DNA of 64,000 nucleotides from Salinisphaera sp. GTDB lineage: Bacteria; Pseudomonadota; Gammaproteobacteria; Nevskiales; Salinisphaeraceae. Made by a program: the position numbers and the translations under genes. Shown piece by piece: positions 1 through 64,000 of the stretch. How positions within the stretch are numbered: the stretch's first letter is position 1; each line of letters opens with the position of its first letter. The stretch lies in NCBI RefSeq assembly GCF_002729955.1, contig NZ_PBYA01000027.1:124001-188000 (forward strand), given 5' to 3'. The notes below the pieces were generated by a model, which was not told where the DNA came from, did not search any database, and was given only the letters and a program-made list of their open reading frames with translations.

Positions 1-2007
1 TTCAAGCTCACCGGCAAGCTCGCCGAAGGCTGCACCGCCACCGACCTGGTGCTCACGGTCACAGAAATGCTGCGCGCCAAGGGCGTGGTCGGCAAGTTCG
101 TGGAATTCTTCGGCGACGGCCTGGCCGATCTGCCGCTGGCCGACCGTGCCACCATTGCCAACATGGCGCCCGAATACGGCGCGACCTGCGGTATCTTCCC
201 GGTCGACGGCGAAACCATTCGTTACATGGAACTCACCGGCCGTCCCGCCGAACAGCTGGAACTGGTCGAAGCCTATGCCAAGGCCCAAGGCCTGTGGCGT
301 GAAGAAGGCGAGCCCGACGCCGACTACACCGACGTGCTCGAGCTCGACATGTCCACGGTGCAGCCCTCGCTGGCCGGCCCGAAACGCCCGCAGGACCGCG
401 TGCTGCTGGCCGACATGCAGAAGACCTATCGCCGCGAAGTCGAGCCCTTCATCAAGTCGCGCGCCGAGAAGTCCGATCCCGAAGACAAGAGCATGGCCGA
501 GGCCAAGCAGCAAAGTGAAGCCGGCCTGGCTTCCGACAGCGTCGAAGGCGCGATTCATGCGCCGGTCAACTACAAGGACCAGGACTTCGATCTGCACGAC
601 GGCTCGGTGGTAATCGCCGCCATCACCTCCTGCACCAACACGTCGAACCCGGCGGTGATGATCGGTGCCGGCCTGCTGGCCCGAAACGCCATTGAGAAGG
701 GTCTGCAGGTCAAGCCCTGGGTCAAGACCTCGCTGGCCCCGGGTTCCAAGGTCGTGACCGAGTATCTGGAAAAAGCCGGCCTGGACGACGATCTCGACAG
801 CCTCGGCTTCCAGCTGGTCGGCTACGGCTGCACCACCTGTATCGGTAACTCCGGGCCGCTGCCCGAGCCGATCGGCAATGCCGTGCGCGAGCACAGCCTG
901 AACGTGGCCTCGGTGCTGTCCGGCAACCGTAACTTCGAAGGCCGCGTGCACGGCGACGTGCGCATGAACTTCCTCGCCAGCCCGCCGCTGGTGGTGGCCT
1001 ATGCGCTGTCCGGCACCATCGATATCGACATGAACAACGATCCGCTCGGCCAGGACGCCGACGGCAACGACGTGTATCTGCGTGATATCTGGCCGTCGCA
1101 GAAGGAAATCTACGACACCATCGGCAGTTCGCTGAACTCCGAGATGTTCAAGGACAGCTACGGCGACGTGTTCGCTGGCGATTCCCGCTGGAAGGGCCTG
1201 GACGTGCCGGAAGGCGAAATCTTCGATTGGGACGAAACCAGCACCTACGTGCAGAACCCGCCCTACTTCGAAGGCATGTCGGTCGATGTCGACGATATCC
1301 CGACCATCCAGGGTGCGCGTTGTCTGGCCCTGCTGGGTGATTCGATCACCACCGACCATATCTCGCCGGCCGGTGCCATCACCAAGGACTCGCCCGCTGG
1401 CCAGTACCTGCAGGAAAAAGGCGTCTCGCCGTCGGACTTCAACAGCTACGGCTCGCGTCGCGGCAACCACGAAGTGATGATGCGCGGCACCTTCGCCAAT
1501 GTTCGCCTGCGCAACCTGCTGGCCCCGGGCACCGAAGGCGGCTGGACCCGTCATCAGCCCTCCGGCGACGAGATGTTCATCTACGACGCCGCCATGAAGT
1601 ACGCAGAAGACAACACCCCGCTGGTGGTGCTGGCCGGCAAGGAATACGGCACCGGCTCGTCGCGCGACTGGGCTGCGAAGGGCACCCTGCTGCTCGGCGT
1701 GAAGACCGTGATCGCCCAGTCCTTCGAGCGTATCCATCGTTCGAACCTGGTCGGCATGGGCGTATTGCCGCTGCAGTTCAAGGAAGGCGAAAACGCCGAA
1801 TCCCTGGGCCTCGACGGCACCGAAACCTTCGATATCGAAGGGCTGAAGTCGGACGCGACCGAAGTCACCGTCAAGGCGACGAAGGAAAGCGGCGACACCA
1901 GCGAGTTCACCGCCAAGGTGCGTATCGATACGCCCAAGGAATGGGACTACTACCAGAACGGCGGCATCCTGCACTATGTGCTGCGTCAGCTCGCCAAGGC
2001 GGCATAA
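1..2007 (+). CDS. acnA: Aconitate hydratase AcnA, C-terminal part (5' truncated by window edge)
   Basis: TCA-cycle aconitase converting citrate to isocitrate through a [4Fe-4S] cluster. The frame is open from base 1, so the first visible ATG at 49 is internal and about 670 codons are present of a family usually near 890-900. The three cluster-binding cysteines are visible: one in SCTNTSNP (codon at 631) and two in [11 protein letters not shown] (codons at 829 and 838). The C-terminal swivel domain carries the substrate-binding [10 protein letters not shown] motif (around 1660). This is the AcnA/IRP1 layout with the swivel domain at the C-terminus, not AcnB. A strong intrinsic terminator follows directly. 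Identity is certain; the start lies upstream of the window. Confidence 0.97.
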
Positions 2008-2038
2008 GCACTGCCGACAGCCGACGCTTTCGCGGTCG

Positions 2039-2071
2039 TAAAAAAGCCCCGCTTCGGCGGGGCTTTTTTTA
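2039..2071 (+). terminator. Rho-independent terminator of acnA
   Basis: A GCCCCGC-TTCG-GCGGGGC hairpin is flanked by an A-run upstream and seven T downstream, about 35 nt after the acnA stop. The UUCG tetraloop and T-tract make it a textbook intrinsic terminator. Confidence 0.93.
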
Positions 2072-2215
2072 TGGCGCTTGCAACCGCGTCGGCACGACAG
2101 AAGGCACACACCCGCCCGCGGTGAGCGGGTTCGGCCCAGCCTGGCGCGTACCATCGCTCTGGGGCGCAATGTTAGCCGGGGCAAACAGCCAGGCCGGCCC
2201 ACGCGCCGCGGTAGG

Positions 2216-2998
2216 CTATTTGACGTTCTTCCGCGGACCGTTGAACAGCGGCGACGGCGCGAGCGGACGCATTTCGGAACGCAGGGAGCTCAGGCGTGCC
2301 ACTTCGCGCTCGACCTCGCGTACATACCGCCAGACCTCTCGGGCCGTCTTGTCCGCGCGGATATCGAAGGCGATACCGAGATAGCACAGGCCTTCGTCCT
2401 CATTCACGTACCGATGGCTGATCTTGCCTCGCACCTCGAACGTCTCGCCGTTGGGAAACAGGGCCTGAATACGATAACCATCAACGCCGACCTCGATACC
2501 TTCCGGCGCGTCCAAAGGCAGACTCACCAGACAGCCCCCGGCCGACAGATCGCGCAGCGTGGTATGCCATTCCCGGCTTTTGCCATTCGACAACAGCACC
2601 GTCACCGACATGCCGTTGCTCAGAGCCGCCCGGAACTGACCGCGACGCTTGAGCAGGGCCACGCTGTCCGGCAGCGAGGCCGACACACTCAGACGGGCGC
2701 CGCTTTGTGATACGCCGACACAGTGCATCGGGCTGCTCTGCAATGCTGCAGAGTGTTGGCGCGCATGCAGGATGAAACTCTCTCGCGCCTTGAGCAGTTC
2801 CTCGATATCGCCCGTGCTGGTCATATCCACGGCGCAGCGCCCGAGCGCGCGATCCACGGATACCACGCTCACCGGATACTGGATCATCGCTCCGTCGAAG
2901 CGGATCGTCACCTCATGCGTATTCCAGGTCAGCTCAATGAATGCGTCCGCCACCGCCTGGGGACTATTGATTTCCGCATAGCGGGGCCTGTTCGTCAT
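2216..2998 (-). CDS. PilZ-domain protein, YcgR-like flagellar brake
   Basis: Probable c-di-GMP effector of the YcgR family (260 aa). The N-terminal ~110 residues resemble the YcgR N-domain (PilZN). The C-terminal PilZ domain shows the c-di-GMP signature: an arginine cluster (LKRRGQFRAAL, about residues 116-126) and a DLSAGGCLVSL stretch about 30 residues later, matching the RxxxR and (D/N)xSxxG motifs. In the family, ligand-bound YcgR binds the flagellar motor and slows swimming. No flagellar gene lies nearby, but a diguanylate cyclase sits about 10 kb away (12760-13791). The gene stands alone, between the acnA terminator and the csp promoter region. The ATG at 2998 gives a full-length family member. 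The target is inferred. Confidence 0.8.
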   Translation of the reverse strand: MTNRPRYAEINSPQAVADAFIELTWNTHEVTIRFDGAMIQYPVSVVSVDRALGRCAVDMTSTGDIEELLKARESFILHARQHSAALQSSPMHCVGVSQSGARLSVSASLPDSVALLKRRGQFRAALSNGMSVTVLLSNGKSREWHTTLRDLSAGGCLVSLPLDAPEGIEVGVDGYRIQALFPNGETFEVRGKISHRYVNEDEGLCYLGIAFDIRADKTAREVWRYVREVEREVARLSSLRSEMRPLAPSPLFNGPRKNVK

Positions 2999-3385
2999 GA
3001 ATCAAAGTTCCTGGGTTGCGGGGCCTTGCCCTGGCCGGTCTATCGGCTGCCTGCCGACTTACTTGAATCGAGTGCGCCGCATACACGGCGCAAACAGTCA
3101 TGGTATCGCGTTGATTCACCGATGCCGCGGATGGTGTGTCGCTACGAGGGCACGACTAGCGCCGGTCGGCAAAGTTATTTGAGTATCGCCTACGATCTTT
3201 TCAAAAAGACGAACTTATGGCGTTCCAAAGCGAATGGATTTTAGCGTTTATCGATATTTCAACGCGATAGCGACAGCGGCGTATAAAAATATTTGCGCCT
3301 GGACGTATCTTTTCGAGCGTGAACCGTTACACTGCACCTGCAGCATGGCTGCATACAATCAGTTCCGATTAAGTAAGAGAAAATT
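2999..3385. other. Intergenic region between the PilZ gene and csp
   Basis: A 387-nt gap between divergent genes. The part from about 3180 to 3300 is clearly richer in A+T than its surroundings and presumably holds the csp promoter and the long leader typical of cold-shock genes. I see a possible -10 (TACACT, 3328-3333) but no convincing -35, so I do not call a promoter. No ORF, tRNA or repeat is evident. Confidence 0.5.
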
Positions 3386-3592
3386 ATGGCCAAAGGCACC
3401 GTTAAGTGGTTCAGTTCCGAGAAGGGCTACGGCTTCATCGCCCCTGAAGATGGCAGCAAGGACCTTTTCGTACACCACTCCGAGATCCAGAACGGCGGCG
3501 GTTTTGCCACCCTCGAAGACGGCCAGGCGGTCGAATTCGAAATCGGTGAAGGCAAGAAAGGACCGTGCGCCAACAAGGTCGTCGCGGTCTAA
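3386..3592 (+). CDS. Cold-shock protein, CspA family
   Basis: Small single-domain nucleic-acid chaperone of 68 aa, the normal CspA-family length. RNP1 (KGYGFIAPE, about residues 13-21) and RNP2 (LFVHHSEI, about 27-34) are both present and supply the aromatic residues that stack on single-stranded RNA or DNA. The protein starts MAKGTVKWF as is usual. A purine-rich stretch precedes the ATG, and an AT-rich leader of more than 100 nt is available for thermosensor-type control, though none is demonstrated. Which Csp paralogue it is cannot be told from sequence. There is no clear terminator before the next gene. Confidence 0.95.
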
Positions 3593-3836
3593 GCATACGG
3601 CATCCTGTACGGATCGGCTCGCGTTCACCCGACCTGCCAGCGGCTTGTCGGGCTCGAAAATGAACTGATCCGAACAGCGCCGGATCGGCCCATTCGGGCC
3701 GAAACCGTCATATCGGATAGCCACTACGTCGAGACCGAGACTTCGGTTGGCGTGGAGGCTGTCCGATTTGTCGTTTGGGGCGGGCTGTAAGTTTTACTCG
3801 GCAACGCGCCCCTCCTACCCAAGCGAACGATTGCCT

Positions 3837-4298
3837 ATGTCGATGACCATCTGGGTCGATGCCGACGCCTGCCCCACGGTAATCAAGGACATCCTGTTTC
3901 GCGCCAGTCGGCGTACCAGCGTGGCGCTCGTGCTCGTGGCAAACCAGCCCATGCACGTACCGCGCTCGCCGCATATTTCCTTTATACAGGTTGGCGCCGG
4001 TTTCGATGTCGCCGACAACGAAATCGTCAAACGTGTCGCCCCGGGCGATCTCGTGATCACTGCGGACATTCCCCTGGCCGCCGAGGTGATCGACAAGCAG
4101 GCCTATGCCCTCAACCCGCGCGGCGAGCTGTATACCCGCGACAATATTCGTGCACGCCTGAGCGTACGCGACTTCATGGAAGGCCTGCGCGGGGCCGGCG
4201 TCGATACCGGTGGACCGCCGCCGTTGAACCCGAACGACCGTCACGCCTTCGCCAAGCAGCTCGATCGCCTGCTCGCGCGCGAGCGCAAACGCTACTAG
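3837..4298 (+). CDS. YaiI/YqxD family protein (DUF188)
   Basis: Member of the widespread DUF188 family (E. coli YaiI is about 152 aa; this is 153 aa). The N-terminal [10 protein letters not shown] motif with its aspartates resembles the acidic active-site pattern of PIN/NYN-like nucleases, and [11 protein letters not shown] and YTRDNI follow at the expected spacing. The biochemical role is not established. The frame is open upstream to 3747, but the family start is MSMTIW at 3837 (or the ATG at 3843), so I reject the longer N-terminus. The gene ends 15 nt from the convergent permease gene. Confidence 0.88.
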
Positions 4299-4313
4299 AA
4301 CGAGGCGTATTAC

Positions 4314-5732
4314 TCAGCCGCCCGACTCGTATTCATCCAGATCGGACTCGGCCTGGGCCAGTAATGCGAACTCCTCTTCCGCCGTCTGTGCGACCAGATG
4401 ATGCCGGCTGAATACGAAGAAGTACGCCGCGCCGAGCACGAACAGTACGATCGTGTAGCCGAAGGCGCGCGGATCGAAGGCATAGACACCGGTGAGCGCA
4501 ATGAGCGACAGCACCAATGCAATGCCCGAGGTCACCATGCCGCCCGGGGTACGGTAAGGTCGCGCCAGCGCGGGCTGCTTGACCCGCAATAGAATATGGC
4601 TCAGCGCCATGAGGGCGTACGACAGGGTCGCGCCCACCACCGCCATGCCCAGGATCAGATCACCGGCGCCGCTCAAGGAGACGATGAACCCGAGCACGCC
4701 CGGCACCACGAGCGCCCAGGTTGGCGCCTTGCGACGGCTGGTCAGCGACATGAACTTGGGCAGATAGCCCGCGCGCGAGAGCGCAAAGACGAGCCGGCTA
4801 TAGCCGTAGATAATCGAAAAGAACGAGGCGATGAGCCCGGCCAGGCCAAGCACGTTCACCACGGTGGCCAACGTCTGGCTGTCGGTATCCTTGAGCGCTG
4901 TCACCAGTGGCACGCCACTATCGCCAATCGCCTTCGCGCCGGCCGCACCCGCGAGCAGAACCACCACCAGGACTGCCGTACCCAGCAGAAAGATCATTGC
5001 ACCGATAATGCCCTTGGGCACGTCGCGGGCCGGGTTCTTGGCTTCCTCGGCCGCCAGGGGCACGCCTTCGACAGCGAGAAACAACCACATCCCGAAGGGC
5101 AATGCGGCCCAGATACCGTAGAACCCCAGCGGAAGGAATGTGGATGCGCCCAGCGCGTCCGTGGGCTCGATATCGAACAGGTTGGCGACGTCGAAATCAC
5201 CGATCAATGCGACCGCGGTGGCCAGGATCGCAAACACCGCCAAGTCGCTGATTACCATCATCACCTTCAGGGCTTCGCCCACCCCGGCGAGATGAATGCC
5301 AATGAACAGCGCATAAAACACGGCATAGACGATCGGGCCGTTGAAGCCGAGCAATTCTTCGACCGCCGCTCCGATGAATATCACGATCGCCGCCGGCGCC
5401 AGCGCGTATTCGATCAGTACCGCCAGACCGGTGAGATAACCGCCGGCGGGCCCCATCGCCTGACGCGCGAAGCTATAGCCGCCTCCGGCGGCGGGAATCG
5501 CTGCCGACATCTCAGCAAGGGCGAGCACCAGCGTGAAATACATGATTGCCATCAGCACTGCGGCGATTGCGAATCCGCCCCAGCCGGCCTCGGCAATTCC
5601 GAAGTTCCAGCCAGCGAAATCGCCGGAAATGACGTAGGAAACACCCAACCCGGCCAACAACAGCCAGCCGGCCGTACCGCGTTTGAGCTGGCGCTTGGCC
5701 AGATAATCTTCGTTGACTGTCGAACCCGCCAT
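4314..5732 (-). CDS. Ethanolamine permease, APC superfamily
   Basis: Amino-acid/polyamine/organocation (APC) transporter of about 472 aa with about 12 hydrophobic helices. It carries the ethanolamine-permease pattern: N-terminal LGVSYVISGDFAGWNFG, then PAAGGGYSFARQAMGP in the helix 2-3 region, and EGVPLAAEEAKNPARDVPKG after helix 6. It should import ethanolamine for the ammonia-lyase encoded immediately upstream; the gene starts about 22 nt after the eutC stop and is probably co-transcribed. GTG at 5735 is an alternative start, but ATG at 5732 is preferred. The substrate rests on family resemblance plus linkage to eutBC. Confidence 0.9.
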   Translation of the reverse strand: MAGSTVNEDYLAKRQLKRGTAGWLLLAGLGVSYVISGDFAGWNFGIAEAGWGGFAIAAVLMAIMYFTLVLALAEMSAAIPAAGGGYSFARQAMGPAGGYLTGLAVLIEYALAPAAIVIFIGAAVEELLGFNGPIVYAVFYALFIGIHLAGVGEALKVMMVISDLAVFAILATAVALIGDFDVANLFDIEPTDALGASTFLPLGFYGIWAALPFGMWLFLAVEGVPLAAEEAKNPARDVPKGIIGAMIFLLGTAVLVVVLLAGAAGAKAIGDSGVPLVTALKDTDSQTLATVVNVLGLAGLIASFFSIIYGYSRLVFALSRAGYLPKFMSLTSRRKAPTWALVVPGVLGFIVSLSGAGDLILGMAVVGATLSYALMALSHILLRVKQPALARPYRTPGGMVTSGIALVLSLIALTGVYAFDPRAFGYTIVLFVLGAAYFFVFSRHHLVAQTAEEEFALLAQAESDLDEYESGG

Positions 5733-5757
5733 CACGCCACCCCTGGAATGAGAAAAA

Positions 5758-6612
5758 TCAGTAAGTCAGGAAATTGCCCGTCTCGTTCTTGTCGTGGTCG
5801 ATGACGTCGTCTTCGCTACGGTCCTTGAGCTTCACCCCGGAAAGCTCGAGCCGCCGTGCTTCATTGAGCAGATAGCGCGCGCGCGACGCGGCCACCTCGA
5901 TTTTCAGCCCTTCGGGACGCACATTGGAAATACAGTTGCGCTGGCCGTCGGAGACACCCCGCTTGGGCGCCCAGGTCAGATACAGACCCAGACTGTCGGG
6001 CGAACTCAGGCCCGGACGCTCGCCTATCAGAACGAGCACCGCGCGGGCGTTGAATGCTTCGCCCACTTCATCGCCGATGGCCACCCGGCCCTGCTCGACC
6101 ACGGTCAGCGGCGCACGCCGCCAATCGTTATCGTCGGCATCCAGCTCACGGCTGAGTGCGGCGAGGAAAGTCACCGCATGGGCCTCGATCGCACGCGCGG
6201 ACAGGCCATCGACGATCACCAGCGCGAGGTCGAAGGGTGAATCCTCGGCGTCGACCGTCTCTTGGAGGCTTTTTCGCGAGTGCTCATCGAGCCGCCGGCC
6301 CAGATCCGGTCGTTGCAGATACTCAGTGCGATCGCCGGCCTGGCTGTGTAGCCGAAGCGGCGCGTCTATGCCGAGCGTATCGGTGAGCTGCTCGCTAAGT
6401 GCGTCCACATTCAGCGGCCAATGGACAGCGTCCCTGGCCTGCGCATGGGCAAGCTGGAATTCGAGCATGCGCTGGGTGGGCAGGCTGATGCCGGCGCGCC
6501 CCAGCCCGATACGCGCATCAGTGAACGCACGTAACCCCTGCCAGGGGTTGTCGACCACGCCGATATCGTCGCCGGCCGTGTCGGCCGGTGTCCGCGGCTT
6601 GCGATCGCTCAT
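5758..6612 (-). CDS. eutC: Ethanolamine ammonia-lyase small subunit EutC
   Basis: Small (light) subunit of adenosylcobalamin-dependent ethanolamine ammonia-lyase, which makes acetaldehyde and ammonia. The 284 aa match the usual length. Visible family blocks include NPWQGLRAFTDARIGLGRAG near the N-terminus, RLHSQAGDRTEYLQRPDLGR, DLALVIVDGLSARA and IGERPGLSSPDSLGLYLTW, the last near the cobalamin site. The frame is open much further upstream, but that part overlaps eutB. The start chosen is the ATG at 6612, whose ATGA overlaps the eutB stop and signals translational coupling. No carboxysome-like shell genes are nearby. Confidence 0.96.
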   Translation of the reverse strand: MSDRKPRTPADTAGDDIGVVDNPWQGLRAFTDARIGLGRAGISLPTQRMLEFQLAHAQARDAVHWPLNVDALSEQLTDTLGIDAPLRLHSQAGDRTEYLQRPDLGRRLDEHSRKSLQETVDAEDSPFDLALVIVDGLSARAIEAHAVTFLAALSRELDADDNDWRRAPLTVVEQGRVAIGDEVGEAFNARAVLVLIGERPGLSSPDSLGLYLTWAPKRGVSDGQRNCISNVRPEGLKIEVAASRARYLLNEARRLELSGVKLKDRSEDDVIDHDKNETGNFLTY

Positions 6613-8015
6613 GAGCCGGTCTCCGGCAGCTGATCGAGGGAGCGCGCGAATGCCTGCGGCAAGCGCTCGGACAGGCGGTGCGAATCGCCGTCGCGCACGA
6701 TTTCCATGTGTTTGAGCCAGGCCTCGAACTCTGGCGCGGATTTGAGCCCCAGCGCGCGGCGCACGTAAAGCGCATCGTGAAACGAGGTAGTCTGGTAATT
6801 GAGCATGATGTCGTCGGAGCCGGGAATACCCATCACGAAATTGCAGCCGGCCACGCCCAGCAGCGTAAGCAGGTTGTCCATATCGTTCTGATCGGCTTCG
6901 GCATGGTTGGTGTAGCACACGTCGCAGCCCATCGGCACGCCCAGCAACTTGCCGCAGAAATGATCTTCCAGGCCCGCGCGGATGATTTCCTTGCCGTCGA
7001 ACAAGTATTCCGGACCGATGAAACCGACCACGGTATTGACCAGTAATGGCTTGAACTCGCGCGCCACGGCATAGGCGCGCGCCTCGCAGGTCTGCTGGTC
7101 CAGACCGTGGTGGGCATCCGCCGACAGCGAACTGCCCTGTCCGGTTTCGAAATACATGACGTTATCGCCCACGGTGCCGCGATTGAGCGACAGCGCCGCA
7201 TCGCGCGCCTCGGCCAGTTCGGCCAAGCCGAAACCAAAGCTGCGATTGGTGGCTTCGGTGCCACCGATCGACTGAAATACCAGATCGACCGGCGCGCCCT
7301 GCTCGATCGCTTCCAGCGTGTTCGTGACATGGGTGAGCACGCACGACTGGGTGGGGATTTCGTATTTGCGGATTACCGCATCGAGCATGTGCAACAGCTT
7401 GACCGACTGGGCGACGTTATCCGTGGCCGGGTTGATACCAATCACGGCATCGCCGTTGCCATAGAGCAGCCCATCGAAAATACTGGCTGCGATCCCGGTC
7501 AGATCGTCGGTTGGATGATTCGGCTGCAGACGCGTCGACAAATGCCCCGCCAGGCCAATGGTGTCGCGAAACGCACTGCGCACCCGGCACTTGCGCGCCA
7601 CCAGAATCAAGTCCTGGTTGCGCATGATCTTGCTCACGGCCGCCGCCATTTCCGGCGTAATCCCCGGTCTTAAGGCGTCGAGCACCTCGGGCGTGGCCTC
7701 GTCGCTGAGCAGCCAGTTGCGAAAATCGCCGACCGTAAAGCTCGAAATCGTTTCGAACGCCTGACGATCGTGGCGATCAACGATCAAGCGTGTGATTTCG
7801 TCCTCTTCGTAGGGCACCAGCAGGTCTTCGAGGAACGTCGCCAACGGCAGATCGGCCAGCGCCATCTGCGCGACGACCCGCTGTTCGGCCGATTCCGCGA
7901 TGACACCCGCCAGACGATCGCCTGATCGCGCCGGTGTTGCCTTGGCCATGAGCTCGGCCAGACTGTCGAAGCGATAGGTTCGCTCGCCCAGCGAATAGCG
8001 ATAGCTGCCACTCAT
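6609..8015 (-). CDS. eutB: Ethanolamine ammonia-lyase large subunit EutB
   Basis: Catalytic heavy subunit (468 aa) of ethanolamine ammonia-lyase, with a TIM-barrel active site. Conserved blocks include GDAVIGINPATDN, FQSIGGTEATN, YFETGQGSSLSADAHHGLDQ and GCDVCYTNHAEADQNDMDNL, which line the substrate and B12 site in the family. Full length; ATG at 8015. It is first in a minus-strand operon eutB-eutC-permease. The only eut functions here are catalysis and uptake. There is no EutA reactivase, aldehyde dehydrogenase, shell protein or EutR-type regulator in the window, so acetaldehyde disposal must be encoded elsewhere. This is the short, non-microcompartment arrangement. Confidence 0.97.
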   Translation of the reverse strand: MSGSYRYSLGERTYRFDSLAELMAKATPARSGDRLAGVIAESAEQRVVAQMALADLPLATFLEDLLVPYEEDEITRLIVDRHDRQAFETISSFTVGDFRNWLLSDEATPEVLDALRPGITPEMAAAVSKIMRNQDLILVARKCRVRSAFRDTIGLAGHLSTRLQPNHPTDDLTGIAASIFDGLLYGNGDAVIGINPATDNVAQSVKLLHMLDAVIRKYEIPTQSCVLTHVTNTLEAIEQGAPVDLVFQSIGGTEATNRSFGFGLAELAEARDAALSLNRGTVGDNVMYFETGQGSSLSADAHHGLDQQTCEARAYAVAREFKPLLVNTVVGFIGPEYLFDGKEIIRAGLEDHFCGKLLGVPMGCDVCYTNHAEADQNDMDNLLTLLGVAGCNFVMGIPGSDDIMLNYQTTSFHDALYVRRALGLKSAPEFEAWLKHMEIVRDGDSHRLSERLPQAFARSLDQLPETGS

Positions 8016-8510
8016 CTCGCGCGCACCTCCGTCGTCGCGTAAGCGACGCCATGCGGCTGCCGACGGCGCTCAGCATGTATCAGCCCGTACCGGGCTCGGA
8101 CTCGCGATATGAATTTGACACAGGCCATGACCCGTGCACAGCAAGATGCGTTCCAGCTTTAAGACAGGCTGTGCACAAACTGCCACGGTGGCGCCGAGTA
8201 CTTGCGCGCAATGGCCGGCAAGTAAGCGTGGCGTGACCAAGCCAATAACACGTTGCAGGGTAGCGAACACTCACGCCGATCAAGCGCGCGCAAAGCCCCG
8301 GCCGCTCAACGCTTTGGCCTTACAGACGCCGCGGCCGCGTTGCCAAGCTTGGCCTGGCGACAGAGCACTGCGCTTGGACGTCTTGCCACGTCGTCGGTGA
8401 GGACTGGACCGCAATCCGCGAGAAGTTATGCAAAGCTTGCTTAAGCGAACATCGCCTTCAATCAACGCACCGTAATCGTGCGGTGACCGCGGGACAACGA
8501 GCGTCTGTCG
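8016..8510. other. Intergenic region upstream of eutB
   Basis: 495 nt without a convincing gene; short open frames here lack family features. It must hold the eutB promoter on the minus strand. I looked for a sigma-54 element or a paired operator and found nothing I would defend. No riboswitch-like conserved core for cobalamin was recognised. Confidence 0.4.
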
Positions 8511-8798
8511 TCAGTCGCGGCTACGACCGGTACCGGCGCTTTGCATCTGTTCGCTGGCCTGCTCGCGCAGGCTGCCGACTTCCTTGAGCGTGCGTACAAC
8601 GGCGTCGATGCGCGCCTGCGGCCATTGGCGCACATAATCAGGAACGGCACCGCCGCTGGCTTTCATGTCGCGATCCACCGCGAGCGCATCCGGCAGATGC
8701 TGCTCGAAGCGTTCGATATCGGGCAGCACCTGGGCCAGCTCCTCACGGGGCAGCGCGATGCCGCCGATATCGATATGCGTGGGTGTATTCGACGTCAT
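8511..8798 (-). CDS. Hypothetical 95-aa protein
   Basis: Small soluble protein that I do not recognise. It starts MTSNTPTHIDIGGIALPREE, is rich in charged residues, has no signal peptide or membrane segment, and its middle is predicted helical (EELAQVLPDIERFEQHL; RIDAVVRTLKEVGSLREQ). It lies 73 nt downstream of the deaD stop on the same strand, so it may be the last gene of that transcript. Coding potential is supported by length, position and composition, but without homology it stays tentative. The alternating charged and hydrophobic pattern would suit a small helical bundle; no function is proposed. Confidence 0.55.
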   Translation of the reverse strand: MTSNTPTHIDIGGIALPREELAQVLPDIERFEQHLPDALAVDRDMKASGGAVPDYVRQWPQARIDAVVRTLKEVGSLREQASEQMQSAGTGRSRD

Positions 8799-8871
8799 GG
8801 ATCACGGCCCTCGGTTAGCGGCGACTGCGAACCATCGTGCGGGCTGTGTCGATCGTTTCAAGCGCCGCGAA

Positions 8872-10677
8872 TCAATCGCTTTTCGGCTTGGTCCGGCGCT
8901 TGCCCGGTTTGGCCTTACCCGATTTGGCCTTGGCCTTGCCCGGTTTTTTCGGTCCCGGTTTGGGCTTGGGTTTGCGGCGCCCGGCGGGCGGCGCCGGCGG
9001 TGCGCCCTGCTCACGACTGATCGCGAGCTGACGCCCGCCCACCCATACCGTCTTGAGATGGGCGAAGATGTCTTCGGGCATGCCCTTGGGCAGGTCGACG
9101 AGGCTGAAGTCGTCGCGAATGTCGATACGGCCGATATGCGCGCTGTCCACGCCCGCCTCGTTGGCGATCGCGCCGACGATATTGCGCGGCTCGACGCCGT
9201 GGCTGCGGCCGACCTCGATACGAAACGTTTCCAGATCACCCGCGCCGAACGATTGTTGGCGTGCAGCCCCCTTGTTCGCGCTCTTGGGCGTCTGGGAGCC
9301 CATGTCGCGCCGGCCTGCAGCACGATCGGCCTTACCCGGCGACAGCATCAGCGGCTCGTCGCCCTGGGCCAGATAGGCCAGCGCCGCGGCCAGTTCTTCG
9401 GGCTCGACGTTGTGTTCGGCACGATATTCATCGAGCAGTTCGCGAAACGGCTTGAGCTTGCCTTCGGCCAGCGTGACCGAAATACGCTGCTTGAAACGGG
9501 CCACGCGCTGCTCGTTGACCTCGGCAATGCTGGGCAGGTCCATCGGCTCGATAGCCTGGCGGGTGGCACGTTCGATGGCCTTGAACAGATGCTTTTCGCG
9601 CATCGTCACGAACAGAATGGCATCGCCCTCGCGTCCGGCGCGGCCGGTACGCCCGATACGGTGCACATAGGCCTCGGTATCGTGCGGGATATCGAAATTG
9701 ATCACGTGGCTGATGCGTTCCACGTCGAGCCCGCGGGCCGCCACGTCGGTGGCCACGATGATATCGAGCTGCCCGTTCTTGAGTTTGGCGACCGTGCGCT
9801 CGCGCTGGTTCTGGGCGATGTCGCCGTTGAGCGCCGCGCAGGCATAACCGCGGGCCGACAGCCGCTCGGCGAGCTCGTCGGTGGATTTCTTGGTGCGTGC
9901 GAACACGATCATCGCATCGAAGGGTTCGGCTTCGAGCAACCGTGTGAGCGCATCCAGCTTGCTCGTGCCGCCACCGACGATCCAGTAGCGCTGGCGAATA
10001 TTGACCGCCGTCGTGGTCTTCGTCTGAATGGTGATTTCCTGCGGCTCGCGCAGGTGGGTCTTGGCAATACGACGGATCGCGCTGGGCATGGTGGCCGAAA
10101 ACAGCGCGACCTGGCGCTGGGCCGGGCTCTGCTCGAAGATCCATTCCACGTCTTCGATGAAGCCCATGCGCAGCATTTCATCGGCTTCGTCGAGCACCAT
10201 CCAGTCAAGCGCGTCGAGCTTGAGCGTGCCGCGCTTGAGATGATCCATCACCCGGCCGGGCGTACCCACCACGACGTGCACACCACGCTTGAGCGCCGCC
10301 AACTGCGGGCCGTAGCCCTGCCCGCCGTAGATCGGCAGCACATGAAAGCCCGGTATATGGGCCGCATAGCGCTGAAAGGCTTCGGCGACCTGAATGGTGA
10401 GTTCGCGGGTGGGGGTAAGCACCAGCGCCTGGGGCGCCTTTCCGGCCCGCTCGGTCAGGCCGGAAAGAATGGGCAGCGCGAAAGCCGCGGTCTTGCCGGT
10501 GCCGGTCTGGGCCTGGCCCAGCACGTCCTTGCCGGCAAGCAGGGGCGGAATGGTCGCGGCCTGGATCGGCGACGGTGTTTCATAGCCGACGTCCGCGAGC
10601 GCGGCCATGACGGCATCGGAGAGCGCCAGATCGCTGAAAGCGACCTGGGCGGATTCGTTTTCTTTAGGGGTGGACAT
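8872..10677 (-). CDS. deaD: DEAD-box ATP-dependent RNA helicase, DeaD/CsdA type with DbpA-like RNA-binding domain
   Basis: RNA helicase of 601 aa. The N-terminal Q motif (TPSPIQ), Walker A (AQTGTGKT), DEAD box (VLDEADEML), SAT and the C-lobe HRIGRTGRAGREG are all present in order. After the helicase core comes a region matching the DbpA/CsdA RNA-binding domain (ETFRIEVGRSHGVEPRNIVG onward, about residues 470-550), then a Lys/Pro-rich basic tail. Family members remodel rRNA during ribosome assembly and act at low temperature; a csp gene lies in the same window. The start chosen is ATG at 10677 (MSTPKENES); an upstream ATG at 10695 is less likely. It lies 73 nt downstream of the dadA-like gene, separated by a possible terminator. 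Confidence 0.93.
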   Translation of the reverse strand: MSTPKENESAQVAFSDLALSDAVMAALADVGYETPSPIQAATIPPLLAGKDVLGQAQTGTGKTAAFALPILSGLTERAGKAPQALVLTPTRELTIQVAEAFQRYAAHIPGFHVLPIYGGQGYGPQLAALKRGVHVVVGTPGRVMDHLKRGTLKLDALDWMVLDEADEMLRMGFIEDVEWIFEQSPAQRQVALFSATMPSAIRRIAKTHLREPQEITIQTKTTTAVNIRQRYWIVGGGTSKLDALTRLLEAEPFDAMIVFARTKKSTDELAERLSARGYACAALNGDIAQNQRERTVAKLKNGQLDIIVATDVAARGLDVERISHVINFDIPHDTEAYVHRIGRTGRAGREGDAILFVTMREKHLFKAIERATRQAIEPMDLPSIAEVNEQRVARFKQRISVTLAEGKLKPFRELLDEYRAEHNVEPEELAAALAYLAQGDEPLMLSPGKADRAAGRRDMGSQTPKSANKGAARQQSFGAGDLETFRIEVGRSHGVEPRNIVGAIANEAGVDSAHIGRIDIRDDFSLVDLPKGMPEDIFAHLKTVWVGGRQLAISREQGAPPAPPAGRRKPKPKPGPKKPGKAKAKSGKAKPGKRRTKPKSD

Positions 10678-10714
10678 GCACAGCCTGGCAGGCACGGGCG
10701 CTCAGCTGCGCCCG

Positions 10715-10739
10715 AAAAAACACTGCGCCGGAATGGCGC
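10715..10739 (-). terminator. Possible intrinsic terminator between the dadA-like gene and deaD
   Basis: On the minus strand a GCGCC-ATTCC-GGCGC hairpin is followed by AGTG and six T. The stem is only 5 bp and the T-run is offset by 4 nt, so termination is probably partial. If real, it would insulate deaD from the glycine-responsive transcript. Confidence 0.45.
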
Positions 10740-10750
10740 GGGCGCTCATT

Positions 10751-12013
10751 CTACCCGTTATTCACGGCCGCCGGTCCCCGTTTTTCCGACGCGGCATCGT
10801 CGATGATCGCGGCGATCGAGTCCGCGGTAAGCGCCGACAGCGTCCAGCCCAGATGGCCGTGACCGGTGTTGTAGAACACGTTCGGCGCCTTTCCGCCGCC
10901 CACGCGCGGCATCATGTCGGGCATCATCGGGCGCAGACCGGCCCAGGGCACCACCTGACGGGTTTTGACATCGGGAAAGCATTGTTTCACCCAGTCGACC
11001 AGCGGCACGATGCGGTCGGCGCGAATATCGCGGTTGAAGCCGTTGAACTCGGCGGTACCGGCCACCCGCAGACGGTCGTCGCCCAGGCGCGCGCAGACGA
11101 GCTTGGTTTCGTCATCCAGCAGGCTGACCTCGGGCGCGGCCTGTCTGGAGGCCTCGTCTTCCAGATCCACCGTGATCGAGTAGCCCTTCACCGGATAGAC
11201 GTTGACCCGGTCGCCCAGCTGCGAGGCGATTTCACGGCTGCCGGTGCCGGCACAGACCACCACCCCGTCGAAGTCGAGCGTGACGCGGTCTTCGGGGGTA
11301 TCGTTATCGCAGGCTGCGATCGTCACGCGGCGGCCATCGGTCTCGACGCTTTCCACGCTGTGGTTGTAGCGAAACTGCACGCCCTGGGCATGCGCGGCCT
11401 TCGCCAGGCCCTGGGTGAACTTGTGAATATCGCCGCTGGAGTCGCTTTCGGTGAAGAAGCCGCCGTAATACTCGCCGGCCAGCGCCGGCTCGATCGTACG
11501 CATTTCTTCCGGCGTGACCGGGCGCCGCTCAAGCCCGCCCTCGGCCAGCAGCTTCGAGACTTTCTCGGCATGACGATAGCCGGCCCGATTGCGATAGATA
11601 TGCAGAATGCCCTTGCGCTTGACGTCGAAGTCGATGTTCTCGCGCTCGGCCCAGGAGAAAAGGAACTCCCGCGCCTCGATCGCCATACGCGCGGTCTCGC
11701 TGGTGTTCTGGCCGTAGCGAGGAATCGCAGCAATGAATTCCAAAAACCAGGACAGCTTGTGCCAGGACGGTTTCGGATTCACCAGCAGCGGCGCATCGCT
11801 GCGAAACATCCATTTCATGCCCTTGAACACCATCGGCCAATGGTTCCAGACCTCCGCGTTGGAGGCCGACAGCTGGCCGCCGTTGGCAAACGAGGTTTCC
11901 ATCGCGGCATAGCGGTTGCGGTCGAACAGCGTCACGCTATAACCGCGACGCACGAGCGCGTAGGCCGTGGTGACCCCGGTGATACCACCGCCGATGATTG
12001 CTATGTGGTTCAT
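10751..12013 (-). CDS. dadA: FAD-dependent D-amino-acid dehydrogenase, DadA family, under a glycine riboswitch
   Basis: Flavoprotein of 420 aa of the DAO/DadA family. The dinucleotide-binding motif IAIIGGGITGVTTAYALVRRG occupies residues 4-24. Further family blocks are SFANGGQLS (about 41-49), PVKGYSITVDLED, AGLRPMMPDMMPRVG and NTGHGHLGWTLS near the C-terminus. DadA deaminates D-amino acids to 2-oxo acids and passes electrons to quinone; related FAD enzymes use glycine or sarcosine. A tandem glycine riboswitch occupies its leader, so the physiological substrate or signal may be glycine, and a class V glyoxylate-type aminotransferase lies 2.5 kb away. The dadA name is by family; substrate specificity is open. 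ATG at 12013. Confidence 0.88.
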   Translation of the reverse strand: MNHIAIIGGGITGVTTAYALVRRGYSVTLFDRNRYAAMETSFANGGQLSASNAEVWNHWPMVFKGMKWMFRSDAPLLVNPKPSWHKLSWFLEFIAAIPRYGQNTSETARMAIEAREFLFSWAERENIDFDVKRKGILHIYRNRAGYRHAEKVSKLLAEGGLERRPVTPEEMRTIEPALAGEYYGGFFTESDSSGDIHKFTQGLAKAAHAQGVQFRYNHSVESVETDGRRVTIAACDNDTPEDRVTLDFDGVVVCAGTGSREIASQLGDRVNVYPVKGYSITVDLEDEASRQAAPEVSLLDDETKLVCARLGDDRLRVAGTAEFNGFNRDIRADRIVPLVDWVKQCFPDVKTRQVVPWAGLRPMMPDMMPRVGGGKAPNVFYNTGHGHLGWTLSALTADSIAAIIDDAASEKRGPAAVNNG

Positions 12014-12044
12014 ATGCCCTTATCCGATTGTCGTGCTTGGATGC

Positions 12045-12060
12045 CCTGCAATCGTGCAGG
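12045..12060 (-). promoter_or_regulatory. Hairpin between riboswitch and start codon (candidate expression platform)
   Basis: A perfect 6-bp inverted repeat, CCTGCA-CGAT-TGCAGG, lies between the second glycine aptamer and the dadA-like ATG, about 31 nt upstream of the start. It has no T-run, so if it is part of the switch it more likely acts on translation or through alternative pairing than as an intrinsic terminator. Functional role is inferred. Confidence 0.45.
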
Positions 12061-12064
12061 TGCC

Positions 12065-12255
12065 GCCCCTTCCGTCACTGAACCTGAGAGATTCACCCAC
12101 GGCCGAGCCACCGTGTGCTTGCTCCTTCGGTGCACGCGACCCCGCGGCCGCGCGACTCTTCGGATATGGCCGCGATAACGGTCCGTGGTGCCTGAGAGTT
12201 TCCGGGGCGGTTGCTCCTTCGGCGCCGGCGCTCGCGCACCGATCTCTCCCACTAT
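12065..12255 (-). ncRNA. Tandem glycine riboswitch (two aptamers) in the leader of the dadA-like gene
   Basis: Two consecutive glycine-aptamer cores read on the minus strand. Aptamer I (about 12255-12178) contains GGGAGAGA, then GGCGCCGAAGGAGCAACC, then ACTCTCAGGCACCACGGACC. Aptamer II (about 12163-12070) contains GTGCACCGAAGGAGCAAGCA, then GAATCTCTCAGGTTCAGTGA. The CCGAAGGRGCAA loop followed by CTCTCAGG is the diagnostic core of the glycine class, and the head-to-tail pair with a short linker is the cooperative tandem form. The leader ends about 50 nt before the ATG at 12013. Boundaries are approximate; class assignment is firm. Confidence 0.93.
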
Positions 12256-12362
12256 CGCGTTGAGGTTGTAGAACTGATGGTCGTATACAGCTCGATATGA
12301 CATCGCCGGCAGCGGTGTTCAAGATCGATAACAGTTTATTCAAGATACCACGAGCAATCGTC

Positions 12363-12740
12363 ATGCCAACAACGCCCAAGGTCTACCGCGCGAGCGACAG
12401 CGTCGAGTTCGACACGCCGGAACGCTGCGCCATACTCGAGGTTGCCAACAGCGCACAGGATCCGGCGGTTTCCATTGCCCGTGCCCGTGTCGAACCCGGC
12501 GTGACTACTGCCTGGCATCGGCTGCACGGCACGGCCGAACGGTATCTCGTCGTCGAGGGTGAAGGGTTGGTGGAAGTCGGCGCGAATCTCAGAGAAAAGG
12601 TCGCGGCGGGCGACGTGGTGGCGATCCCGCCGGATACGGCGCAACGCATCACCAACACGGGCGACGAACCGCTGCTGTTCTATGCCATCTGTACGCCACG
12701 CTTTGAGCCCGGCTGCTACGAAGCGCTCGACTCGGCTTGA
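12363..12740 (+). CDS. Small cupin-domain protein
   Basis: Single cupin barrel of 125 aa. Cupin motif 1 is visible as WHRLHGTAERYLVVEGEG (about residues 46-63) and motif 2 as GDVVAIPPDTAQRITNTG (about 80-97). The metal-binding pattern is incomplete: motif 1 has the HxH replaced by HRLH plus a later E, and motif 2 has Q where the second His is usual, so metal binding is uncertain. The frame is open upstream to 12297, but the ATG at 12363 gives the standard length. The gene diverges from the riboswitch-controlled dadA-like gene and may share its promoter region. No substrate is suggested. Confidence 0.82.
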   Translation: MPTTPKVYRASDSVEFDTPERCAILEVANSAQDPAVSIARARVEPGVTTAWHRLHGTAERYLVVEGEGLVEVGANLREKVAAGDVVAIPPDTAQRITNTGDEPLLFYAICTPRFEPGCYEALDSA

Positions 12741-12759
12741 GCAATCGAAGGTGTCGACC

Positions 12760-13791
<1,032 letters not shown>

Positions 13792-14280
13792 TGGACGGGC
13801 TGCGGCAGCGATGTGCGCCTACACGCACCGACAGCGAAAACCACCCCCATTTCGACCCCGTTTCTCATGCCTGTGGTGGACTCAACCGCCGCCCGTGCGT
13901 CCAGCGCGCCACGAAAGCGTTGTAGCCCTCGTTCGTGCTGCGCTTTCGGCGACACTCTCGGCCGCTACGTCTTGCTCGTTATAAATTGAAAACCGGGCCG
14001 TGTCGATGATTCTGCGCAAGGACAGGCCGGGTCTGCACGCCCGAAAGTAGTCGCAACCCACGCCCCAGTATGAACGAACGTTCAGGCCAGTCCGAGAAAA
14101 TACTCGCGTTTTCCTGAACCTGCGTCCGCGCCCCTGCCGTTATCGGCGCCTTTCCACACCCGCCTATTCTGCCGTCTCGTTGTCAGCGCGCGCTTGTAGA
14201 GTGCGTGTCTCCGCCTCACCCAAGGCGTCACGCGGGCGCCCCCTAGCGTGCGATCGACTGGTAAAGAACGGCGTGAACCC

Positions 14281-14403
14281 ATGATTACCGCTGAGCAAGC
14301 TCTGGAACGTTTGAAGCTTGGCACCCTTCAGTTCGTCGATATCAATCCGGCACCAAAACAGCTGACTACGTCAGTCTGCGTCCGCTGGTCTCAACGCCAT
14401 TGA
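14281..14403 (+). pseudogene. Possible 5' remnant of a beta-carbonic anhydrase-like gene
   Basis: A 40-codon frame begins MITAEQALERLKLGTLQFV, which resembles the N-terminal helix of beta-class carbonic anhydrases (pattern xxxEALxRLKxGNxRFV). The similarity stops after about 20 residues. The rest runs through the dispersed repeat and ends at a TGA, and no zinc-site motifs (CxDSR, HxxC) follow in any frame. I read it as a truncated remnant in which the repeat abuts the break. The similarity is short and from memory, so chance is possible. Confidence 0.3.
14320..14376. repeat. Two-block dispersed repeat, copy A
   Basis: Block 1 is GGCACCCTTCAG (14320-14331). Block 2 (14347-14376) begins CCGGCACC and contains AAACAGCTGACT followed by a GCTGAC-TAC-GTCAGT hairpin. 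The same two blocks in the same order occur at 49017-49122; block 2 is identical at 26 of 30 positions. Spacing between blocks is 15 nt here and 64 nt in the other copy. Confidence 0.7.
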
Positions 14404-14508
14404 AAAGCAAACGCCGGCACGCGTCCGTCTCTTTGCTTTAATGGCTTCACGCCCGTCGGCCGTGGCGCCCTTGATGCCGCGGTTTCCCGATCGAGCCGCG
14501 GTGGCATG

Positions 14509-15636
14509 TCAGCGCACCTTGTCGAGTGCATCGGTAAAGCGCGCGGCACAGCCGTCGACGTCGTAGAGCTTGTCCAGGCCGAACAGGCCCACGCGAAACG
14601 ACTGGAAATCGTCGCCCTCGCCGCACATCAGCGGTACGCCGGCGGCGATCTGCACGCCGGCTTCGACGAAGCGCTTGCCGGACTGAATCTCCGGATCCTG
14701 GGTATAGCTCACCACCACACCCGAGGCCTGATAGCCGGGGGCGGCCACACTGCTGAAGCCTCGGGCTTCGAGCGCGTCGCGTACCGCGCGACCGAGCGCG
14801 AACTGGCGTTCGCGGGCACGCTCGAAACCCAGCTCACGGGTTTCCTCCATCATCGCCAGCAGGCGGGTCAGCCCGTCGGTGGGCATGGTCGCGTGATAGG
14901 CCTGACCGCCCGCTTCGTAGGTCTCCGTGATCTGCAGCCATTTGCGCAGATCGCAGGCATAGCTGCTGCTGGTCGTGGCCTCGATACGCAGGCGCGCGCG
15001 TTCGCTGAGCATCACCATCGCGCAGCACGGCGAGGCGCTCCAGCCTTTCTGCGGCGCGCTGATGAGTACATCGATACCGCAGGCCTGCATGTCCACCCAG
15101 TGGGTGCCCGAGGCAATACAGTCGAGCACGAACAGGCCGCCGACGGCATGCACCGCCTCGGCCACCGCCCGCAGGTAATCGTCGGGCAGCAGCAGGCCGG
15201 CAGAGGTCTCGACATGCGGCGCGAAGACCATGGCCGGGCGTTCCGTCTCGATCCGTTCCACCACCTGGGCAATGGGCGCCGGCTCGAAGGGCGACTGAGG
15301 CCCATCGCCCTGGGGCCGCGCGCACAGCACGCTCGTCGAGGCCGGAATGGCGCCCATATCCATGATCTGCGTCCAGCGGTAACTGAACCAGCCGTTGCGG
15401 ATGATCAGACAATGCGCGTCCTGGGCAAACTGACGGGCCACTGCTTCCATGCCGAATGTGCCGCTACCCGGCACGATCACGGCCGACGGCGCGTTATAGA
15501 CTTCCTTGAGCACCGCCGAAACCTCGGTCAGCACGTGCTTGAAGCGCGCCGACATGTGGTTGAGGGCACGGTCGGTATAGACCACCGAGTATTCCAGCAA
15601 GCCGTCGGGGTCCACGGCTGAGTCTGCCTGGGTCAT
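14509..15636 (-). CDS. Class V PLP aminotransferase, alanine/serine-glyoxylate aminotransferase type
   Basis: Pyridoxal-phosphate enzyme of 375 aa, fold type I class V. The PGSGTFGMEAVARQF block near residue 60 and DCIASGTHWVDMQACGID mark the family, and the probable Schiff-base lysine is in SAPQKGW (about residue 195). Family members move an amino group between alanine or serine and glyoxylate, giving glycine or the reverse. The neighbouring glycine-controlled flavoprotein makes a glycine/glyoxylate role attractive, but the substrate cannot be read from sequence. Two in-frame ATGs exist, at 15645 and 15636. The second has an AGGA at proper spacing, so I take 15636. It is divergent from the AcpH-like gene. 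Confidence 0.85.
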   Translation of the reverse strand: MTQADSAVDPDGLLEYSVVYTDRALNHMSARFKHVLTEVSAVLKEVYNAPSAVIVPGSGTFGMEAVARQFAQDAHCLIIRNGWFSYRWTQIMDMGAIPASTSVLCARPQGDGPQSPFEPAPIAQVVERIETERPAMVFAPHVETSAGLLLPDDYLRAVAEAVHAVGGLFVLDCIASGTHWVDMQACGIDVLISAPQKGWSASPCCAMVMLSERARLRIEATTSSSYACDLRKWLQITETYEAGGQAYHATMPTDGLTRLLAMMEETRELGFERARERQFALGRAVRDALEARGFSSVAAPGYQASGVVVSYTQDPEIQSGKRFVEAGVQIAAGVPLMCGEGDDFQSFRVGLFGLDKLYDVDGCAARFTDALDKVR

Positions 15637-15765
15637 GGCGAACATCCTGTTCTGGTTTCGGTCTTGGGCCGCTACTTTGGCATAGAACGCCCCGGTAGAA
15701 GGACACTCTTGAACGCGTGAAGCCGGGGGGCCTTATGCTGTGCGCATGCGAGATGGATATTCGTC

Positions 15766-16359
15766 ATGAACCTGCTTGCCCACCTGCTGCTTGCCGAACG
15801 CAGCGAGACCTCGTTCGCCGGCCAGATTCTCGGCGACGAGATCAAGGGACGTCTGGACGATCGTTTCCAGCCGCCGGTACGTCACGGCATTCGCCTGCAC
15901 CGCGCGATCGACGGCCATAGCGACGCTCATGACGGGCATCGGCGCCTGCGCAATCTGTTCGAGGCGCCGCACCGGCGCTACGCCGGTATTCTCGTGGATA
16001 TCGGGCTCGACCACGCCCTAGCCCGGCACTGGGCCGACTTTCACACGGATTCGCTCGCATCATTTGCCCGCCACGCACAGCGCCGGGTGATGGCCGAATG
16101 GCCTTCCAACGCGCCGTTCAGCCGGTTGCGCCTGCGCGGGCTGGGCAACGTACTGGAGGGTTATCGTAATCCCCAGGGCATTCAGCGCGCGCTCAATTCC
16201 GTCGCGGCCCGACTTCGGCGCGACAACCCGGTCGCCGACGCACTGCCGGCCATTCAGGCACGCCAGCAGGCCTTTGCCGAAGAGCTCGACCTGCTTATCG
16301 ACGATCTGACCAAACTCGTCGCGCGTATCGACCAGTCGGCACGTGACCCGGAGCAATAA
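15766..16359 (+). CDS. Acyl carrier protein phosphodiesterase, AcpH family
   Basis: 197 aa, the usual AcpH length (E. coli about 193 aa). The N-terminal MNLLAHLLLA and GIRLHRAIDGHSDAH blocks, then RRYAGILVDIGLDHALARHW, match the family's metal-dependent HD-like core. AcpH removes the 4'-phosphopantetheine arm from holo-ACP. The ATG at 15766 follows the divergent aminotransferase gene by about 130 nt. The gene stands alone, convergent with the unknown 200-aa gene (26 nt between stops). Confidence 0.87.
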   Translation: MNLLAHLLLAERSETSFAGQILGDEIKGRLDDRFQPPVRHGIRLHRAIDGHSDAHDGHRRLRNLFEAPHRRYAGILVDIGLDHALARHWADFHTDSLASFARHAQRRVMAEWPSNAPFSRLRLRGLGNVLEGYRNPQGIQRALNSVAARLRRDNPVADALPAIQARQQAFAEELDLLIDDLTKLVARIDQSARDPEQ

Positions 16360-16385
16360 TCCCGATATCGGCGCGCGAGCCCGTG

Positions 16386-16988
16386 CTAGCCATCCTCGGC
16401 GGGCTGTTCGGGCGCGTTGTTTTCCAGGCGTTTGCGTACATCGATATCGCGCATGCGGCGGATATCGGGCGTCTCGATCTGCTTGGCGACGTATTTGGCG
16501 ACTTGATGCTTGAGCTCACCTTCGATATCGGCCACGACGTCGAGTACGGAGGCCCGCAGGCCCTGGGCATTCACCTCGACATCGATATCGTTTTCGGTCG
16601 GCGACGGGATGTCGATGAAGATATGCAGAGGCTGCTTTGCCCGCGCGGTCAGCTTCAGGTGGGCACGTACCTGGATGTCGAAGCGATGGTCGTGGGCCGC
16701 CAGCCGTACGGTCAGATCGAGATCGATGGGAATCATCAAGGCGAACTCGATCAGCTCGCCCTCGCGGCGCGTGACCGACGGCTCGCGAATACTGCCTTCG
16801 GCCTGAATCGTGGCCAGACCCGCCGGCCCGGCCTCACGCGGACCGAAGTCCACGGCGTTCCCGGTGAGGTTGGCCATGGCCTTTTCGACCCGCTCCACGG
16901 TCACCGCGTGCTCGAAGAAATCGCGACCGAAATCCTCGTAGGAATATTCCGTACGCAGCTCGGGACTGGGTTCGGGTGCCTTGGCCAT
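16386..16988 (-). CDS. Conserved-looking hypothetical 200-aa protein
   Basis: I do not recognise the family. There is no signal peptide or helix long enough to span a membrane. The N-terminus (YEDFGRDFFEHAVTVERVEK) is amphipathic helix. The middle alternates hydrophobic and polar residues in long beta-like stretches with a centrally repeated pattern (EFALMIPIDLDLTVRL, FDIQVRAHLKLTARA, LHIFIDIPSP), then a helical acidic/basic tail. This would suit a curved beta-sheet lipid-binding fold of the SMP/BPI kind, but that is only a visual impression. Coding is supported by length, codon use and sensible spacing between neighbours. The gene is single, convergent with acpH, upstream of ialB on the same strand order. 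Confidence 0.75.
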   Translation of the reverse strand: MAKAPEPSPELRTEYSYEDFGRDFFEHAVTVERVEKAMANLTGNAVDFGPREAGPAGLATIQAEGSIREPSVTRREGELIEFALMIPIDLDLTVRLAAHDHRFDIQVRAHLKLTARAKQPLHIFIDIPSPTENDIDVEVNAQGLRASVLDVVADIEGELKHQVAKYVAKQIETPDIRRMRDIDVRKRLENNAPEQPAEDG

Positions 16989-17091
16989 ATCGTTACCTTT
17001 TTTGATTATTCTCGCTCAAACCCATCTCAGCGCCCCCGGCAAGGCTCTGCGCCGCACCGGGGCTGCTTATATAGCCGACAGCGGTCGCGCC

Positions 17092-17598
17092 TTACTTGCG
17101 GATACGGTTGTCGGCATTGGTGAAACCCTGTAACGACACTTTCAGGTCGATACGATCGCCGCGCGGGCCGATCAGGCTCACCGTCGCCCGGCTGCCACTA
17201 CGCAGCTTGTTGCGCAGCGCGTCGTCCACCGGAAAATCGGCACGACAGCCCTGCTCCAGACAGATCTGGAACGGGAAACGCCGGGCCTGGTCGCCATCGA
17301 CCTGAAACTGCACGCCCGGCGCGAGACGGGTGCCCAGCGGCAGGATGAACACCATCGCCGCGGTATCGACTTCCGGCGGGTAGCCCATCACGACGCGCAG
17401 GATCGGCTTGCCGTTAGCCGGGCTGTTCACCAGCTGGGTCATCTCGCAGGCCCCGTCACCCTGCTCCGGACAGCGCACCTCCCAGTCCTGGAAGCTCTCG
17501 ACCTTGCCGCCGTCCTGGGCCGAAGCGGCGGTGGAGACACAAAGCACGGCAACGAACAGCAGGACAGCGCGCAACGGCAGGACAAGACGTGAAGACAT
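17092..17598 (-). CDS. Invasion-associated locus B (IalB) family exported protein
   Basis: 168-aa periplasmic protein. A clear signal peptide (MSSRLVLPLRAVLLFVAVLC, cleavage near ASA-QDG at about residue 26) is followed by FQDWEVRCPEQGDGACEMTQ, the IalB entry motif. Four cysteines (VRC, GAC, QIC, QGC) are placed as in the family for two disulfides. IalB proteins were named in Bartonella invasion but are widespread in free-living proteobacteria, where their role is unknown. The frame is open upstream to 17724, but the signal peptide fixes the start at 17598. It is divergent from the DUF218 gene. Confidence 0.88.
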   Translation of the reverse strand: MSSRLVLPLRAVLLFVAVLCVSTAASAQDGGKVESFQDWEVRCPEQGDGACEMTQLVNSPANGKPILRVVMGYPPEVDTAAMVFILPLGTRLAPGVQFQVDGDQARRFPFQICLEQGCRADFPVDDALRNKLRSGSRATVSLIGPRGDRIDLKVSLQGFTNADNRIRK

Positions 17599-17722
17599 AA
17601 CGAGTGACCCGAAGTATGTGTTTGTCGATACTTTACTAGACAATACGACCCCCGTGGCATACGCACACGTACAACGCCGTTCAAGCGGCAAACGTGACGC
17701 TATTTGAACAGGAGAGCCGGCC

Positions 17723-18298
17723 ATCGCCCTCCCCCGTGCTGGACAACTCGGCCTGGCGCTCGTCGCAGCTATCGTCGTCGCGCTCGGCGTCCGTGCAACG
17801 CTGGACTATGTCTGGATCGGCACGGTACCCAGCCCCTGCGCCATGGCAAAGCGCGTGGATACGACCGCCATCGTGCTCAGCGGCGGGCCGGACTATCGCC
17901 GTACCAAGCGCGCGGTCGGGCTCTACCAGGCTGAACAGGTCGACCGGATCGTGTTCTCGGGCGCGGGCCACGGCGGCGACTCGGCGGTACGGCTCGCCCG
18001 TGAGGCGCTACGCCTGGGCGTGGCAGAAAGCGACGTGATCGTGGAACGCGCGGCGCGCTCGACCTATGAGAATCTGGCCAACAGCTGTGAACTGCCAGCC
18101 GTGCGCGAGGCCAGGCGGCTGGTGATCGTTACCGATCAGCATCACAGCTACCGAGCCTATCTCACCGCGCGTGCCCAGTGTCAGCAGCCCGAGATCTGCT
18201 CCGCCGCCGCGCCCGTGCCGCTGACAGCAAAACGGCGTCGCAGCGAAGCGATGAAACTGTTCGCCTATCAGCTGCTCGGCCGCGCCGCCTGGTGGTGA
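17723..18298 (+). CDS. DUF218 / SanA-YdcF-like membrane protein, probable non-canonical start
   Basis: The DUF218 core starts VDTTAIVLSGG and contains FSGAGHGGDSAVRLAREA, ERAARSTYENLANS and VTDQHHSYRAYLT, all family landmarks; members act in envelope or vancomycin-resistance phenotypes. The first ATG (17843) falls just before the core and would remove the N-terminal anchor. In the same frame, directly upstream, lies a good membrane helix (LGLALVAAIVVALGV) preceded by ATC at 17723 with an AGGAG eight bases before it. No ATG, GTG or TTG lies in frame between the upstream stop at 17705 and 17843. I extend to 17723 because a membrane anchor is usual; the start codon assignment is tentative. Confidence 0.72.
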   Translation: MALPRAGQLGLALVAAIVVALGVRATLDYVWIGTVPSPCAMAKRVDTTAIVLSGGPDYRRTKRAVGLYQAEQVDRIVFSGAGHGGDSAVRLAREALRLGVAESDVIVERAARSTYENLANSCELPAVREARRLVIVTDQHHSYRAYLTARAQCQQPEICSAAAPVPLTAKRRRSEAMKLFAYQLLGRAAWW

Positions 18299-18307
18299 GT
18301 CGCGGGT

Positions 18308-21300
18308 TCAGCGTAATTCGGCCAGCGCGGCGTCCAGCCTCTTGGCCGACACCTTGATAGCCGTGCCCAGCGGCTGGGCAAAGACCTGGACCCGATACTC
18401 CTCCACCATCCAGCGAAAATCGCGCAGCGGCTGGACATCCTGCCCCTTGGCGCGGGCGCGTTCCGCGCGCTGCTTGTAGGCCTGCCAGTACGGCAGAATC
18501 TCGCGCATGCGCTGCTTGTCGGCGCCCGCGCCGTCGCGGGCGAGCTTGTCCAGGCGTTGCTCGATGGCGGCCAGGTAACGATCGAGATTACGCGCCAGAT
18601 CACGCGAATAGCCGTGCTCGCCGGCAAAGCCGGCATAGACCAGATGAGCCAGCTGGTCGCGGATATCGTCGATCGCGGCCATCCAGTCGAGGCCGATGTT
18701 CTTCGACAGCCGTTTGTTCACGGCCGCAAGGCGCGACAGCGCCGGCTTGAGCTCGTCCCAGAGCGAGACCGCATCGGCCATCAGATGCGCGCGCAGCGTC
18801 GTAACACAGGCCTCGAAGGCCGCCGCCTCGCGAACCGGCGTATCGATACGTGCATCGATGAGCGCATTGACCAGGTCGGCCAGCAGCAGCGGTTCGCTGT
18901 CGAGGGCAAGCACGCGCTGGCGTTCGCGATCGGCCAGCGCACTCGCCGGCGCATCGGCGAAGCGCATCACCGCGAAGCTCTTGAACTGGGGCAGATCGCG
19001 CTTGATCAGCCGGCACTGCTTGGCCACCGCCAGGCGCGCGAGCCGGATCACACCCTGGCGATGCTGAACGGCCGCGGCCTGGGGGTCGTCGAGCAGTTCC
19101 AGGTCCACCGAATCACCGCGATCCACCAGCGTGGGCGTGGCCTGCACCCGCACCCCGGCGTGCCTGAGCTCGACGCTCTCGGCCAGGTCCTGTTCCGGCC
19201 AGGCGGTGAGACCGGTTTCGCGCAGCGCGTCGTCGCTGGCCTGGGCCACCGCGGCGCGGGCCCGGTCGCCCAGATCACGGCTGAGTTTTTCTAGATCGCG
19301 GCCGGTGGCCACGACCTCGCCGTCGTCGTCGACGACTTCAAAGCGCAGCTTGAGATGCGGGCTCGGGGTGAAGTCGTCCCAGGCATCGGCCGGTATCTGC
19401 AGGCCGGTCATGGCATGAATAGCCTCACGCAGCGCATCCAGCGGGTCGCCCTTGCCGAATTCGGCGCGCTCGGCGGCGGCCCGGGCGAAATCCGGCACCG
19501 GCACGACCGCACGGCGCAGGCGTTTGGGCAAGGCCTTGAGATATTCGCGATATTTCTCTTCCAGCAGGCCCGGCACCAGCCATTCTGCCCGCTCGGACGG
19601 CATCTGCTTGAGCGCGGCCAGCGGCACGCGCGCGGTCACGCCGTCCTTGTCCGTACCCGGTTCGAAGGCATAGTCGAGGGCAACCGGCAGATCGCCCAGG
19701 CGCATGCTTTCGGGATAGGCATCCGCCGGCAGGTCGACGCCGGCATGGCGCAGCAGCTGGTCTTCGTCGAAGCGCAGGACGCTGTCATCGTGCTGCTTGA
19801 GCCATTTCTGCAGCGTCTTCTGGTCGCGCACGTCGGCGGGCAGGCGTTCGTCGTAGAAGCGCGCCTGGGTGGTTTCGTCTACGAGCAGATCGCGCCGGCG
19901 AAAACGGGCTTCCTGGGCCGCGATATCCTCGACGATGAGCTGGTTGTATTGCAGAAACTCCGGCACCCGGCCGCGCGAATCGGCTACCGCGAAGGCCACC
20001 AGGCCATCGCGGATGAAAATCTCGCGGGCCACCACCGGGTCCATGCGGCCGAAGTCCACCTTGCGGCCGTCGGCCAGCGTGAGTCCGAACAGCTTCACCC
20101 GCTCGCGGGCGGCCACCTGGCCACGGCGTTTTTCCCAGTGCGGCTCGTAGTGTTCCCGCGTCACCAGATGGTCGGCGGCTTTTTCGATCCATTTCGGATC
20201 GACGCCCGCCACGGTATGCGCGAACAGGCGACTGGTTTCGATGAGCTCGCCGGCGACCATCCATTTGGGGTTCTTCTTGGCCAGCCCGGAGCCGGGGAAT
20301 ATGCGGAACTTGCGCCCGCGGGTGCCCTGGTATTCGCCCTTCTCTTCGAGCTGGCCGACGTGATCGAGCAGCCCCGGCAACAGCGCCTGATGCAGCCCGA
20401 CGAAATCCACCTCGGCGAGGCGCCCCTGGGCGGGATCGTTGCTGATCCCCAGATCCGCACCGATACGCCGCAGCTGGCGGGCCAGGTCTTCCCATTCGCG
20501 CATGCGCATGAAGTTGATGAAACGCTCGCGACACCATTTGCGCAGCTGGTTGCCGCTGTGTTCGCGCCGCGCCTGGGCAAAGGCGTCCCAGAGCTTCAAC
20601 AGACTCACGAAATCCGAGCGCACGTCGGCAAACTCACGCTGGGCCTGGTCGGCGGCCTCGCGCATGGCCGGCGGTCGTTCGCGCGGGTCCTGAATGGTCA
20701 GTCCGGCCGCCAGCACGCGCATCGCAGTGGCCACGCCCATGGCCTGGCCGGCGATGAGCATGCGCCCGATCCGCGGGTCCAGCGGCAGGCGCGCGAGCTG
20801 GCGCCCGAGGGCGGTGATGCGCTTGTTGTCCATGGCCTGCAGCTGGGTGAGCAGGTTGCGGCCATCGTTGATATAGCGCCGCTCGGGCGGATCGATAAAC
20901 GGAAAGTTCTCGATCTCGCCCAGCTTGAGATCGGCCATGGTGAGCAGCACGCTGGCCAGATTGGTACGCCGGATTTCCGGGTCTGTGAAGGCTGGCCGGT
21001 TTTCGTAGTCGTCTTCGTCGAAAAGGCGGATACAGATACCCGGCGCGACACGACCACAACGCCCGGCACGCTGGTTGCAGCTGGCCTGGGAGACCGGCTC
21101 GATCGGCAGGCGTTGGACCTTGGCCGAGGTGGAATAACGGCTGATACGGGCCAGCCCGCTGTCGATCACGTAGCGAATACCGGGCACGGTGAGCGAGGTT
21201 TCCGCCACATTGGTGGACAACACCACGCGTCGGCCGTTGCTGGCCGAAAAGATTCGGTTCTGGGCGCTGCGCGTGAGCCGCGCATACAGCGGCACGATCT

Positions 21301-22228
21301 CGGCCGTGAACTTGTCGCCGGCCAGCGCCTTGGACAGATGGCGTTCGCAGTCGCGGATATCGCGCTCGCCGGGCAAAAACACCAGGATATCGCCCGCACC
21401 CGTGCCCTCGCCCGGCCGCCAGAGCTCGCGTATGCCGGCCTCCACCGCCTGCGGCAGATCGTCGTCGTTTTCCTCGGGCGGGCGATAGCGCACCGTCACC
21501 GGGTAGCCACGCCCTTCGACGTTGATGACCGGCGCGTCATCGAAAAACCGGGCGAACCGGTCCGGGTCGATCGTGGCCGAGGTGACCACCACTTTAAGGT
21601 CCGGACGCTTGGGCAGCAGCTGTTTGAGATAGCCGAGCAGAAAATCGACGTTGAGCGTGCGCTCGTGGGCCTCGTCGATGACGATGGCTTCATAGGCATT
21701 GAGAAAGCGATCGCGTGCGGTTTCGGCCAGCAGGATGCCGTCGGTCATCAGCTTGATCTGGGTCGATTCCGAAAGCTTCTTCTCGAAGCGCGTCTGAAAG
21801 CCCACCAGCTCGCCGAACGGCGTAGTCAGCTCTTCGGCAATCCGCTGGCCCACGCTGCGTGCAGCCAGTCGCCGGGGCTGGGTATGGCCGATCAGCCCGC
21901 GCGCGCCGAAACCGGCCTGCATGAGGATCTTGGGCAGCTGGGTGGTCTTGCCGGAGCCGGTTTCACCGCAGACCACCACCACCTGGTGTCGCTCGAGCGC
22001 GGCGCGGATCTCGTCGGCGCGGGCGGTGACCGGCAACCCCTCGGCCAGCGCCACCTCGCCACGTTCCTGGGCCCGCGTATGGGTCACGGCCGCGCTCTTT
22101 TCGATCCGCTCGGCCATACGCGCCCTGGCCTCGGCGTCGCGCGCCTGCCGCCAGCCCCGGGTGAGCCGATGGCGATCGCGTGTTTGCACGTCGGCCAGCA
22201 CGGCCTCGGTGTAAGCGTTTGCGGTCAA
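18308..22228 (-). CDS. hrpA: ATP-dependent RNA helicase HrpA
   Basis: DEAH-box helicase of 1306 aa, matching the long bacterial HrpA (about 1300). Walker A GETGSGKTTQ and DEAH box VIDEAHERTLN lie in the first 200 residues. RecA-2 motifs follow (STNVAETSLTVPG; QRAGRCGR), then winged-helix, ratchet and OB regions and the long C-terminal domain specific to HrpA. In E. coli HrpA resolves stalled ribosomes and processes some mRNAs. The ATG at 22228 precedes TANAYTEAVLADVQTRDRHR. The gene is convergent with the DUF218 gene and divergent from the thioesterase gene. A 965-codon open frame on the opposite strand is a composition artefact. Confidence 0.96.
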   Translation of the reverse strand: MTANAYTEAVLADVQTRDRHRLTRGWRQARDAEARARMAERIEKSAAVTHTRAQERGEVALAEGLPVTARADEIRAALERHQVVVVCGETGSGKTTQLPKILMQAGFGARGLIGHTQPRRLAARSVGQRIAEELTTPFGELVGFQTRFEKKLSESTQIKLMTDGILLAETARDRFLNAYEAIVIDEAHERTLNVDFLLGYLKQLLPKRPDLKVVVTSATIDPDRFARFFDDAPVINVEGRGYPVTVRYRPPEENDDDLPQAVEAGIRELWRPGEGTGAGDILVFLPGERDIRDCERHLSKALAGDKFTAEIVPLYARLTRSAQNRIFSASNGRRVVLSTNVAETSLTVPGIRYVIDSGLARISRYSTSAKVQRLPIEPVSQASCNQRAGRCGRVAPGICIRLFDEDDYENRPAFTDPEIRRTNLASVLLTMADLKLGEIENFPFIDPPERRYINDGRNLLTQLQAMDNKRITALGRQLARLPLDPRIGRMLIAGQAMGVATAMRVLAAGLTIQDPRERPPAMREAADQAQREFADVRSDFVSLLKLWDAFAQARREHSGNQLRKWCRERFINFMRMREWEDLARQLRRIGADLGISNDPAQGRLAEVDFVGLHQALLPGLLDHVGQLEEKGEYQGTRGRKFRIFPGSGLAKKNPKWMVAGELIETSRLFAHTVAGVDPKWIEKAADHLVTREHYEPHWEKRRGQVAARERVKLFGLTLADGRKVDFGRMDPVVAREIFIRDGLVAFAVADSRGRVPEFLQYNQLIVEDIAAQEARFRRRDLLVDETTQARFYDERLPADVRDQKTLQKWLKQHDDSVLRFDEDQLLRHAGVDLPADAYPESMRLGDLPVALDYAFEPGTDKDGVTARVPLAALKQMPSERAEWLVPGLLEEKYREYLKALPKRLRRAVVPVPDFARAAAERAEFGKGDPLDALREAIHAMTGLQIPADAWDDFTPSPHLKLRFEVVDDDGEVVATGRDLEKLSRDLGDRARAAVAQASDDALRETGLTAWPEQDLAESVELRHAGVRVQATPTLVDRGDSVDLELLDDPQAAAVQHRQGVIRLARLAVAKQCRLIKRDLPQFKSFAVMRFADAPASALADRERQRVLALDSEPLLLADLVNALIDARIDTPVREAAAFEACVTTLRAHLMADAVSLWDELKPALSRLAAVNKRLSKNIGLDWMAAIDDIRDQLAHLVYAGFAGEHGYSRDLARNLDRYLAAIEQRLDKLARDGAGADKQRMREILPYWQAYKQRAERARAKGQDVQPLRDFRWMVEEYRVQVFAQPLGTAIKVSAKRLDAALAELR

Positions 22229-22326
22229 TGTTGCTCCTCGAATCGACGGTAATGACGCGAACCATGGATAGCCGCGGACCTACGCATCGGTTAGCCTGCG
22301 CTTATCAACGCACCGGCCGGCAAGAC

Positions 22327-22731
22327 ATGAATTTCCATACGCGCAAGTGGATCAAGCCCGAAGACCTCAACCCCAACGGCACCCTGTTCGGCGGCAGCCT
22401 GCTGCGCTGGATCGATGAAGAAGCCGCGATCTACGCGATCATTCAGCTCGATCATCACCATATCGTCACCAAGTACATGTCCGAAATCAATTTCGTGTCC
22501 AGTGCCCGCCAGGGCGACATCATCGAACTGGGCATCGCGGCCACGCGTTTTGGTACCACTTCGCTGACCATGCGCTGCGAGGTACGCAACAAGATCACCC
22601 GCCGCAGCATCCTGCGTATCGACGAAATCGTGTTCGTAAGCATGGGCGACGACGGCCGCCCGCGCCCGCACGGCAAGACCGAGGTGACCTATATCAAGGA
22701 TCGCTTTGCCGAGGGCGAAGAAGACGAATGA
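22327..22731 (+). CDS. Acyl-CoA thioesterase, YciA/hotdog family
   Basis: 134-aa hotdog-fold thioesterase. The active-site helix region reads LNPNGTLFGGSLLRWIDEEAA, with the catalytic Asp in WIDEEAA, followed by EINFVSSARQGDIIELG, typical of the YciA group that hydrolyses acyl-CoAs. The frame is open upstream to 22180, but the ATG at 22327 (MNFHTRKW) gives the family length. Its TGA overlaps the ATG of the amidase gene (ATGA at 22728), so the two are translationally coupled. Confidence 0.92.
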   Translation: MNFHTRKWIKPEDLNPNGTLFGGSLLRWIDEEAAIYAIIQLDHHHIVTKYMSEINFVSSARQGDIIELGIAATRFGTTSLTMRCEVRNKITRRSILRIDEIVFVSMGDDGRPRPHGKTEVTYIKDRFAEGEEDE

Positions 22732-23591
22732 TAGCCCCCGTACTCGATTCCTGCCGGCCCGGACGCGCCTCGGGCCGGCTGCTGCTGTTGGCCGGCCTGG
22801 CGGTGGCGATTGCCGGCTGTACCCCGGCCACGCTCAAGCAGCGTAACGGCTACTGGGCCGACCAGGCGCAGCCGGCACAGGCCTACAACCAGCGCGTACG
22901 CTTTCTGGTCATGCACTATACCGGCGGCGACGAGGCGCGGGCGCTTCAGGTGCTGACCGGCCCCTCGGTGAGTTCGCATTATGTGGTCGGCGACCACCCG
23001 CCCCGCCGCGGCGGCGACCCGGTGATCTATCAGCTGGTCGACGAAACGGCGCGTGCCTGGCATGCCGGCACCAGCGCCTGGGGCGGACGCAGCCATCTCA
23101 ACGACAGCTCGATCGGTATCGAGATCGTCAATCCCGGCCCGGTGGATACCCCCAGCGGCAAGGTGTGGCGCGGGTTCGATGGTGATCAGATCGATGCCGT
23201 AAGCCGGCTGGCCCGCGATATCATCGCCCGCTACGACATTGCGCCGGAAAACGTCGTCGCCCATGCCGATATTTCACCGGGGCGCAAGATCGACCCCGGC
23301 CCGGCCTTTCCCTGGGAACAGCTCTATCGCCAGGGAATCGGCGCCTGGCCCGATGCGGCCACGGTCAACGCCTATCGCGAACGGTTTCGCTATGCCATGC
23401 CCGACATGGGGGCGATCCAGTCGGCGCTGGCGCGCTATGGCTACGATATCGACCCCACCGGCGTGCTCGATCAGCGCACCCATTCGGTGGTGGTATCGTT
23501 CCAGATGCATTTTCGCCCGGACCGCTATGACGGTATTCCCGATCTGGAAACCGTTGCCCGGCTATGGGCGCTCAACGACAAATACCGTTAG
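22728..23591 (+). CDS. N-acetylmuramoyl-L-alanine amidase, AmiD-like lipoprotein
   Basis: 287-aa outer-membrane-type lipoprotein. A lipobox (LAVAIAGC, Cys31) follows a hydrophobic segment. The amidase_2 zinc residues are visible as VMHYTGG (first His), AWHAG and VAHADISPGRKIDPG (second His and the conserved Lys/Asp region). A C-terminal peptidoglycan-binding-type domain (YGYDIDPTGVLDQRTHSVVV onward) follows, as in E. coli AmiD. It cleaves stem peptides from muropeptides in the periplasm. Translationally coupled to the upstream thioesterase gene through ATGA; the functional link between them is not obvious. Confidence 0.93.
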   Translation: MIAPVLDSCRPGRASGRLLLLAGLAVAIAGCTPATLKQRNGYWADQAQPAQAYNQRVRFLVMHYTGGDEARALQVLTGPSVSSHYVVGDHPPRRGGDPVIYQLVDETARAWHAGTSAWGGRSHLNDSSIGIEIVNPGPVDTPSGKVWRGFDGDQIDAVSRLARDIIARYDIAPENVVAHADISPGRKIDPGPAFPWEQLYRQGIGAWPDAATVNAYRERFRYAMPDMGAIQSALARYGYDIDPTGVLDQRTHSVVVSFQMHFRPDRYDGIPDLETVARLWALNDKYR

Positions 23592-23657
23592 TCGTCGGTC
23601 GGCTGAGGCATCCCGGGCGAGTCGGCTTTTCGTCTTGCCCTTAGCGTTAGCTCGGCG

Positions 23658-24806
23658 CTAGCCCGAGCGCGAGGCCAACAGCGCGTTGCGGGCAGCGATC
23701 ACGCGGCGGGCAGCGTCTTCGCCGTCGTCGCCGAAGGCGGTCATATGCCCCATCTTGCGGCCTGGCCGTGCCTCGGACTTGCCGTAGAGATGCAACTTGA
23801 GCGCGGGGTCGGCAAGCGCGGCGCGCCAGTCCGGCATGCCGTGCTCCCAAAGATCGCCCAGCAGATTGACCATCGCCGAGGGGCGCAGACGTCGCGTATC
23901 GCCCAGCGGCAGCGCACACACCGCGCGTAGCTGCTGTTCGAACTGGCTGGTCACACAGGCATCGAAACTGAAATGACCGGAGTTGTGTGGCCGCGGCGCG
24001 AGTTCGTTGACCACCAGCTCGCCGTCGTGCTTCAAGAAGAATTCCACGCAGAGTACGCCCACCACGTCCAGGGCATCGAGCACGCCATGAGCGATCTCGA
24101 TGGCGTTGGCGGTGATCTTGGGATCGATATCCGGGTCCGGAATCGAGACATCGAGAATATGATCGCGATGGCGGTTTTCGGTGACCCCGTAGTGGGCGAA
24201 ATCGCCGTCGCAGCCGCGTGCGGCGACCACTGAAATCTCGCGCTCGAAATCGACGAACCCTTCCAGCACGGCCTCGCCGGCACCGATGCTCTCCCAGGCG
24301 GCATCGGCCTCGTCCGGGGTATGGATCACCGCCTGGCCCTTACCGTCGTAGCCAAAGCCGGCCGTCTTGAGCACCGCGGGTGTACCCAGGCGCTCAAGCG
24401 CCGCATCCAGCGTGGCACGATCGGGCACGTGTTCGAACGGCGCGGTGGGAAAGCCGGCGTCGTGCAGAAAATCCTTCTCGCGCTGGCGATGCTGGGCGGT
24501 ATGCAGCACCTCGCCGCGCGGGCGCACCGGCACGTGCTCGCTGGCCGTGCGTGCGGCCTCGAAGGGCACGTTCTCGAATTCGAAGGTGACCACATCGACC
24601 CGGCTGGCGAACTCCGCTACCGCATCGAGGTCGCCGTAGTCGCCCACCGCTTCGCGATCGGCAACCTGGCCCATGGGGCTATCGTCGCCGGGCGAAAAGG
24701 TATGCACGCGATAGCCCATGCGGCGCGCGGCCAGTGCGAACATGCGCCCGAGCTGGCCACTGCCCAGCACACCCAGGGTCGCCCCCGGAAGAATCGGTCG
24801 GCTCAT
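23658..24806 (-). CDS. purK: N5-carboxyaminoimidazole ribonucleotide synthase PurK
   Basis: ATP-grasp enzyme of de novo purine synthesis that carboxylates AIR to N5-CAIR using ATP and bicarbonate. 382 aa. Landmarks are [20 protein letters not shown] at the N-terminus, [13 protein letters not shown] (ATP-grasp Lys region), [11 protein letters not shown] and [15 protein letters not shown] (metal-binding Glu/Asn). The frame is open far upstream, but that part is out of register with the family and overlaps purE. ATG at 24806 overlaps the purE stop by ATGA. Second gene of purE-purK. Confidence 0.97.
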
Positions 24807-25297
24807 AGCGGCAACTCGTCGTTTTCGACCTTGTGGGCCTGTTTCTGGCGAAATTGGGCCAGCGCGCTGCGCAGCTCCGGGCGGCTGTTGGCGAGCATGG
24901 CCACGGCAAACAATGCGGCGTTGCGCGCACCGGACGTGCCGATGGCAAAGGTCGCGGTCGGCACCCCGCCAGGCATCTGCACGATCGACAACAGCGAATC
25001 CAGGCCGTTGAGCGCGCGGCTTTTCACCGGTACGCCGAGCACGGGCAAAAGCGTCTGGGCCGCGACCATGCCGGGCAGATGGGCCGCGCCGCCCGCACCC
25101 GCGATGATGACTTCCAGGCCCCGCTGTTCGGCGGTATGCGCATAGTCGCGCATGATGTCCGGCGTGCGATGCGCCGATACCACCTTGCATTCATGGGCCA
25201 CGCCGAACTCATCGAGCAACTCGTGGGCCGCCTTCATGGTGTCCCAATCCGACGTACTGCCCATGATCACGCCGACGCACGGCTTGTCGTTATTCAT
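24803..25297 (-). CDS. purE: N5-CAIR mutase PurE
   Basis: Class I PurE converts N5-CAIR to CAIR, the step after PurK. 164 aa, normal length. Visible: [13 protein letters not shown] (phosphate site), VVSAHRTPD (catalytic His) and [14 protein letters not shown]. It forms the operon purE-purK with an ATGA overlap at 24803-24806, so both steps are made together. No PurR box was recognised in the short upstream region. Confidence 0.97.
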
Positions 25298-25378
25298 TTC
25301 GCCCCCTGCCCGCTCGCAGAAAAGCGCTCTAGTCTACCAACTCGCTCCGCAAACGGCTCGCATGCGTGGTGTAACGCG

Positions 25379-25996
25379 TCACTCGAGCACGATGAGATGG
25401 TTGGGCAACTCGTTGCGCTCGTGGGTGGCGGGCACGGCCAGGGCCAGTTTTTCGCCGCAGGCGGCAATGCATTCGGTGAACCCGATCAGCGTCTCGCCAA
25501 TACGAACACGCGCCGTGAAGGCTTCGACAATCGCCTGCCATTGTTCGTCCGGCACCTGTTCGGAGATGCCGCGATCGACGATGATCTCGACATAGCGCTC
25601 GGCCTCCGAGACGAAGATCAGCATGCCGGTGGCGTCCGCCGTATGGTGCAGGTTCTGTTCGAGAAACTGACGCCGGGCGAGATTCGCTGCCCGCCAGTGC
25701 CGGACCGGGCGTGGAATCAGGCGCGTGGTCACGCTCGGCAGGCGAAACAGCAATGCCAGCGCAACGAATACGCCCCATTGCAGCAGCAACAGCAGGCGGG
25801 CATCGAGCGCCACGGTGAAGAACAGCAGCGCCCCGGGCAGAATCAGCGCCGCCAACCCCGCCCAGAGCAGCGGAATATAGGCATAGTCGTCAGCGCGCTC
25901 GGCGAGCACGGTCACCAGCTCAGCGTCGGTATTGCGCTCGACCGCCGTAATGGCGTCGGCCACCTGTTTGCGTTCGTCGTTACTGAGTAAGGTCAT
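25379..25996 (-). CDS. TPM-domain membrane protein (short form)
   Basis: 205-aa protein with an N-terminal amphipathic part (NDERKQVADAITAVERNTDAE), two adjacent hydrophobic helices (about residues 41-85) and a C-terminal TPM-like domain (GMLIFVSEAERYVEIIVDRG). The TPM domain is otherwise found in the protein just upstream. Third gene of the lemA - TPM - TPM operon, six nt after the previous stop. This gene trio is common in proteobacteria; its job is unsettled (envelope maintenance or phosphatase-like activity have been proposed for TPM). Confidence 0.86.
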   Translation of the reverse strand: MTLLSNDERKQVADAITAVERNTDAELVTVLAERADDYAYIPLLWAGLAALILPGALLFFTVALDARLLLLLQWGVFVALALLFRLPSVTTRLIPRPVRHWRAANLARRQFLEQNLHHTADATGMLIFVSEAERYVEIIVDRGISEQVPDEQWQAIVEAFTARVRIGETLIGFTECIAACGEKLALAVPATHERNELPNHLIVLE

Positions 25997-26002
25997 TGAT
26001 CG

Positions 26003-26776
26003 CTACCACCCGCCAGAGGCGCCGCCGCCGCCGAAGCCGCCGCCGCCTCCGGAAAAACCACCGCCGCCGAAACCGCCGCTGCTGGAGCCGCCAAAACCGC
26101 CGCCCATGAGGATCGGCATGCCCATGCCGCGCCGACGCTTGCCGCCGCGCCCACCGCCACCGCCGCTGCCGAACAGCGCGATGATGATCACCAGTAATAC
26201 GAAGAAGCCGATGCTGTGCAGCACCGACGGCTCGCCGGCTTCACCCCGCGACCGGCGCTCGGGTTCGGCCAGCGGATCGCCGCCGAGCACCTGGATGATG
26301 GCCTTGCTACCGCCGACGATCCCCTGGCTGAACTGGCCCTGTCGAAAGGCCGGCGTGATGATGTCGTTGATGATCACCGACGACTGGGCATCGGTGAGCC
26401 GGCCTTCCAGGCCATAGCCCACTTCGATACGAACCTTGCGTTCGTCTTTTGCGACCAGCAGCAGCGCGCCGTTGTCCTCGCCGGCCTGACCAATACCCCA
26501 GTGGCGGCCGAGTTGATAGCCGTACTCTTCGATCGTCTCCCCGCCGAGATCCGGCAGGGTCACGACCACGACCTGCTCGCCGCTGGCCTGTTCGTGCGCG
26601 GCCAGCATGTCGGTGAGCTGCTGCTCGGCGGCGGCATCGATCATGTCGGCGTTGTCGACCACCCGCCCGGTAAGCTCGGGAAACGACGGCGCCGCCCAGG
26701 CCACCGCCACCCATAGCCACAGGCCAAGTGCGAGCAGCAGCCGGGCGCGCGTATCGACGGCAGGCAGGCGTCGCAT
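26003..26776 (-). CDS. TPM-domain protein with Gly-rich tail, YgcG family
   Basis: 257 aa. A signal peptide or N-terminal anchor (LLLALGLWLWVAVAWAAPSF) is followed by the TPM domain: LTGRVVDNADMIDAA, the family strand VVVVTLPDLGG, then NGALLLVAKDERKVRIEVGYGLEG. A second hydrophobic helix (IGFFVLLVIIIALFG) precedes an Arg-rich stretch and a tail of about 30 residues that is mostly Gly, Ser and Phe. The layout is that of the YgcG family, anchored in the inner membrane with TPM in the periplasm. Its ATG shares one base with the lemA stop. Confidence 0.92.
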   Translation of the reverse strand: MRRLPAVDTRARLLLALGLWLWVAVAWAAPSFPELTGRVVDNADMIDAAAEQQLTDMLAAHEQASGEQVVVVTLPDLGGETIEEYGYQLGRHWGIGQAGEDNGALLLVAKDERKVRIEVGYGLEGRLTDAQSSVIINDIITPAFRQGQFSQGIVGGSKAIIQVLGGDPLAEPERRSRGEAGEPSVLHSIGFFVLLVIIIALFGSGGGGGRGGKRRRGMGMPILMGGGFGGSSSGGFGGGGFSGGGGGFGGGGASGGW

Positions 26777-27390
26777 CAGAACTGGACCTGGGGCGCCTGG
26801 TCCGCGTTTTCGGCCGTGGCCTCGAAATTGGCATGCGGCTGCATGTCGCTATACAGCAGCGAATGCCAGATCCGGCCCGGGAAGGTACGCAGCTCGGTGT
26901 TGTAGCGCTGCACCGCCTGGATGAAATCGCGCCTGGCCACGGCGATACGGTTCTCCGTGCCCTCCAGCTGCGACTGCAGGGCCAGGAAGTTCTGGTTGGA
27001 TTTCAGATCGGGATAACGCTCGGACACCGCCATCAGCCGGCTCAAGGCACTGCTGAGTTCACCCTGGGCCTGCTGGAACTGCTGCAGCTTCTGCGGATTG
27101 TTGAGGATGTCCTCGTCGACCTGGATCGATGTGGCCTTCGAACGGGCCTCGATGACGGCGGTCAGCGTTTCGCGCTCCTGCTGGGCGAACCCCTTCACCG
27201 TTTCCACGAGATTGGGTACGAGATCCGCGCGCCGCTGGTACTGGTTTTCCACCTGTGCCCAGGCCGCCTTGACCTGTTCATCGTAGGTCGGAATGTTGTT
27301 CACGCCGCAGCCGGTCAAGGAGACCAGCAGTGCGACGAGCATTAAAAGACCGGGCAGACGTTTGTAGGGAATGACGGGAAGCGCCAGCAT
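26776..27390 (-). CDS. LemA family lipoprotein
   Basis: 204 aa. A hydrophobic leader ends in a lipobox (LLVSLTGC, Cys28). The LemA signature follows: IPTYDEQVKAAWAQVENQYQ, RRADLVPNLVETVKGFAQQE, then the coiled helices with SRLMAVSERYPDLKSNQNFL and VARRDFIQAVQRYNTELRTF. First gene of the lemA-TPM-TPM operon. The frame is open to 27459, but the lipoprotein signal fixes ATG 27390. The family forms an extended helical bundle at the envelope; its function is unknown. Confidence 0.95.
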   Translation of the reverse strand: MLALPVIPYKRLPGLLMLVALLVSLTGCGVNNIPTYDEQVKAAWAQVENQYQRRADLVPNLVETVKGFAQQERETLTAVIEARSKATSIQVDEDILNNPQKLQQFQQAQGELSSALSRLMAVSERYPDLKSNQNFLALQSQLEGTENRIAVARRDFIQAVQRYNTELRTFPGRIWHSLLYSDMQPHANFEATAENADQAPQVQF

Positions 27391-27534
27391 GAACAGGGAC
27401 TCCGTGAACGCAATACAGCTATGGTGCGCACTGTACGACAAACGCCGCGCAGACGACATGCGCCTGGCACGCGGTCATTCCATCGGCCCGACATATTGCG
27501 CACGCACTATTTCCGGCTATGCCAGTGCCAGGCT

Positions 27535-28119
27535 TCACTTACCGCCCAGCAGATGCATGGCTACGAGGATCGCTACGATCACCACGAGCACGGCCGTACC
27601 GGTGGCCAGGGCATGGCGTTGCCACAGCCGCAGGGCGCGCTCGCCCAGCAACCACACGAGAAGGCCCAGCCCGAAATAGCGCAGGCCGCGCGACAGGCCC
27701 ACGGCAGCCACGAACAGCGGCAGCGAATAGCCGGCGATGCCGGCCGCCAGCAGGGCGACCTGAAACGGCACCGGCGTGATGCCAATGGTCAGGATCGCCA
27801 GAAAACCGTTGTCGGAGAACGTCTGCTCGAACTGTTCATAGGCCTGCTGTGCATCGAGCCATGAAAGCAGGGTCTGGCCCAGCGTATCGAACAGGAAAAA
27901 ACCGACCGCATAGCCGATCAGCGCGCCCGCGATATTGCCGGCCAGCGCCACCGCGGCCACCCACCACAGCCGACGCGGGCGAGCGAGCATGTAGGGCACC
28001 ATGATCAGTTCGATGGGCACCGGCATCACCGTGGTCTCGGCGGCCGACAACAGCCCCAGCCAGAGCAGGCCGTAAGGTGAATCCAGAAGTCGATCGACCC
28101 ATGCACGCGCCCTGTTCAT
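27535..28119 (-). CDS. YqaA/DedA-type membrane protein (VTT domain)
   Basis: 194 aa with about five hydrophobic helices. It carries the SNARE-associated/VTT pattern: SAAETTVMPVPIELIMVPYM (the acidic-Pro re-entrant segment) and GITPVPFQVALLAAGIAGYS (the second re-entrant loop). This is the YqaA subgroup of the DedA superfamily, whose larger members flip lipids or couple to the proton gradient. Single gene upstream of lemA with a 144-nt gap. Confidence 0.88.
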   Translation of the reverse strand: MNRARAWVDRLLDSPYGLLWLGLLSAAETTVMPVPIELIMVPYMLARPRRLWWVAAVALAGNIAGALIGYAVGFFLFDTLGQTLLSWLDAQQAYEQFEQTFSDNGFLAILTIGITPVPFQVALLAAGIAGYSLPLFVAAVGLSRGLRYFGLGLLVWLLGERALRLWQRHALATGTAVLVVIVAILVAMHLLGGK

Positions 28120-28181
28120 GGTGCGCCGCTCGTCGTGATTCCACCCGCCTCATCGATATTACTGGTCATGCGTTTTTTTGA

Positions 28182-28910
28182 TCAGAACGACAGCTGGATC
28201 GAATCCTCGTCCGCGCTAAAGGGCCGCGCCCGGGCCATGGCCATCCAGTGACGGGTTTCCAGCTGATAGTCGTGGCGCTGGGCGGCCCTTGCGATGGTAT
28301 AGCCGTGCTCGGCGCGCCAGAGGATAACGCCGTATTCGGCCGGGATTTCCTCGACCGTGGCAATGCCTTCGACGATTACGAAATAAACCTCGGCGGCAAG
28401 TTCGCGATAGCGTTCAATCTTGGCCGAACGCAGCTCGCCCAGCAGATCGCTGCGGCGCACCTTGATTTCATGCACCTGCGGCGCCAGATGATCCGGGCGC
28501 AGGCTGCGGGTAAGCGAGAACACATCCGGCTTGCATGGCGCCCAGCGTGCCTTGTCGGTGGTCGAATCGACGGTATGCACCGACAGCTCGGTGAATACCA
28601 GCCGCCCCAACCCCGCCAGATGACGGGCCACGCCGTCGACCACCTGCGCATGGCGGCTGCGCGTACCGCGGTTGTGTACCACCGTATCGCCCAGCGCCGC
28701 GCGCCCGGTGTCGGTCAGCCGAAAACAGCTGGCCAGCGCGTTGTCTTCAGCCTCTTCGATCAGCCCCCAACGCAGCAGATCGATATCGATATTGTCGTGA
28801 CAGGCCCAGCCGTGGCTGCGCCAGTAGTGTCGCAGCCGCGTGCCATGCCGTCGCGGCAATACGCTGGGTCGCTCGTGGGTGCTGGATGGACGTTTGGCGC
28901 TTGCGCTCAT
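28182..28910 (-). CDS. Hypothetical protein, possible PD-(D/E)XK nuclease fold
   Basis: 242 aa, soluble. The N-terminal ~80 residues look like a small winged-helix region (NIDIDLLRWGLIEEAEDNAL ... RLTDTGRAALGD). The middle holds a restriction-endonuclease-like signature: KPDVFSL, about 20 residues, then HEIKVRRSDLLGELRSAKIE and RYRELAAEVYFVIVEG. D-x(n)-ExK followed by a YxxxAxxxYFVI helix-strand is typical of PD-(D/E)XK proteins such as MmcB-like repair factors. The long upstream open frame (to 29069) is dismissed in favour of MSASAKRP at 28910. Single gene, 62 nt upstream of yqaA. Function is inferred from fold motifs only. Confidence 0.7.
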   Translation of the reverse strand: MSASAKRPSSTHERPSVLPRRHGTRLRHYWRSHGWACHDNIDIDLLRWGLIEEAEDNALASCFRLTDTGRAALGDTVVHNRGTRSRHAQVVDGVARHLAGLGRLVFTELSVHTVDSTTDKARWAPCKPDVFSLTRSLRPDHLAPQVHEIKVRRSDLLGELRSAKIERYRELAAEVYFVIVEGIATVEEIPAEYGVILWRAEHGYTIARAAQRHDYQLETRHWMAMARARPFSADEDSIQLSF

Positions 28911-29044
28911 AGCCTTTTCGGGTAGGCGAGTTGGTCGTGAAAGCGCCGGCGGCCCGCGGGACGATATATCGAGCTGGCACATGCGCCCAGGCCGAACGCC
29001 GTGAAACCATGCGGCCTCGAGCCCTGCGGATAGTGTCACATACG

Positions 29045-29070
29045 AAAATGCCCGACCGAGGTCGGGCATC
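29045..29070 (-). terminator. Terminator of the 29.1-29.4 kb gene
   Basis: On the minus strand GATGCCCGACC-TCG-GTCGGGCAT is followed by TTTTC, about 25 nt after the stop. Compact GC-rich stem with a short T-tract. Confidence 0.8.
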
Positions 29071-29093
29071 CAGCATCGATTATAACGGGCTGC

Positions 29094-29441
29094 TCAATCG
29101 GTCGAGCCTTCGGACGTATCGCTTTGTGTGCTGCCGTCGTTCGTATCCGGCGTGCTGTGCGTGCCGGCCCCGTCATGCGACATATGGTCGTCTTCCTTGA
29201 GTTCTTCCTTCTGTGCCTTGGTCGCCGGCATTTCACCGGCCTGGGGCACCTGTTCGCCGGTGCGTGTACCGGCCGCCTCATCCGGCACGCTGCGCATGCT
29301 TTCGGCCTGGTGTTCGGTTGCGGGCATGGTCGTATCGTTCGCCCTGCCCTGGTCTGCGGCCCATGCCGGCAAAGCGAAGGCACAGCCCATCAGCACAGCA
29401 CCCAGGCCGGCACGAGCCAGCATATGAGTTGGGTTCGACAT
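29094..29441 (-). CDS. Small exported hypothetical protein, acidic and polar
   Basis: 115 aa. A signal peptide (AGLGAVLMGCAFALPAWA, cleaved before ADQGRAND near residue 28) precedes a fully polar mature part rich in Thr, Glu, Asp and Gly with no hydrophobic core, so it is probably disordered in the periplasm. The ending is DTNDGSTQSDTSEGSTD. It has its own downstream terminator. No family recognised. Confidence 0.75.
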   Translation of the reverse strand: MSNPTHMLARAGLGAVLMGCAFALPAWAADQGRANDTTMPATEHQAESMRSVPDEAAGTRTGEQVPQAGEMPATKAQKEELKEDDHMSHDGAGTHSTPDTNDGSTQSDTSEGSTD

Positions 29442-29593
29442 CTCTCCTCCTTATGGATAGCGCGGTTTATCGTGATGCCGTATCGCCGCTCGGCGAGCCG
29501 GTTCGCCCCCACCGCTCGGGGCTATTCAATGTCGCGCAATCCATCGGCCGCTTCAAGCGGCCCGGGCTTCGTAACAACGAAAACGATACGCAT

Positions 29594-29618
29594 AAAAAAG
29601 CCCGGCCTGGGCCGGGCT
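29594..29618 (-). terminator. Terminator of the 29.7-29.95 kb gene
   Basis: Minus strand: AGCCCGGCC-CAG-GCCGGGCTTTTTT, an 8-bp GC stem running into six T, about 50 nt past the stop. Strong intrinsic terminator. Confidence 0.9.
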
Positions 29619-29666
29619 CCGGGGTTGCTCACGCGCAACGACCGCGACAGGTTGTGCGGAGCTTGC

Positions 29667-29951
29667 CTAGTGGCTGGCCACACGCATATGCGCGTGATGG
29701 ACGCCGTTGAGATCGAGCACTTCGATCTGGCTGCGGCTGGCCGGCACGCTCTGATGCGAAGGCGCAGCCGTGGCGTCATCGGTGACTTCGCCATGGCGCA
29801 GCATCGCGTTCTGCGATGCCGACATCGGCGTGACGTTGTCCTGGTAGCGGCTCGGCTGCTCGGCGGCGACCGCCGGCACAGAAAAGCCGGCCAGCGTCAG
29901 AATGCCGGCAACGAAGGCGTTGCGGCGTTGATTGCGGCGGGTTGTGGACAT
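29667..29951 (-). CDS. Small exported hypothetical protein
   Basis: 94 aa. A basic N-terminus (STTRRNQRRN) and hydrophobic core (AFVAGILTLAGFSVPAVAA) form a signal peptide cleaved near residue 30. The mature ~65 residues are polar and end SQIEVLDLNGVHHAHMRVAS, with four histidines in the last 14 residues. A strong terminator follows, so it is a monocistronic unit. A perfect inverted repeat GTTGCA-G-TGCAAC lies upstream at 30031-30043. The family is unknown, and the histidine cluster could bind metal (inference). Confidence 0.72.
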   Translation of the reverse strand: MSTTRRNQRRNAFVAGILTLAGFSVPAVAAEQPSRYQDNVTPMSASQNAMLRHGEVTDDATAAPSHQSVPASRSQIEVLDLNGVHHAHMRVASH

Positions 29952-30030
29952 GGGTCTTCCTCAAAGATGAATGAAAAAACGAAAAAATTGGTTGAGGAAG
30001 AAGATTGCCCCGGTTGATCTGTTTTCAATC

Positions 30031-30043
30031 GTTGCAGTGCAAC
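30031..30043. promoter_or_regulatory. Short perfect inverted repeat upstream of the 94-aa exported protein
   Basis: GTTGCA-G-TGCAAC lies about 80 nt upstream of the ATG at 29951, inside an AT-richer stretch with TTTTC runs. It could be an operator; no known regulator site was recognised. Confidence 0.3.
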
Positions 30044-30137
30044 ATTTTTCAAAATCGCCGCAAATCCGCTCGATCTGAAGCTTTTCCACCCTGTTCACGC
30101 GTCTTGGTTACAGACGCCTAACGGCCATTGCCGCCTT

Positions 30138-31514
30138 CTATGACGAGGCGGCGACCGCGGCGGGGCGGGCCTGTTCGGGCATGTCTGCCATGCTGCGGCG
30201 GAAGACAAGCCAGGCCATGCTGCCGGCCAGTACGTTGCCCAGCGCCGCGCCCAGGCCGACATAAGGCATCTTTGCGCCCAGCCACACGGCCAGGGCGATA
30301 CAGGGCAGATAGCAGACGAACAGCCGTGCGAAGGAGATCATCATCGCGCGCAGCGGCCAGCCCAGGGCGTTGGAGGCCGAAACCACGAGCATGCACAGCC
30401 CGAGCAGCGCATAGCTCGGCAACATGGCACGAATCAGCCAGGTCAGCGCCTCGCGTACCCCCGCATCGCTGGACAATGCGCCGGCCACCCAGGGCGCGGC
30501 CAGCGCCATGACCGTACCCAGAACCAGCTGCCAGACCAGCACGGTCTGAAAGGCAATCGACATCAGCGCACGGATACGCGGCCAGTTGCCGGCGCCGTAG
30601 CAATGCCCCAGCCAGGGCGGCAGCGACATGGTCAGCCCCAGCACCAGCATCAGCGACACGGTTTCCAGCCGGCTTGCCAGGCCCCAGGCCGCCACCGCCT
30701 GTTCGCCCAGCGAGGCGATCAATGCCGTGGCCGCCATCGCCGACAGGGCCGGCATCAGCTGGCTAAGCATGGCCGGGCCTGCAATTACCGCGAACGGACC
30801 GGTCGAGCGACGCATCTCCCCTGCCAGGCCCGTCAGACTCAGCCAGTCGCGTTGGGCCAGGCGCCAGCCCAGCAGCAACAGACCGATCGTGAACGCAGCG
30901 GTGGTGGCCCAGGCCGCCCCGGGCAGCCCCAGCCCGTCCCAGCCGCCGATACCGAAGATGAGGATAGGATCGAATATCAGGTTCAGGCCGCTGGTGGTTA
31001 CCATCAGCAGGCCCGGCAGACGGGTGTTGTTATGCGCGCGAAACAGCGTATAGCCGAAGTACAGCAGGGCCGCGAACCAGTTCGCCAGCAGCTGGACCGG
31101 CCAGTACTCGCCAATGAGTTCGAGTGCGTTGTCCTGGGCCCCGAGCTGGCGAAACAGCGGTACATGAAAGACCCACAGCGCGATCGCAAGGCAGCCGATC
31201 ACCATCGCCCCGCCGAACAACACCAGGCTGCCCAGACGTCGGGCACGCTCAAGCTCGCCCGCGCCCAGCGCCCGCGAGATGAGCGCGGCGATGGCAATGC
31301 CCAGCCCGACCTGCACACCGATCATCAGAAAGGTGATCGGAAACGTAAACGACTGTGCGGCCAGAGGGACGGTGCCCAGACGCGCGACAAACGCCGAGTC
31401 GACCAGCTGAAAGCCCAGCAGCGACATCACGCCGATCGCCATCGGCCAGGTCTGGGCGAACAGCTGGCGCCGCAGCGTGCCGCTGCTGGCGCTGGTGGAG
31501 GATAAATCGCTCAA
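30138..31514 (-). CDS. MATE family efflux transporter
   Basis: 458 aa with 12 predicted helices in two homologous halves, the MATE layout. The N-half signature is QLVDSAFVARLGTVPLAAQS, and the loop after helix 6 carries NLIFDPILIFG, the usual MATE N-x-x-x-D-P motif. Members export drugs or cations using Na+ or H+ gradients. It is probably in the DinF/NorM group; which cannot be told. Start ATG at 31514. Monocistronic, divergent from the META lipoprotein gene. Confidence 0.93.
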   Translation of the reverse strand: MSDLSSTSASSGTLRRQLFAQTWPMAIGVMSLLGFQLVDSAFVARLGTVPLAAQSFTFPITFLMIGVQVGLGIAIAALISRALGAGELERARRLGSLVLFGGAMVIGCLAIALWVFHVPLFRQLGAQDNALELIGEYWPVQLLANWFAALLYFGYTLFRAHNNTRLPGLLMVTTSGLNLIFDPILIFGIGGWDGLGLPGAAWATTAAFTIGLLLLGWRLAQRDWLSLTGLAGEMRRSTGPFAVIAGPAMLSQLMPALSAMAATALIASLGEQAVAAWGLASRLETVSLMLVLGLTMSLPPWLGHCYGAGNWPRIRALMSIAFQTVLVWQLVLGTVMALAAPWVAGALSSDAGVREALTWLIRAMLPSYALLGLCMLVVSASNALGWPLRAMMISFARLFVCYLPCIALAVWLGAKMPYVGLGAALGNVLAGSMAWLVFRRSMADMPEQARPAAVAASS

Positions 31515-31620
31515 CTAAAGAATCCGCGAATGCGAGAATGCCGCGCGATTCTACGCCATGCCGTCGTCATGCGATGTAGGCTAGGCACCATCGGGATACC
31601 ACACTGCTGCACGAGGTCTT

Positions 31621-32049
31621 ATGCGCGCTATCCGTTTTTCCTTTCTGGCCCTGCTCATTGCCGTCGCGCTCTTCGGCTGTGCGGGTACGCCGACATTCAT
31701 GCAGCTGGCCGATACCAAATGGCAGCTGACCCAGCTCGACGGCCAGCCCGTGGATACCCAGTCCATGCGGCGCACGCCCTATCTGTTGCTGCATGCCGAT
31801 CAGCGCCTCGAAGGTTTCACCGGCTGCAACCGGGTCAACGGCCGCTATAGCGGCAGCGACGACACCCTGCGCTTTGATTCTTTGGCCAGCACCCGCCGCT
31901 ACTGCAATCAGGGCATGGATATCGAAGAAGCCTTCACGCACGCGCTCGAACGCACCCAGCACGCCGAAATCGACGGCGACAGTCTGGCGCTGATCGACGC
32001 CCGGGGCCATATCGCCGCCCGCCTGGCGCGCGACAGCGCCGGCCGCTGA
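31621..32049 (+). CDS. META-domain lipoprotein, HslJ-like
   Basis: 142 aa. A lipobox (LIAVALFGC, Cys20) follows the signal segment. The META/HslJ domain shows KWQLTQLDGQPV, then PYLLLHADQRLEGFTGCNRV and RRYCNQGMDIEEAFTHAL, with the conserved GxxGCNR core. In E. coli HslJ is a heat-inducible outer-membrane protein linked to novobiocin resistance. A large inverted repeat follows its stop (32054-32114). Confidence 0.93.
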   Translation: MRAIRFSFLALLIAVALFGCAGTPTFMQLADTKWQLTQLDGQPVDTQSMRRTPYLLLHADQRLEGFTGCNRVNGRYSGSDDTLRFDSLASTRRYCNQGMDIEEAFTHALERTQHAEIDGDSLALIDARGHIAARLARDSAGR

Positions 32050-32053
32050 GCCG

Positions 32054-32114
32054 GCCCGAAAGCGACGCTATCGAATCGATCGCACAGACCTGCGCCACAG
32101 GCCCGCTTTCGGGC
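32054..32114. repeat. Long stem-loop after the META lipoprotein gene
   Basis: GCCCGAAAGCG (32054-32064) pairs perfectly with CGCTTTCGGGC (32104-32114) across a 39-nt loop. No T-run follows on either strand, so it is not a standard terminator. Confidence 0.7.
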
Positions 32115-32259
32115 TGAAAACACGGACCCATGGCAGCAGGACAAGCGCGCCCCATCGTCAGCCCGGCCATACGCCACCCGCACATCAGCTAGCGAAGCGC
32201 CGGGCTGACGGGCGTTGGCGCCGCTGAATCGTTTCCGGGGGTAGCCACTGCTGTATTAA

Positions 32260-32275
32260 CTGTATATAAATACAG
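32260..32275. promoter_or_regulatory. LexA-binding site (SOS box) of imuA-imuB-dnaE2
   Basis: CTGTATATAAATACAG matches the gammaproteobacterial LexA consensus CTGT-N8-ACAG with an A/T-only centre, and flanking bases extend the symmetry (AACTGT...ACAGTT). It ends two bases before the imuA ATG at 32278 and overlaps a TATAAAT that would serve as the -10. LexA bound here would block transcription outright; RecA-driven LexA cleavage would induce the cassette. Confidence 0.93.
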
Positions 32276-32277
32276 TT

Positions 32278-33072
32278 ATGAACAAGCAGCCTATCGACAA
32301 CGTAGATCCGCACGGCCAGCGACTGGCCGCCCATGAAGCCTACTGGCAACGCTTTGGCGTGCATCGGGCCTCACGGCAGGCCGAACTGCCGGCCATGGCC
32401 ACGGGCTCACCGACGCTGGATCGCCAGCTGCCCGGCGGCGGCTATCCGATCGGCGCCGTCACCGAACTGCTGTGCAAGAACGCAGGGCTGGGTGAGCTGA
32501 GCCTGCTGTTGCATGGCCTGGCTCGGCGCATGCGCGAACAGCCCAAGCGCCAGCTCGCCTTCATTGCTCCGCCGCCGACCCTGCAGGCCCCGGCGCTCAC
32601 CCAGGCCGGTATCGATTGTGCTCGGGTGCCGCTCGTGGCCTGTCGCGACGACAGCGAAAAAGTCTGGTGTGTAGAGCAGATGGCCCGGGCGAATGCGTTT
32701 GCCGGCTTCGTCGTCTGGGCCGATCACCTCGATACAACCGCCCTGCGTCGCCTGCAGCTGGCCGCCGAGAAGGCGGCCTGCCCGGTGTTTGTCTATCGTC
32801 ATATCCGGGCGGCCGCAGAGCGCTCGCCGGCGGCCCTGCGTCTGGCGATCACCGCCGGGGACGGCGGCCAGCGTATCGAGATACTCAAATGCCGAGGCCC
32901 CGCCGGCGCACGTATTGCCGGGCTACAGCCCGGTGTCGAATGCGTCTGGCAATTCGAGACACCCCGTGCCGAGCTGGCAGCACTGCGCGCAGGCGCCAGC
33001 AACGATATTCCTCAACCCGATCGTGTTCCCCATGTGGCTCGCTCTTCGTCTTCCCCACTGGGCGCTCGATAG
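32278..33072 (+). CDS. imuA: SOS mutasome accessory protein ImuA
   Basis: 264 aa, RecA/SulA-like accessory factor of damage-induced mutagenesis. The block SPTLDRQLPGGGYPIGAVTE matches ImuA, but the following segment (LLCKNAGLGELSLLLHGLAR) lacks a canonical Walker A, as is usual for the family. In Caulobacter and mycobacteria the equivalent partner works with ImuB and DnaE2 at lesions. A LexA box lies directly upstream. The ATG at 32278 has no Shine-Dalgarno because the LexA site fills that space, suggesting a leaderless message. The 3' end overlaps imuB by 41 nt. Confidence 0.92.
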   Translation: MNKQPIDNVDPHGQRLAAHEAYWQRFGVHRASRQAELPAMATGSPTLDRQLPGGGYPIGAVTELLCKNAGLGELSLLLHGLARRMREQPKRQLAFIAPPPTLQAPALTQAGIDCARVPLVACRDDSEKVWCVEQMARANAFAGFVVWADHLDTTALRRLQLAAEKAACPVFVYRHIRAAAERSPAALRLAITAGDGGQRIEILKCRGPAGARIAGLQPGVECVWQFETPRAELAALRAGASNDIPQPDRVPHVARSSSSPLGAR

Positions 33073-34462
33073 CCGCGCCGACGCCAGCGACCGGCCGCCG
33101 GGTACCAACCCGACGCTGGTGGTGGCCGAACAGCGCGGCCGGCGTCATGTCGTGGCGGCCGACGCCTGGGCGCTCGAACAGGGCGTACGCCGCGGCATGC
33201 TGCTGGCCGATGCACGCATGCGCGTTCCCGAGGCTGCGGTGCTCACACGCCATATTGCCGGCGAAGTCGCCGCGCTCGAACGCCTGGGCGGCTGGGCCTG
33301 GCATTACAGCAGCCAGGTCCATATCGCACGGGCCAGCGATCGTATCGAATGCGCACGCGTGGTATTCGAAATCGGGGCCAGCCTGCGTCTGTTCGGCGGT
33401 CGCCAGCGCCTGCTCGAACGCGTACGTGCCGACCTCGACCGCATGGGCTATCGCTATACCCTGGGCGTGGGCGACAGCCCGCATGCCGCCCTGGCCTTTG
33501 CACGCGCGCCCTCGCCCAAACATCGCGCAAAGGGCCTGGCCGGTCTGCCTCTGACCTGTCTGGATCTGGACGCCCAGACCACGCTATCGCTCAAGGCCAG
33601 CGGGCTGCGTCTTGCCGGTGAACTGCTGGCCCTGCCGCCGGGCACCCTGGTACGTCGCTATGGCAAGCACACGCTGGACGAACTGGAGCGTCTGCGCGGG
33701 CGCCGGCCACACGGACTGGATTTCTATACCCTGCCGCAACGCTATGGCACCCGTCACGAACTCACCGGCGCGGTGGAAACGACCCAGGGCCTGGTATTCG
33801 TGCTGCGGCGCGTGTTCGCCGAGCTGGCCGCGTTTCTGCAGGGCGCGGATGCCACCATCCAGACGCTGCAGCTCAAGCTCATTCACGACGAGCTGCCGCC
33901 CACTCGCCTGCTGCTGCGCCTGGCCGCACCCTCGCGTGATGCGGACCATCTGGAGCGCGTCGCCAACGAACGGCTGGCCCGGGTCACGCTGGCGGCACCG
34001 GTCCTTGAAATCGCGCTGGCCAGCGATCGCCTGCGTCGTTTCGAACAGGATCAGGACAGCCTGTGGCGCGACCCCGACCATGCCGGTATCGAACAATGGC
34101 CGGCCGTGCTCGATCGCCTGCGCGCCCGGCTGGGCCACGAGGCGGTGGGCTGGCTGCATGACGTGGACGACCACCGCCCGGAACAGGCCAGCGCCCGCCA
34201 TGACCGGCCGGCCACGAGCCATACCCCTGTGTCGGCCCCACGCCCGATGTGGCTGCTCGACGTGCCCGAACGCGCGCCGGCCGAGCTGACCCTGATCGCC
34301 GGCCCGGAACGTATCGAAACCGGCTGGTGGGAGCACAGCATCCGGCGCGATTATTTTCGCGCCCGCGACGGCCAGGGGCGCCTGCTCTGGGTCTATCGCG
34401 ATCTGGCCCATGCCCACAGCAGCGATACGCCGGTCTACTACATGCACGGCCTGTTCGGATGA
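33032..34462 (+). CDS. imuB: Y-family polymerase-like protein ImuB
   Basis: 476 aa. The ORF is open upstream, but family alignment starts at MWLALRLPHWALD (33032). It has the Y-family palm/fingers fold and the LRRVFAELAAFLQGAD region of the little-finger/C-domain. The acidic catalytic residues of active Y-family polymerases are missing: the N-terminal aspartates are replaced (LRLPHWALD) and the usual DE pair reads VFEIGASLRLFGG. It is therefore a non-catalytic scaffold that recruits DnaE2 and the clamp, as known for ImuB. Its TGA overlaps the dnaE2 ATG (ATGA). Confidence 0.94.
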   Translation: MWLALRLPHWALDSRADASDRPPGTNPTLVVAEQRGRRHVVAADAWALEQGVRRGMLLADARMRVPEAAVLTRHIAGEVAALERLGGWAWHYSSQVHIARASDRIECARVVFEIGASLRLFGGRQRLLERVRADLDRMGYRYTLGVGDSPHAALAFARAPSPKHRAKGLAGLPLTCLDLDAQTTLSLKASGLRLAGELLALPPGTLVRRYGKHTLDELERLRGRRPHGLDFYTLPQRYGTRHELTGAVETTQGLVFVLRRVFAELAAFLQGADATIQTLQLKLIHDELPPTRLLLRLAAPSRDADHLERVANERLARVTLAAPVLEIALASDRLRRFEQDQDSLWRDPDHAGIEQWPAVLDRLRARLGHEAVGWLHDVDDHRPEQASARHDRPATSHTPVSAPRPMWLLDVPERAPAELTLIAGPERIETGWWEHSIRRDYFRARDGQGRLLWVYRDLAHAHSSDTPVYYMHGLFG

Positions 34463-37400
34463 GCGCGCTCGGCTATGCCGAGCTGTGCTGTGTGAGCGGT
34501 TTTTCCTTCCAGCGCGGCGCCTCCACGCCGGAAGAGTTGGTCGCCCGCGCGGCCGAACTCGGCTATCGAGCGATCGCGCTGACCGACGAATGCAGCCTGG
34601 CCGGCGCGGTACGGGCCCTGCAGACCGCCGAAGCCTGCGCTATCGATCTGATCCTGGGCAGTCGTTTCACCCTCGACGAGGGCGTGACCGTCGTCCTGCT
34701 GGTACGCAACCGCAACGGCTATACCCGCCTGTGCCGGCTGATCACCGATGCCCGGCAACGCGTGGCCAAGGGCGACTACCGTATCGGCCTGGCCGATCTG
34801 CAGGCCGATACCCTGGCCGACTGCCGTATTCTGGTCCTGCCTGATTACGACTGTCCGCCCGGCCCCGCGCTGCATCATCTGCTGGCCTGGCTGGCCACCA
34901 CCTACCCGCGCCAGAGTCATATCGCACTGGCGCTGCATCGACGCGCCGCCGATATGGCGCACCGACGCCGGCTCGATGAACTGCGGGCCCGATACGGCCT
35001 GCCGCTGGTCGCGGTGGGCGATGTCCATATGCACCGACGCTCGCGGCGTGCCTTACAGGATGTATTTACCGCCCTGCGTCTGGGCACGACGGTGCACAAC
35101 GCCGGGCGGGCCTTGTTCGCCAACGGCGAACGCTATCTGCGGCCGCGCTCGACGCTGGCCGCCCTCTATCCCGACGAGACGCTGGCCGCGACCCTGCGTA
35201 TCGCCGCCGATTGCAGGTTTTCCCTGCGCGAAATCCGCTACGACTATCCTTCCGAAGTGGTGCCGCAGGGCCAGACCGCGCTCGAGCATCTACGCACCCT
35301 GGTGGAGCGCGGCTGCCAGCGGCGCTGGCCCGAGGGCACGAATGCCACGATACGTCGCCAGATCGAGCACGAACTCGCGCTGATCGAGGAAAAGAACTAT
35401 CCGCATTATTTTCTGACCGTTCACGATATTGTCGAAGAAGCGAATCGACGCGGCATTCTCTGTCAGGGCCGCGGCTCGGCCGCCAATTCGGTGGTGTGTT
35501 TCTGCCTGGGCATCACCGAAGTGGATCCGCTTCGCCACGACATGCTCTTCGAGCGTTTCATCTCGCGCGATCGCAACGAACCGCCGGATATCGACGTCGA
35601 CTTCGAGCACGAACGCCGCGAAGAAATCATCCAGTACATCTATCGCCGGTACGGCCGCCAGCGCGCCGCGCTCGCTGCCACCGTCATCCATTATCGACCG
35701 CGCAGCGCGATGCGCGACGTCGGCCGCGCCATGGGGCTGAGCGTCGATCAGATCGACACCCTGGCCGGCGCGCTGTCGCGGCGCAGTGATGACGGCAGCC
35801 TGGCCGCCCAGCTCGATGAACGCGGTATCGATATCGACACCGACGATCTCGATCGTATTCTCATGCTGGTGGATACGCTCATCGGGTTTCCCCGCCATCT
35901 GTCCCAGCATGTTGGCGGTTTCGTGCTTTCCGAAGTGCCGCTGGAGCAGCTGGTGCCCGTGGAAAAGGCGGCCATGCCCGATCGCACCATCATTCAGTGG
36001 GACAAGGACGATCTGGAAGCGGTCGGCCTGATGAAGATCGACGTGCTCGCACTCGGCATGCTCAGCTGCCTGCGCCGCTGTTTCGCGCTTATCGAGCGTC
36101 ATCACGGTCGCCGGCTGACCATGGCCACCATTCCCGGCAAGGACAAGGCCACCTACGACATGATTTCGGCCGCCGATACGGTCGGCGTATTCCAGATCGA
36201 GTCGCGTGCCCAGATGACCATGCTGCCGCGGCTGCGCCCCCAGCGGTTTTTCGATCTGGTGGTCGAGGTGGCGATCGTACGCCCTGGCCCGATCCAGGGC
36301 GGCATGGTCCATCCCTACCTGCTCAACCGCGAAAAGAAGCGCGAAGAGATCGAATACCCCAGCGAAGCCCTGCGCGGCGTGCTCGAACGCACCCACGGCG
36401 TGCCGATCTTTCAGGAACAGGTAATGAAGATCGCCATGGTCGCTGCAAGCTTCAGTGCCGGCGAGGCCGACGGCCTGCGTCGTTCAATGGCTGCCTGGAA
36501 GAAGAAAGGCGGCCTCGAGCCCTGGCGCGAACGCTTGAAAAGCGGCATGCGCGCCAACGGCTATGCCGAGGACTTCGCCGATCGGATCTTCGAACAAATC
36601 AAGGGGTTCGGCAGCTACGGCTTTCCGGAATCCCATGCCGTGAGTTTTGCCCTGCTCGTCTATGTCTCCTCGTATATCAAATGCCACTATCCGGCCGCCT
36701 TCGCGGCCGCCCTGATCAACAGCCAGCCCATGGGTTTCTATGCGCCGGCCCAGATCGTGGCCGATCTCAAGCGACACGGGGTGCAGGTCTACCCCATCGA
36801 TGTCTGTCATTCCGACTGGGAGTGCACGCTCGAACACGGCAACGACGAAGAAGCGGCTGTGGCCCTGCGTCTGGGCCTGCGCCTGGTCAAAGGGCTTTCC
36901 CGGGACGCCGGCGAGCGTATCGTCGCGGCTCGCAGCACCGCTGCGTTCACCCAGGTGGCAGACCTGGTCAATCGGGCCCGGCTGGGCCAGCGCTCCCGCG
37001 ATGCCCTGGCCCGGGCCGATGCCCTGCGCGGGCTGGCCGGGCACCGCCATCAGGCGCAGTGGCAGATCGCGGCCGCCCATGTGCATGCCGATCTGTTTGC
37101 CGGGCTCGACGCGCCCGAACCCGACGTGGATTTACCGGCGCCGAAGGAAGGCAGCGATATCGTGGCCGACTATGCCAGTACCGCCCTGACCCTGCGCCGG
37201 CATCCGCTGGCACTGCTGCGCCCGCAGCTGGCCCGCCAGGGCGTGCTCTGTGCCCGCGATTTCGATGCCCTGGCCGATCGTCGTGCCGCCCACGTCGCCG
37301 GCCTGGTCACGATCCGCCAGCGCCCGGGCAGCGCCAAGGGCACGACCTTCGTCACCCTCGAAGACGAAACCGGCTGCGTGAACGTGGTCATTCACCGCGA

Positions 37401-37563
37401 CCTGCTCGCCCGCTATCGCGTGGCCGTTACCAGCGCCCGGCTGCTCCGGGTCAACGGCATCATGCAGCGCCATGGGCCGGTCACCCACTGCGTGGCCCGG
37501 CATATCGTCGACGACAGTGCTCGACTCGGGAAACTGACCACTTGGTCCCGCGATTTCCATTGA
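34459..37563 (+). CDS. dnaE2: Error-prone DNA polymerase III alpha subunit DnaE2
   Basis: 1034 aa, the usual DnaE2 length. The N-terminal PHP domain begins YAELCCVSGFSFQRGASTPE (the family more often shows ELHC). The polymerase active-site aspartates are in PPDIDVDFEHERRE and LMKIDVLALGML. Helix-hairpin-helix and OB regions follow. It performs error-prone synthesis past lesions with ImuA and ImuB. The start is ATG at 34459, overlapping the imuB stop, so the three genes form one SOS operon under the LexA box at 32260. No terminator is visible right after the stop; an AT-rich island follows. Confidence 0.96.
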   Translation: MSALGYAELCCVSGFSFQRGASTPEELVARAAELGYRAIALTDECSLAGAVRALQTAEACAIDLILGSRFTLDEGVTVVLLVRNRNGYTRLCRLITDARQRVAKGDYRIGLADLQADTLADCRILVLPDYDCPPGPALHHLLAWLATTYPRQSHIALALHRRAADMAHRRRLDELRARYGLPLVAVGDVHMHRRSRRALQDVFTALRLGTTVHNAGRALFANGERYLRPRSTLAALYPDETLAATLRIAADCRFSLREIRYDYPSEVVPQGQTALEHLRTLVERGCQRRWPEGTNATIRRQIEHELALIEEKNYPHYFLTVHDIVEEANRRGILCQGRGSAANSVVCFCLGITEVDPLRHDMLFERFISRDRNEPPDIDVDFEHERREEIIQYIYRRYGRQRAALAATVIHYRPRSAMRDVGRAMGLSVDQIDTLAGALSRRSDDGSLAAQLDERGIDIDTDDLDRILMLVDTLIGFPRHLSQHVGGFVLSEVPLEQLVPVEKAAMPDRTIIQWDKDDLEAVGLMKIDVLALGMLSCLRRCFALIERHHGRRLTMATIPGKDKATYDMISAADTVGVFQIESRAQMTMLPRLRPQRFFDLVVEVAIVRPGPIQGGMVHPYLLNREKKREEIEYPSEALRGVLERTHGVPIFQEQVMKIAMVAASFSAGEADGLRRSMAAWKKKGGLEPWRERLKSGMRANGYAEDFADRIFEQIKGFGSYGFPESHAVSFALLVYVSSYIKCHYPAAFAAALINSQPMGFYAPAQIVADLKRHGVQVYPIDVCHSDWECTLEHGNDEEAAVALRLGLRLVKGLSRDAGERIVAARSTAAFTQVADLVNRARLGQRSRDALARADALRGLAGHRHQAQWQIAAAHVHADLFAGLDAPEPDVDLPAPKEGSDIVADYASTALTLRRHPLALLRPQLARQGVLCARDFDALADRRAAHVAGLVTIRQRPGSAKGTTFVTLEDETGCVNVVIHRDLLARYRVAVTSARLLRVNGIMQRHGPVTHCVARHIVDDSARLGKLTTWSRDFH

Positions 37564-37605
37564 ACAGCAGAACCTTATCCGACTCATCGCGAAACAGCAG
37601 CAGAA

Positions 37606-37641
37606 TAATCTATCCACAGATTACGCTGATTTCATAGATTA
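37606..37641. repeat. Inverted repeat TAATCTAT ... ATAGATTA
   Basis: TAATCTAT (37606-37613) and ATAGATTA (37634-37641) are exact reverse complements around a 20-nt centre containing CCACAGATTACGCTGATT. The central words resemble a short element seen scattered in many unrelated bacterial genomes. Confidence 0.6.
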
Positions 37642-37721
37642 ACCAGAATGGGAACAGCTCGCACCAACTTTAACAATTATATATAAATATCTGATTATAA
37701 ATTCATTTTTATATAAAACAT

Positions 37722-37856
37722 CTTTTAATGTTGTCCGTTGGCCGTGTCAGTAGCTAACGAGCGTACATCCTCAAGGACAAACGCCTGCATGGCGTGTCGA
37801 GCACCACTCGACACGAACTCAGAAAACAGGCCGTCCGATTGGACATTTTTTATTAA
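37722..37856 (+). ncRNA. Candidate small RNA (speculative)
   Basis: If transcription starts just after the TATAAA near 37711, a transcript of about 130 nt would contain a perfect CGTGTCGAG-CACCA-CTCGACACG hairpin (37793-37815) and end at GTCC-GATT-GGAC-A-TTTTTT (37833-37851). The promoter has no clear -35 and the terminator stem is only 4 bp, so this is a suggestion. No known sRNA family was recognised. Confidence 0.3.
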
Positions 37857-37920
37857 GTGCTCTTAGCGTTCATTTGCGGACAGACACGCATTCCGGGCGC
37901 GACCCATGCTATCTCACCCC

Positions 37921-37947
37921 AAAAAAAGGCCCGGTAAAACCGGGCCT
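37921..37947 (-). terminator. Intrinsic terminator of clpA
   Basis: On the minus strand AAGGCCCGG-TTTTA-CCGGGCCTT runs into a T-tract (37926-37921), about 33 nt after the clpA stop. Nine-bp stem; strong. Confidence 0.92.
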
Positions 37948-37979
37948 TGAATGCACTTTCTAAAGTGTCGTCGCTCGAA

Positions 37980-40241
37980 TCAGGCCTCGGCCGTTTCCCG
38001 GGCGGTGATATCGAGCTCGATCGCGTCGTCGTCCACACGCACGACCACCTGGCCGCCGTTGGCCAGCCGGCCGAACAACAGCTCTTCGGCCAGCGGCTTC
38101 TTGATGTGGTCCTGGATCACACGGGCCATCGGCCGTGCGCCCATCTTCACATCGTAGCCACGCTCGGCCAGCCAGCTTCGTGCCTCGGCTTCGACCGTCA
38201 GGCCGACGCCGCGCGCTTCCAGCTGGGCTTCGAGCTGGAGGATGAACTTGTCCACCACCCGCTCGATGACTTCGCCCTGCAACGGCTGGAACTGAATGAT
38301 CGAGTCCAGGCGATTGCGGAACTCCGGCGTAAAGCCGCGACGAATGGCTTCCATGCCGTCCGAGCTGCTGTCGCTGGGATTGAACCCAATACCCCGGCTG
38401 GCCATGGCTTCGGCACCCGCGTTGGTCGTCATCACCAGGATCACGTTGCGGAAGTCCGCTTCGCGACCGTTGTTGTCGGTGAGTTTGCCGTGGTCCATCA
38501 CCTGCAACAGCAGGTTGAAGATATCCGGATGGGCTTTCTCGATCTCGTCGAGCAGGACCACTGAATGCGGCTGCTTGTTCACCGCTTCGGTGAGCAGTCC
38601 GCCCTGGTCGTAGCCGACATAGCCCGGCGGCGCACCGATCAGGCGCGACACCGTATGCCGTTCCATGTATTCGGACATATCGAAGCGCACCAGCTCCACG
38701 CCCAGATGCAGCGCCAGCTGGCGGGTGACTTCGGTCTTGCCCACGCCGGTCGGGCCGGCGAACAGGAAGGAGCCGATCGGCTTGTCGCGGTTATCCAGCC
38801 CCGAGCGCGACATCTTGATCGCACTGGCAAGCGAGGTGACCGCTTCGTCCTGGCCGAAGATCACCAGCTTGAGATCGCGTTCGAGCGTCTTGAGCACGTC
38901 GCGATCGTCGCGGGAGACCGTCTTGGACGGAATCCGGGCGATACGCGAGACCATGTCCTCGATATCACGAACCTGGACGGTCTTGCGCTTCTTGCCGGAG
39001 GGCCGCAGACGCAGGCGTGCGCCGGCCTCGTCGATCACGTCGATGGCCTTGTCCGGCAGGTGGCGGTCGTTGATATGGCGTGCCGAAAGCTCGGCAGCCG
39101 CTTCCAGTGCCGGCTGGGTATAGCGCACCTGATGGTGCTCCTCGAAGCGATTCTTGAGGCCGCGCAGAATCTGCACGGTATCGGCCACGCTCGGCTCGGG
39201 CACGTCGATCTTCTGGAAGCGGCGTGCCAGCGCGCGATCCTTTTCGAACACACCCCGGAATTCCTGATAGGTGGTCGCACCCATGCAGCGCAGCTCGCCG
39301 GAGGCAAGCTTCGGCTTGAGCAGGTTCGAGGCGTCCATCACGCCACCCGAAGCCGCACCGGCGCCGATGATGGTATGAATCTCGTCGATGAACAGCACCG
39401 CGCCGTCCTGTTTTTCCAGCTCGGCCAGCACACCCTTGAGACGCTTCTCGAAGTCGCCGCGGTATTTGGTCCCGGCAATCAACGCGCCCAGGTCGAGCGC
39501 ATAGATCACGCTCTTGCTCAGTACGTCGGGGACTTCGCCGTCGACGATCATGCGCGCCAGACCTTCCGCAATCGCGGTCTTGCCGACGCCGGCTTCGCCC
39601 ACAAGCAGCGGGTTGTTCTTGCGCCGGCGGCACAGCGTCTGCACCACGCGCTCGATCTCGTGGTCGCGACCGATCAACGGATCCACGTCGCCTTCGGCGG
39701 CCTTGCGATTGAGATTGGTCGCGTACTGCTCGAGCGGCGACTTGCCGGCTTCGCCGCCTTCCTCGGCGCCTTTCTCCGAGGTCGGGCCGGGCTGTTCGCC
39801 CGCGCTGTCCGACTTGGAGACGCCGTGCGATACGTAGTTGACCACGTCCAGGCGACTCACGCCCTGCTCGCCGAGCAGATAGACCGCATGGGATTCCTGT
39901 TCGGAGAAGATCGCGATGAGCACGTTAACCGCGGTCACCTCCTTCTTGCCCGACGACTGGACATGGTAGACCGCGCGCTGCAAAACGCGCTGAAAGCCCA
40001 GCGTGGGCTGGACTTCATGATCCTCGCCGGCCGGCACCACCGGCACATGCGTATCGATATAGCTCTTGAGTTCGCGTTCCAGACTTGGAATATCCGCGCT
40101 GACCGCTTCCAGCACCTCGGCCACGGCCGGGTTATCCAGCAGCGACATCAGCAGATGTTCGACGGTCAGCATTTCGTGGTGCTGGCGTCGGGCCACCATG
40201 AAGGCGGCATCGAGAGCGGTTTGAAGTTCCTGGCTCAGCAT
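37980..40241 (-). CDS. clpA: ATP-dependent Clp protease ATP-binding subunit ClpA
   Basis: Unfoldase partner of ClpP, 753 aa (E. coli 758). The double Clp-N repeat at the N-terminus is followed by AAA1 (Walker A GEAGVGKT, Walker B VLFIDEIHTI) and AAA2 (GPTGVGKTE; VVLLDEIEKAHPD). The ClpP-docking loop is present as RGIGFNPSDSS in AAA2. The ORF is open upstream to 40352, but MLSQELQTALDAAF at 40241 is the family start. It lies 61 nt downstream of clpS, with a strong terminator after the stop. clpP is not in the window. Confidence 0.97.
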   Translation of the reverse strand: MLSQELQTALDAAFMVARRQHHEMLTVEHLLMSLLDNPAVAEVLEAVSADIPSLERELKSYIDTHVPVVPAGEDHEVQPTLGFQRVLQRAVYHVQSSGKKEVTAVNVLIAIFSEQESHAVYLLGEQGVSRLDVVNYVSHGVSKSDSAGEQPGPTSEKGAEEGGEAGKSPLEQYATNLNRKAAEGDVDPLIGRDHEIERVVQTLCRRRKNNPLLVGEAGVGKTAIAEGLARMIVDGEVPDVLSKSVIYALDLGALIAGTKYRGDFEKRLKGVLAELEKQDGAVLFIDEIHTIIGAGAASGGVMDASNLLKPKLASGELRCMGATTYQEFRGVFEKDRALARRFQKIDVPEPSVADTVQILRGLKNRFEEHHQVRYTQPALEAAAELSARHINDRHLPDKAIDVIDEAGARLRLRPSGKKRKTVQVRDIEDMVSRIARIPSKTVSRDDRDVLKTLERDLKLVIFGQDEAVTSLASAIKMSRSGLDNRDKPIGSFLFAGPTGVGKTEVTRQLALHLGVELVRFDMSEYMERHTVSRLIGAPPGYVGYDQGGLLTEAVNKQPHSVVLLDEIEKAHPDIFNLLLQVMDHGKLTDNNGREADFRNVILVMTTNAGAEAMASRGIGFNPSDSSSDGMEAIRRGFTPEFRNRLDSIIQFQPLQGEVIERVVDKFILQLEAQLEARGVGLTVEAEARSWLAERGYDVKMGARPMARVIQDHIKKPLAEELLFGRLANGGQVVVRVDDDAIELDITARETAEA

Positions 40242-40302
40242 TTTGCGTCCCCGAACCTTATGTTCGATTGAGGCCTGATTCTGTCCTCGACGATTGCGAA
40301 AA

Positions 40303-40635
40303 TCAGGCTTTTTCCATAGTACACAACAGCGGGTGCTGATGGGCGCGTGCATGGTCGTTGACCATGGCCACCTTGGTTTCGGCTATCTGAGCCGTAAACG
40401 TACCAGCCACCGCCTTGCCCCGCGTATGAACGGTCAGCATGATCTGGACCGATTGCTCGCGGTTGAGGTTGAAAAACGTCATCAGCACTTCCACGACGAA
40501 TTCCATCGGTGTGAAGTCGTCGTTGTGCATGACCACCTTGTAGAGCGGCGGCTGCTTGGTTTTTGGCCGACTGGTTTCGACAACGGCCTCGCCTTCGTCT
40601 TCCACCGTCGGCTTGGGTTTGTCGGACTGACTCAT
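40303..40635 (-). CDS. clpS: ClpS adaptor for ClpAP
   Basis: 110 aa. The N-end-rule binding pocket is visible in [20 protein letters not shown] (Asn-Asp-Asp), with the later [20 protein letters not shown] segment containing the second pocket residues. The disordered, charged N-terminal ~30 residues deliver substrates to ClpA. Genes are clpS-clpA on the minus strand. A sigma-70 type promoter (TTGATT-17-TATATC, 40739-40711) lies upstream. Confidence 0.97.
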
Positions 40636-40710
40636 CTCGTGCCTACCTTGGCCTGCCGCCGAGTCTCTTGTTAAGACTCAATCGGCATCGGATCCATTTT
40701 CTATACGCAG

Positions 40711-40739
40711 GATATAAGGATACGGGGGCAGCAAATCAA
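40711..40739 (-). promoter_or_regulatory. clpS-clpA promoter, sigma-70 type
   Basis: Minus strand -35 TTGATT (40739-40734) and -10 TATATC (40716-40711) with a 17-nt spacer, about 75 nt before the clpS ATG. The -35 overlaps one arm of a direct repeat of CAATCGATCG (40737-40760), a possible operator. Confidence 0.6.
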
Positions 40740-40760
40740 TCGATCGGACACAATCGATCG
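40737..40760. promoter_or_regulatory. Direct repeat CAATCGATCG x2 at the clpS promoter
   Basis: CAATCGATCG occurs at 40737-40746 and 40751-40760 with 14-nt periodicity; each copy contains the palindrome CGATCG. It overlaps the -35 of the clpS promoter, as a repressor or activator site would. No regulator is suggested. Confidence 0.45.
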
Positions 40761-40814
40761 TCGAAGCCGTGCAGTCACGGCATCCGCGCAGGTCAGCCCG
40801 CAGGCGGGCGGGGG

Positions 40815-41825
40815 TTATTCGCCGAGGTTGTGCGCGAGAAGCGAACGAATACGCTGCGGTACTTTCTGTTCGACTTCCATGCGCGCGACGTTGATCGCGC
40901 TGGCGAAGGCGATCGCATCGGCATCGCCGTGCGACTTGATGACCGTGCCCTGCAGACCGATGAAGGTCGCGCCGTTGTACTGGCGCGGGTCCACACGGCG
41001 ACGAAATGCCTTGAGCACCGGCATGGCGAAGAACGCCGCGCTGCGGGTCAGGGCGTTGCGCGAGAATTCCTCGCGCAAGAACTGGGCGATGAGCTTGCCC
41101 AAGCCTTCGCTGGTCTTGAGGGCGACGTTGCCCACGAAGCCGTCGCAAACCACCACATCGACGTCGCCGATATAGATATCGTCGCCTTCCACGAAGCCGA
41201 TATAGTTGAGTTCGCTATCCCCCAGCAGCTTGCCGGCCTGCTGGATCTGGATATTGCCCTTGATTTCCTCGGCGCCGATATTGAGCAGCCCCACCCGCGG
41301 CTCGTCGACGCCGTGAACGGCTTCGGCGAGTACGGCCCCCATCACCGCGAACTGGAACAGCTGCTCGGGGGTGGATTCGGCGTTCGCGCCGAGATCGAGC
41401 ATGAGCGTATGCCCACGGCGGGAGGGAATCGGGGATACGATCGCCGGGCGATCGATGCCTGCCAGCGTTTTGAGGACGAAGCGGGCCGTTGCCATCAACG
41501 CGCCGGTGTTGCCTGCCGACACGCAGGCCGCGGCGTCGCCGTTATGGACGACGTTGATCGCCACGCGCATGGAAGAATCTTTCTTCTGGCGCAGCGAGCG
41601 CGCCGGCGATTCCGACATGCCCACCACTTCGCTGGCATGCCGTACGGTGAGGCGTTCGCCGACGTTGGCTTTCTTATGGCGCGCGATCTGCCGATGCAGA
41701 GTTTCGGCATCCCCGACCAGAACGATCTCCAGCTCAGGGTGGGCCTGCAAACTCTTGATGGCGGCTTCCACAGCCACAGGGGCGCCGTGGTCGCCGCTCA
41801 TGGCGTCGACTGCAATACGCGTCAT
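40815..41825 (-). CDS. plsX: Phosphate acyltransferase PlsX
   Basis: 336 aa. Converts acyl-ACP to acyl-phosphate for phospholipid synthesis. It begins MTRIAVDAMSGDHGAPVAVE, the PlsX signature, and contains SAGNTGALMATARFVLKTL and DGFVGNVALKTSEGLGK. The ORF is open to 41861, but the family start is 41825. It lies in the conserved order yceD-rpmF-plsX on the minus strand. The fatty-acid genes (fabH, fabD) that usually follow are absent; clpS comes next instead. Confidence 0.96.
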   Translation of the reverse strand: MTRIAVDAMSGDHGAPVAVEAAIKSLQAHPELEIVLVGDAETLHRQIARHKKANVGERLTVRHASEVVGMSESPARSLRQKKDSSMRVAINVVHNGDAAACVSAGNTGALMATARFVLKTLAGIDRPAIVSPIPSRRGHTLMLDLGANAESTPEQLFQFAVMGAVLAEAVHGVDEPRVGLLNIGAEEIKGNIQIQQAGKLLGDSELNYIGFVEGDDIYIGDVDVVVCDGFVGNVALKTSEGLGKLIAQFLREEFSRNALTRSAAFFAMPVLKAFRRRVDPRQYNGATFIGLQGTVIKSHGDADAIAFASAINVARMEVEQKVPQRIRSLLAHNLGE

Positions 41826-41867
41826 GATTCGACACCCGAGGCTACGCGCCCCGGGAATCATCCGTCG

Positions 41868-42053
41868 CTAAACGTCGTCGCCGGTATTGACGACGCGACG
41901 ACCACGGTAGAAACCGTCGCGCGTAACGTGATGACGCAGATGCGTCTCACCCGTCGTCTGGTCGATCGACAGCGTCGGCGGGTTCATGCTGGCGTGCGTG
42001 TTGCGACGCTTGTCGCGCTTCGAACGGGATTTGCGGTTCTTTTGGACGGCCAT
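41868..42053 (-). CDS. rpmF: 50S ribosomal protein L32
   Basis: 61 aa. Begins [20 protein letters not shown], the unmistakable L32 N-terminus, and ends in [19 protein letters not shown]. The zinc cysteines present in some L32 proteins are absent, so this is the Zn-independent form. Third-strand neighbours are yceD upstream and plsX 42 nt downstream. Confidence 0.97.
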
Positions 42054-42087
42054 GGCGTTCTATGTCTTCCAGCGTTGTCGAAAATCG

Positions 42088-42630
42088 TCAATCGTCGCGT
42101 TTGAGCTGACTCAGCACCGCGAACGGATTGTTGGGTCTTTCATCGTCTTGTTCGTCACGAAGCGGCATGTCGTGATCAACATACTGCGACGTGCACTCGG
42201 GCCGGTTGCAACGGGCCACGCTTGGCAGCGCCAGGAGCAATTCGTCGGCCACCAGCGCATGCACATCCAGCATGTCACCGTCGGCCAGTACCGGTTCGTA
42301 TTCTCGCGGCACGTTGGCGGCAGCGTCGTCGTCGCCGACCACCACACCGGCCACGTCCACGTTCATCGGATGATCGAAAGCGTTCAGACAACGCTGGCAT
42401 TCCAGCCGTAGCGTGGTGCTGATATCACCCTCGACATGGACACGCCGTTGCGCATCCTCCCGAAACTCGAGATCCACCACCACCACCGGGTTCGCACCGG
42501 CCGATGAGTCGATCGTCTCTGCCGCGACCCGATCCAGACGATCCAGATCGAGACGGCCTTCGATTCGCCCCTGCTGTGTCGCAAGTCGACGGTAATCGAC
42601 ACGTGGTACCAGCGCTCGGGGCGTGTTCAT
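42088..42630 (-). CDS. yceD: YceD family protein (DUF177)
   Basis: 180 aa. Contains the DUF177 core ECQRCLNAFDHPMNVDVAGV with its CxxC, plus a second Cys pair in CNRPECTSQY and the acidic MLDVHALVADELLLALP. Genes order yceD-rpmF-plsX is nearly universal in proteobacteria; the family is linked to 23S rRNA accumulation in plants and E. coli. It lies 34 nt upstream of rpmF. Confidence 0.93.
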   Translation of the reverse strand: MNTPRALVPRVDYRRLATQQGRIEGRLDLDRLDRVAAETIDSSAGANPVVVVDLEFREDAQRRVHVEGDISTTLRLECQRCLNAFDHPMNVDVAGVVVGDDDAAANVPREYEPVLADGDMLDVHALVADELLLALPSVARCNRPECTSQYVDHDMPLRDEQDDERPNNPFAVLSQLKRDD

Positions 42631-42775
42631 GGCGCGCGATAATAGGGGCGAAAGCCCGCCAAGTCAAAGCATTTCGCCGTTTCACTCCTGGCTGGCGCCA
42701 TGCACGACGCCCGCAGATGGTATGACCGATCGTTTATCCTTTGGCCGCCAGAGATTCGCTGACAAAGGACCCCGC

Positions 42776-43369
42776 ATGGCCCCGACCTCCCCCGCTCCGA
42801 TCATTCTCGCCTCCAGCTCGCCCTGGCGGCGCGAGCTTCTGACGCGTCTGGGGCTCGAGTTCGAGACGATTTCGCCGGACATCGATGAAAGCGCGCGCGA
42901 CAACGAGCCCCCGTCGGCCCTGGCTGAGCGTCTGGCCATTGGCAAGGCGCGCCGCATATTCGATGACCGGCCCGAGGCCATCGTGATCGGCTCCGATCAG
43001 GTCGCCGACGTCGAGGGCGACATTCTCGGCAAGCCCGGCACCTCCGAGAAGGCAAAGGCCCAGCTACGCCATCAGTCCGGCAAGACGGTATATTTCCATA
43101 CCGGCCTGTGTGTATGCGCGCCCGTATTCGAGGCACCGCGATCCTGTGTGGAAACCGTGGCCACACGTTTTCGCGAACTGGATGATGCCCAGATCGCCCG
43201 CTATGTCGAAGCCGAGGATGTGACCGCGACCGCGGGCAGCATCAAGTCCGAAGGTCTGGGCATCAGCCTGGTCGAGTCGATCGAGTCGAAAGATCCGTCG
43301 ACCCTGGTCGGGCTGCCGCTGATCGCCCTGTGCCGCCTGCTCGCACAGGCCGGCGTCGAAATTCCCTAG
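42776..43369 (+). CDS. Maf family nucleoside triphosphate pyrophosphatase (YceF type)
   Basis: 197 aa. The N-terminal ILASSSPWRRELLTRLGLEF is the Maf signature. A central GSDQVADVEGDILGKPGT holds the catalytic Asp, and VTATAGSIKSEGLGISLVES is the C-terminal family block. The YceF subgroup (7-methyl-GTP pyrophosphatase) sits next to the yceD-rpmF block in many genomes, as here. The frame is open upstream to 42623, but ATG 42776 fits. Its stop shares the palindrome CTAG with the stop of the convergent HAD gene. Confidence 0.93.
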   Translation: MAPTSPAPIILASSSPWRRELLTRLGLEFETISPDIDESARDNEPPSALAERLAIGKARRIFDDRPEAIVIGSDQVADVEGDILGKPGTSEKAKAQLRHQSGKTVYFHTGLCVCAPVFEAPRSCVETVATRFRELDDAQIARYVEAEDVTATAGSIKSEGLGISLVESIESKDPSTLVGLPLIALCRLLAQAGVEIP

Positions 43370-44028
43370 GCGCTACGCCGCTCGCTGGCGAGCCAGTCCG
43401 GCAGCGTTTCCACGCTGTCGAGCACTTCGAGCGCTCCCGCGCGCAGTAAACGCGCGGCATCATGAACCCCGCAGCCCACGCCTATGGCATCCACGCCGGC
43501 CGCCCGCGCCATGGCGACATCGTATTCGGTGTCGCCAATCATGAGCGCATGCTCGGGCAGCGTGGCCGAACGCAAGAGAATGTTCTCGATCATGTCCGGG
43601 GCGGGTTTGGGCGTGCACTCGTCGGCACAGCGAGTCCAACGGAAATAGTCCTCGGTGCCGGTCGAGCGCATGGCGGAGTCCAACCCGCGCCGACTTTTAC
43701 CCGTCGCCACCGCCATCTCGAAACCCTGTGCCTTGAGTGTCTCGAGCGCCTCCAGCACCGGTGGGAACAGCTTCGCGGCACTGCGTTTCATTCCATAGCG
43801 CGCGCGGTAGGCGTGCACGCGTGCGCGTACACGCTGTGTGTCCAGGTCGGGAAACAGGCGCGCCAGGACGTCGTCCAGTCCGAGGCCGATCAGCTCACGC
43901 ATTCGATCCGGGGAGCGTTCGGGCAGACCCAGATCCTGAATCGCGTTCTGCATGGCCGAAACGATCTCGCCCGCCGAGTCCATCAGGGTGCCGTCCCAGT
44001 CGAATACCAGCAGTTCGTATCGTTTCAT
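43366..44028 (-). CDS. HAD-family hydrolase, phosphoglycolate phosphatase-like
   Basis: 220 aa. HAD motif I is VFDWDGTLMDSAGE, with the nucleophile and acid Asp. Motif II is in VATGKSRRGLD, the motif III Lys in CTPKPAPDMIEN, and motif IV in MIGDTEYDVAMARAAG. A helical cap (LPERSPDRMRELIGLGLDDV) makes it subclass IA, as in Gph/PGM-like enzymes. A HAD gene in this exact place (next to rluC) is conserved in Pseudomonas. ATG at 44028 overlaps the rluC stop (ATGA at 44025-44028). Confidence 0.93.
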   Translation of the reverse strand: MKRYELLVFDWDGTLMDSAGEIVSAMQNAIQDLGLPERSPDRMRELIGLGLDDVLARLFPDLDTQRVRARVHAYRARYGMKRSAAKLFPPVLEALETLKAQGFEMAVATGKSRRGLDSAMRSTGTEDYFRWTRCADECTPKPAPDMIENILLRSATLPEHALMIGDTEYDVAMARAAGVDAIGVGCGVHDAARLLRAGALEVLDSVETLPDWLASERRSA

Positions 44029-45029
44029 TCCTGTTCGTCCAGGCGGTCGAGTAGCTGCTGCAGATCGGCGGCCAACGGCGCGTCGAGCTGTAACGTCTCG
44101 TTTTGATAGCGCATATCGATATGGGCCGCATGCAGAAACATGCGCCCCAGCCCGCGCTCTTGCCATAGCGAGGCACGCCGGTTCGACCCGTACTTGTCAT
44201 CACCGGCCACTGGATGCCCACAGTGTGCGGCGTGCACGCGGATCTGGTGGGTGCGCCCGGTCTTGATCTCGACCGACATCAGGGTGGCATCGCCATAAAA
44301 GGCGACCGGCTCGAAGCGCGACACGCTCACCTTGCCGCCACTGGGGTCGACGGTGACCATGCGCTCGCCGCTGCGTTCGACGTCGCGCGACAACGGGGCA
44401 TCGACTTCGATGGCGCCCTCTTTCCAGTGGCCGTCGACCAGCGCCAGATAGCGCTTGGTCGCGGCTGCGTCATTCAGCCCGGCCCGCAGGGCGTCCAGGG
44501 CAGCGCGCGAGCGGGCCACCAGCAGACAGCCGCTGGTCTGGCGGTCCAGGCGATGCACGAGCTCGACGTACTCGCCCGGCCGGGCCACGCGCAGCACCTC
44601 GATCAGGCCAAAGCGCAGGCCGCTGCCGGCATGCACCGCCAGCCCCGCCGGCTTGTTGAACACCAGCATGTCGTCGCGCTCATGCATGAGGGCACGCCGG
44701 GTCTTTTCGATCAGCCCGTCGGGCGGTCGCCCCGGACCGGGCTTTTCTTTCTGGCGTACCGGCGGCAGGCGGATCTCGTCGGCTTCGGCCAGACGCGTGC
44801 CCGGCTTGGCGCGGCCACGATTGACCCGCACCTCGCCGCTGCGAATGATCCGGTAGACCTTCGATTTGGGAACGTCCCGAAAGGTGCGCAAGAGGAAATT
44901 GTCGAGCCGCATGCCTGCATCGTTACTATCGACACGGACATAGCGAACTTGAGCGGGTGCCGTAGTCAGATTACACTCCCAAGGTCGGGTTGATTGATCT
45001 GTCCGCCGACGCCTTTCCCGCGCGGGCAC
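44025..45029 (-). CDS. rluC: 23S rRNA pseudouridine synthase RluC
   Basis: Makes pseudouridines at 955, 2504 and 2580 of 23S rRNA in E. coli. 334 aa with the S4-like domain (MRLDNFLLRTFRDVPKSKVY) and the RluA-type catalytic core: ELVHRLDRQTSGCLLVARSR carries the catalytic Asp, followed by GRTHQIRVHAAHCGHPVAGD. The start is uncertain: the frame is open to a GTG at 45029 with no in-frame ATG before the S4 domain. Divergent from rne, the classical gammaproteobacterial pair. The stop overlaps the HAD gene start. Confidence 0.94.
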   Translation of the reverse strand: MPARERRRRTDQSTRPWECNLTTAPAQVRYVRVDSNDAGMRLDNFLLRTFRDVPKSKVYRIIRSGEVRVNRGRAKPGTRLAEADEIRLPPVRQKEKPGPGRPPDGLIEKTRRALMHERDDMLVFNKPAGLAVHAGSGLRFGLIEVLRVARPGEYVELVHRLDRQTSGCLLVARSRAALDALRAGLNDAAATKRYLALVDGHWKEGAIEVDAPLSRDVERSGERMVTVDPSGGKVSVSRFEPVAFYGDATLMSVEIKTGRTHQIRVHAAHCGHPVAGDDKYGSNRRASLWQERGLGRMFLHAAHIDMRYQNETLQLDAPLAADLQQLLDRLDEQE

Positions 45030-45285
45030 GCAATCGCCGACTGACAGTCATTTGTCACACGCTGAAAAAATGCCGGGCAAGCCTAGCATGCGCCCCGGAT
45101 ACAGCGTGTTCTTCCGCGAAGAGTCATTTATTTATTCATGTGCTCCTGTCTGATTGCTGCTGTGCACCGTGTGATCGTCGCCGTCCTTACCGGCCACGAC
45201 GCCACGGCTACGCCGGCGGCCGGCGCCTGTTTGCGCGCGCCGCTCACACTTTCAGGCAGTCGAGCGCCAGTCGAGACCCATTCGA

Positions 45286-48200
45286 ATGAAACGCATTTTG
45301 ATCAACGCCACGCAGCCCGAAGAGCTGCGCGTGGCGATCGTCGATGGCCAGAAACTCCATGATCTAGATATCGAAGTCGGCAGCCGCGAACAGCGCAAGG
45401 CCAACGTCTATAAAGGCCGCGTGACGCGGGTCGAGCCGAGCCTCGAAGCCGCCTTCATCGATTACGGCGGCAATCGCCACGGTTTTCTGCCGCTCAAGGA
45501 AGTCGCCAAGGACTATTTCAACAAGAACCAGAACGGCGGTAACGGCAAGGACAGCATCAAGCATGCCCTGTCCGAAGGTCAGGAGATCATCGTTCAGGTG
45601 GAAAAGGAGGAGCGCGGCAACAAGGGCGCCGCTCTGACCACCTTCGTGAGCCTTGCCGGGCGCTATCTGGTGCTCATGCCGAACAACCCCCGTGCCGGCG
45701 GCGTGTCGCGTCGGATCGAGGGCGAAGACCGCAACGAGCTGCGTGAAGCGCTCAACGAGGTCCAGGTCCCCAATGGCATGGGCGTGATCGTGCGTACCGC
45801 CGGCGTGGGCCGATGCGCCGAGGAGCTGCAATGGGATCTGGACTATCTGGCCCAGGTCTGGAAAGCGATCAACGACGCCGCCGAAGCGCGCAAGGCCCCG
45901 TTCCTGGTCTACCAGGAGTCCAACGTCATCATCCGCGCGCTGCGCGATTATCTGCGCGACGATATCGGCGAAGTGCTCATCGACCAGGCCGATATCTACG
46001 AAACCGGCCGCGAGTTCATGCAGCAGGTCATGCCGCATGCGCTTAACAAGCTCAAGCAATACACCGACGAAACGCCGCTGTTCTCGCGTTTCCAGGTCGA
46101 ATCCCAGATCGAAAGCGCCTTCGAGCGTGAAGTCACCCTGCCCTCGGGCGGCTCGATCGTAATCGACCACACCGAAGCCATGACCTCGGTCGATATCAAC
46201 TCCGCTCGTGCGACCAAGGGCGGCGGTATCGAGGAAACGGCCTTCAACACCAACCTCGAAGCCGCCGAGGAAGTGGCCCGCCAGCTGCGTATCCGCGATC
46301 TGGGCGGCCTGGTGGTGATCGACTTCATCGACATGGAGAGCAACAAGAACCAGCGCGAGGTGGAAAACCGCCTCAAGCAGGCGGCCAAGGCCGACCGCGC
46401 ACGAGTTCAGATCGGGCGCATCTCGCGCTTCGGCCTGCTCGAAATGTCGCGCCAGCGCCTCAAGCCGTCGCTGTCGGAATACTCCTCGCAGGCCTGCCCG
46501 CGCTGCCTGGGCCGTGGTTCGATCCGCAGCGTGGAATCGCTGTCGCTGTCGATTCTGCGCCTGCTCGAGGAAGAAGCCATGAAGCCGTCCACCGGACGGG
46601 TGATCGTGCAGCTGCCGATCGCCGTGGCCAGCTTCCTGCTCAACGAAAAACGCGACGATATCGCGGGCGTGGAAAAACGCTCCGGTACCCAGGTCACGCT
46701 GGTACCGAACCACACGCTGGAAACCCCGCACTACGAAATCAAGCGCGTACGCGGCGATCAGCTTTCGGAAGACGCCAACGACGCCACCAGCTACCGCCTC
46801 GATACCCACGTCGAGATCGAAAAGCCGGTGGAACCGAACCACGGCGCCGCCGCAACCGCGCGCGAAGAGCCGGCGGTCAAGCGCGTGGCCCGGCCCGATG
46901 CGCCGGTCATCGAACGCAAGAGCGAGCCGGCCCAGGCCCCCGCGGCCGCGCCAACCGCCACGATGACGCCCTGGCAGCAGCTATGGGATGCCCTGCGGCG
47001 TATATTCGCCGGCGATGCCAGCCCGGCAACGACGGCAGCAGCCACCGCCTCGGCCAGTGCTGGCCAGGCACAGACAGGCAACGCCGCGAACACGCGTAGC
47101 GATACGAGCGACAGCAGCGAAGGTGCGCGCAAGACCAAGCCGCGTCGTGGCAACCGCTCGAACGATGGCCGCCAAAGCCAGGGCCAAAGCCAGAACCAGG
47201 GCCAGAGCGAAAACGATAAAGACAGCGACAACGGCAAGGACAATCAAGGCGGCGGCAACAAGCGCTCGCGTCGCGGTGGCCGCAATCGGCGTAACAATCG
47301 CAGCGATAACGACAGCGGCGACAAGGACAATTCCGCGTCCAAGAACAACAACGCGCGCAAGAACGAAGACGGCGCCAACAAGCGTAACGACAGCGACAGC
47401 AACAAGCCGAAGGATAAAAAGCCCGACGCATCGCCGGAAAGCTCGAACGCTCGCAACGACGGCACGAAGAAGGACGACGCATCCCGGAAGGACAAGTCGT
47501 CGGCGGGCCAGAACAAGGCGACGAACAACGACGACAAGAAAGACGACAACAAGCCGTCCGACTCGCAGGCGTCGCACGACACGAGCGCTGAAGACTCGAC
47601 GAAGTCGGCACACGCCGGTGAGGCGGCGGACGATAACGGCGCCAACACCGAAGACAACACAAACAGGGACGCCAATAACGAGAGCACCGGCGGCCGTCGT
47701 CGGCGGCGGCGCGGCGGTCGTGGTCGCCGCGGCGGGCGCAATCGCAACAAGACGGGCAACGACGGCCAGAACGAGTCCGGCACGCCCGACGACGCCCAGT
47801 CCGAGTCCGATGATACCGCCGCGCCGGCAAACGCCGACTCAAACGACACACAGGCGGTGGCGGCCAAAGACGACAACAAGGCCGCCGTACCGGAACCGGC
47901 GGACGATGCATCGCTGAACGCCGACCAGCCGGATACCGGCGACGCCACAACGGCCGGCCAGCCGACAAAGCAAGCGGCGCCCCCCGAGCCCGACACGGCC
48001 AAGGAGGCCGAGCGCGAACATGCGCCGGCTGCCGAACCGAGCACGGAAAAACAGGCCGAGGCTTCGAAGCCGCTGAAGGCGCCGACACCCGAAGACGATC
48101 TGCCCTGGTCCGCGGTGACGGCCAGCGACAATGCCAAGGCAGCGTCGCAGCACAAGCCTGCCCAGGCTGAATCCGGCCTCAGCTCTGTGGAGATCCGCGA

Positions 48201-48930
48201 ACAGGCCGCCAGCGACCGTGCGGACGAAGCATCGACGACCGACGCCAAGGGCGACACGGGCGCCGACACCTCCAGCACGGCAGAACAGCCGGCCACGGCC
48301 GACACGCCCAAGGCGGCCGAAACGCCGGTCGCCTCACCCGAGCCGGCCGTCGCGGCAGAGCCGAAAGCTGAAGGCACCGACGAGGCCACGGGCAACCCGG
48401 CAGAACCGGTGGCCGAGGCTGAAAAATCGGCGCAAGACGCAGGCGACGAGGAAAAGCCTGCGCCGAAACCCAAGCGCAAACGCAGTCGCAAGCCGGCCAA
48501 GAAAGCCGCGCCGAGCGAGAGCGAAGCCGATGCGGCCGCCGAACCCGAAGCGGGTACCTCGGCGGAGGCCAAAACCGACGACAACGAAAACGCAGGCAGC
48601 AAACTCAAGCAGGTCGAAACGCAAACCGGCAAGCCGAAACGTCAGGCCGATATCGACGATACGGCCACCGCGGCGAGCCAAACGCCGACCGAAGACCTGT
48701 TCGAATCGGCCGAGGCCTCCGAGGTGGCCGAACAGACAGACCCGGCCGGGTCAGGCGACATCCCTGCCGCCCAGCCTCGCGCCAGCGTCGACGAGGTCGT
48801 TGCTGAGAGTGACGAGACCGAGTCGGAATCGCAGACGCTCAATCAGGTCGAGACTCGGGCCGATACGTCGGAGACGAAGGACGCGGCCGAGGACGAGGAC
48901 AAGCCGGCCGATAAGTCGTCGGCGTCCTGA
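45286..48930 (+). CDS. rne: Ribonuclease E with very long disordered C-terminal scaffold
   Basis: 1214 aa (E. coli 1061). Residues 1-500 are catalytic: S1 domain ([20 protein letters not shown]), the catalytic Asp in [10 protein letters not shown] and VVIDFIDME, and the zinc-link CPRCLGRG (about 404). From about 510 to the end lies a low-complexity scaffold rich in Lys, Asp, Asn, Ala, Glu and Ser. It includes two Arg-rich patches, [20 protein letters not shown] and [18 protein letters not shown], which in E. coli serve RNA and helicase binding, and a long Ala/Glu-rich coil-like part. RNase E leads mRNA decay and rRNA/tRNA processing. The 256-nt region shared with rluC is the likely autoregulatory leader. 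Confidence 0.96.
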
Positions 48931-48950
48931 TCGACTGACGTCGAGCTGTA

Positions 48951-48986
48951 AAAGCCCGGTCCCGTTAAGGGGTCGGGCTTTTTTTA
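48951..48986 (+). terminator. Intrinsic terminator of rne
   Basis: AAAGCCCG ... CGGGCTTTTTTT with an inner CCC/GGG stem (loop GTTAA) begins about 20 nt past the stop. The seven-T tract makes it convincing. Confidence 0.9.
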
Positions 48987-49016
48987 TGTGCGTCGGTCGA
49001 TGCAGGGCACAAGACG

Positions 49017-49122
49017 GGCACCCTTCAGCCAGAGCCCGAATGAACACAGCCAGGGGCCGTTCGCCCCGCCGGCCTTGCAGAGGGTTATTAAGCCGGCACC
49101 CAAACAGCTGACTCGGTCAGCC
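49017..49122. repeat. Two-block dispersed repeat, copy B
   Basis: GGCACCCTTCAG (49017-49028) and, 64 nt later, CCGGCACCCAAACAGCTGAC plus a GCTGAC-TCG-GTCAGC hairpin (49093-49122). The blocks match copy A at 14320-14376 in order; the hairpin stem is kept while its loop differs, and one pair changes from G-T (copy A) to G-C (copy B). It sits between rne and the LMW-PTP gene. Confidence 0.7.
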
Positions 49123-49139
49123 GTCTCGATGGGGCACGA

Positions 49140-49640
49140 TTAGTCCAGATCAGGCCAGCGCTGGCGTATGTCCGCAAGCAACCCGCTGGAGGCGTCCTCG
49201 ATCATATCCAGCACCCGTTCGAACCCTTGCTCGCCGCCGAAATACGGATCCGGCACGCTCTGATCCCGGTAGGCGGTGCTATAGCGCATGAACAACGACG
49301 GCTCGGCGCGGGCGTCGGCGGTGGCCTGATACAGCGTCTGCAGCGATGCGAGGTTGTCGGCATCCATGGCCAGCACGTAGTCGAAAGCGCGCAGATCGTC
49401 GGCGGTGACCTGCTGGGCACGTAGATCGTCGATATCGATCTGACGTTTCAGCGCTGCACTGGCCGCGCGCTGATCCGGTGGTTTGCCGATATGCCAGTCG
49501 CCGGTCCCGGAGGAGGCAATCTCGATACGATCGTCTAACCCGGCCTCGGCCACCATGTGCCGAAATACGCCATGCGCCGTCGGCGAGCGACAGATATTGC
49601 CCAGGCAAACAAACATCACGCGAACAGTCGCTTCAGTCAT
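49140..49640 (-). CDS. Low molecular weight protein tyrosine phosphatase
   Basis: 166 aa with the LMW-PTP P-loop CLGNICRSP (Cys-x5-Arg-Ser) at the N-terminus and the general-acid DPYF about 110 residues later. Such proteins control capsule or exopolysaccharide tyrosine kinases. A LMW-PTP gene next to kdsB is conserved in Pseudomonas. Two ATGs in tandem occur at 49643 and 49640. It overlaps kdsB by a few bases, implying translational coupling. Confidence 0.93.
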   Translation of the reverse strand: MTEATVRVMFVCLGNICRSPTAHGVFRHMVAEAGLDDRIEIASSGTGDWHIGKPPDQRAASAALKRQIDIDDLRAQQVTADDLRAFDYVLAMDADNLASLQTLYQATADARAEPSLFMRYSTAYRDQSVPDPYFGGEQGFERVLDMIEDASSGLLADIRQRWPDLD

Positions 49641-50403
49641 CATCTCTCTCCGAAGAAGTCCCGGCCGCCATCAGCGCCTCTACCAGCGCGATGTCTCCAG
49701 GCGTATCGACTCCCGGCCCAGGCACGGCCTTTGCCTGTACCAGCGCGATCGGCAGGTTCAATTCATAGGCGCGCAGCTGCTCCAGGGACTCGATACGCTC
49801 GAGGGCGCCCGGCGCTGCGGCCGAAAAGCGTTTCAGCGCACCCGTACGATAGGCATAGATGCCGAGATGACGAAATGCGCCAGCTTCAAACTCGGTATTG
49901 CCGCTGTCGCGATGAAACGGGATCGGCGCCCGGCTGAAATACACCGCACGCCCCGCAGGTGTCGCCACCACCTTGACGATATTGGGGTTATGAAAGGCTT
50001 CGGCGTCGCGAATCGGGGTACAGGCGGTCGCAATGGCCGCCTCGGTATCGGCTTCAAGCGCGGCGGCGACCTGGTCGATCAGCTCGGGGGGCATGAGCGG
50101 CTCGTCGGCCTGCACGTTGACCACGATCGTCTCGTCGCCCCAACCGCGCTGGATCGCCACCTCGGCGATGCGGTCGGTACCACAGCTGTGGTCCGCACGG
50201 GTCATGCAGGCTGTCACGCCCGCCACCCGCGCAGCGTCGGCCACCGCCTCGCTGTCGGTGGCCACGATCACTTCTGCCGCCGCGCTTGCCCGCGCCGCGC
50301 GGCAGACATGCGCCAGCATCGGCTCGCCGGCGATTGCGTGCAGCACCTTGTTCGGCAGGCGCGTGCTCGCCAGCCGTGCCGGAATAATAACGACGAAATC
50401 CAT
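49633..50403 (-). CDS. kdsB: CMP-KDO synthetase KdsB
   Basis: 256 aa. Activates KDO with CTP for lipopolysaccharide core. Landmarks are FVVIIPARLASTRLPNKVLH (nucleotide site), TRADHSCGTDRIAEV and VVNVQADEPLM. It sits in the run lpxK-kdsB-ptp on the minus strand, 27 nt after lpxK. The small Trm112-like gene (ycaR) that often lies between lpxK and kdsB is missing. Confidence 0.97.
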   Translation of the reverse strand: MDFVVIIPARLASTRLPNKVLHAIAGEPMLAHVCRAARASAAAEVIVATDSEAVADAARVAGVTACMTRADHSCGTDRIAEVAIQRGWGDETIVVNVQADEPLMPPELIDQVAAALEADTEAAIATACTPIRDAEAFHNPNIVKVVATPAGRAVYFSRAPIPFHRDSGNTEFEAGAFRHLGIYAYRTGALKRFSAAAPGALERIESLEQLRAYELNLPIALVQAKAVPGPGVDTPGDIALVEALMAAGTSSERDDD

Positions 50404-50430
50404 GGTGCTCCCTGTTTATCTAGTCGCGGC

Positions 50431-51417
50431 TCATCGAACCTGCCGCGCGGCCAGCAGGCGGTCAATCAAGGCGTCGATACGGGCTTCGCAATCCGAACTG
50501 AAGGCCACGCGTACCGGCACCTGCCAGCAGCGCGCGGTATTGGCAAAGCGGCGACACTTTACAGCGTCCTTGCCGGTCATGAGCAGCGGCCTGTCATCTC
50601 CGAAATCGAGATCCTGTGCCCGATAACGATGGTGGTCCGGCATCGGGTGTTCGATAACGTCCAGCCCGAGTCCGCGCAGCATGTGGAAAAAACGCCTCGG
50701 ATCACCGATACCGGCGATGGCATGAACCGGCGTGCCGACAAACTGGGACAGCTCGCGGCGTCTGCCCTGCCCGTCGAGCGACAGGGCCGCACCGGGCACG
50801 AGCCAGAAATCGGCGTTGGAGCCATGCACGAGCGATAGATCCACCGTGTCCAGCCGCGACGGCGGTTCGCGCAGCGGCCCGGCCGGCAGCAAGGCGCCGT
50901 TGCCCAGGCCGCGGCGGGCATCGGTCACGGCAATTTCGGCGTCGCGCCGCAGTGCGTAATGCTGCAGGCCATCGTCGGCGATGATGATCTCCACGCCCTG
51001 TTGTTCGAGCCGCTGGGCGCCACGCGGGCGGCGCGGGTCGACCACTACCCGGGCACCCGATTGCAGTGCCATCATCAACGGTTCATCGCCCACGGCCGCC
51101 ACGTCGCTGTCGGGCCCGACGTCGAGCGGATAGGTGTCGGCTTGACCGCCGTAACCGCGCGAGACGACGCCGACCCGCAGGCCGCGTTGCTGCAGCTTTT
51201 CGATCAGCGCCAGCGTGAGCGGTGTCTTGCCGCTACCGCCCACGGTGATATTGCCAACCACGAGTACAGGTACGCCAACGGCTTCGCTGTGCAGCCAGCC
51301 GCGGCGATAGAACAGACGCCGTGCCGCCACCACGCCGCCGAACAGCGTGGCCAGTGGGCGCAGCGCCAGCCAGCCTCGCCCTTGTTCATACCAGCTGCGT
51401 TCCAGCGCCGCGCGCAT
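50431..51417 (-). CDS. lpxK: Tetraacyldisaccharide 4'-kinase LpxK
   Basis: 328 aa. Phosphorylates the lipid A precursor. The N-terminal membrane-associated part is followed by the P-loop VGNITVGGSGKTPLTLALIE, then GYGGQADTYPLDVGPDSDVA and EIIIADDGLQHYALRRDAEI. Follows msbA by 61 nt on the minus strand, the standard order. Confidence 0.96.
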   Translation of the reverse strand: MRAALERSWYEQGRGWLALRPLATLFGGVVAARRLFYRRGWLHSEAVGVPVLVVGNITVGGSGKTPLTLALIEKLQQRGLRVGVVSRGYGGQADTYPLDVGPDSDVAAVGDEPLMMALQSGARVVVDPRRPRGAQRLEQQGVEIIIADDGLQHYALRRDAEIAVTDARRGLGNGALLPAGPLREPPSRLDTVDLSLVHGSNADFWLVPGAALSLDGQGRRRELSQFVGTPVHAIAGIGDPRRFFHMLRGLGLDVIEHPMPDHHRYRAQDLDFGDDRPLLMTGKDAVKCRRFANTARCWQVPVRVAFSSDCEARIDALIDRLLAARQVR

Positions 51418-51478
51418 CAGCCTGCGCTAATCCCGGCTCGTCGGGTACGCCATGGTGTGTCGCGCCACGCCCACGGTT

Positions 51479-53215
51479 TCAATCGGGGCGTGCGAACTGG
51501 ATATCGTGCAGCCCGCGATAATGCCCGCCGATCTGCATCAGCTCGCTGTGCGTGCCCTTTTCCACCAGCGCGCCATCGTGCATGACCACGATCAGGTCGG
51601 CATCCTGAATGGTCGACAGGCGATGGGCGATAACCAGCGTCGTACGACCCCGCATGAGCACGTCGAGGCCCTTCTGGATGGCCTTTTCGGATTCCGTATC
51701 CAGCGCCGACGTGGCTTCATCCAGAATGAGGATCGGCGAATCCTTGAGCAGTGCACGCGCGATGGCGATACGCTGGCGCTGACCGCCCGAGAGCATGATG
51801 CCGTTCTGACCCACGAGGGTGTCGTAGCCGTTGGGTAGCGACTGAATGAACTCGTCCGCATAGGCACGGCGCGCGGCGTCCATTACGGCCTCGCGGTCGG
51901 CGTTGCCCAGCGCACCGTAGGCGATGTTGCCGGCCACGGTATCGTTGAACAGGATCACGTTCTGATCGACCAGGCTGATCTGCTGGCGCAGGTCGCGCAG
52001 GCGATATTCGGTGAGGTCATGGCCGTCCAGCTTGATATGGCCCTGGCCGTATTCATAGAAGCGCGGCAGCAGCGACAGCAACGTGGACTTGCCACTGCCG
52101 GAGCGGCCGACGAAGGCGACCGTCTGCCCCGGCTTGACCTCGAAGCTGATATCCCGCAGCACGTCGGTTTCGGTGCGCGGATAGCGAAACCACAGATTGG
52201 ACACTTCGATATGACCATTCGCGCGCTCGATGGTCAGCGTGCCTTGGTCCGGCTCACCCGGCTCATCGATGAGCTCGAAAATCGCACCCGCGGCGGCCAT
52301 ACCCGCCTGAATGGTGGCGTTGACGCTGGTCAGCCGCTTGATGGGGCCCATCATGGCCATCATCGCGCCGAAGAACGCGGCCAGATCGCCGGGCGACATG
52401 ATGCCGCCGCCGGTATCCCGTACCGCCACCGAGACCACGAACGCCACCGCAAAGGCGGCAATGAGCTGGATCACCGGCACGCTGGCTGCGCTTGTCGTGG
52501 CCTTGCGCATCGACATACGGCGGTTGCGCTCGTTGATGCGGTCGAAACTCAGGGTTTCGCGGTCTTCGCCACCGAAGACCTTGACCACACGCTGGCCAGT
52601 AAGCACCTCTTCACTGACGTGGGTGATATCGCTCATCGATTGCTGGATCTGCATGCTGTAGCGCCGGAAGCGCTTCGATACATGGCTGATGATGATGGCG
52701 ATGAGCGGGCCGATGACCAGCGTGATCAGGGCCAGGGACCAGTTGATCCAGAACATCAGAAACGTGAAGCCCACGATCCGCAGGGTGTCCTGGATCATGA
52801 TCGTGATCGCGCTGGTGGCCGCACCCGAAATCTGGCCGGTGTAATAGGTCAGCTTCGCGGTGGTCTTGCCGGTCGAGTTGGCATCGAAGAAGCTCGACGG
52901 CAGGCGCAGGAATTTCGCGAAGATATCGCTGCGCACGTTGTAGATGACGCGGTTGGCCACCCAGGACATGCCGTAGCTCGAACAAAAGCCGAAGGCGCCG
53001 CGAAACAAAAACAGTACGAGCATGAACGCCGGGATCCAGCGGATCATCCACGGGTCGCGGTCGACGATACTGCCGTCGAGCAGCGGCTTGAGGATGTAGA
53101 TCAACGCCGTATCCGCGCCCGCGTAGCCAGCCATGCCGATGGCGGCGATCCCCAGCCACTTCTTGTGCCGCCACGTATAGCGTAGAAGACGCGGGTAGAT
53201 CTCGCCGATCGGCAT
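51479..53215 (-). CDS. msbA: Lipid A export ABC transporter MsbA
   Basis: 578 aa half-transporter: six N-terminal membrane helices and an ABC domain with Walker A GRSGSGKST, signature LSGGQRQR and Walker B ILILDEATSALD. It flips core-lipid A across the inner membrane. The ORF is open to 53440, but ATG 53215 (MPIGEIYPRLLRYTW) gives the E. coli-like start; a TTG seventeen codons upstream is a weaker option. Followed by lpxK. Confidence 0.96.
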   Translation of the reverse strand: MPIGEIYPRLLRYTWRHKKWLGIAAIGMAGYAGADTALIYILKPLLDGSIVDRDPWMIRWIPAFMLVLFLFRGAFGFCSSYGMSWVANRVIYNVRSDIFAKFLRLPSSFFDANSTGKTTAKLTYYTGQISGAATSAITIMIQDTLRIVGFTFLMFWINWSLALITLVIGPLIAIIISHVSKRFRRYSMQIQQSMSDITHVSEEVLTGQRVVKVFGGEDRETLSFDRINERNRRMSMRKATTSAASVPVIQLIAAFAVAFVVSVAVRDTGGGIMSPGDLAAFFGAMMAMMGPIKRLTSVNATIQAGMAAAGAIFELIDEPGEPDQGTLTIERANGHIEVSNLWFRYPRTETDVLRDISFEVKPGQTVAFVGRSGSGKSTLLSLLPRFYEYGQGHIKLDGHDLTEYRLRDLRQQISLVDQNVILFNDTVAGNIAYGALGNADREAVMDAARRAYADEFIQSLPNGYDTLVGQNGIMLSGGQRQRIAIARALLKDSPILILDEATSALDTESEKAIQKGLDVLMRGRTTLVIAHRLSTIQDADLIVVMHDGALVEKGTHSELMQIGGHYRGLHDIQFARPD

Positions 53216-53300
53216 GTTTGTTTCGAATTGCTGTCGCGCCAAGATGAAGGCCTTTACGTGAAAGTGAAAAACCCGACGCCATCGGCGCCGGGCGATATTG

Positions 53301-53711
53301 TCAGCGTTTGTCACCACGGGTCGCAATTTCGACCCGTTCGAAATCAGCCTGCGAGGCCGCATCCATGGCCCGAACCACGGCCGCGTGGCTGGACTCTCCG
53401 TCTGCACGTACCCGCAGCGGTCGTTGCGGATATTGTGCATGCAGCGCGCGCAGCGAAGCGATCAGCTCGCCAGCCTGCGTCTGCCGACCGTTGATGCGAT
53501 ATACGCCATCGGCGTCGATATCGACGATCACGGCTTCGGTCGCGGCCATTGCCTGCGCGCTCGCCGCGGCCGGCAGCTCGAGGGGCAGATCCTTTTCGTC
53601 GACGAAGCGGCTCGACACCATGAAGAAGATCAGCAGCAGAAAGACCACGTCGATCAACGGCGTGAGGTTCACCGACGGTTCCTGATCGGTCGTACGGCGC
53701 ACGAACTTCAT
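53301..53711 (-). CDS. exbD: ExbD/TolR family biopolymer transport protein
   Basis: 136 aa with one N-terminal membrane helix (VNLTPLIDVVFLLLIFFMVS) bearing the proton-pathway Asp, then a periplasmic domain. With ExbB it forms a proton-driven motor energising an outer-membrane or envelope partner. The frame is open to 53834, but ATG 53711 is the family start and overlaps the exbB stop (ATGA). ExbB/D next to msbA is conserved in Pseudomonas, where its partner is unknown. Confidence 0.94.
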   Translation of the reverse strand: MKFVRRTTDQEPSVNLTPLIDVVFLLLIFFMVSSRFVDEKDLPLELPAAASAQAMAATEAVIVDIDADGVYRINGRQTQAGELIASLRALHAQYPQRPLRVRADGESSHAAVVRAMDAASQADFERVEIATRGDKR

Positions 53712-54319
53712 GGCGAAGGCGTATCGCGCTGGTCTTCGATCAGGCGCACCGCCCATTGCTCCAGCAACAGCCCGCGTTTCTCCACCAGGCCATTGAAATA
53801 GCGATAGGCCACGAGCGCGGGAATCGCCACGCACAGCCCGGCCGCCGTGGTCACCAGCGCCTGCCCGATGCCACCGGCCAAGGCCTGGGCGTCGCCCAGG
53901 CCGGCTTCGGTCATGGTCGCAAAGATCTGGATCATGCCCGCGACCGTGCCGAGCAGGCCGAGCAGCGGTGTGATCGCGGCGATGGTGCCCAGGGTGTTCA
54001 GATAGCGCGCCATGTCGTGGCCGACCTGGCGGCCGGCCTCTTCGATACGCTCACGGCGAATATCGATGCTTTCATCACGAGTCCCGACCACCGCGGCCCA
54101 CACATGCCCCAAGGGGCTGTTCGCCTCCAGCGACTGCCGCTCGGCGTTCGACAGCGCGCTCGCGCGCGCCAGCCGGGCGCGCTGGTCGAGCAGCTGGGGC
54201 GGCGCAACGCGCTGGGTACGCAGCGCCCAGGTCCGCTCGATCACGATGGCGAGGCCGAGCACCGAGCAGATCGCGATCGGCAGCATCAGCCAACCACCGG
54301 CCGCAAGCATTTCTGCCAT
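53708..54319 (-). CDS. exbB: ExbB/TolQ/MotA family proton channel protein
   Basis: 203 aa with three membrane helices. The signature segment is TPLLGLLGTVAGMIQIFATM followed by IGQALVTTAAGLCVAIPALV, the MotA/TolQ/ExbB core. Start ATG 54319. No TonB or outer-membrane receptor gene lies here, so whatever it energises is elsewhere. Coupled to exbD by ATGA. Confidence 0.95.
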   Translation of the reverse strand: MAEMLAAGGWLMLPIAICSVLGLAIVIERTWALRTQRVAPPQLLDQRARLARASALSNAERQSLEANSPLGHVWAAVVGTRDESIDIRRERIEEAGRQVGHDMARYLNTLGTIAAITPLLGLLGTVAGMIQIFATMTEAGLGDAQALAGGIGQALVTTAAGLCVAIPALVAYRYFNGLVEKRGLLLEQWAVRLIEDQRDTPSP

Positions 54320-54406
54320 GCCTTGTTCCTTCGATATCAGGCAAGACGGCATGATAAGCGCCCGGATCGTTGCGGGCCACCCATGCGCTGGCAGGCGGGC
54401 CTGCTG

Positions 54407-56749
54407 CTAGGGCGTATGCCATACCCGCGGCGCCGCTTGCCGCCAGCGGCTGACTTCGGGCGCCCCCGGCGTCGGCCGTATCGTGAGTTCGATCGCGCCC
54501 GACTCGGCAGTGTTGACCACGGCGGCGCCGGCGGCCTTTAAACGTGCAACCACCTGCTCGTCGGGAAAACCCCAGCGGTTGTGCCAGCCCGCCGAGACGA
54601 GCGCGATGTCGGGCGCCACCGCCGACACGAACGGCGCGGAACTGGAGCTGGCACTGCCATGATGCGCCACGACCAGCACCGTGGCGGCAAGCGCTTGCGC
54701 ATCACGCGCCACGAGCGCCAGTTCGCTGGCCTCTTCGATATCGCCGGGCAGCAGTACCCGGCCGCCGGGCGCATCGATACGCAGCACGCAGGAGCGCGCG
54801 TTGTTGCGCATGCCGGGCTCCATGTCGCGATCACTCGGGTACAACATCGTGAAACCCACGCCGTCCCACTGCCAGTGCTGGCCGGCGCGACAGGGGTGGT
54901 CACTGTCGGCGCCACTTCGCCGGCGTACGTCGAGCTGCTGAGTGATCGCCTCGGCGCCGCCCATATGGTCGTTATCGCTATGGCTGATCATCAGCTCATC
55001 GACGGTGGTCCGCCCTACATGGCGCAGATAGGGCACCACGAACGCATCGCCGGCATCGAACCCCGTGCGATAAGCCGGCCCGGCGTCGTAGACGAGCGTA
55101 TGGCGCCGGGTCCGGACCACAACGGCCAGCCCCTGCCCCACGTCCAGCACCGTCAGCCGCAGGCCGCCCGGGGCGATCTCATGCGCGGGCGGACGCAGGC
55201 CGATGATCGCCGGCAGCAGAAATATCGGGGCCAGCCAGCGCCCGGGCAGACCGCGCGGCATGGCCACAAGCGCGACGCCGACGAGTGCCAGCACCAGCGC
55301 CATCATCCCGTGTACGCCCGGGTGGATACTCGCCCAGGGCCAGTTGGCAAGTGTGGCCAACCCCGGCCAGGCCCAGTTCAGCGCGGCCGCAATGGCCGCC
55401 AGTGCCGGGCCACCCACGGCCGGCAGCAGCAGCGCGGCGATGGTGGCAAGCAGCAGGATCGGCACGAACACCACTGCCGCGGGAATGAGTACCGCATTGA
55501 CCAGGGGCGCAATAAGCGAAGCCTGGCCGAAGAACCAGGCGCTCAACGGCGCCAGTCCGGCCACCAGCCCCAGTTGCAGAACGATGAAGCCGAGCACGCG
55601 ACGCCGTGTGGCCACACGACCCAGATAGATCAGCCACGCGACCGCGCCGAACGAAAGCCAGAAGCCAGGCGTAATCACCGACACCGGAGCCCAGAGCACA
55701 ACCACGATCGCCGCCAGTGCGAGTATTCGTGACACTGCGATATGCCGCATGGCCACCAGCGCGAACAGCCCCGCCGCGACCATCACCAGCGCACGCTGGG
55801 TCGGTAATGCGAAGCCGGCCAACAGTGCATAGAACAGCGCGCCGGCCAGCCCGACGCCGCCCGCCAGCCAGGGCACGGGCGACCGCGGCGCGAACCGCAA
55901 GGCCAGCCAGCGCGCTAGTGCAAAAAGCCACCCGGCGACCAGACCGATATGCAGGCCGGAAATCGCAACCAGATGAGAGGTGCCGGTCGCGCGTAGCACC
56001 GACCATTGTTCGTCGCTGATCGCGTCGCGAATACCGAGCGTGAGCGCGGCGACGATCCCCTGCATGGGCGAGTCGCGCAGAAACGGCTCGATACGACGCA
56101 TGGCCAGCGCGCGCAGCCGATCAACCGTCAGGCGGGGCGGCGTGTCGCAGGGCTCGGCCTGGCGTATGTAGCCGCTGGCGTCGATTCGTTCGCGCCAGAG
56201 CCAGCCTTCGTAGTCGAACGTGCCGGGGTTGGCAGAGCCGTGGGGCGTATCGAGCTTGAAGGCGCCGGTCAGGCAATCGCCGGGCAACAGATCGTCGCCG
56301 TGGTCGTACCAGGACAGGCGCAGCCGGTACGGCGGCGTATCACGAGCCAGTTCGAAGCGGGCGCGATAAGGGTCGTGGGCCACGACGCCGACCACATGGC
56401 CGGTCATGGCGACGGTCTCGCCCGTTCGTGAAACCGGCCAGCGCGAGTCCAGCTGGCGTTGAATGCCGTAGCTCGTCCATGCCGCCCCCGCCAGGGCCAC
56501 GAACAGCAGTATGCGCCCGGGCCATCGCCGGAAACACGGCAGCAGCAGCGCGCCGAACAGCCACAGCGGTAAAGGCGACGGCAGCAGGTAGATCGTCGCG
56601 ACAGCCGCGATCAGCGACACCGCGAGCCAGCGCGGATCGCGATCCGCGGCCCGCAGCACCCGACCCAGGATCCGTGCCGCTGCGCGGTATGGGTCCTGTG
56701 CGACTTCCCCCTTCGACTGCCCCGTCATCCTGTCCCGGCGTAGCGACAC
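54407..56749 (-). CDS. comEC: ComEC/Rec2 DNA-uptake channel
   Basis: 780 aa inner-membrane protein. An N-terminal OB-like DUF4131 region (GETVAMTGHVVGVVAHDPYR) and a multi-helix competence domain (GTSHLVAISGLHIGLVAGW) are followed by a C-terminal metallo-beta-lactamase-like domain with LDVGQGLAVVVRTRRHTLVY and ISHSDNDHMGGAEAI. Full-length three-domain form. ComEC passes single-stranded DNA into the cytoplasm during natural transformation. No pilus or other com gene is present here. Lies 87 nt upstream of exbB, probably the first gene of the comEC-exbB-exbD-msbA-lpxK-kdsB-ptp run. Confidence 0.95.
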   Translation of the reverse strand: MSLRRDRMTGQSKGEVAQDPYRAAARILGRVLRAADRDPRWLAVSLIAAVATIYLLPSPLPLWLFGALLLPCFRRWPGRILLFVALAGAAWTSYGIQRQLDSRWPVSRTGETVAMTGHVVGVVAHDPYRARFELARDTPPYRLRLSWYDHGDDLLPGDCLTGAFKLDTPHGSANPGTFDYEGWLWRERIDASGYIRQAEPCDTPPRLTVDRLRALAMRRIEPFLRDSPMQGIVAALTLGIRDAISDEQWSVLRATGTSHLVAISGLHIGLVAGWLFALARWLALRFAPRSPVPWLAGGVGLAGALFYALLAGFALPTQRALVMVAAGLFALVAMRHIAVSRILALAAIVVVLWAPVSVITPGFWLSFGAVAWLIYLGRVATRRRVLGFIVLQLGLVAGLAPLSAWFFGQASLIAPLVNAVLIPAAVVFVPILLLATIAALLLPAVGGPALAAIAAALNWAWPGLATLANWPWASIHPGVHGMMALVLALVGVALVAMPRGLPGRWLAPIFLLPAIIGLRPPAHEIAPGGLRLTVLDVGQGLAVVVRTRRHTLVYDAGPAYRTGFDAGDAFVVPYLRHVGRTTVDELMISHSDNDHMGGAEAITQQLDVRRRSGADSDHPCRAGQHWQWDGVGFTMLYPSDRDMEPGMRNNARSCVLRIDAPGGRVLLPGDIEEASELALVARDAQALAATVLVVAHHGSASSSSAPFVSAVAPDIALVSAGWHNRWGFPDEQVVARLKAAGAAVVNTAESGAIELTIRPTPGAPEVSRWRQAAPRVWHTP

Positions 56750-56836
56750 CGATTAAGGCCACGGGATCAGCCTAGCGTGTATCCCGGACCGCGCAACCGC
56801 GCCGGGCGTATTGAATCAGCCTCGGAGGTATTCGGG

Positions 56837-57553
56837 TCAGGTAAACGCACTTGCCTGGGCCGGCGAGAGTCGCCCGTCGGCCAGGCTCCAGACCTGATCC
56901 ATACGTTGGGCGAGTTCGCGGTCGTGGGTCACCATCACCAGGCTGGTATTCATCGACGCATTCAGCTCGAGCATCATGTCGAACACGCTCGACGCGGTGC
57001 GATGGTCGAGATTGCCGGTCGGTTCATCGGCCAGAATACAGGCCGGACGCGTGACCAGCGCACGCGCCACGGCCGCGCGCTGACGCTCGCCGCCGGAAAG
57101 CTCGGTGGGCTTGTGTTCGAGGCGATCGCCCAGGCCCACCTTGCGCAACAGATCGCGGGCTTCATCCAGCGCTTTTTTCGGCGGCCCGCGCCGAATCAGC
57201 AGCGGCATGGCCACGTTCTCGACCGTGGTGAATTCCGGCAGCAGATGATGAAACTGGTAGATGAAGCCCAGCTTTTCGTTGCGCAGCTTGCCGCGTGCGG
57301 CGTTGGACAGCGTGGTCATGTCGCGCCCGGCGATATGAATCGTACCGCGAGTGGGCACATCCAGACCGCCCAACAGATGCAGCAAAGTCGATTTGCCGGA
57401 GCCGGAGGCCCCGATGACCGCAATCTTGGCGCCGGGCGCTACCTCGAGGTTGATGTCGTCGAGCACCGTGACCGGCTCGCGCACTTCCGTGAACGTCTTC
57501 GACAGATGGCTGCAGCCGAGCACGCTAGTGCCCGCTTCGGGGGTGTTACTCAT
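56837..57553 (-). CDS. lolD: Lipoprotein-releasing ABC transporter ATPase LolD
   Basis: 238 aa. Walker [10 protein letters not shown], signature LSGGERQR and Walker [12 protein letters not shown] are all present; the LolD-type loop [20 protein letters not shown] identifies the subfamily. It powers release of lipoproteins to LolA. The frame is open to 57664 but ATG 57553 (MSNTPEAG) is chosen; it overlaps the permease gene by 8 nt. The other half is the single permease upstream. Confidence 0.96.
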
Positions 57554-58796
57554 AACGCAGGGCCTCGGCCGGTTGCACGCGAGCGGCACGCCACGCCGGA
57601 TACAGCGTCGACAGGAACGACAGCACCAGCGACAGCAGCGCGATCTGTACCACATCGCTCTCATGCAGCTCGGCCTTGAGCTGGCTGATGTAGTAGACGT
57701 CGGCCGACAGCAGATCGGTGTTCAGCAGGCTTTCCAGCATGGGCACGATATGTTCGATATTGATCGACAGCAGCACGCCCAGCACCACGCCCACCACGGT
57801 ACCGATCACGCCGATCAGCGAACCCTGCACCATGAAGATGGCCATCACCGACTTGGGCGACATGCCCAGCGTACGCAGAATGGCGATATCGCCCTGCTTG
57901 TCGGTGACCACCATCACCAGCATGGAGACGATATTGAAGGCGGCCACCGCGATAATCAGGCTCAGGATGATGAACATCACCGTTTTTTCGGTGGCAATGG
58001 CGTGGAAGAAGTTGGCGTGCTGGCGGGTCCAGTCGGACACGCGCTTGCCGGGGTCGAGTATCACCTCGAGCTGACGGCTCACGCTGGGCGCATCGAACAT
58101 GTCGTTCAGGTGCAGCCGTACGCCGGTCACCCGATCCTGCATGTTGTAGAGGGTGGCGGCATCGCCCATATGGATCATGACCATGCCGCGGTCATACTCG
58201 TACATGCCCACCTGGAATACGCCGCCGACGGTAAAGCGACGAAAACGCGGCACGATACCGGCCGGGGTGATATTGGCCTCGGGGATCATCAGATCCACCT
58301 TGTCGCCGACGTTCACGCCCAGAATCGCGGCCAGTTCCGCGCCGATGACGATGCGGTACTTGCCCTTTTCAAGCGAATCGAAGTTGCCGGCCACCATGTG
58401 GTCGGCCACGTCGGACACATTGCGTTCCTTCTCCGGCAGCACACCGCGAATCATGGTGCCGGCCATATTGCGACCGCTGCGTACCATGCCCTCGCCGCTG
58501 ATATAGGGCGCCGAACCGGTCACATCCGACAGGCGTTGGTCGACCTGACTTTCCACGTCCTGCCAGTCCTGCAGGCCGCCGCGACTGCCCGAAATCTCGA
58601 CATGTGAGGCCATGCCGAGGATACGGTCGCGCAGCTCAGCCTCGAAGCCGTTCATCACCGACAACACGGTAATCAGCAGCATCACGGCAAGCGCGATCCC
58701 GCCCATCGAGATGGACGAAATGAAGGAGATGAAATGGTTGCGCCGCTTGGCCCGCGTGTACTTCAGGCCGGCGTAGAGTTCGAGGGGTCTAAACAT
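57546..58796 (-). CDS. Lipoprotein-releasing permease LolC/LolE/LolF type
   Basis: 416 aa with four membrane helices: one at the N-terminus ([20 protein letters not shown]), a large periplasmic domain, then three at the C-terminus ([50 protein letters not shown]). The periplasmic domain binds lipoproteins and LolA. E. coli uses LolC plus LolE, but only one permease gene adjoins lolD here, suggesting a homodimeric LolF-type system. This is the first gene of the lol pair on the minus strand. Confidence 0.94.
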
Positions 58797-58873
58797 TGGC
58801 GCGCATTAAAGCATAATGGTCACGATCGGCGCAGGGGGTCTGCGACCGAAAACCATCGTCGGGGATTTGAGTC

Positions 58874-59290
58874 ATGCGCATGAGAACGTCTCTGCTTGTT
58901 TTAGTTCAGCTTTCGAGTCTGGTTTTGATCAGCGGCGCAGCACTTGCGCAGTCCGACAACGACTACGCTGACGACAACGCCCGCGATGCCGGCACCACAC
59001 AGACACAAACGCGCGGTACGGTACTCGACATGCCGGCCGGCGAAAATACCGTCCAGGGCGCCGCCACACCGCGGCCGAGCACCCCGCCGCGCGGCATGAC
59101 CAAGGCCCGCGTGCGCCAGCAGTACGGCGAACCACAGAGCAAGAGCCAGCCGGTCGGCGACCCGCCGATCACGCGCTGGGACTACCCGGGCTACCGGCTG
59201 TACTTCGAATACGACCATGTCCTGCACGCGGTCGTGCCCGATCATTTCGAACCCGTCACCCACAGCGACGAACTGCAACCGGCAGATTGA
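58874..59290 (+). CDS. Small exported protein with BamE/SmpA-like segment
   Basis: 138 aa. Signal peptide (LLVLVQLSSLVLISGAALAQ, cleaved near AQ-SDN) then a polar linker. The C-half PRGMTKARVRQQYGEPQSK, WDYPGYRLYFEYDHVLHAVV resembles the BamE/OmlA module (MTxxxVxxxxGxP ... W.Y.......F....), though no lipobox Cys is present. No role is proposed. Its TGA overlaps the aguA ATG (ATGA/TGATG at 59288-59292), so it heads a coupled run with aguA-aguB. Confidence 0.72.
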   Translation: MRMRTSLLVLVQLSSLVLISGAALAQSDNDYADDNARDAGTTQTQTRGTVLDMPAGENTVQGAATPRPSTPPRGMTKARVRQQYGEPQSKSQPVGDPPITRWDYPGYRLYFEYDHVLHAVVPDHFEPVTHSDELQPAD

Positions 59291-60324
59291 TGAAAGAACG
59301 TGTACTGCCGGCCGAATGGGCGGCACAGCAAGCCACCGTGCTCGTATGGCCGCGCAGCGGCGGCGACTGGGGAAACGGCCTCGACGCCGCCCGCGATGCC
59401 ATCGCCGAGTTCGCCGCCGTGCTTTGCGACTACCAGCCCGTGATTCTGGCCGCCGCCGACGCCGAATGTCGCGCCAGCATCGCTGCGCATCGGCTGCTCG
59501 CCGATCTTGCACCGCTGAGCGTGGTCGACGTGGCCAACGATGATATCTGGGCGCGGGATACCGGCCCGATCACGGTATTCGACGACGGCGCACGGCGTTT
59601 TCTGGATTTTCGTTTCGACGGCTGGGGCGGCCAGTTCGAAGCCAGCCGCGACGATGCCTTCACCGCCGCGCTGCATGCCACCGGCGTATTGGGCGACTGC
59701 CCGATCGAGCGCCACGAGATCACGCTCGAAGGCGGCAGCATCGAATCCAACGGCGCGGGCGCGGTGCTCACCACCGAACGCTGCCTGCTGCAAGGCCGGC
59801 GCAATGCGGATTTCGACCGCGAGCGCGCGATCGCCGCGCTGGCCGACGCACTGGGCGTAGAAACCGTCCACTGGCTCACCCAGGGCGATCTGATTGGCGA
59901 CGATACCGACGGCCATATCGACACCCTGGCCCGTTTCGTCGCCGCCGACACCATCGCCTACCAGGGCTGTCGCGACCCACAGGATGCGCATCATGACGCG
60001 CTTGCCGCCATGGCCAAAGAACTGGACGCCCTGCGCGATGCCCGGGGCCGGCCCTATCGACTGGTCGAACTGCCCCTGCCCAGCCCTGTGCACGATCCGG
60101 AAGACGGTCATCGCCTGCCGGCCGGCTATGCCAACTTTCTCATTGCCAACGGCTGCGTGGTCATCCCCGCCTTCGACGACCCGGCGGACGACGACGCCCA
60201 CGAGATCATCGCCGGGCTGTTCCCGGATCGCGATATTCGCCGCGTCGACAGCCGTGCCTTGATTCGCCAGCACGGCGGCCTCCATTGTGCGGCCATGCAA
60301 ATTCCTGCCGAGTTGCCTCGATGA
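59290..60324 (+). CDS. aguA: Agmatine deiminase AguA
   Basis: 344 aa of the agmatine/peptidylarginine deiminase family. Converts agmatine to N-carbamoylputrescine and ammonia. Signatures are IWARDTGPITVF, EGGSIESNG, GDDTDGHIDTLARFV and the C-terminal nucleophile Cys in GGLHCAAMQ. ATG 59290; TTG at 59287 is also open but less likely. The stop overlaps the aguB ATG. With aguB it forms the two-step agmatine-to-putrescine route. Confidence 0.96.
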   Translation: MKERVLPAEWAAQQATVLVWPRSGGDWGNGLDAARDAIAEFAAVLCDYQPVILAAADAECRASIAAHRLLADLAPLSVVDVANDDIWARDTGPITVFDDGARRFLDFRFDGWGGQFEASRDDAFTAALHATGVLGDCPIERHEITLEGGSIESNGAGAVLTTERCLLQGRRNADFDRERAIAALADALGVETVHWLTQGDLIGDDTDGHIDTLARFVAADTIAYQGCRDPQDAHHDALAAMAKELDALRDARGRPYRLVELPLPSPVHDPEDGHRLPAGYANFLIANGCVVIPAFDDPADDDAHEIIAGLFPDRDIRRVDSRALIRQHGGLHCAAMQIPAELPR

Positions 60325-61205
60325 ACGATTCCGCCCCGCTGCGCGTTGCCGTGGCGCAATACGCCTGCACGCCCGACCCGGCCACCAATCTGGATACCGC
60401 GGTCACGCATATCGAACAGGCCGGCGCCGCCGGCGCAAAGCTCGTGCTGCTGCCCGAGCTGCACAACACGCCCTACTTCTGCCAGCGCGAGGACCCGGCG
60501 CTGTTCGATCTGGCCGAACCGATCCCCGGTCCGTCCACGGAACGCCTGGCCGCGGCCGCCCGTGATGCCGGCGTGGTGGTGGTCGCCTCGCTGTTCGAAC
60601 GCCGTGCGGCCGGGCTGTATCACAACACCGCCGTGGTGCTGGATGCCGACGGAACGCTCGCCGGGCGCTATCGCAAGATGCATATCCCGGACGATCCGGA
60701 ATACTACGAAAAATACTATTTCACCCCGGGCGATCTCGGCTTCACGCCGATCGATACCGCCATCGGCCGGCTCGGCGTACTCGTGTGCTGGGATCAGTGG
60801 TATCCGGAAGCCGCCCGCCTCATGGCCCTGGCCGGTGCCGAACTGTTGATCTATCCCTCGGCGATCGGCTGGGACGACGCCACCGATGACGCGGCCGAAC
60901 AGCAGCGCCAGCTCGATGCCTGGCAAGGCGTTCAACGCGGCCATGCCATCGCCAACGGCCTGGCGGTTGTGACCTCCAACCGCGTCGGCATCGAAGGCGA
61001 CAACAACACCGAAATCCGTTTCTGGGGACACAGCTTCGTGTTCGGCCCGCAGGGCGAAACGCTGGCCGAAGCCGGCGAAGACGGCGAACTGCTGGTTACC
61101 GACTTGGATCTGCATCGCACCGAGTCGGTACGCCGTATCTGGCCCTTCCTGCGCGACCGGCGTATCGATGCCTTCGAAGACATCACTCGGCGTTTTCGCG
61201 ACTGA
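60321..61205 (+). CDS. aguB: N-carbamoylputrescine amidase AguB
   Basis: 294 aa nitrilase-superfamily enzyme. The Glu-Lys-Cys triad is visible as [12 protein letters not shown] (Glu), [20 protein letters not shown] (Lys) and [13 protein letters not shown] (Cys). It removes the carbamoyl group to give putrescine, CO2 and ammonia. ATG 60321 overlaps the aguA stop (ATGA), and the frame is open further upstream (60285) but that part belongs to aguA. Arginine decarboxylase, which would supply agmatine, is not in the window. Confidence 0.96.
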
Positions 61206-61279
61206 TATCCAGCCCGTCTCGACATTTGCCGTGCCATGGCCGCGGCCCGCTTCGACTATGCAATAATCCGCCGCTTCTC

Positions 61280-64000
61280 ATGGCTGTCGTAACCGAAAAC
61301 AACGCAAACACCCGCGCCCTGGCGCCGCCGACGCTGCGCGCCGGTGCCCACGATGCCTGGCAGGGTCTGCACGGCTGTGCCACGTCGATCGCGCTGGCGC
61401 ATGCCGCCCAGGCCCGCGATGGGCTGACCGTGGCCGTAGTGGCCGACGAGCACCGTGCCTATCGTCTGGAAGAGGAGCTGCGCTTCTTCTCCGACGAAAA
61501 CCTCGCAGTGCGCCATTTCCCGGACTGGGAAACCCTGCCCTACGACGTGTTTTCGCCGCATGCGGATATCATCTCCGAGCGGCTGGCCCTGCTGCACAGC
61601 CTGCCGGGCATGGGGCGCGGCATTCTCATCATCGCCGCGGATACGCTCGTCCAGCCCTTGCCGCCGACCACCTTCGTGGACGCGCGGGCGATGGTGTTCG
61701 AACTCGGCGATACGCTCGATTTTCATGCCCTGCGCGAACGCCTGGAAGCCGCCGGCTATGCGGCCGTTTCCGAGGTGCGCACCCACGGCGAGTATGCCAT
61801 TCGCGGCGCGGTGATGGATCTCTATCCGATGGGCTCGAACACGCCCTATCGGCTGGATCTGTTCGACGACGAAATCGACACCATCCGCGCCTTCGATGCC
61901 GACTCCCAACGCTCCACCGACAAGCTGGAGTCGATCCGGTTGCTCCCGGCGCGCGAGTTTCCGCTCGACGACGACGCCATCAAGGCGTTTCGCTCGCGCT
62001 ATCGCCAGCGCTTCGAGGGCGACCCGGGCGCGAGCGTGATCTATCGCGATGTCTCGCGCGGCATTCCGCCGGGCGGTATCGAGTCGTATCTGAGCCTGTT
62101 CTTCGACGACACCGCCGCTCTGTTCGATTATCTGCCGGCCGAAACGGCGATCGTGGAACTCGGCGATGTCGACGAGGCCCTGGCCACTGCCTGGCGCTCG
62201 ATCGAATCCCGCCACGAACAGCGCAGCGTCGACCCGGAGCGTCCGCTGCTCGCCCCGGCAGAGGCCTTCGTCACGCCAGAGCGTCTGCGAACCGGGCTGG
62301 ACGGGCTTACCGCCGCCCGTATCGTCGACGAGGCGATCTCGGCCGACGCGGTATTCGACGTCGCGCCGGTACCGCCGCTGTCCGGCGCCGATATCGCAGC
62401 CACCGGGCGCGCGCTGCGCGGCTTCTTCGACGAGTTCGAGGGCCGGATTCTCATTACGGGCGACTCGGCCGGCCGCCGCGAAGCGATGCGCGACTGGCTC
62501 ACCTCGCTGGGCCTGGCCCCGGCCCGTGCCGAGGGCTGGTCCGACTTCATCGACCACAACAAGCATATCGCCGTGACCAGCGCGCCGCTGGAAGCCGGCG
62601 CCGTTCTGGCCGGCGATGGCATCGCCATCATTGCCGAAAGCCAGCTCACCGGCAGTCGCCCGCCGGCCAAGAAACGCCGCCGTGTCACCCGCGACCCGGA
62701 AACGGCGATTCGCGAGCTCACCGACCTGGCCCCCGGCGCGCCGGTCGTGCATCAAGATAACGGCGTGGGCCGCTACAAAGGCCTGCAAAAGCTCTCCGCT
62801 GGCGGGGTGGAAAACGAGTTCGTCACCATCGAATACGCCGGCGGCGATCTGCTCTATGTGCCGGTCGCCTCGCTCCACTTGGTGCATCGCTTCACCGGCG
62901 CGGACGCCGAAACCGCGCCCTTGCACCGGCTGGGCAACGACCGCTGGGCCAAGGCCCGCAAGAAAGCGGCCAAACGCGCCCGCGACGTGGCCGCCGAGCT
63001 GCTCGAAATCCAGGCCCGACGCGCCGCTCGCGAAGGCGTGGCGATGGTGCCCGACGCCGACGACTACGCCCGTTTCGCCGCCGGCTTCGCCTTCGAGGAA
63101 ACGCCGGATCAGCAGCGCGCCATCGACGAAGTGCTGGCCGATCTGGCCAAGGCCACGCCCATGGACCGCGTGGTCTGTGGCGACGTAGGCTTTGGCAAGA
63201 CCGAGGTCGCCCTGCGTGCAGCCTTTGCCGCCATATCGGCCGGCTACCAGGTCTGTGTGCTGGTGCCGACCACCCTGCTCGCCCAGCAGCACTACCAGAA
63301 TTTCGCCGACCGCTTTGCCGACTGGCCGGTGAAGGTCGCGGCCCTGTCGCGGCTGCGCACCGGCAAGCAGCGCGACGAACTGCTCGAGGACATGCAAAGC
63401 GGCAAGCTGGATATCGTTATCGGCACCCATCGGCTGCTGCAGAAGGATATTCGCTTCAAGAAGCTCGGCGTGCTCATCGTCGACGAAGAACACCGCTTCG
63501 GCGTGCGTCACAAGGAACGCATCAAGAGCCTGCGTGCCCAGGTCGATCTGCTCACGCTGACCGCCACGCCGATTCCGCGCACGCTCAACATGAGCCTGTC
63601 CGGCCTGCGCGATCTGTCCATTATCGCCACGCCGCCGGAATCGCGCCTGGCCATTCAGACCTTCGTATCGCGCCAGGACACCGCGCTCATTCAGGAAGCC
63701 GTACGCCGCGAAATGCGCCGCGGCGGCCAGGTCTACTACCTGCACAACAAGGTCAAGGACATCGAGCGCGTCGCACGTGATCTGGCCGCCATCCTGCCGG
63801 AAGCCCGTATTCGGGTGGCCCACGGCCAGATGCACGAGCGCGAACTCGAAGCGGCGATGCTCGATTTCTATCATCGGCGCTTCGATATCCTTCTGTGCAC
63901 CACGATTGTGGAATCCGGCATCGACGTGCCCAGCGCGAACACCATCATCATCGACCGGGCCGATACCTTCGGCCTCGCCCAGCTGCACCAGCTGCGCGGG
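61280..64000 (+). CDS. mfd: Transcription-repair coupling factor Mfd (3' truncated by window edge)
   Basis: 907 codons are open to the last base without a stop, of a family near 1150 aa. N-terminal UvrB-like domain ([20 protein letters not shown]), the RNA polymerase-interacting domain ([14 protein letters not shown]), then the RecG-like helicase with Walker [17 protein letters not shown] and [10 protein letters not shown]. It displaces stalled RNA polymerase and recruits UvrA. The 5' end is ATG at 61280 ([20 protein letters not shown]); a Shine-Dalgarno is weak. A 910-codon open frame on the opposite strand is an artefact. Confidence 0.96.

Follow-up and report, generated by a model that had tools for sequence, protein, structure and literature searches.

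A LexA box that abuts the start codon of imuA in Salinisphaera and probably gives rise to a leaderless SOS transcript

The cI gene of phage lambda is the classic case of a leaderless mRNA. According to the accessible portions of the respective reports, the mRNA of setR from the SXT/R391 elements is leaderless (PMC4542580), and at lexA of Mycobacterium tuberculosis the start codon was identified by experiment as the transcription start, which makes that mRNA leaderless as well (PMC2897130); taken together, these three genes mean that leaderless, damage-controlled repressors are already known. The M. tuberculosis lexA is comparable to the Salinisphaera system described here in that both concern an SOS gene with a leaderless mRNA (predicted from sequence in our case), but it belongs to an actinobacterium, a group in which leaderless mRNAs are common, and the accessible portion of that report describes no LexA box serving as the -10 element at the start codon (PMC2897130). 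Similarly, setR and lambda cI share with our reading the leaderless mRNA, there of a damage-controlled repressor of the LexA-peptidase type, but they are mobile-element and phage repressors without LexA boxes, and not a chromosomal translesion polymerase cassette. Other LexA-regulated imuA-imuB-dnaE2 cassettes have the gene order, the ImuA family and the upstream LexA box in common with the present one. They differ in the position of the box: in a set of 59 imuA genes from 57 genomes that belong to the order but not to the genus, five have a perfect box in the 300 nt upstream, located 7-38 nt from the start, and none of the 59 has a box with at most one mismatch that ends 4 nt or less before the likely start.

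Descriptions of LexA control usually treat it as a matter of transcription alone. If box, promoter and start codon were one unit, however, the operator would evolve in connection with the length of the leader and with how the mRNA is translated. Among the literature matches listed (titles and the beginnings of abstracts, with the subscription literature mostly outside), there was no report on the SOS response of Salinisphaera or on a leaderless lexA or imuA in Gammaproteobacteria, and none on a LexA box in this class that acts at once as operator, as -10 element and as the boundary 5' of the start codon.

The window analyzed is a stretch of 64,000 nt from a Salinisphaera genome (G000 in our set; contig NZ_PBYA01000027.1, positions 124,001 to 188,000). 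The reading frame that begins at ATG 32278 encodes ImuA (264 aa; 32278..33072, + strand; NF033429 ImuA_translesion, 174 bits, cut-off 150) and is the first gene of an imuA-imuB-dnaE2 cassette. It is overlapped by the imuB reading frame, which is Y-family polymerase-like (32693..34462, + strand, coordinates that denote an open frame and not an assigned start; Pfam IMS, 29.1 bits, cut-off 23.2), and for which no NCBIfam model scored above its own cut-off. The reading frame of dnaE2 (imuC), the error-prone polymerase, follows at 34249..37563 (NF004225, 1445.6 bits, cut-off 939); its family match runs from residue 74 on, and position 34249 is the edge of the frame, not an assigned start. The ImuB-like and DnaE2 frames thus both lie downstream of imuA, and all three are on the + strand. 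On the upstream side, an in-frame stop codon (TAA, 32257-32259) closes the imuA frame, and ATG 32278 is for this reason its first ATG, GTG or TTG. A CTG at 32260, within the LexA box, is also in frame, and was discarded as a start, not being one of these three codons. Further upstream, the gap that precedes imuA contains two long inverted repeats recognizable by eye (window 32060-32210), GCCCGAAAGC...GCTTTCGGGC and CGTCAGCCCGG...CCGGGCTGACG.

The first-pass annotation of this DNA had placed a LexA box, with a TATAAAT inside it, two bases before ATG 32278, and direct reading of the sequence confirms these positions: the box CTGTATATAAATACAG occupies 32260..32275 (+ strand) and is followed by TT (32276-32277) and then by the ATG. 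It forms the center of an extended near-palindrome of 20 bases (32258-32277) with perfect 8-bp arms, which departs at 3/20 positions from the Escherichia coli LexA consensus. The half-site pattern carries little information by itself. In the window, CTGT-N8-ACAG with at most one mismatch has 17 matches, compared with 12.7 expected, and 11/100 shuffled sequences reach 17; genome-wide, perfect sites number 20, versus 28 for the reversed control pattern. With counts at or below chance, the bare pattern was dropped as a regulon finder, and inspection of 18 other such sites in the genome gave no second clear gene that abuts its box. Instead, it is conservation that sets the imuA box apart from chance.

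As the first-pass annotation had proposed, we compared the imuA upstream regions of relatives, and the layout of box and ATG is present in all of them. The block WACTGTATATAAATACARTY-ATG is kept in 14/14 Salinisphaera genomes searched, with 0-2 mismatches over 23 bases, and the box lies two nt before the ATG in every one, while the codons downstream diverge. The 16-base box itself is identical in 13 of these genomes and has one change in the other, G006 (CTGTATATAAATACAA). Mean column information over the 14 genomes (including G007, in which imuA is split over two contig pieces) is 1.89 bits at -20..-1, compared with 0.34 bits at -60..-43 and 0.44 bits in the coding columns after the ATG up to +60. 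Because some of the genomes are closely related (G000/G005/G007, G003/G004, and G002/G006/G008), the 14 are not independent, and represent approximately eight lineages as judged by eye. A half-repeat at 32251 (CTGTATTAA), considered as a second LexA site, was dropped, since it is present only in G000 and G007.

The same block contains a putative promoter core. A -10-like hexamer, TATAAA, lies within the box (32265..32270, + strand; with the following T, 32265-32271) and ends 8 nt short of the A of the ATG, and a -35-like hexamer, TAGCCA (32242..32247, + strand), lies 17 bp upstream of it, for a pair score of 10.6. In all 14 genomes, columns -36..-31 read TNGNCA (with T, G, C, and A invariant), the spacing from there to the TATAAA in the box is exactly 17 bp, the -10 ends 8 nt from the A of the ATG, and position -1 is T or C. 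Given this distance and the pyrimidine-A step at -1/+1, transcription is expected to start at the A of the ATG (32278, + strand) or alternatively one base earlier (T 32277). The proposal that LexA would cover the promoter core is borne out, in that the predicted -10 lies inside the box; the companion proposal, of a transcription start at or next to the ATG, agrees with the best-fitting promoter and has the standing of a prediction.

In a sigma-70 promoter scan with hand-entered weights, no pair between -200 and +30 outscores the box promoter in 13/14 genomes (scores 9.8 to 11.4), and the remaining genome, G011, has a higher-scoring pair at -124 of imuA. A score of 10.6 with a -10 ending at -9..-7 was matched at 5/2000 random window positions. 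When random 230-nt stretches were drawn from the window, their best scores had a mean of 5.6 and a 95th percentile of 9.3, and because the imuA scores are only moderately above this percentile, the promoter is considered to be of moderate strength. A separate consensus scan of 31900-32600 gave no match, as it required T at the last -10 position, where imuA has A.

The start codon of imuA is ATG in 14/14 genomes, and the reported lack of a Shine-Dalgarno (SD) sequence before it is upheld: the anti-SD energy at -20..-4 in the window is +0.8, with a mean of -2.6 for random window 17-mers as reference. Comparison of G000 with G005 over the first 30 imuA codons places 15/24 substitutions at codon position 3, a bias which suggests that the frame is translated from ATG 32278 on. 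In the predicted leaderless 5' end, the AUG is unpaired with a value of 0.75, compared with an average of 0.70 for random ATGs, so that the difference is only slight; the corresponding value in G010 is 0.11.

The best reading of these features is an imuA mRNA under LexA control with a leader of 0-2 nt, and we assign a probability of roughly 0.83 to the view that the ∼40 bases at 32242-32280 combine LexA operator, promoter, and start codon in a single module from which a leaderless mRNA would arise. As long as the cell is undamaged, a LexA dimer bound at 32260-32275 would cover the -10 element and the start point, and thereby block RNA polymerase. Following DNA damage and cleavage of LexA, the polymerase would use TAGCCA-17-TATAAA and begin transcription either at the A of ATG 32278 or at the preceding base; the resulting imuA-imuB-dnaE2 mRNA would be essentially without a leader, and ImuA would be made by leaderless initiation. 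For this cassette, we infer LexA binding, the transcription start, leaderless translation, and co-transcription alike from the DNA sequence.

An alternative is that the imuA transcript begins ∼20-120 nt upstream, with box-bound LexA acting as a roadblock, and that ATG 32278 is used within a leadered mRNA that has no SD sequence. Genes without SD sequences are found in leadered mRNAs of high-GC bacteria, the better-scoring promoter of G011 is located in such a position (-124), and among the two-box lexA promoters elsewhere in the class, a second box is close to the start codon and would lie inside a leader that originates from the upstream box. We nevertheless regard an upstream start as unlikely, given that there is little conservation upstream of -42 (0.34 bits), that 13/14 genomes are without a higher-scoring promoter-like site in -200..+30, and that a -35 kept at a spacing of exactly 17 bp would have no role in it. 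It would also be conceivable that ATG 32278 is unused and that ImuA begins downstream, for instance at GTG 32359, such that the fixed distance between box and ATG has nothing to do with translation. While the NCBIfam ImuA match from residue 32 on, and the position of likely ImuA starts outside the genus, nearer to the family match, would agree with this, the ATG is at the same distance in 14/14 genomes and the third-position bias is already apparent in the first codons. The first-pass annotation had named a downstream start with a good SD sequence as a competing arrangement, and none was found at the first candidate: GTG 32359 was rejected, having a weak anti-SD energy (-1.5) and a residue that is variable in relatives (GVH, GIH, GVY, GLR). 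A downstream start thus appears very improbable.

A more serious alternative, to which we give somewhat less than even odds, is that conservation reflects LexA binding and promoter strength only, and that the placement of the box beside the ATG is left over from a compact promoter, the length of the leader (0 or a few nt) being inconsequential for expression. The block does come close to a perfect LexA palindrome, and overlap with the -10 element is common among LexA boxes; on the other hand, the 2-nt distance seen in 14/14 genomes is not needed for LexA binding, and the A of TATAAA, which is asymmetric with respect to the palindrome, is invariant as well. An mRNA without a leader is consistent with this explanation, which disputes only that leaderlessness matters.

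The first-pass annotation had described the arrangement as unusual, but the layout is not peculiar to imuA: it is shared by lexA, by a radical-SAM repair gene (rSAM_link_UDG) and, with a different promoter, by the non-SOS gene yceD. The LexA protein itself was detected in 13/14 Salinisphaera genomes, and in each of the 13, CTGGATATATTTACAG or a variant ends one base before an ATG or GTG, and the start codon begins 7 nt after the end of a -10 within the box (TATATT, TATCCT, or TATTCT). The family match to LexA, which sets in at position 1 or 2 of the model, anchors this start. In the promoter scan, the box promoter comes out best in 9/13 genomes, and takes rank 10 in G000 (the genome of the window), 5 in G005, 14 in G007, and 7 in G011. 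The start codon is ATG in 10/13 genomes and GTG in G003, G004, and G012; in E. coli, GUG serves poorly as the start codon of leaderless mRNAs. The box of lexA (G000:C34:28078-28727) is imperfect, with a CTGG or CTGC half-site in place of CTGT in 13/13 genomes, in which it is unlike the imuA box, and it may set a weaker self-repression.

The rSAM_link_UDG gene (TIGR03916) was detected in 13/14 Salinisphaera genomes, and a LexA-like box lies 1-2 nt before its ATG in all 13, although several of these boxes are imperfect and their centers vary; in G000 (G000:C21:41625-42903), the box CTGTATATAGTTACAC is 2 nt before the ATG. The box promoter ranks first in 9/13 genomes and second in the other 4/13, and the gene is likely a third member of the Salinisphaera SOS core. 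TIGR03916 corresponds to COG4277. For the COG1573-COG4277 UDG pair, the accessible portion of a comparative study gives LexA control as predicted in Bacteroidetes (PMC8565304). By contrast with these abutting boxes, G011 carries a dinB-like gene whose box precedes the ATG by 14 nt, and which represents at least one leadered SOS-type gene. No box adjoins the start of recA at the 5 genus loci inspected, and in G005 and G011 a one-mismatch box occurs 279 nt upstream of this gene. A perfect box (CTGTACGCGCATACAG) was also observed at G000:C32:42686, between divergent frames, one of which is HMCES/YedK-like by eye.

The yceD gene (PF02620; 42088-42630, - strand) has its promoter at 42631-42667, in the arrangement TTGACT-17-TATTAT-CGCGCGCC-ATG. 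In the 13/13 Salinisphaera genomes that carry the gene, TTGAC, the spacing, and CGCGCGCCATG are kept. The exact string TATNATCGCGCGCCATG occurs in 5/369 genomes of the class, 2 of them Salinisphaera. With an rrn-type discriminator of 8 nt, the transcription start would again be the A of the ATG, and the sequence marks yceD as a probable leaderless gene outside the SOS response, its GC discriminator being rrn-like. This layout raises the plausibility of leaderless translation in the genus and, at the same time, weakens any argument for its being special to the SOS response; leaderless starts in Salinisphaera are probably not restricted to SOS genes.

Outside the genus, a class-wide search for CTGTATAWNWATACAG followed by ATG within 8 nt returned 15/369 genomes. 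A distance of 2 is confined to the two Salinisphaera genomes in the sample, and a distance of 1 occurs at lexA in G221 and at the start of a DnaE2-resembling polymerase in G134 (genes named by reading the sequence, and in G221 also through the lexA search). At lexA of G081, the order is CTGTC TATAAT GACAG T ATG, again with a -10-like hexamer in the abutting box. In a first lexA sample (54 genes given and 53 analyzed, 39 with a box and 14 without; a further locus, with a stop inside the match, was left out), the box lies 1-4 nt from the start in 10/39 genes and 5-8 nt in 0/39. On the basis that lexA would be either leaderless or have room for an SD sequence, a hole at 5-8 nt was predicted for the box-to-start distances. 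The prediction failed in a wider sample, which has a dip there and no clean gap: the box lies 1-4 nt from the start in 11/95 genes and 5-8 nt in 8/95. This wider sample comprised 122 genes, mostly higher-scoring rows among the 236 genomes over the cut-off and hence not random, of which 119 were analyzed, 95 with a box (one overlapping the chosen start) and 24 without; it used a slightly different box criterion, and 16 loci are common to the first sample.

The 11 lexA genes at 1-4 nt are like those of Salinisphaera in their abutting layout and in the -10-like hexamer within the box, but they are a minority in other Gammaproteobacteria, and 4/11 are two-box promoters, for which a leader is likely. 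Among 58 single-box lexA genes, the distance is 0-4 nt in 7, 5-8 in 2, 9-13 in 4, 14-18 in 12, 19-30 in 23, and beyond that in 10. A broader scheme may be considered, in which the Salinisphaera SOS core (LexA, the ImuA-ImuB-DnaE2 mutasome, and the radical-SAM repair protein) would be expressed from leaderless, one-module mRNAs whose translation persists or is favored when damage disturbs initiation, with the module having arisen, or having been kept, in several separate gammaproteobacterial lineages. We consider this scheme doubtful, and hold a similarly skeptical view of the idea that leaderless translation as such helps during damage. The advantage suggested in the first-pass annotation, a cassette that can still respond when initiation factors run short, is a hypothetical one. 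With three such SOS genes and, in one genome, the leadered dinB-like gene, this culturable marine genus offers a setting in which the part of leaderless translation in the damage response can be tested. The abutting layout also provides a simple rule for correcting SOS start codons and for recovering missed promoters in this group.

Two further features of the window were observed. ARAGORN reports a tRNA with the stop-reading anticodon TTA at 43394-43482 (- strand), which overlaps a HAD hydrolase gene and is probably a false positive. A tandem glycine riboswitch (RF00504; 58.1 + 44.4 bits) is located at 12066-12261 (- strand).
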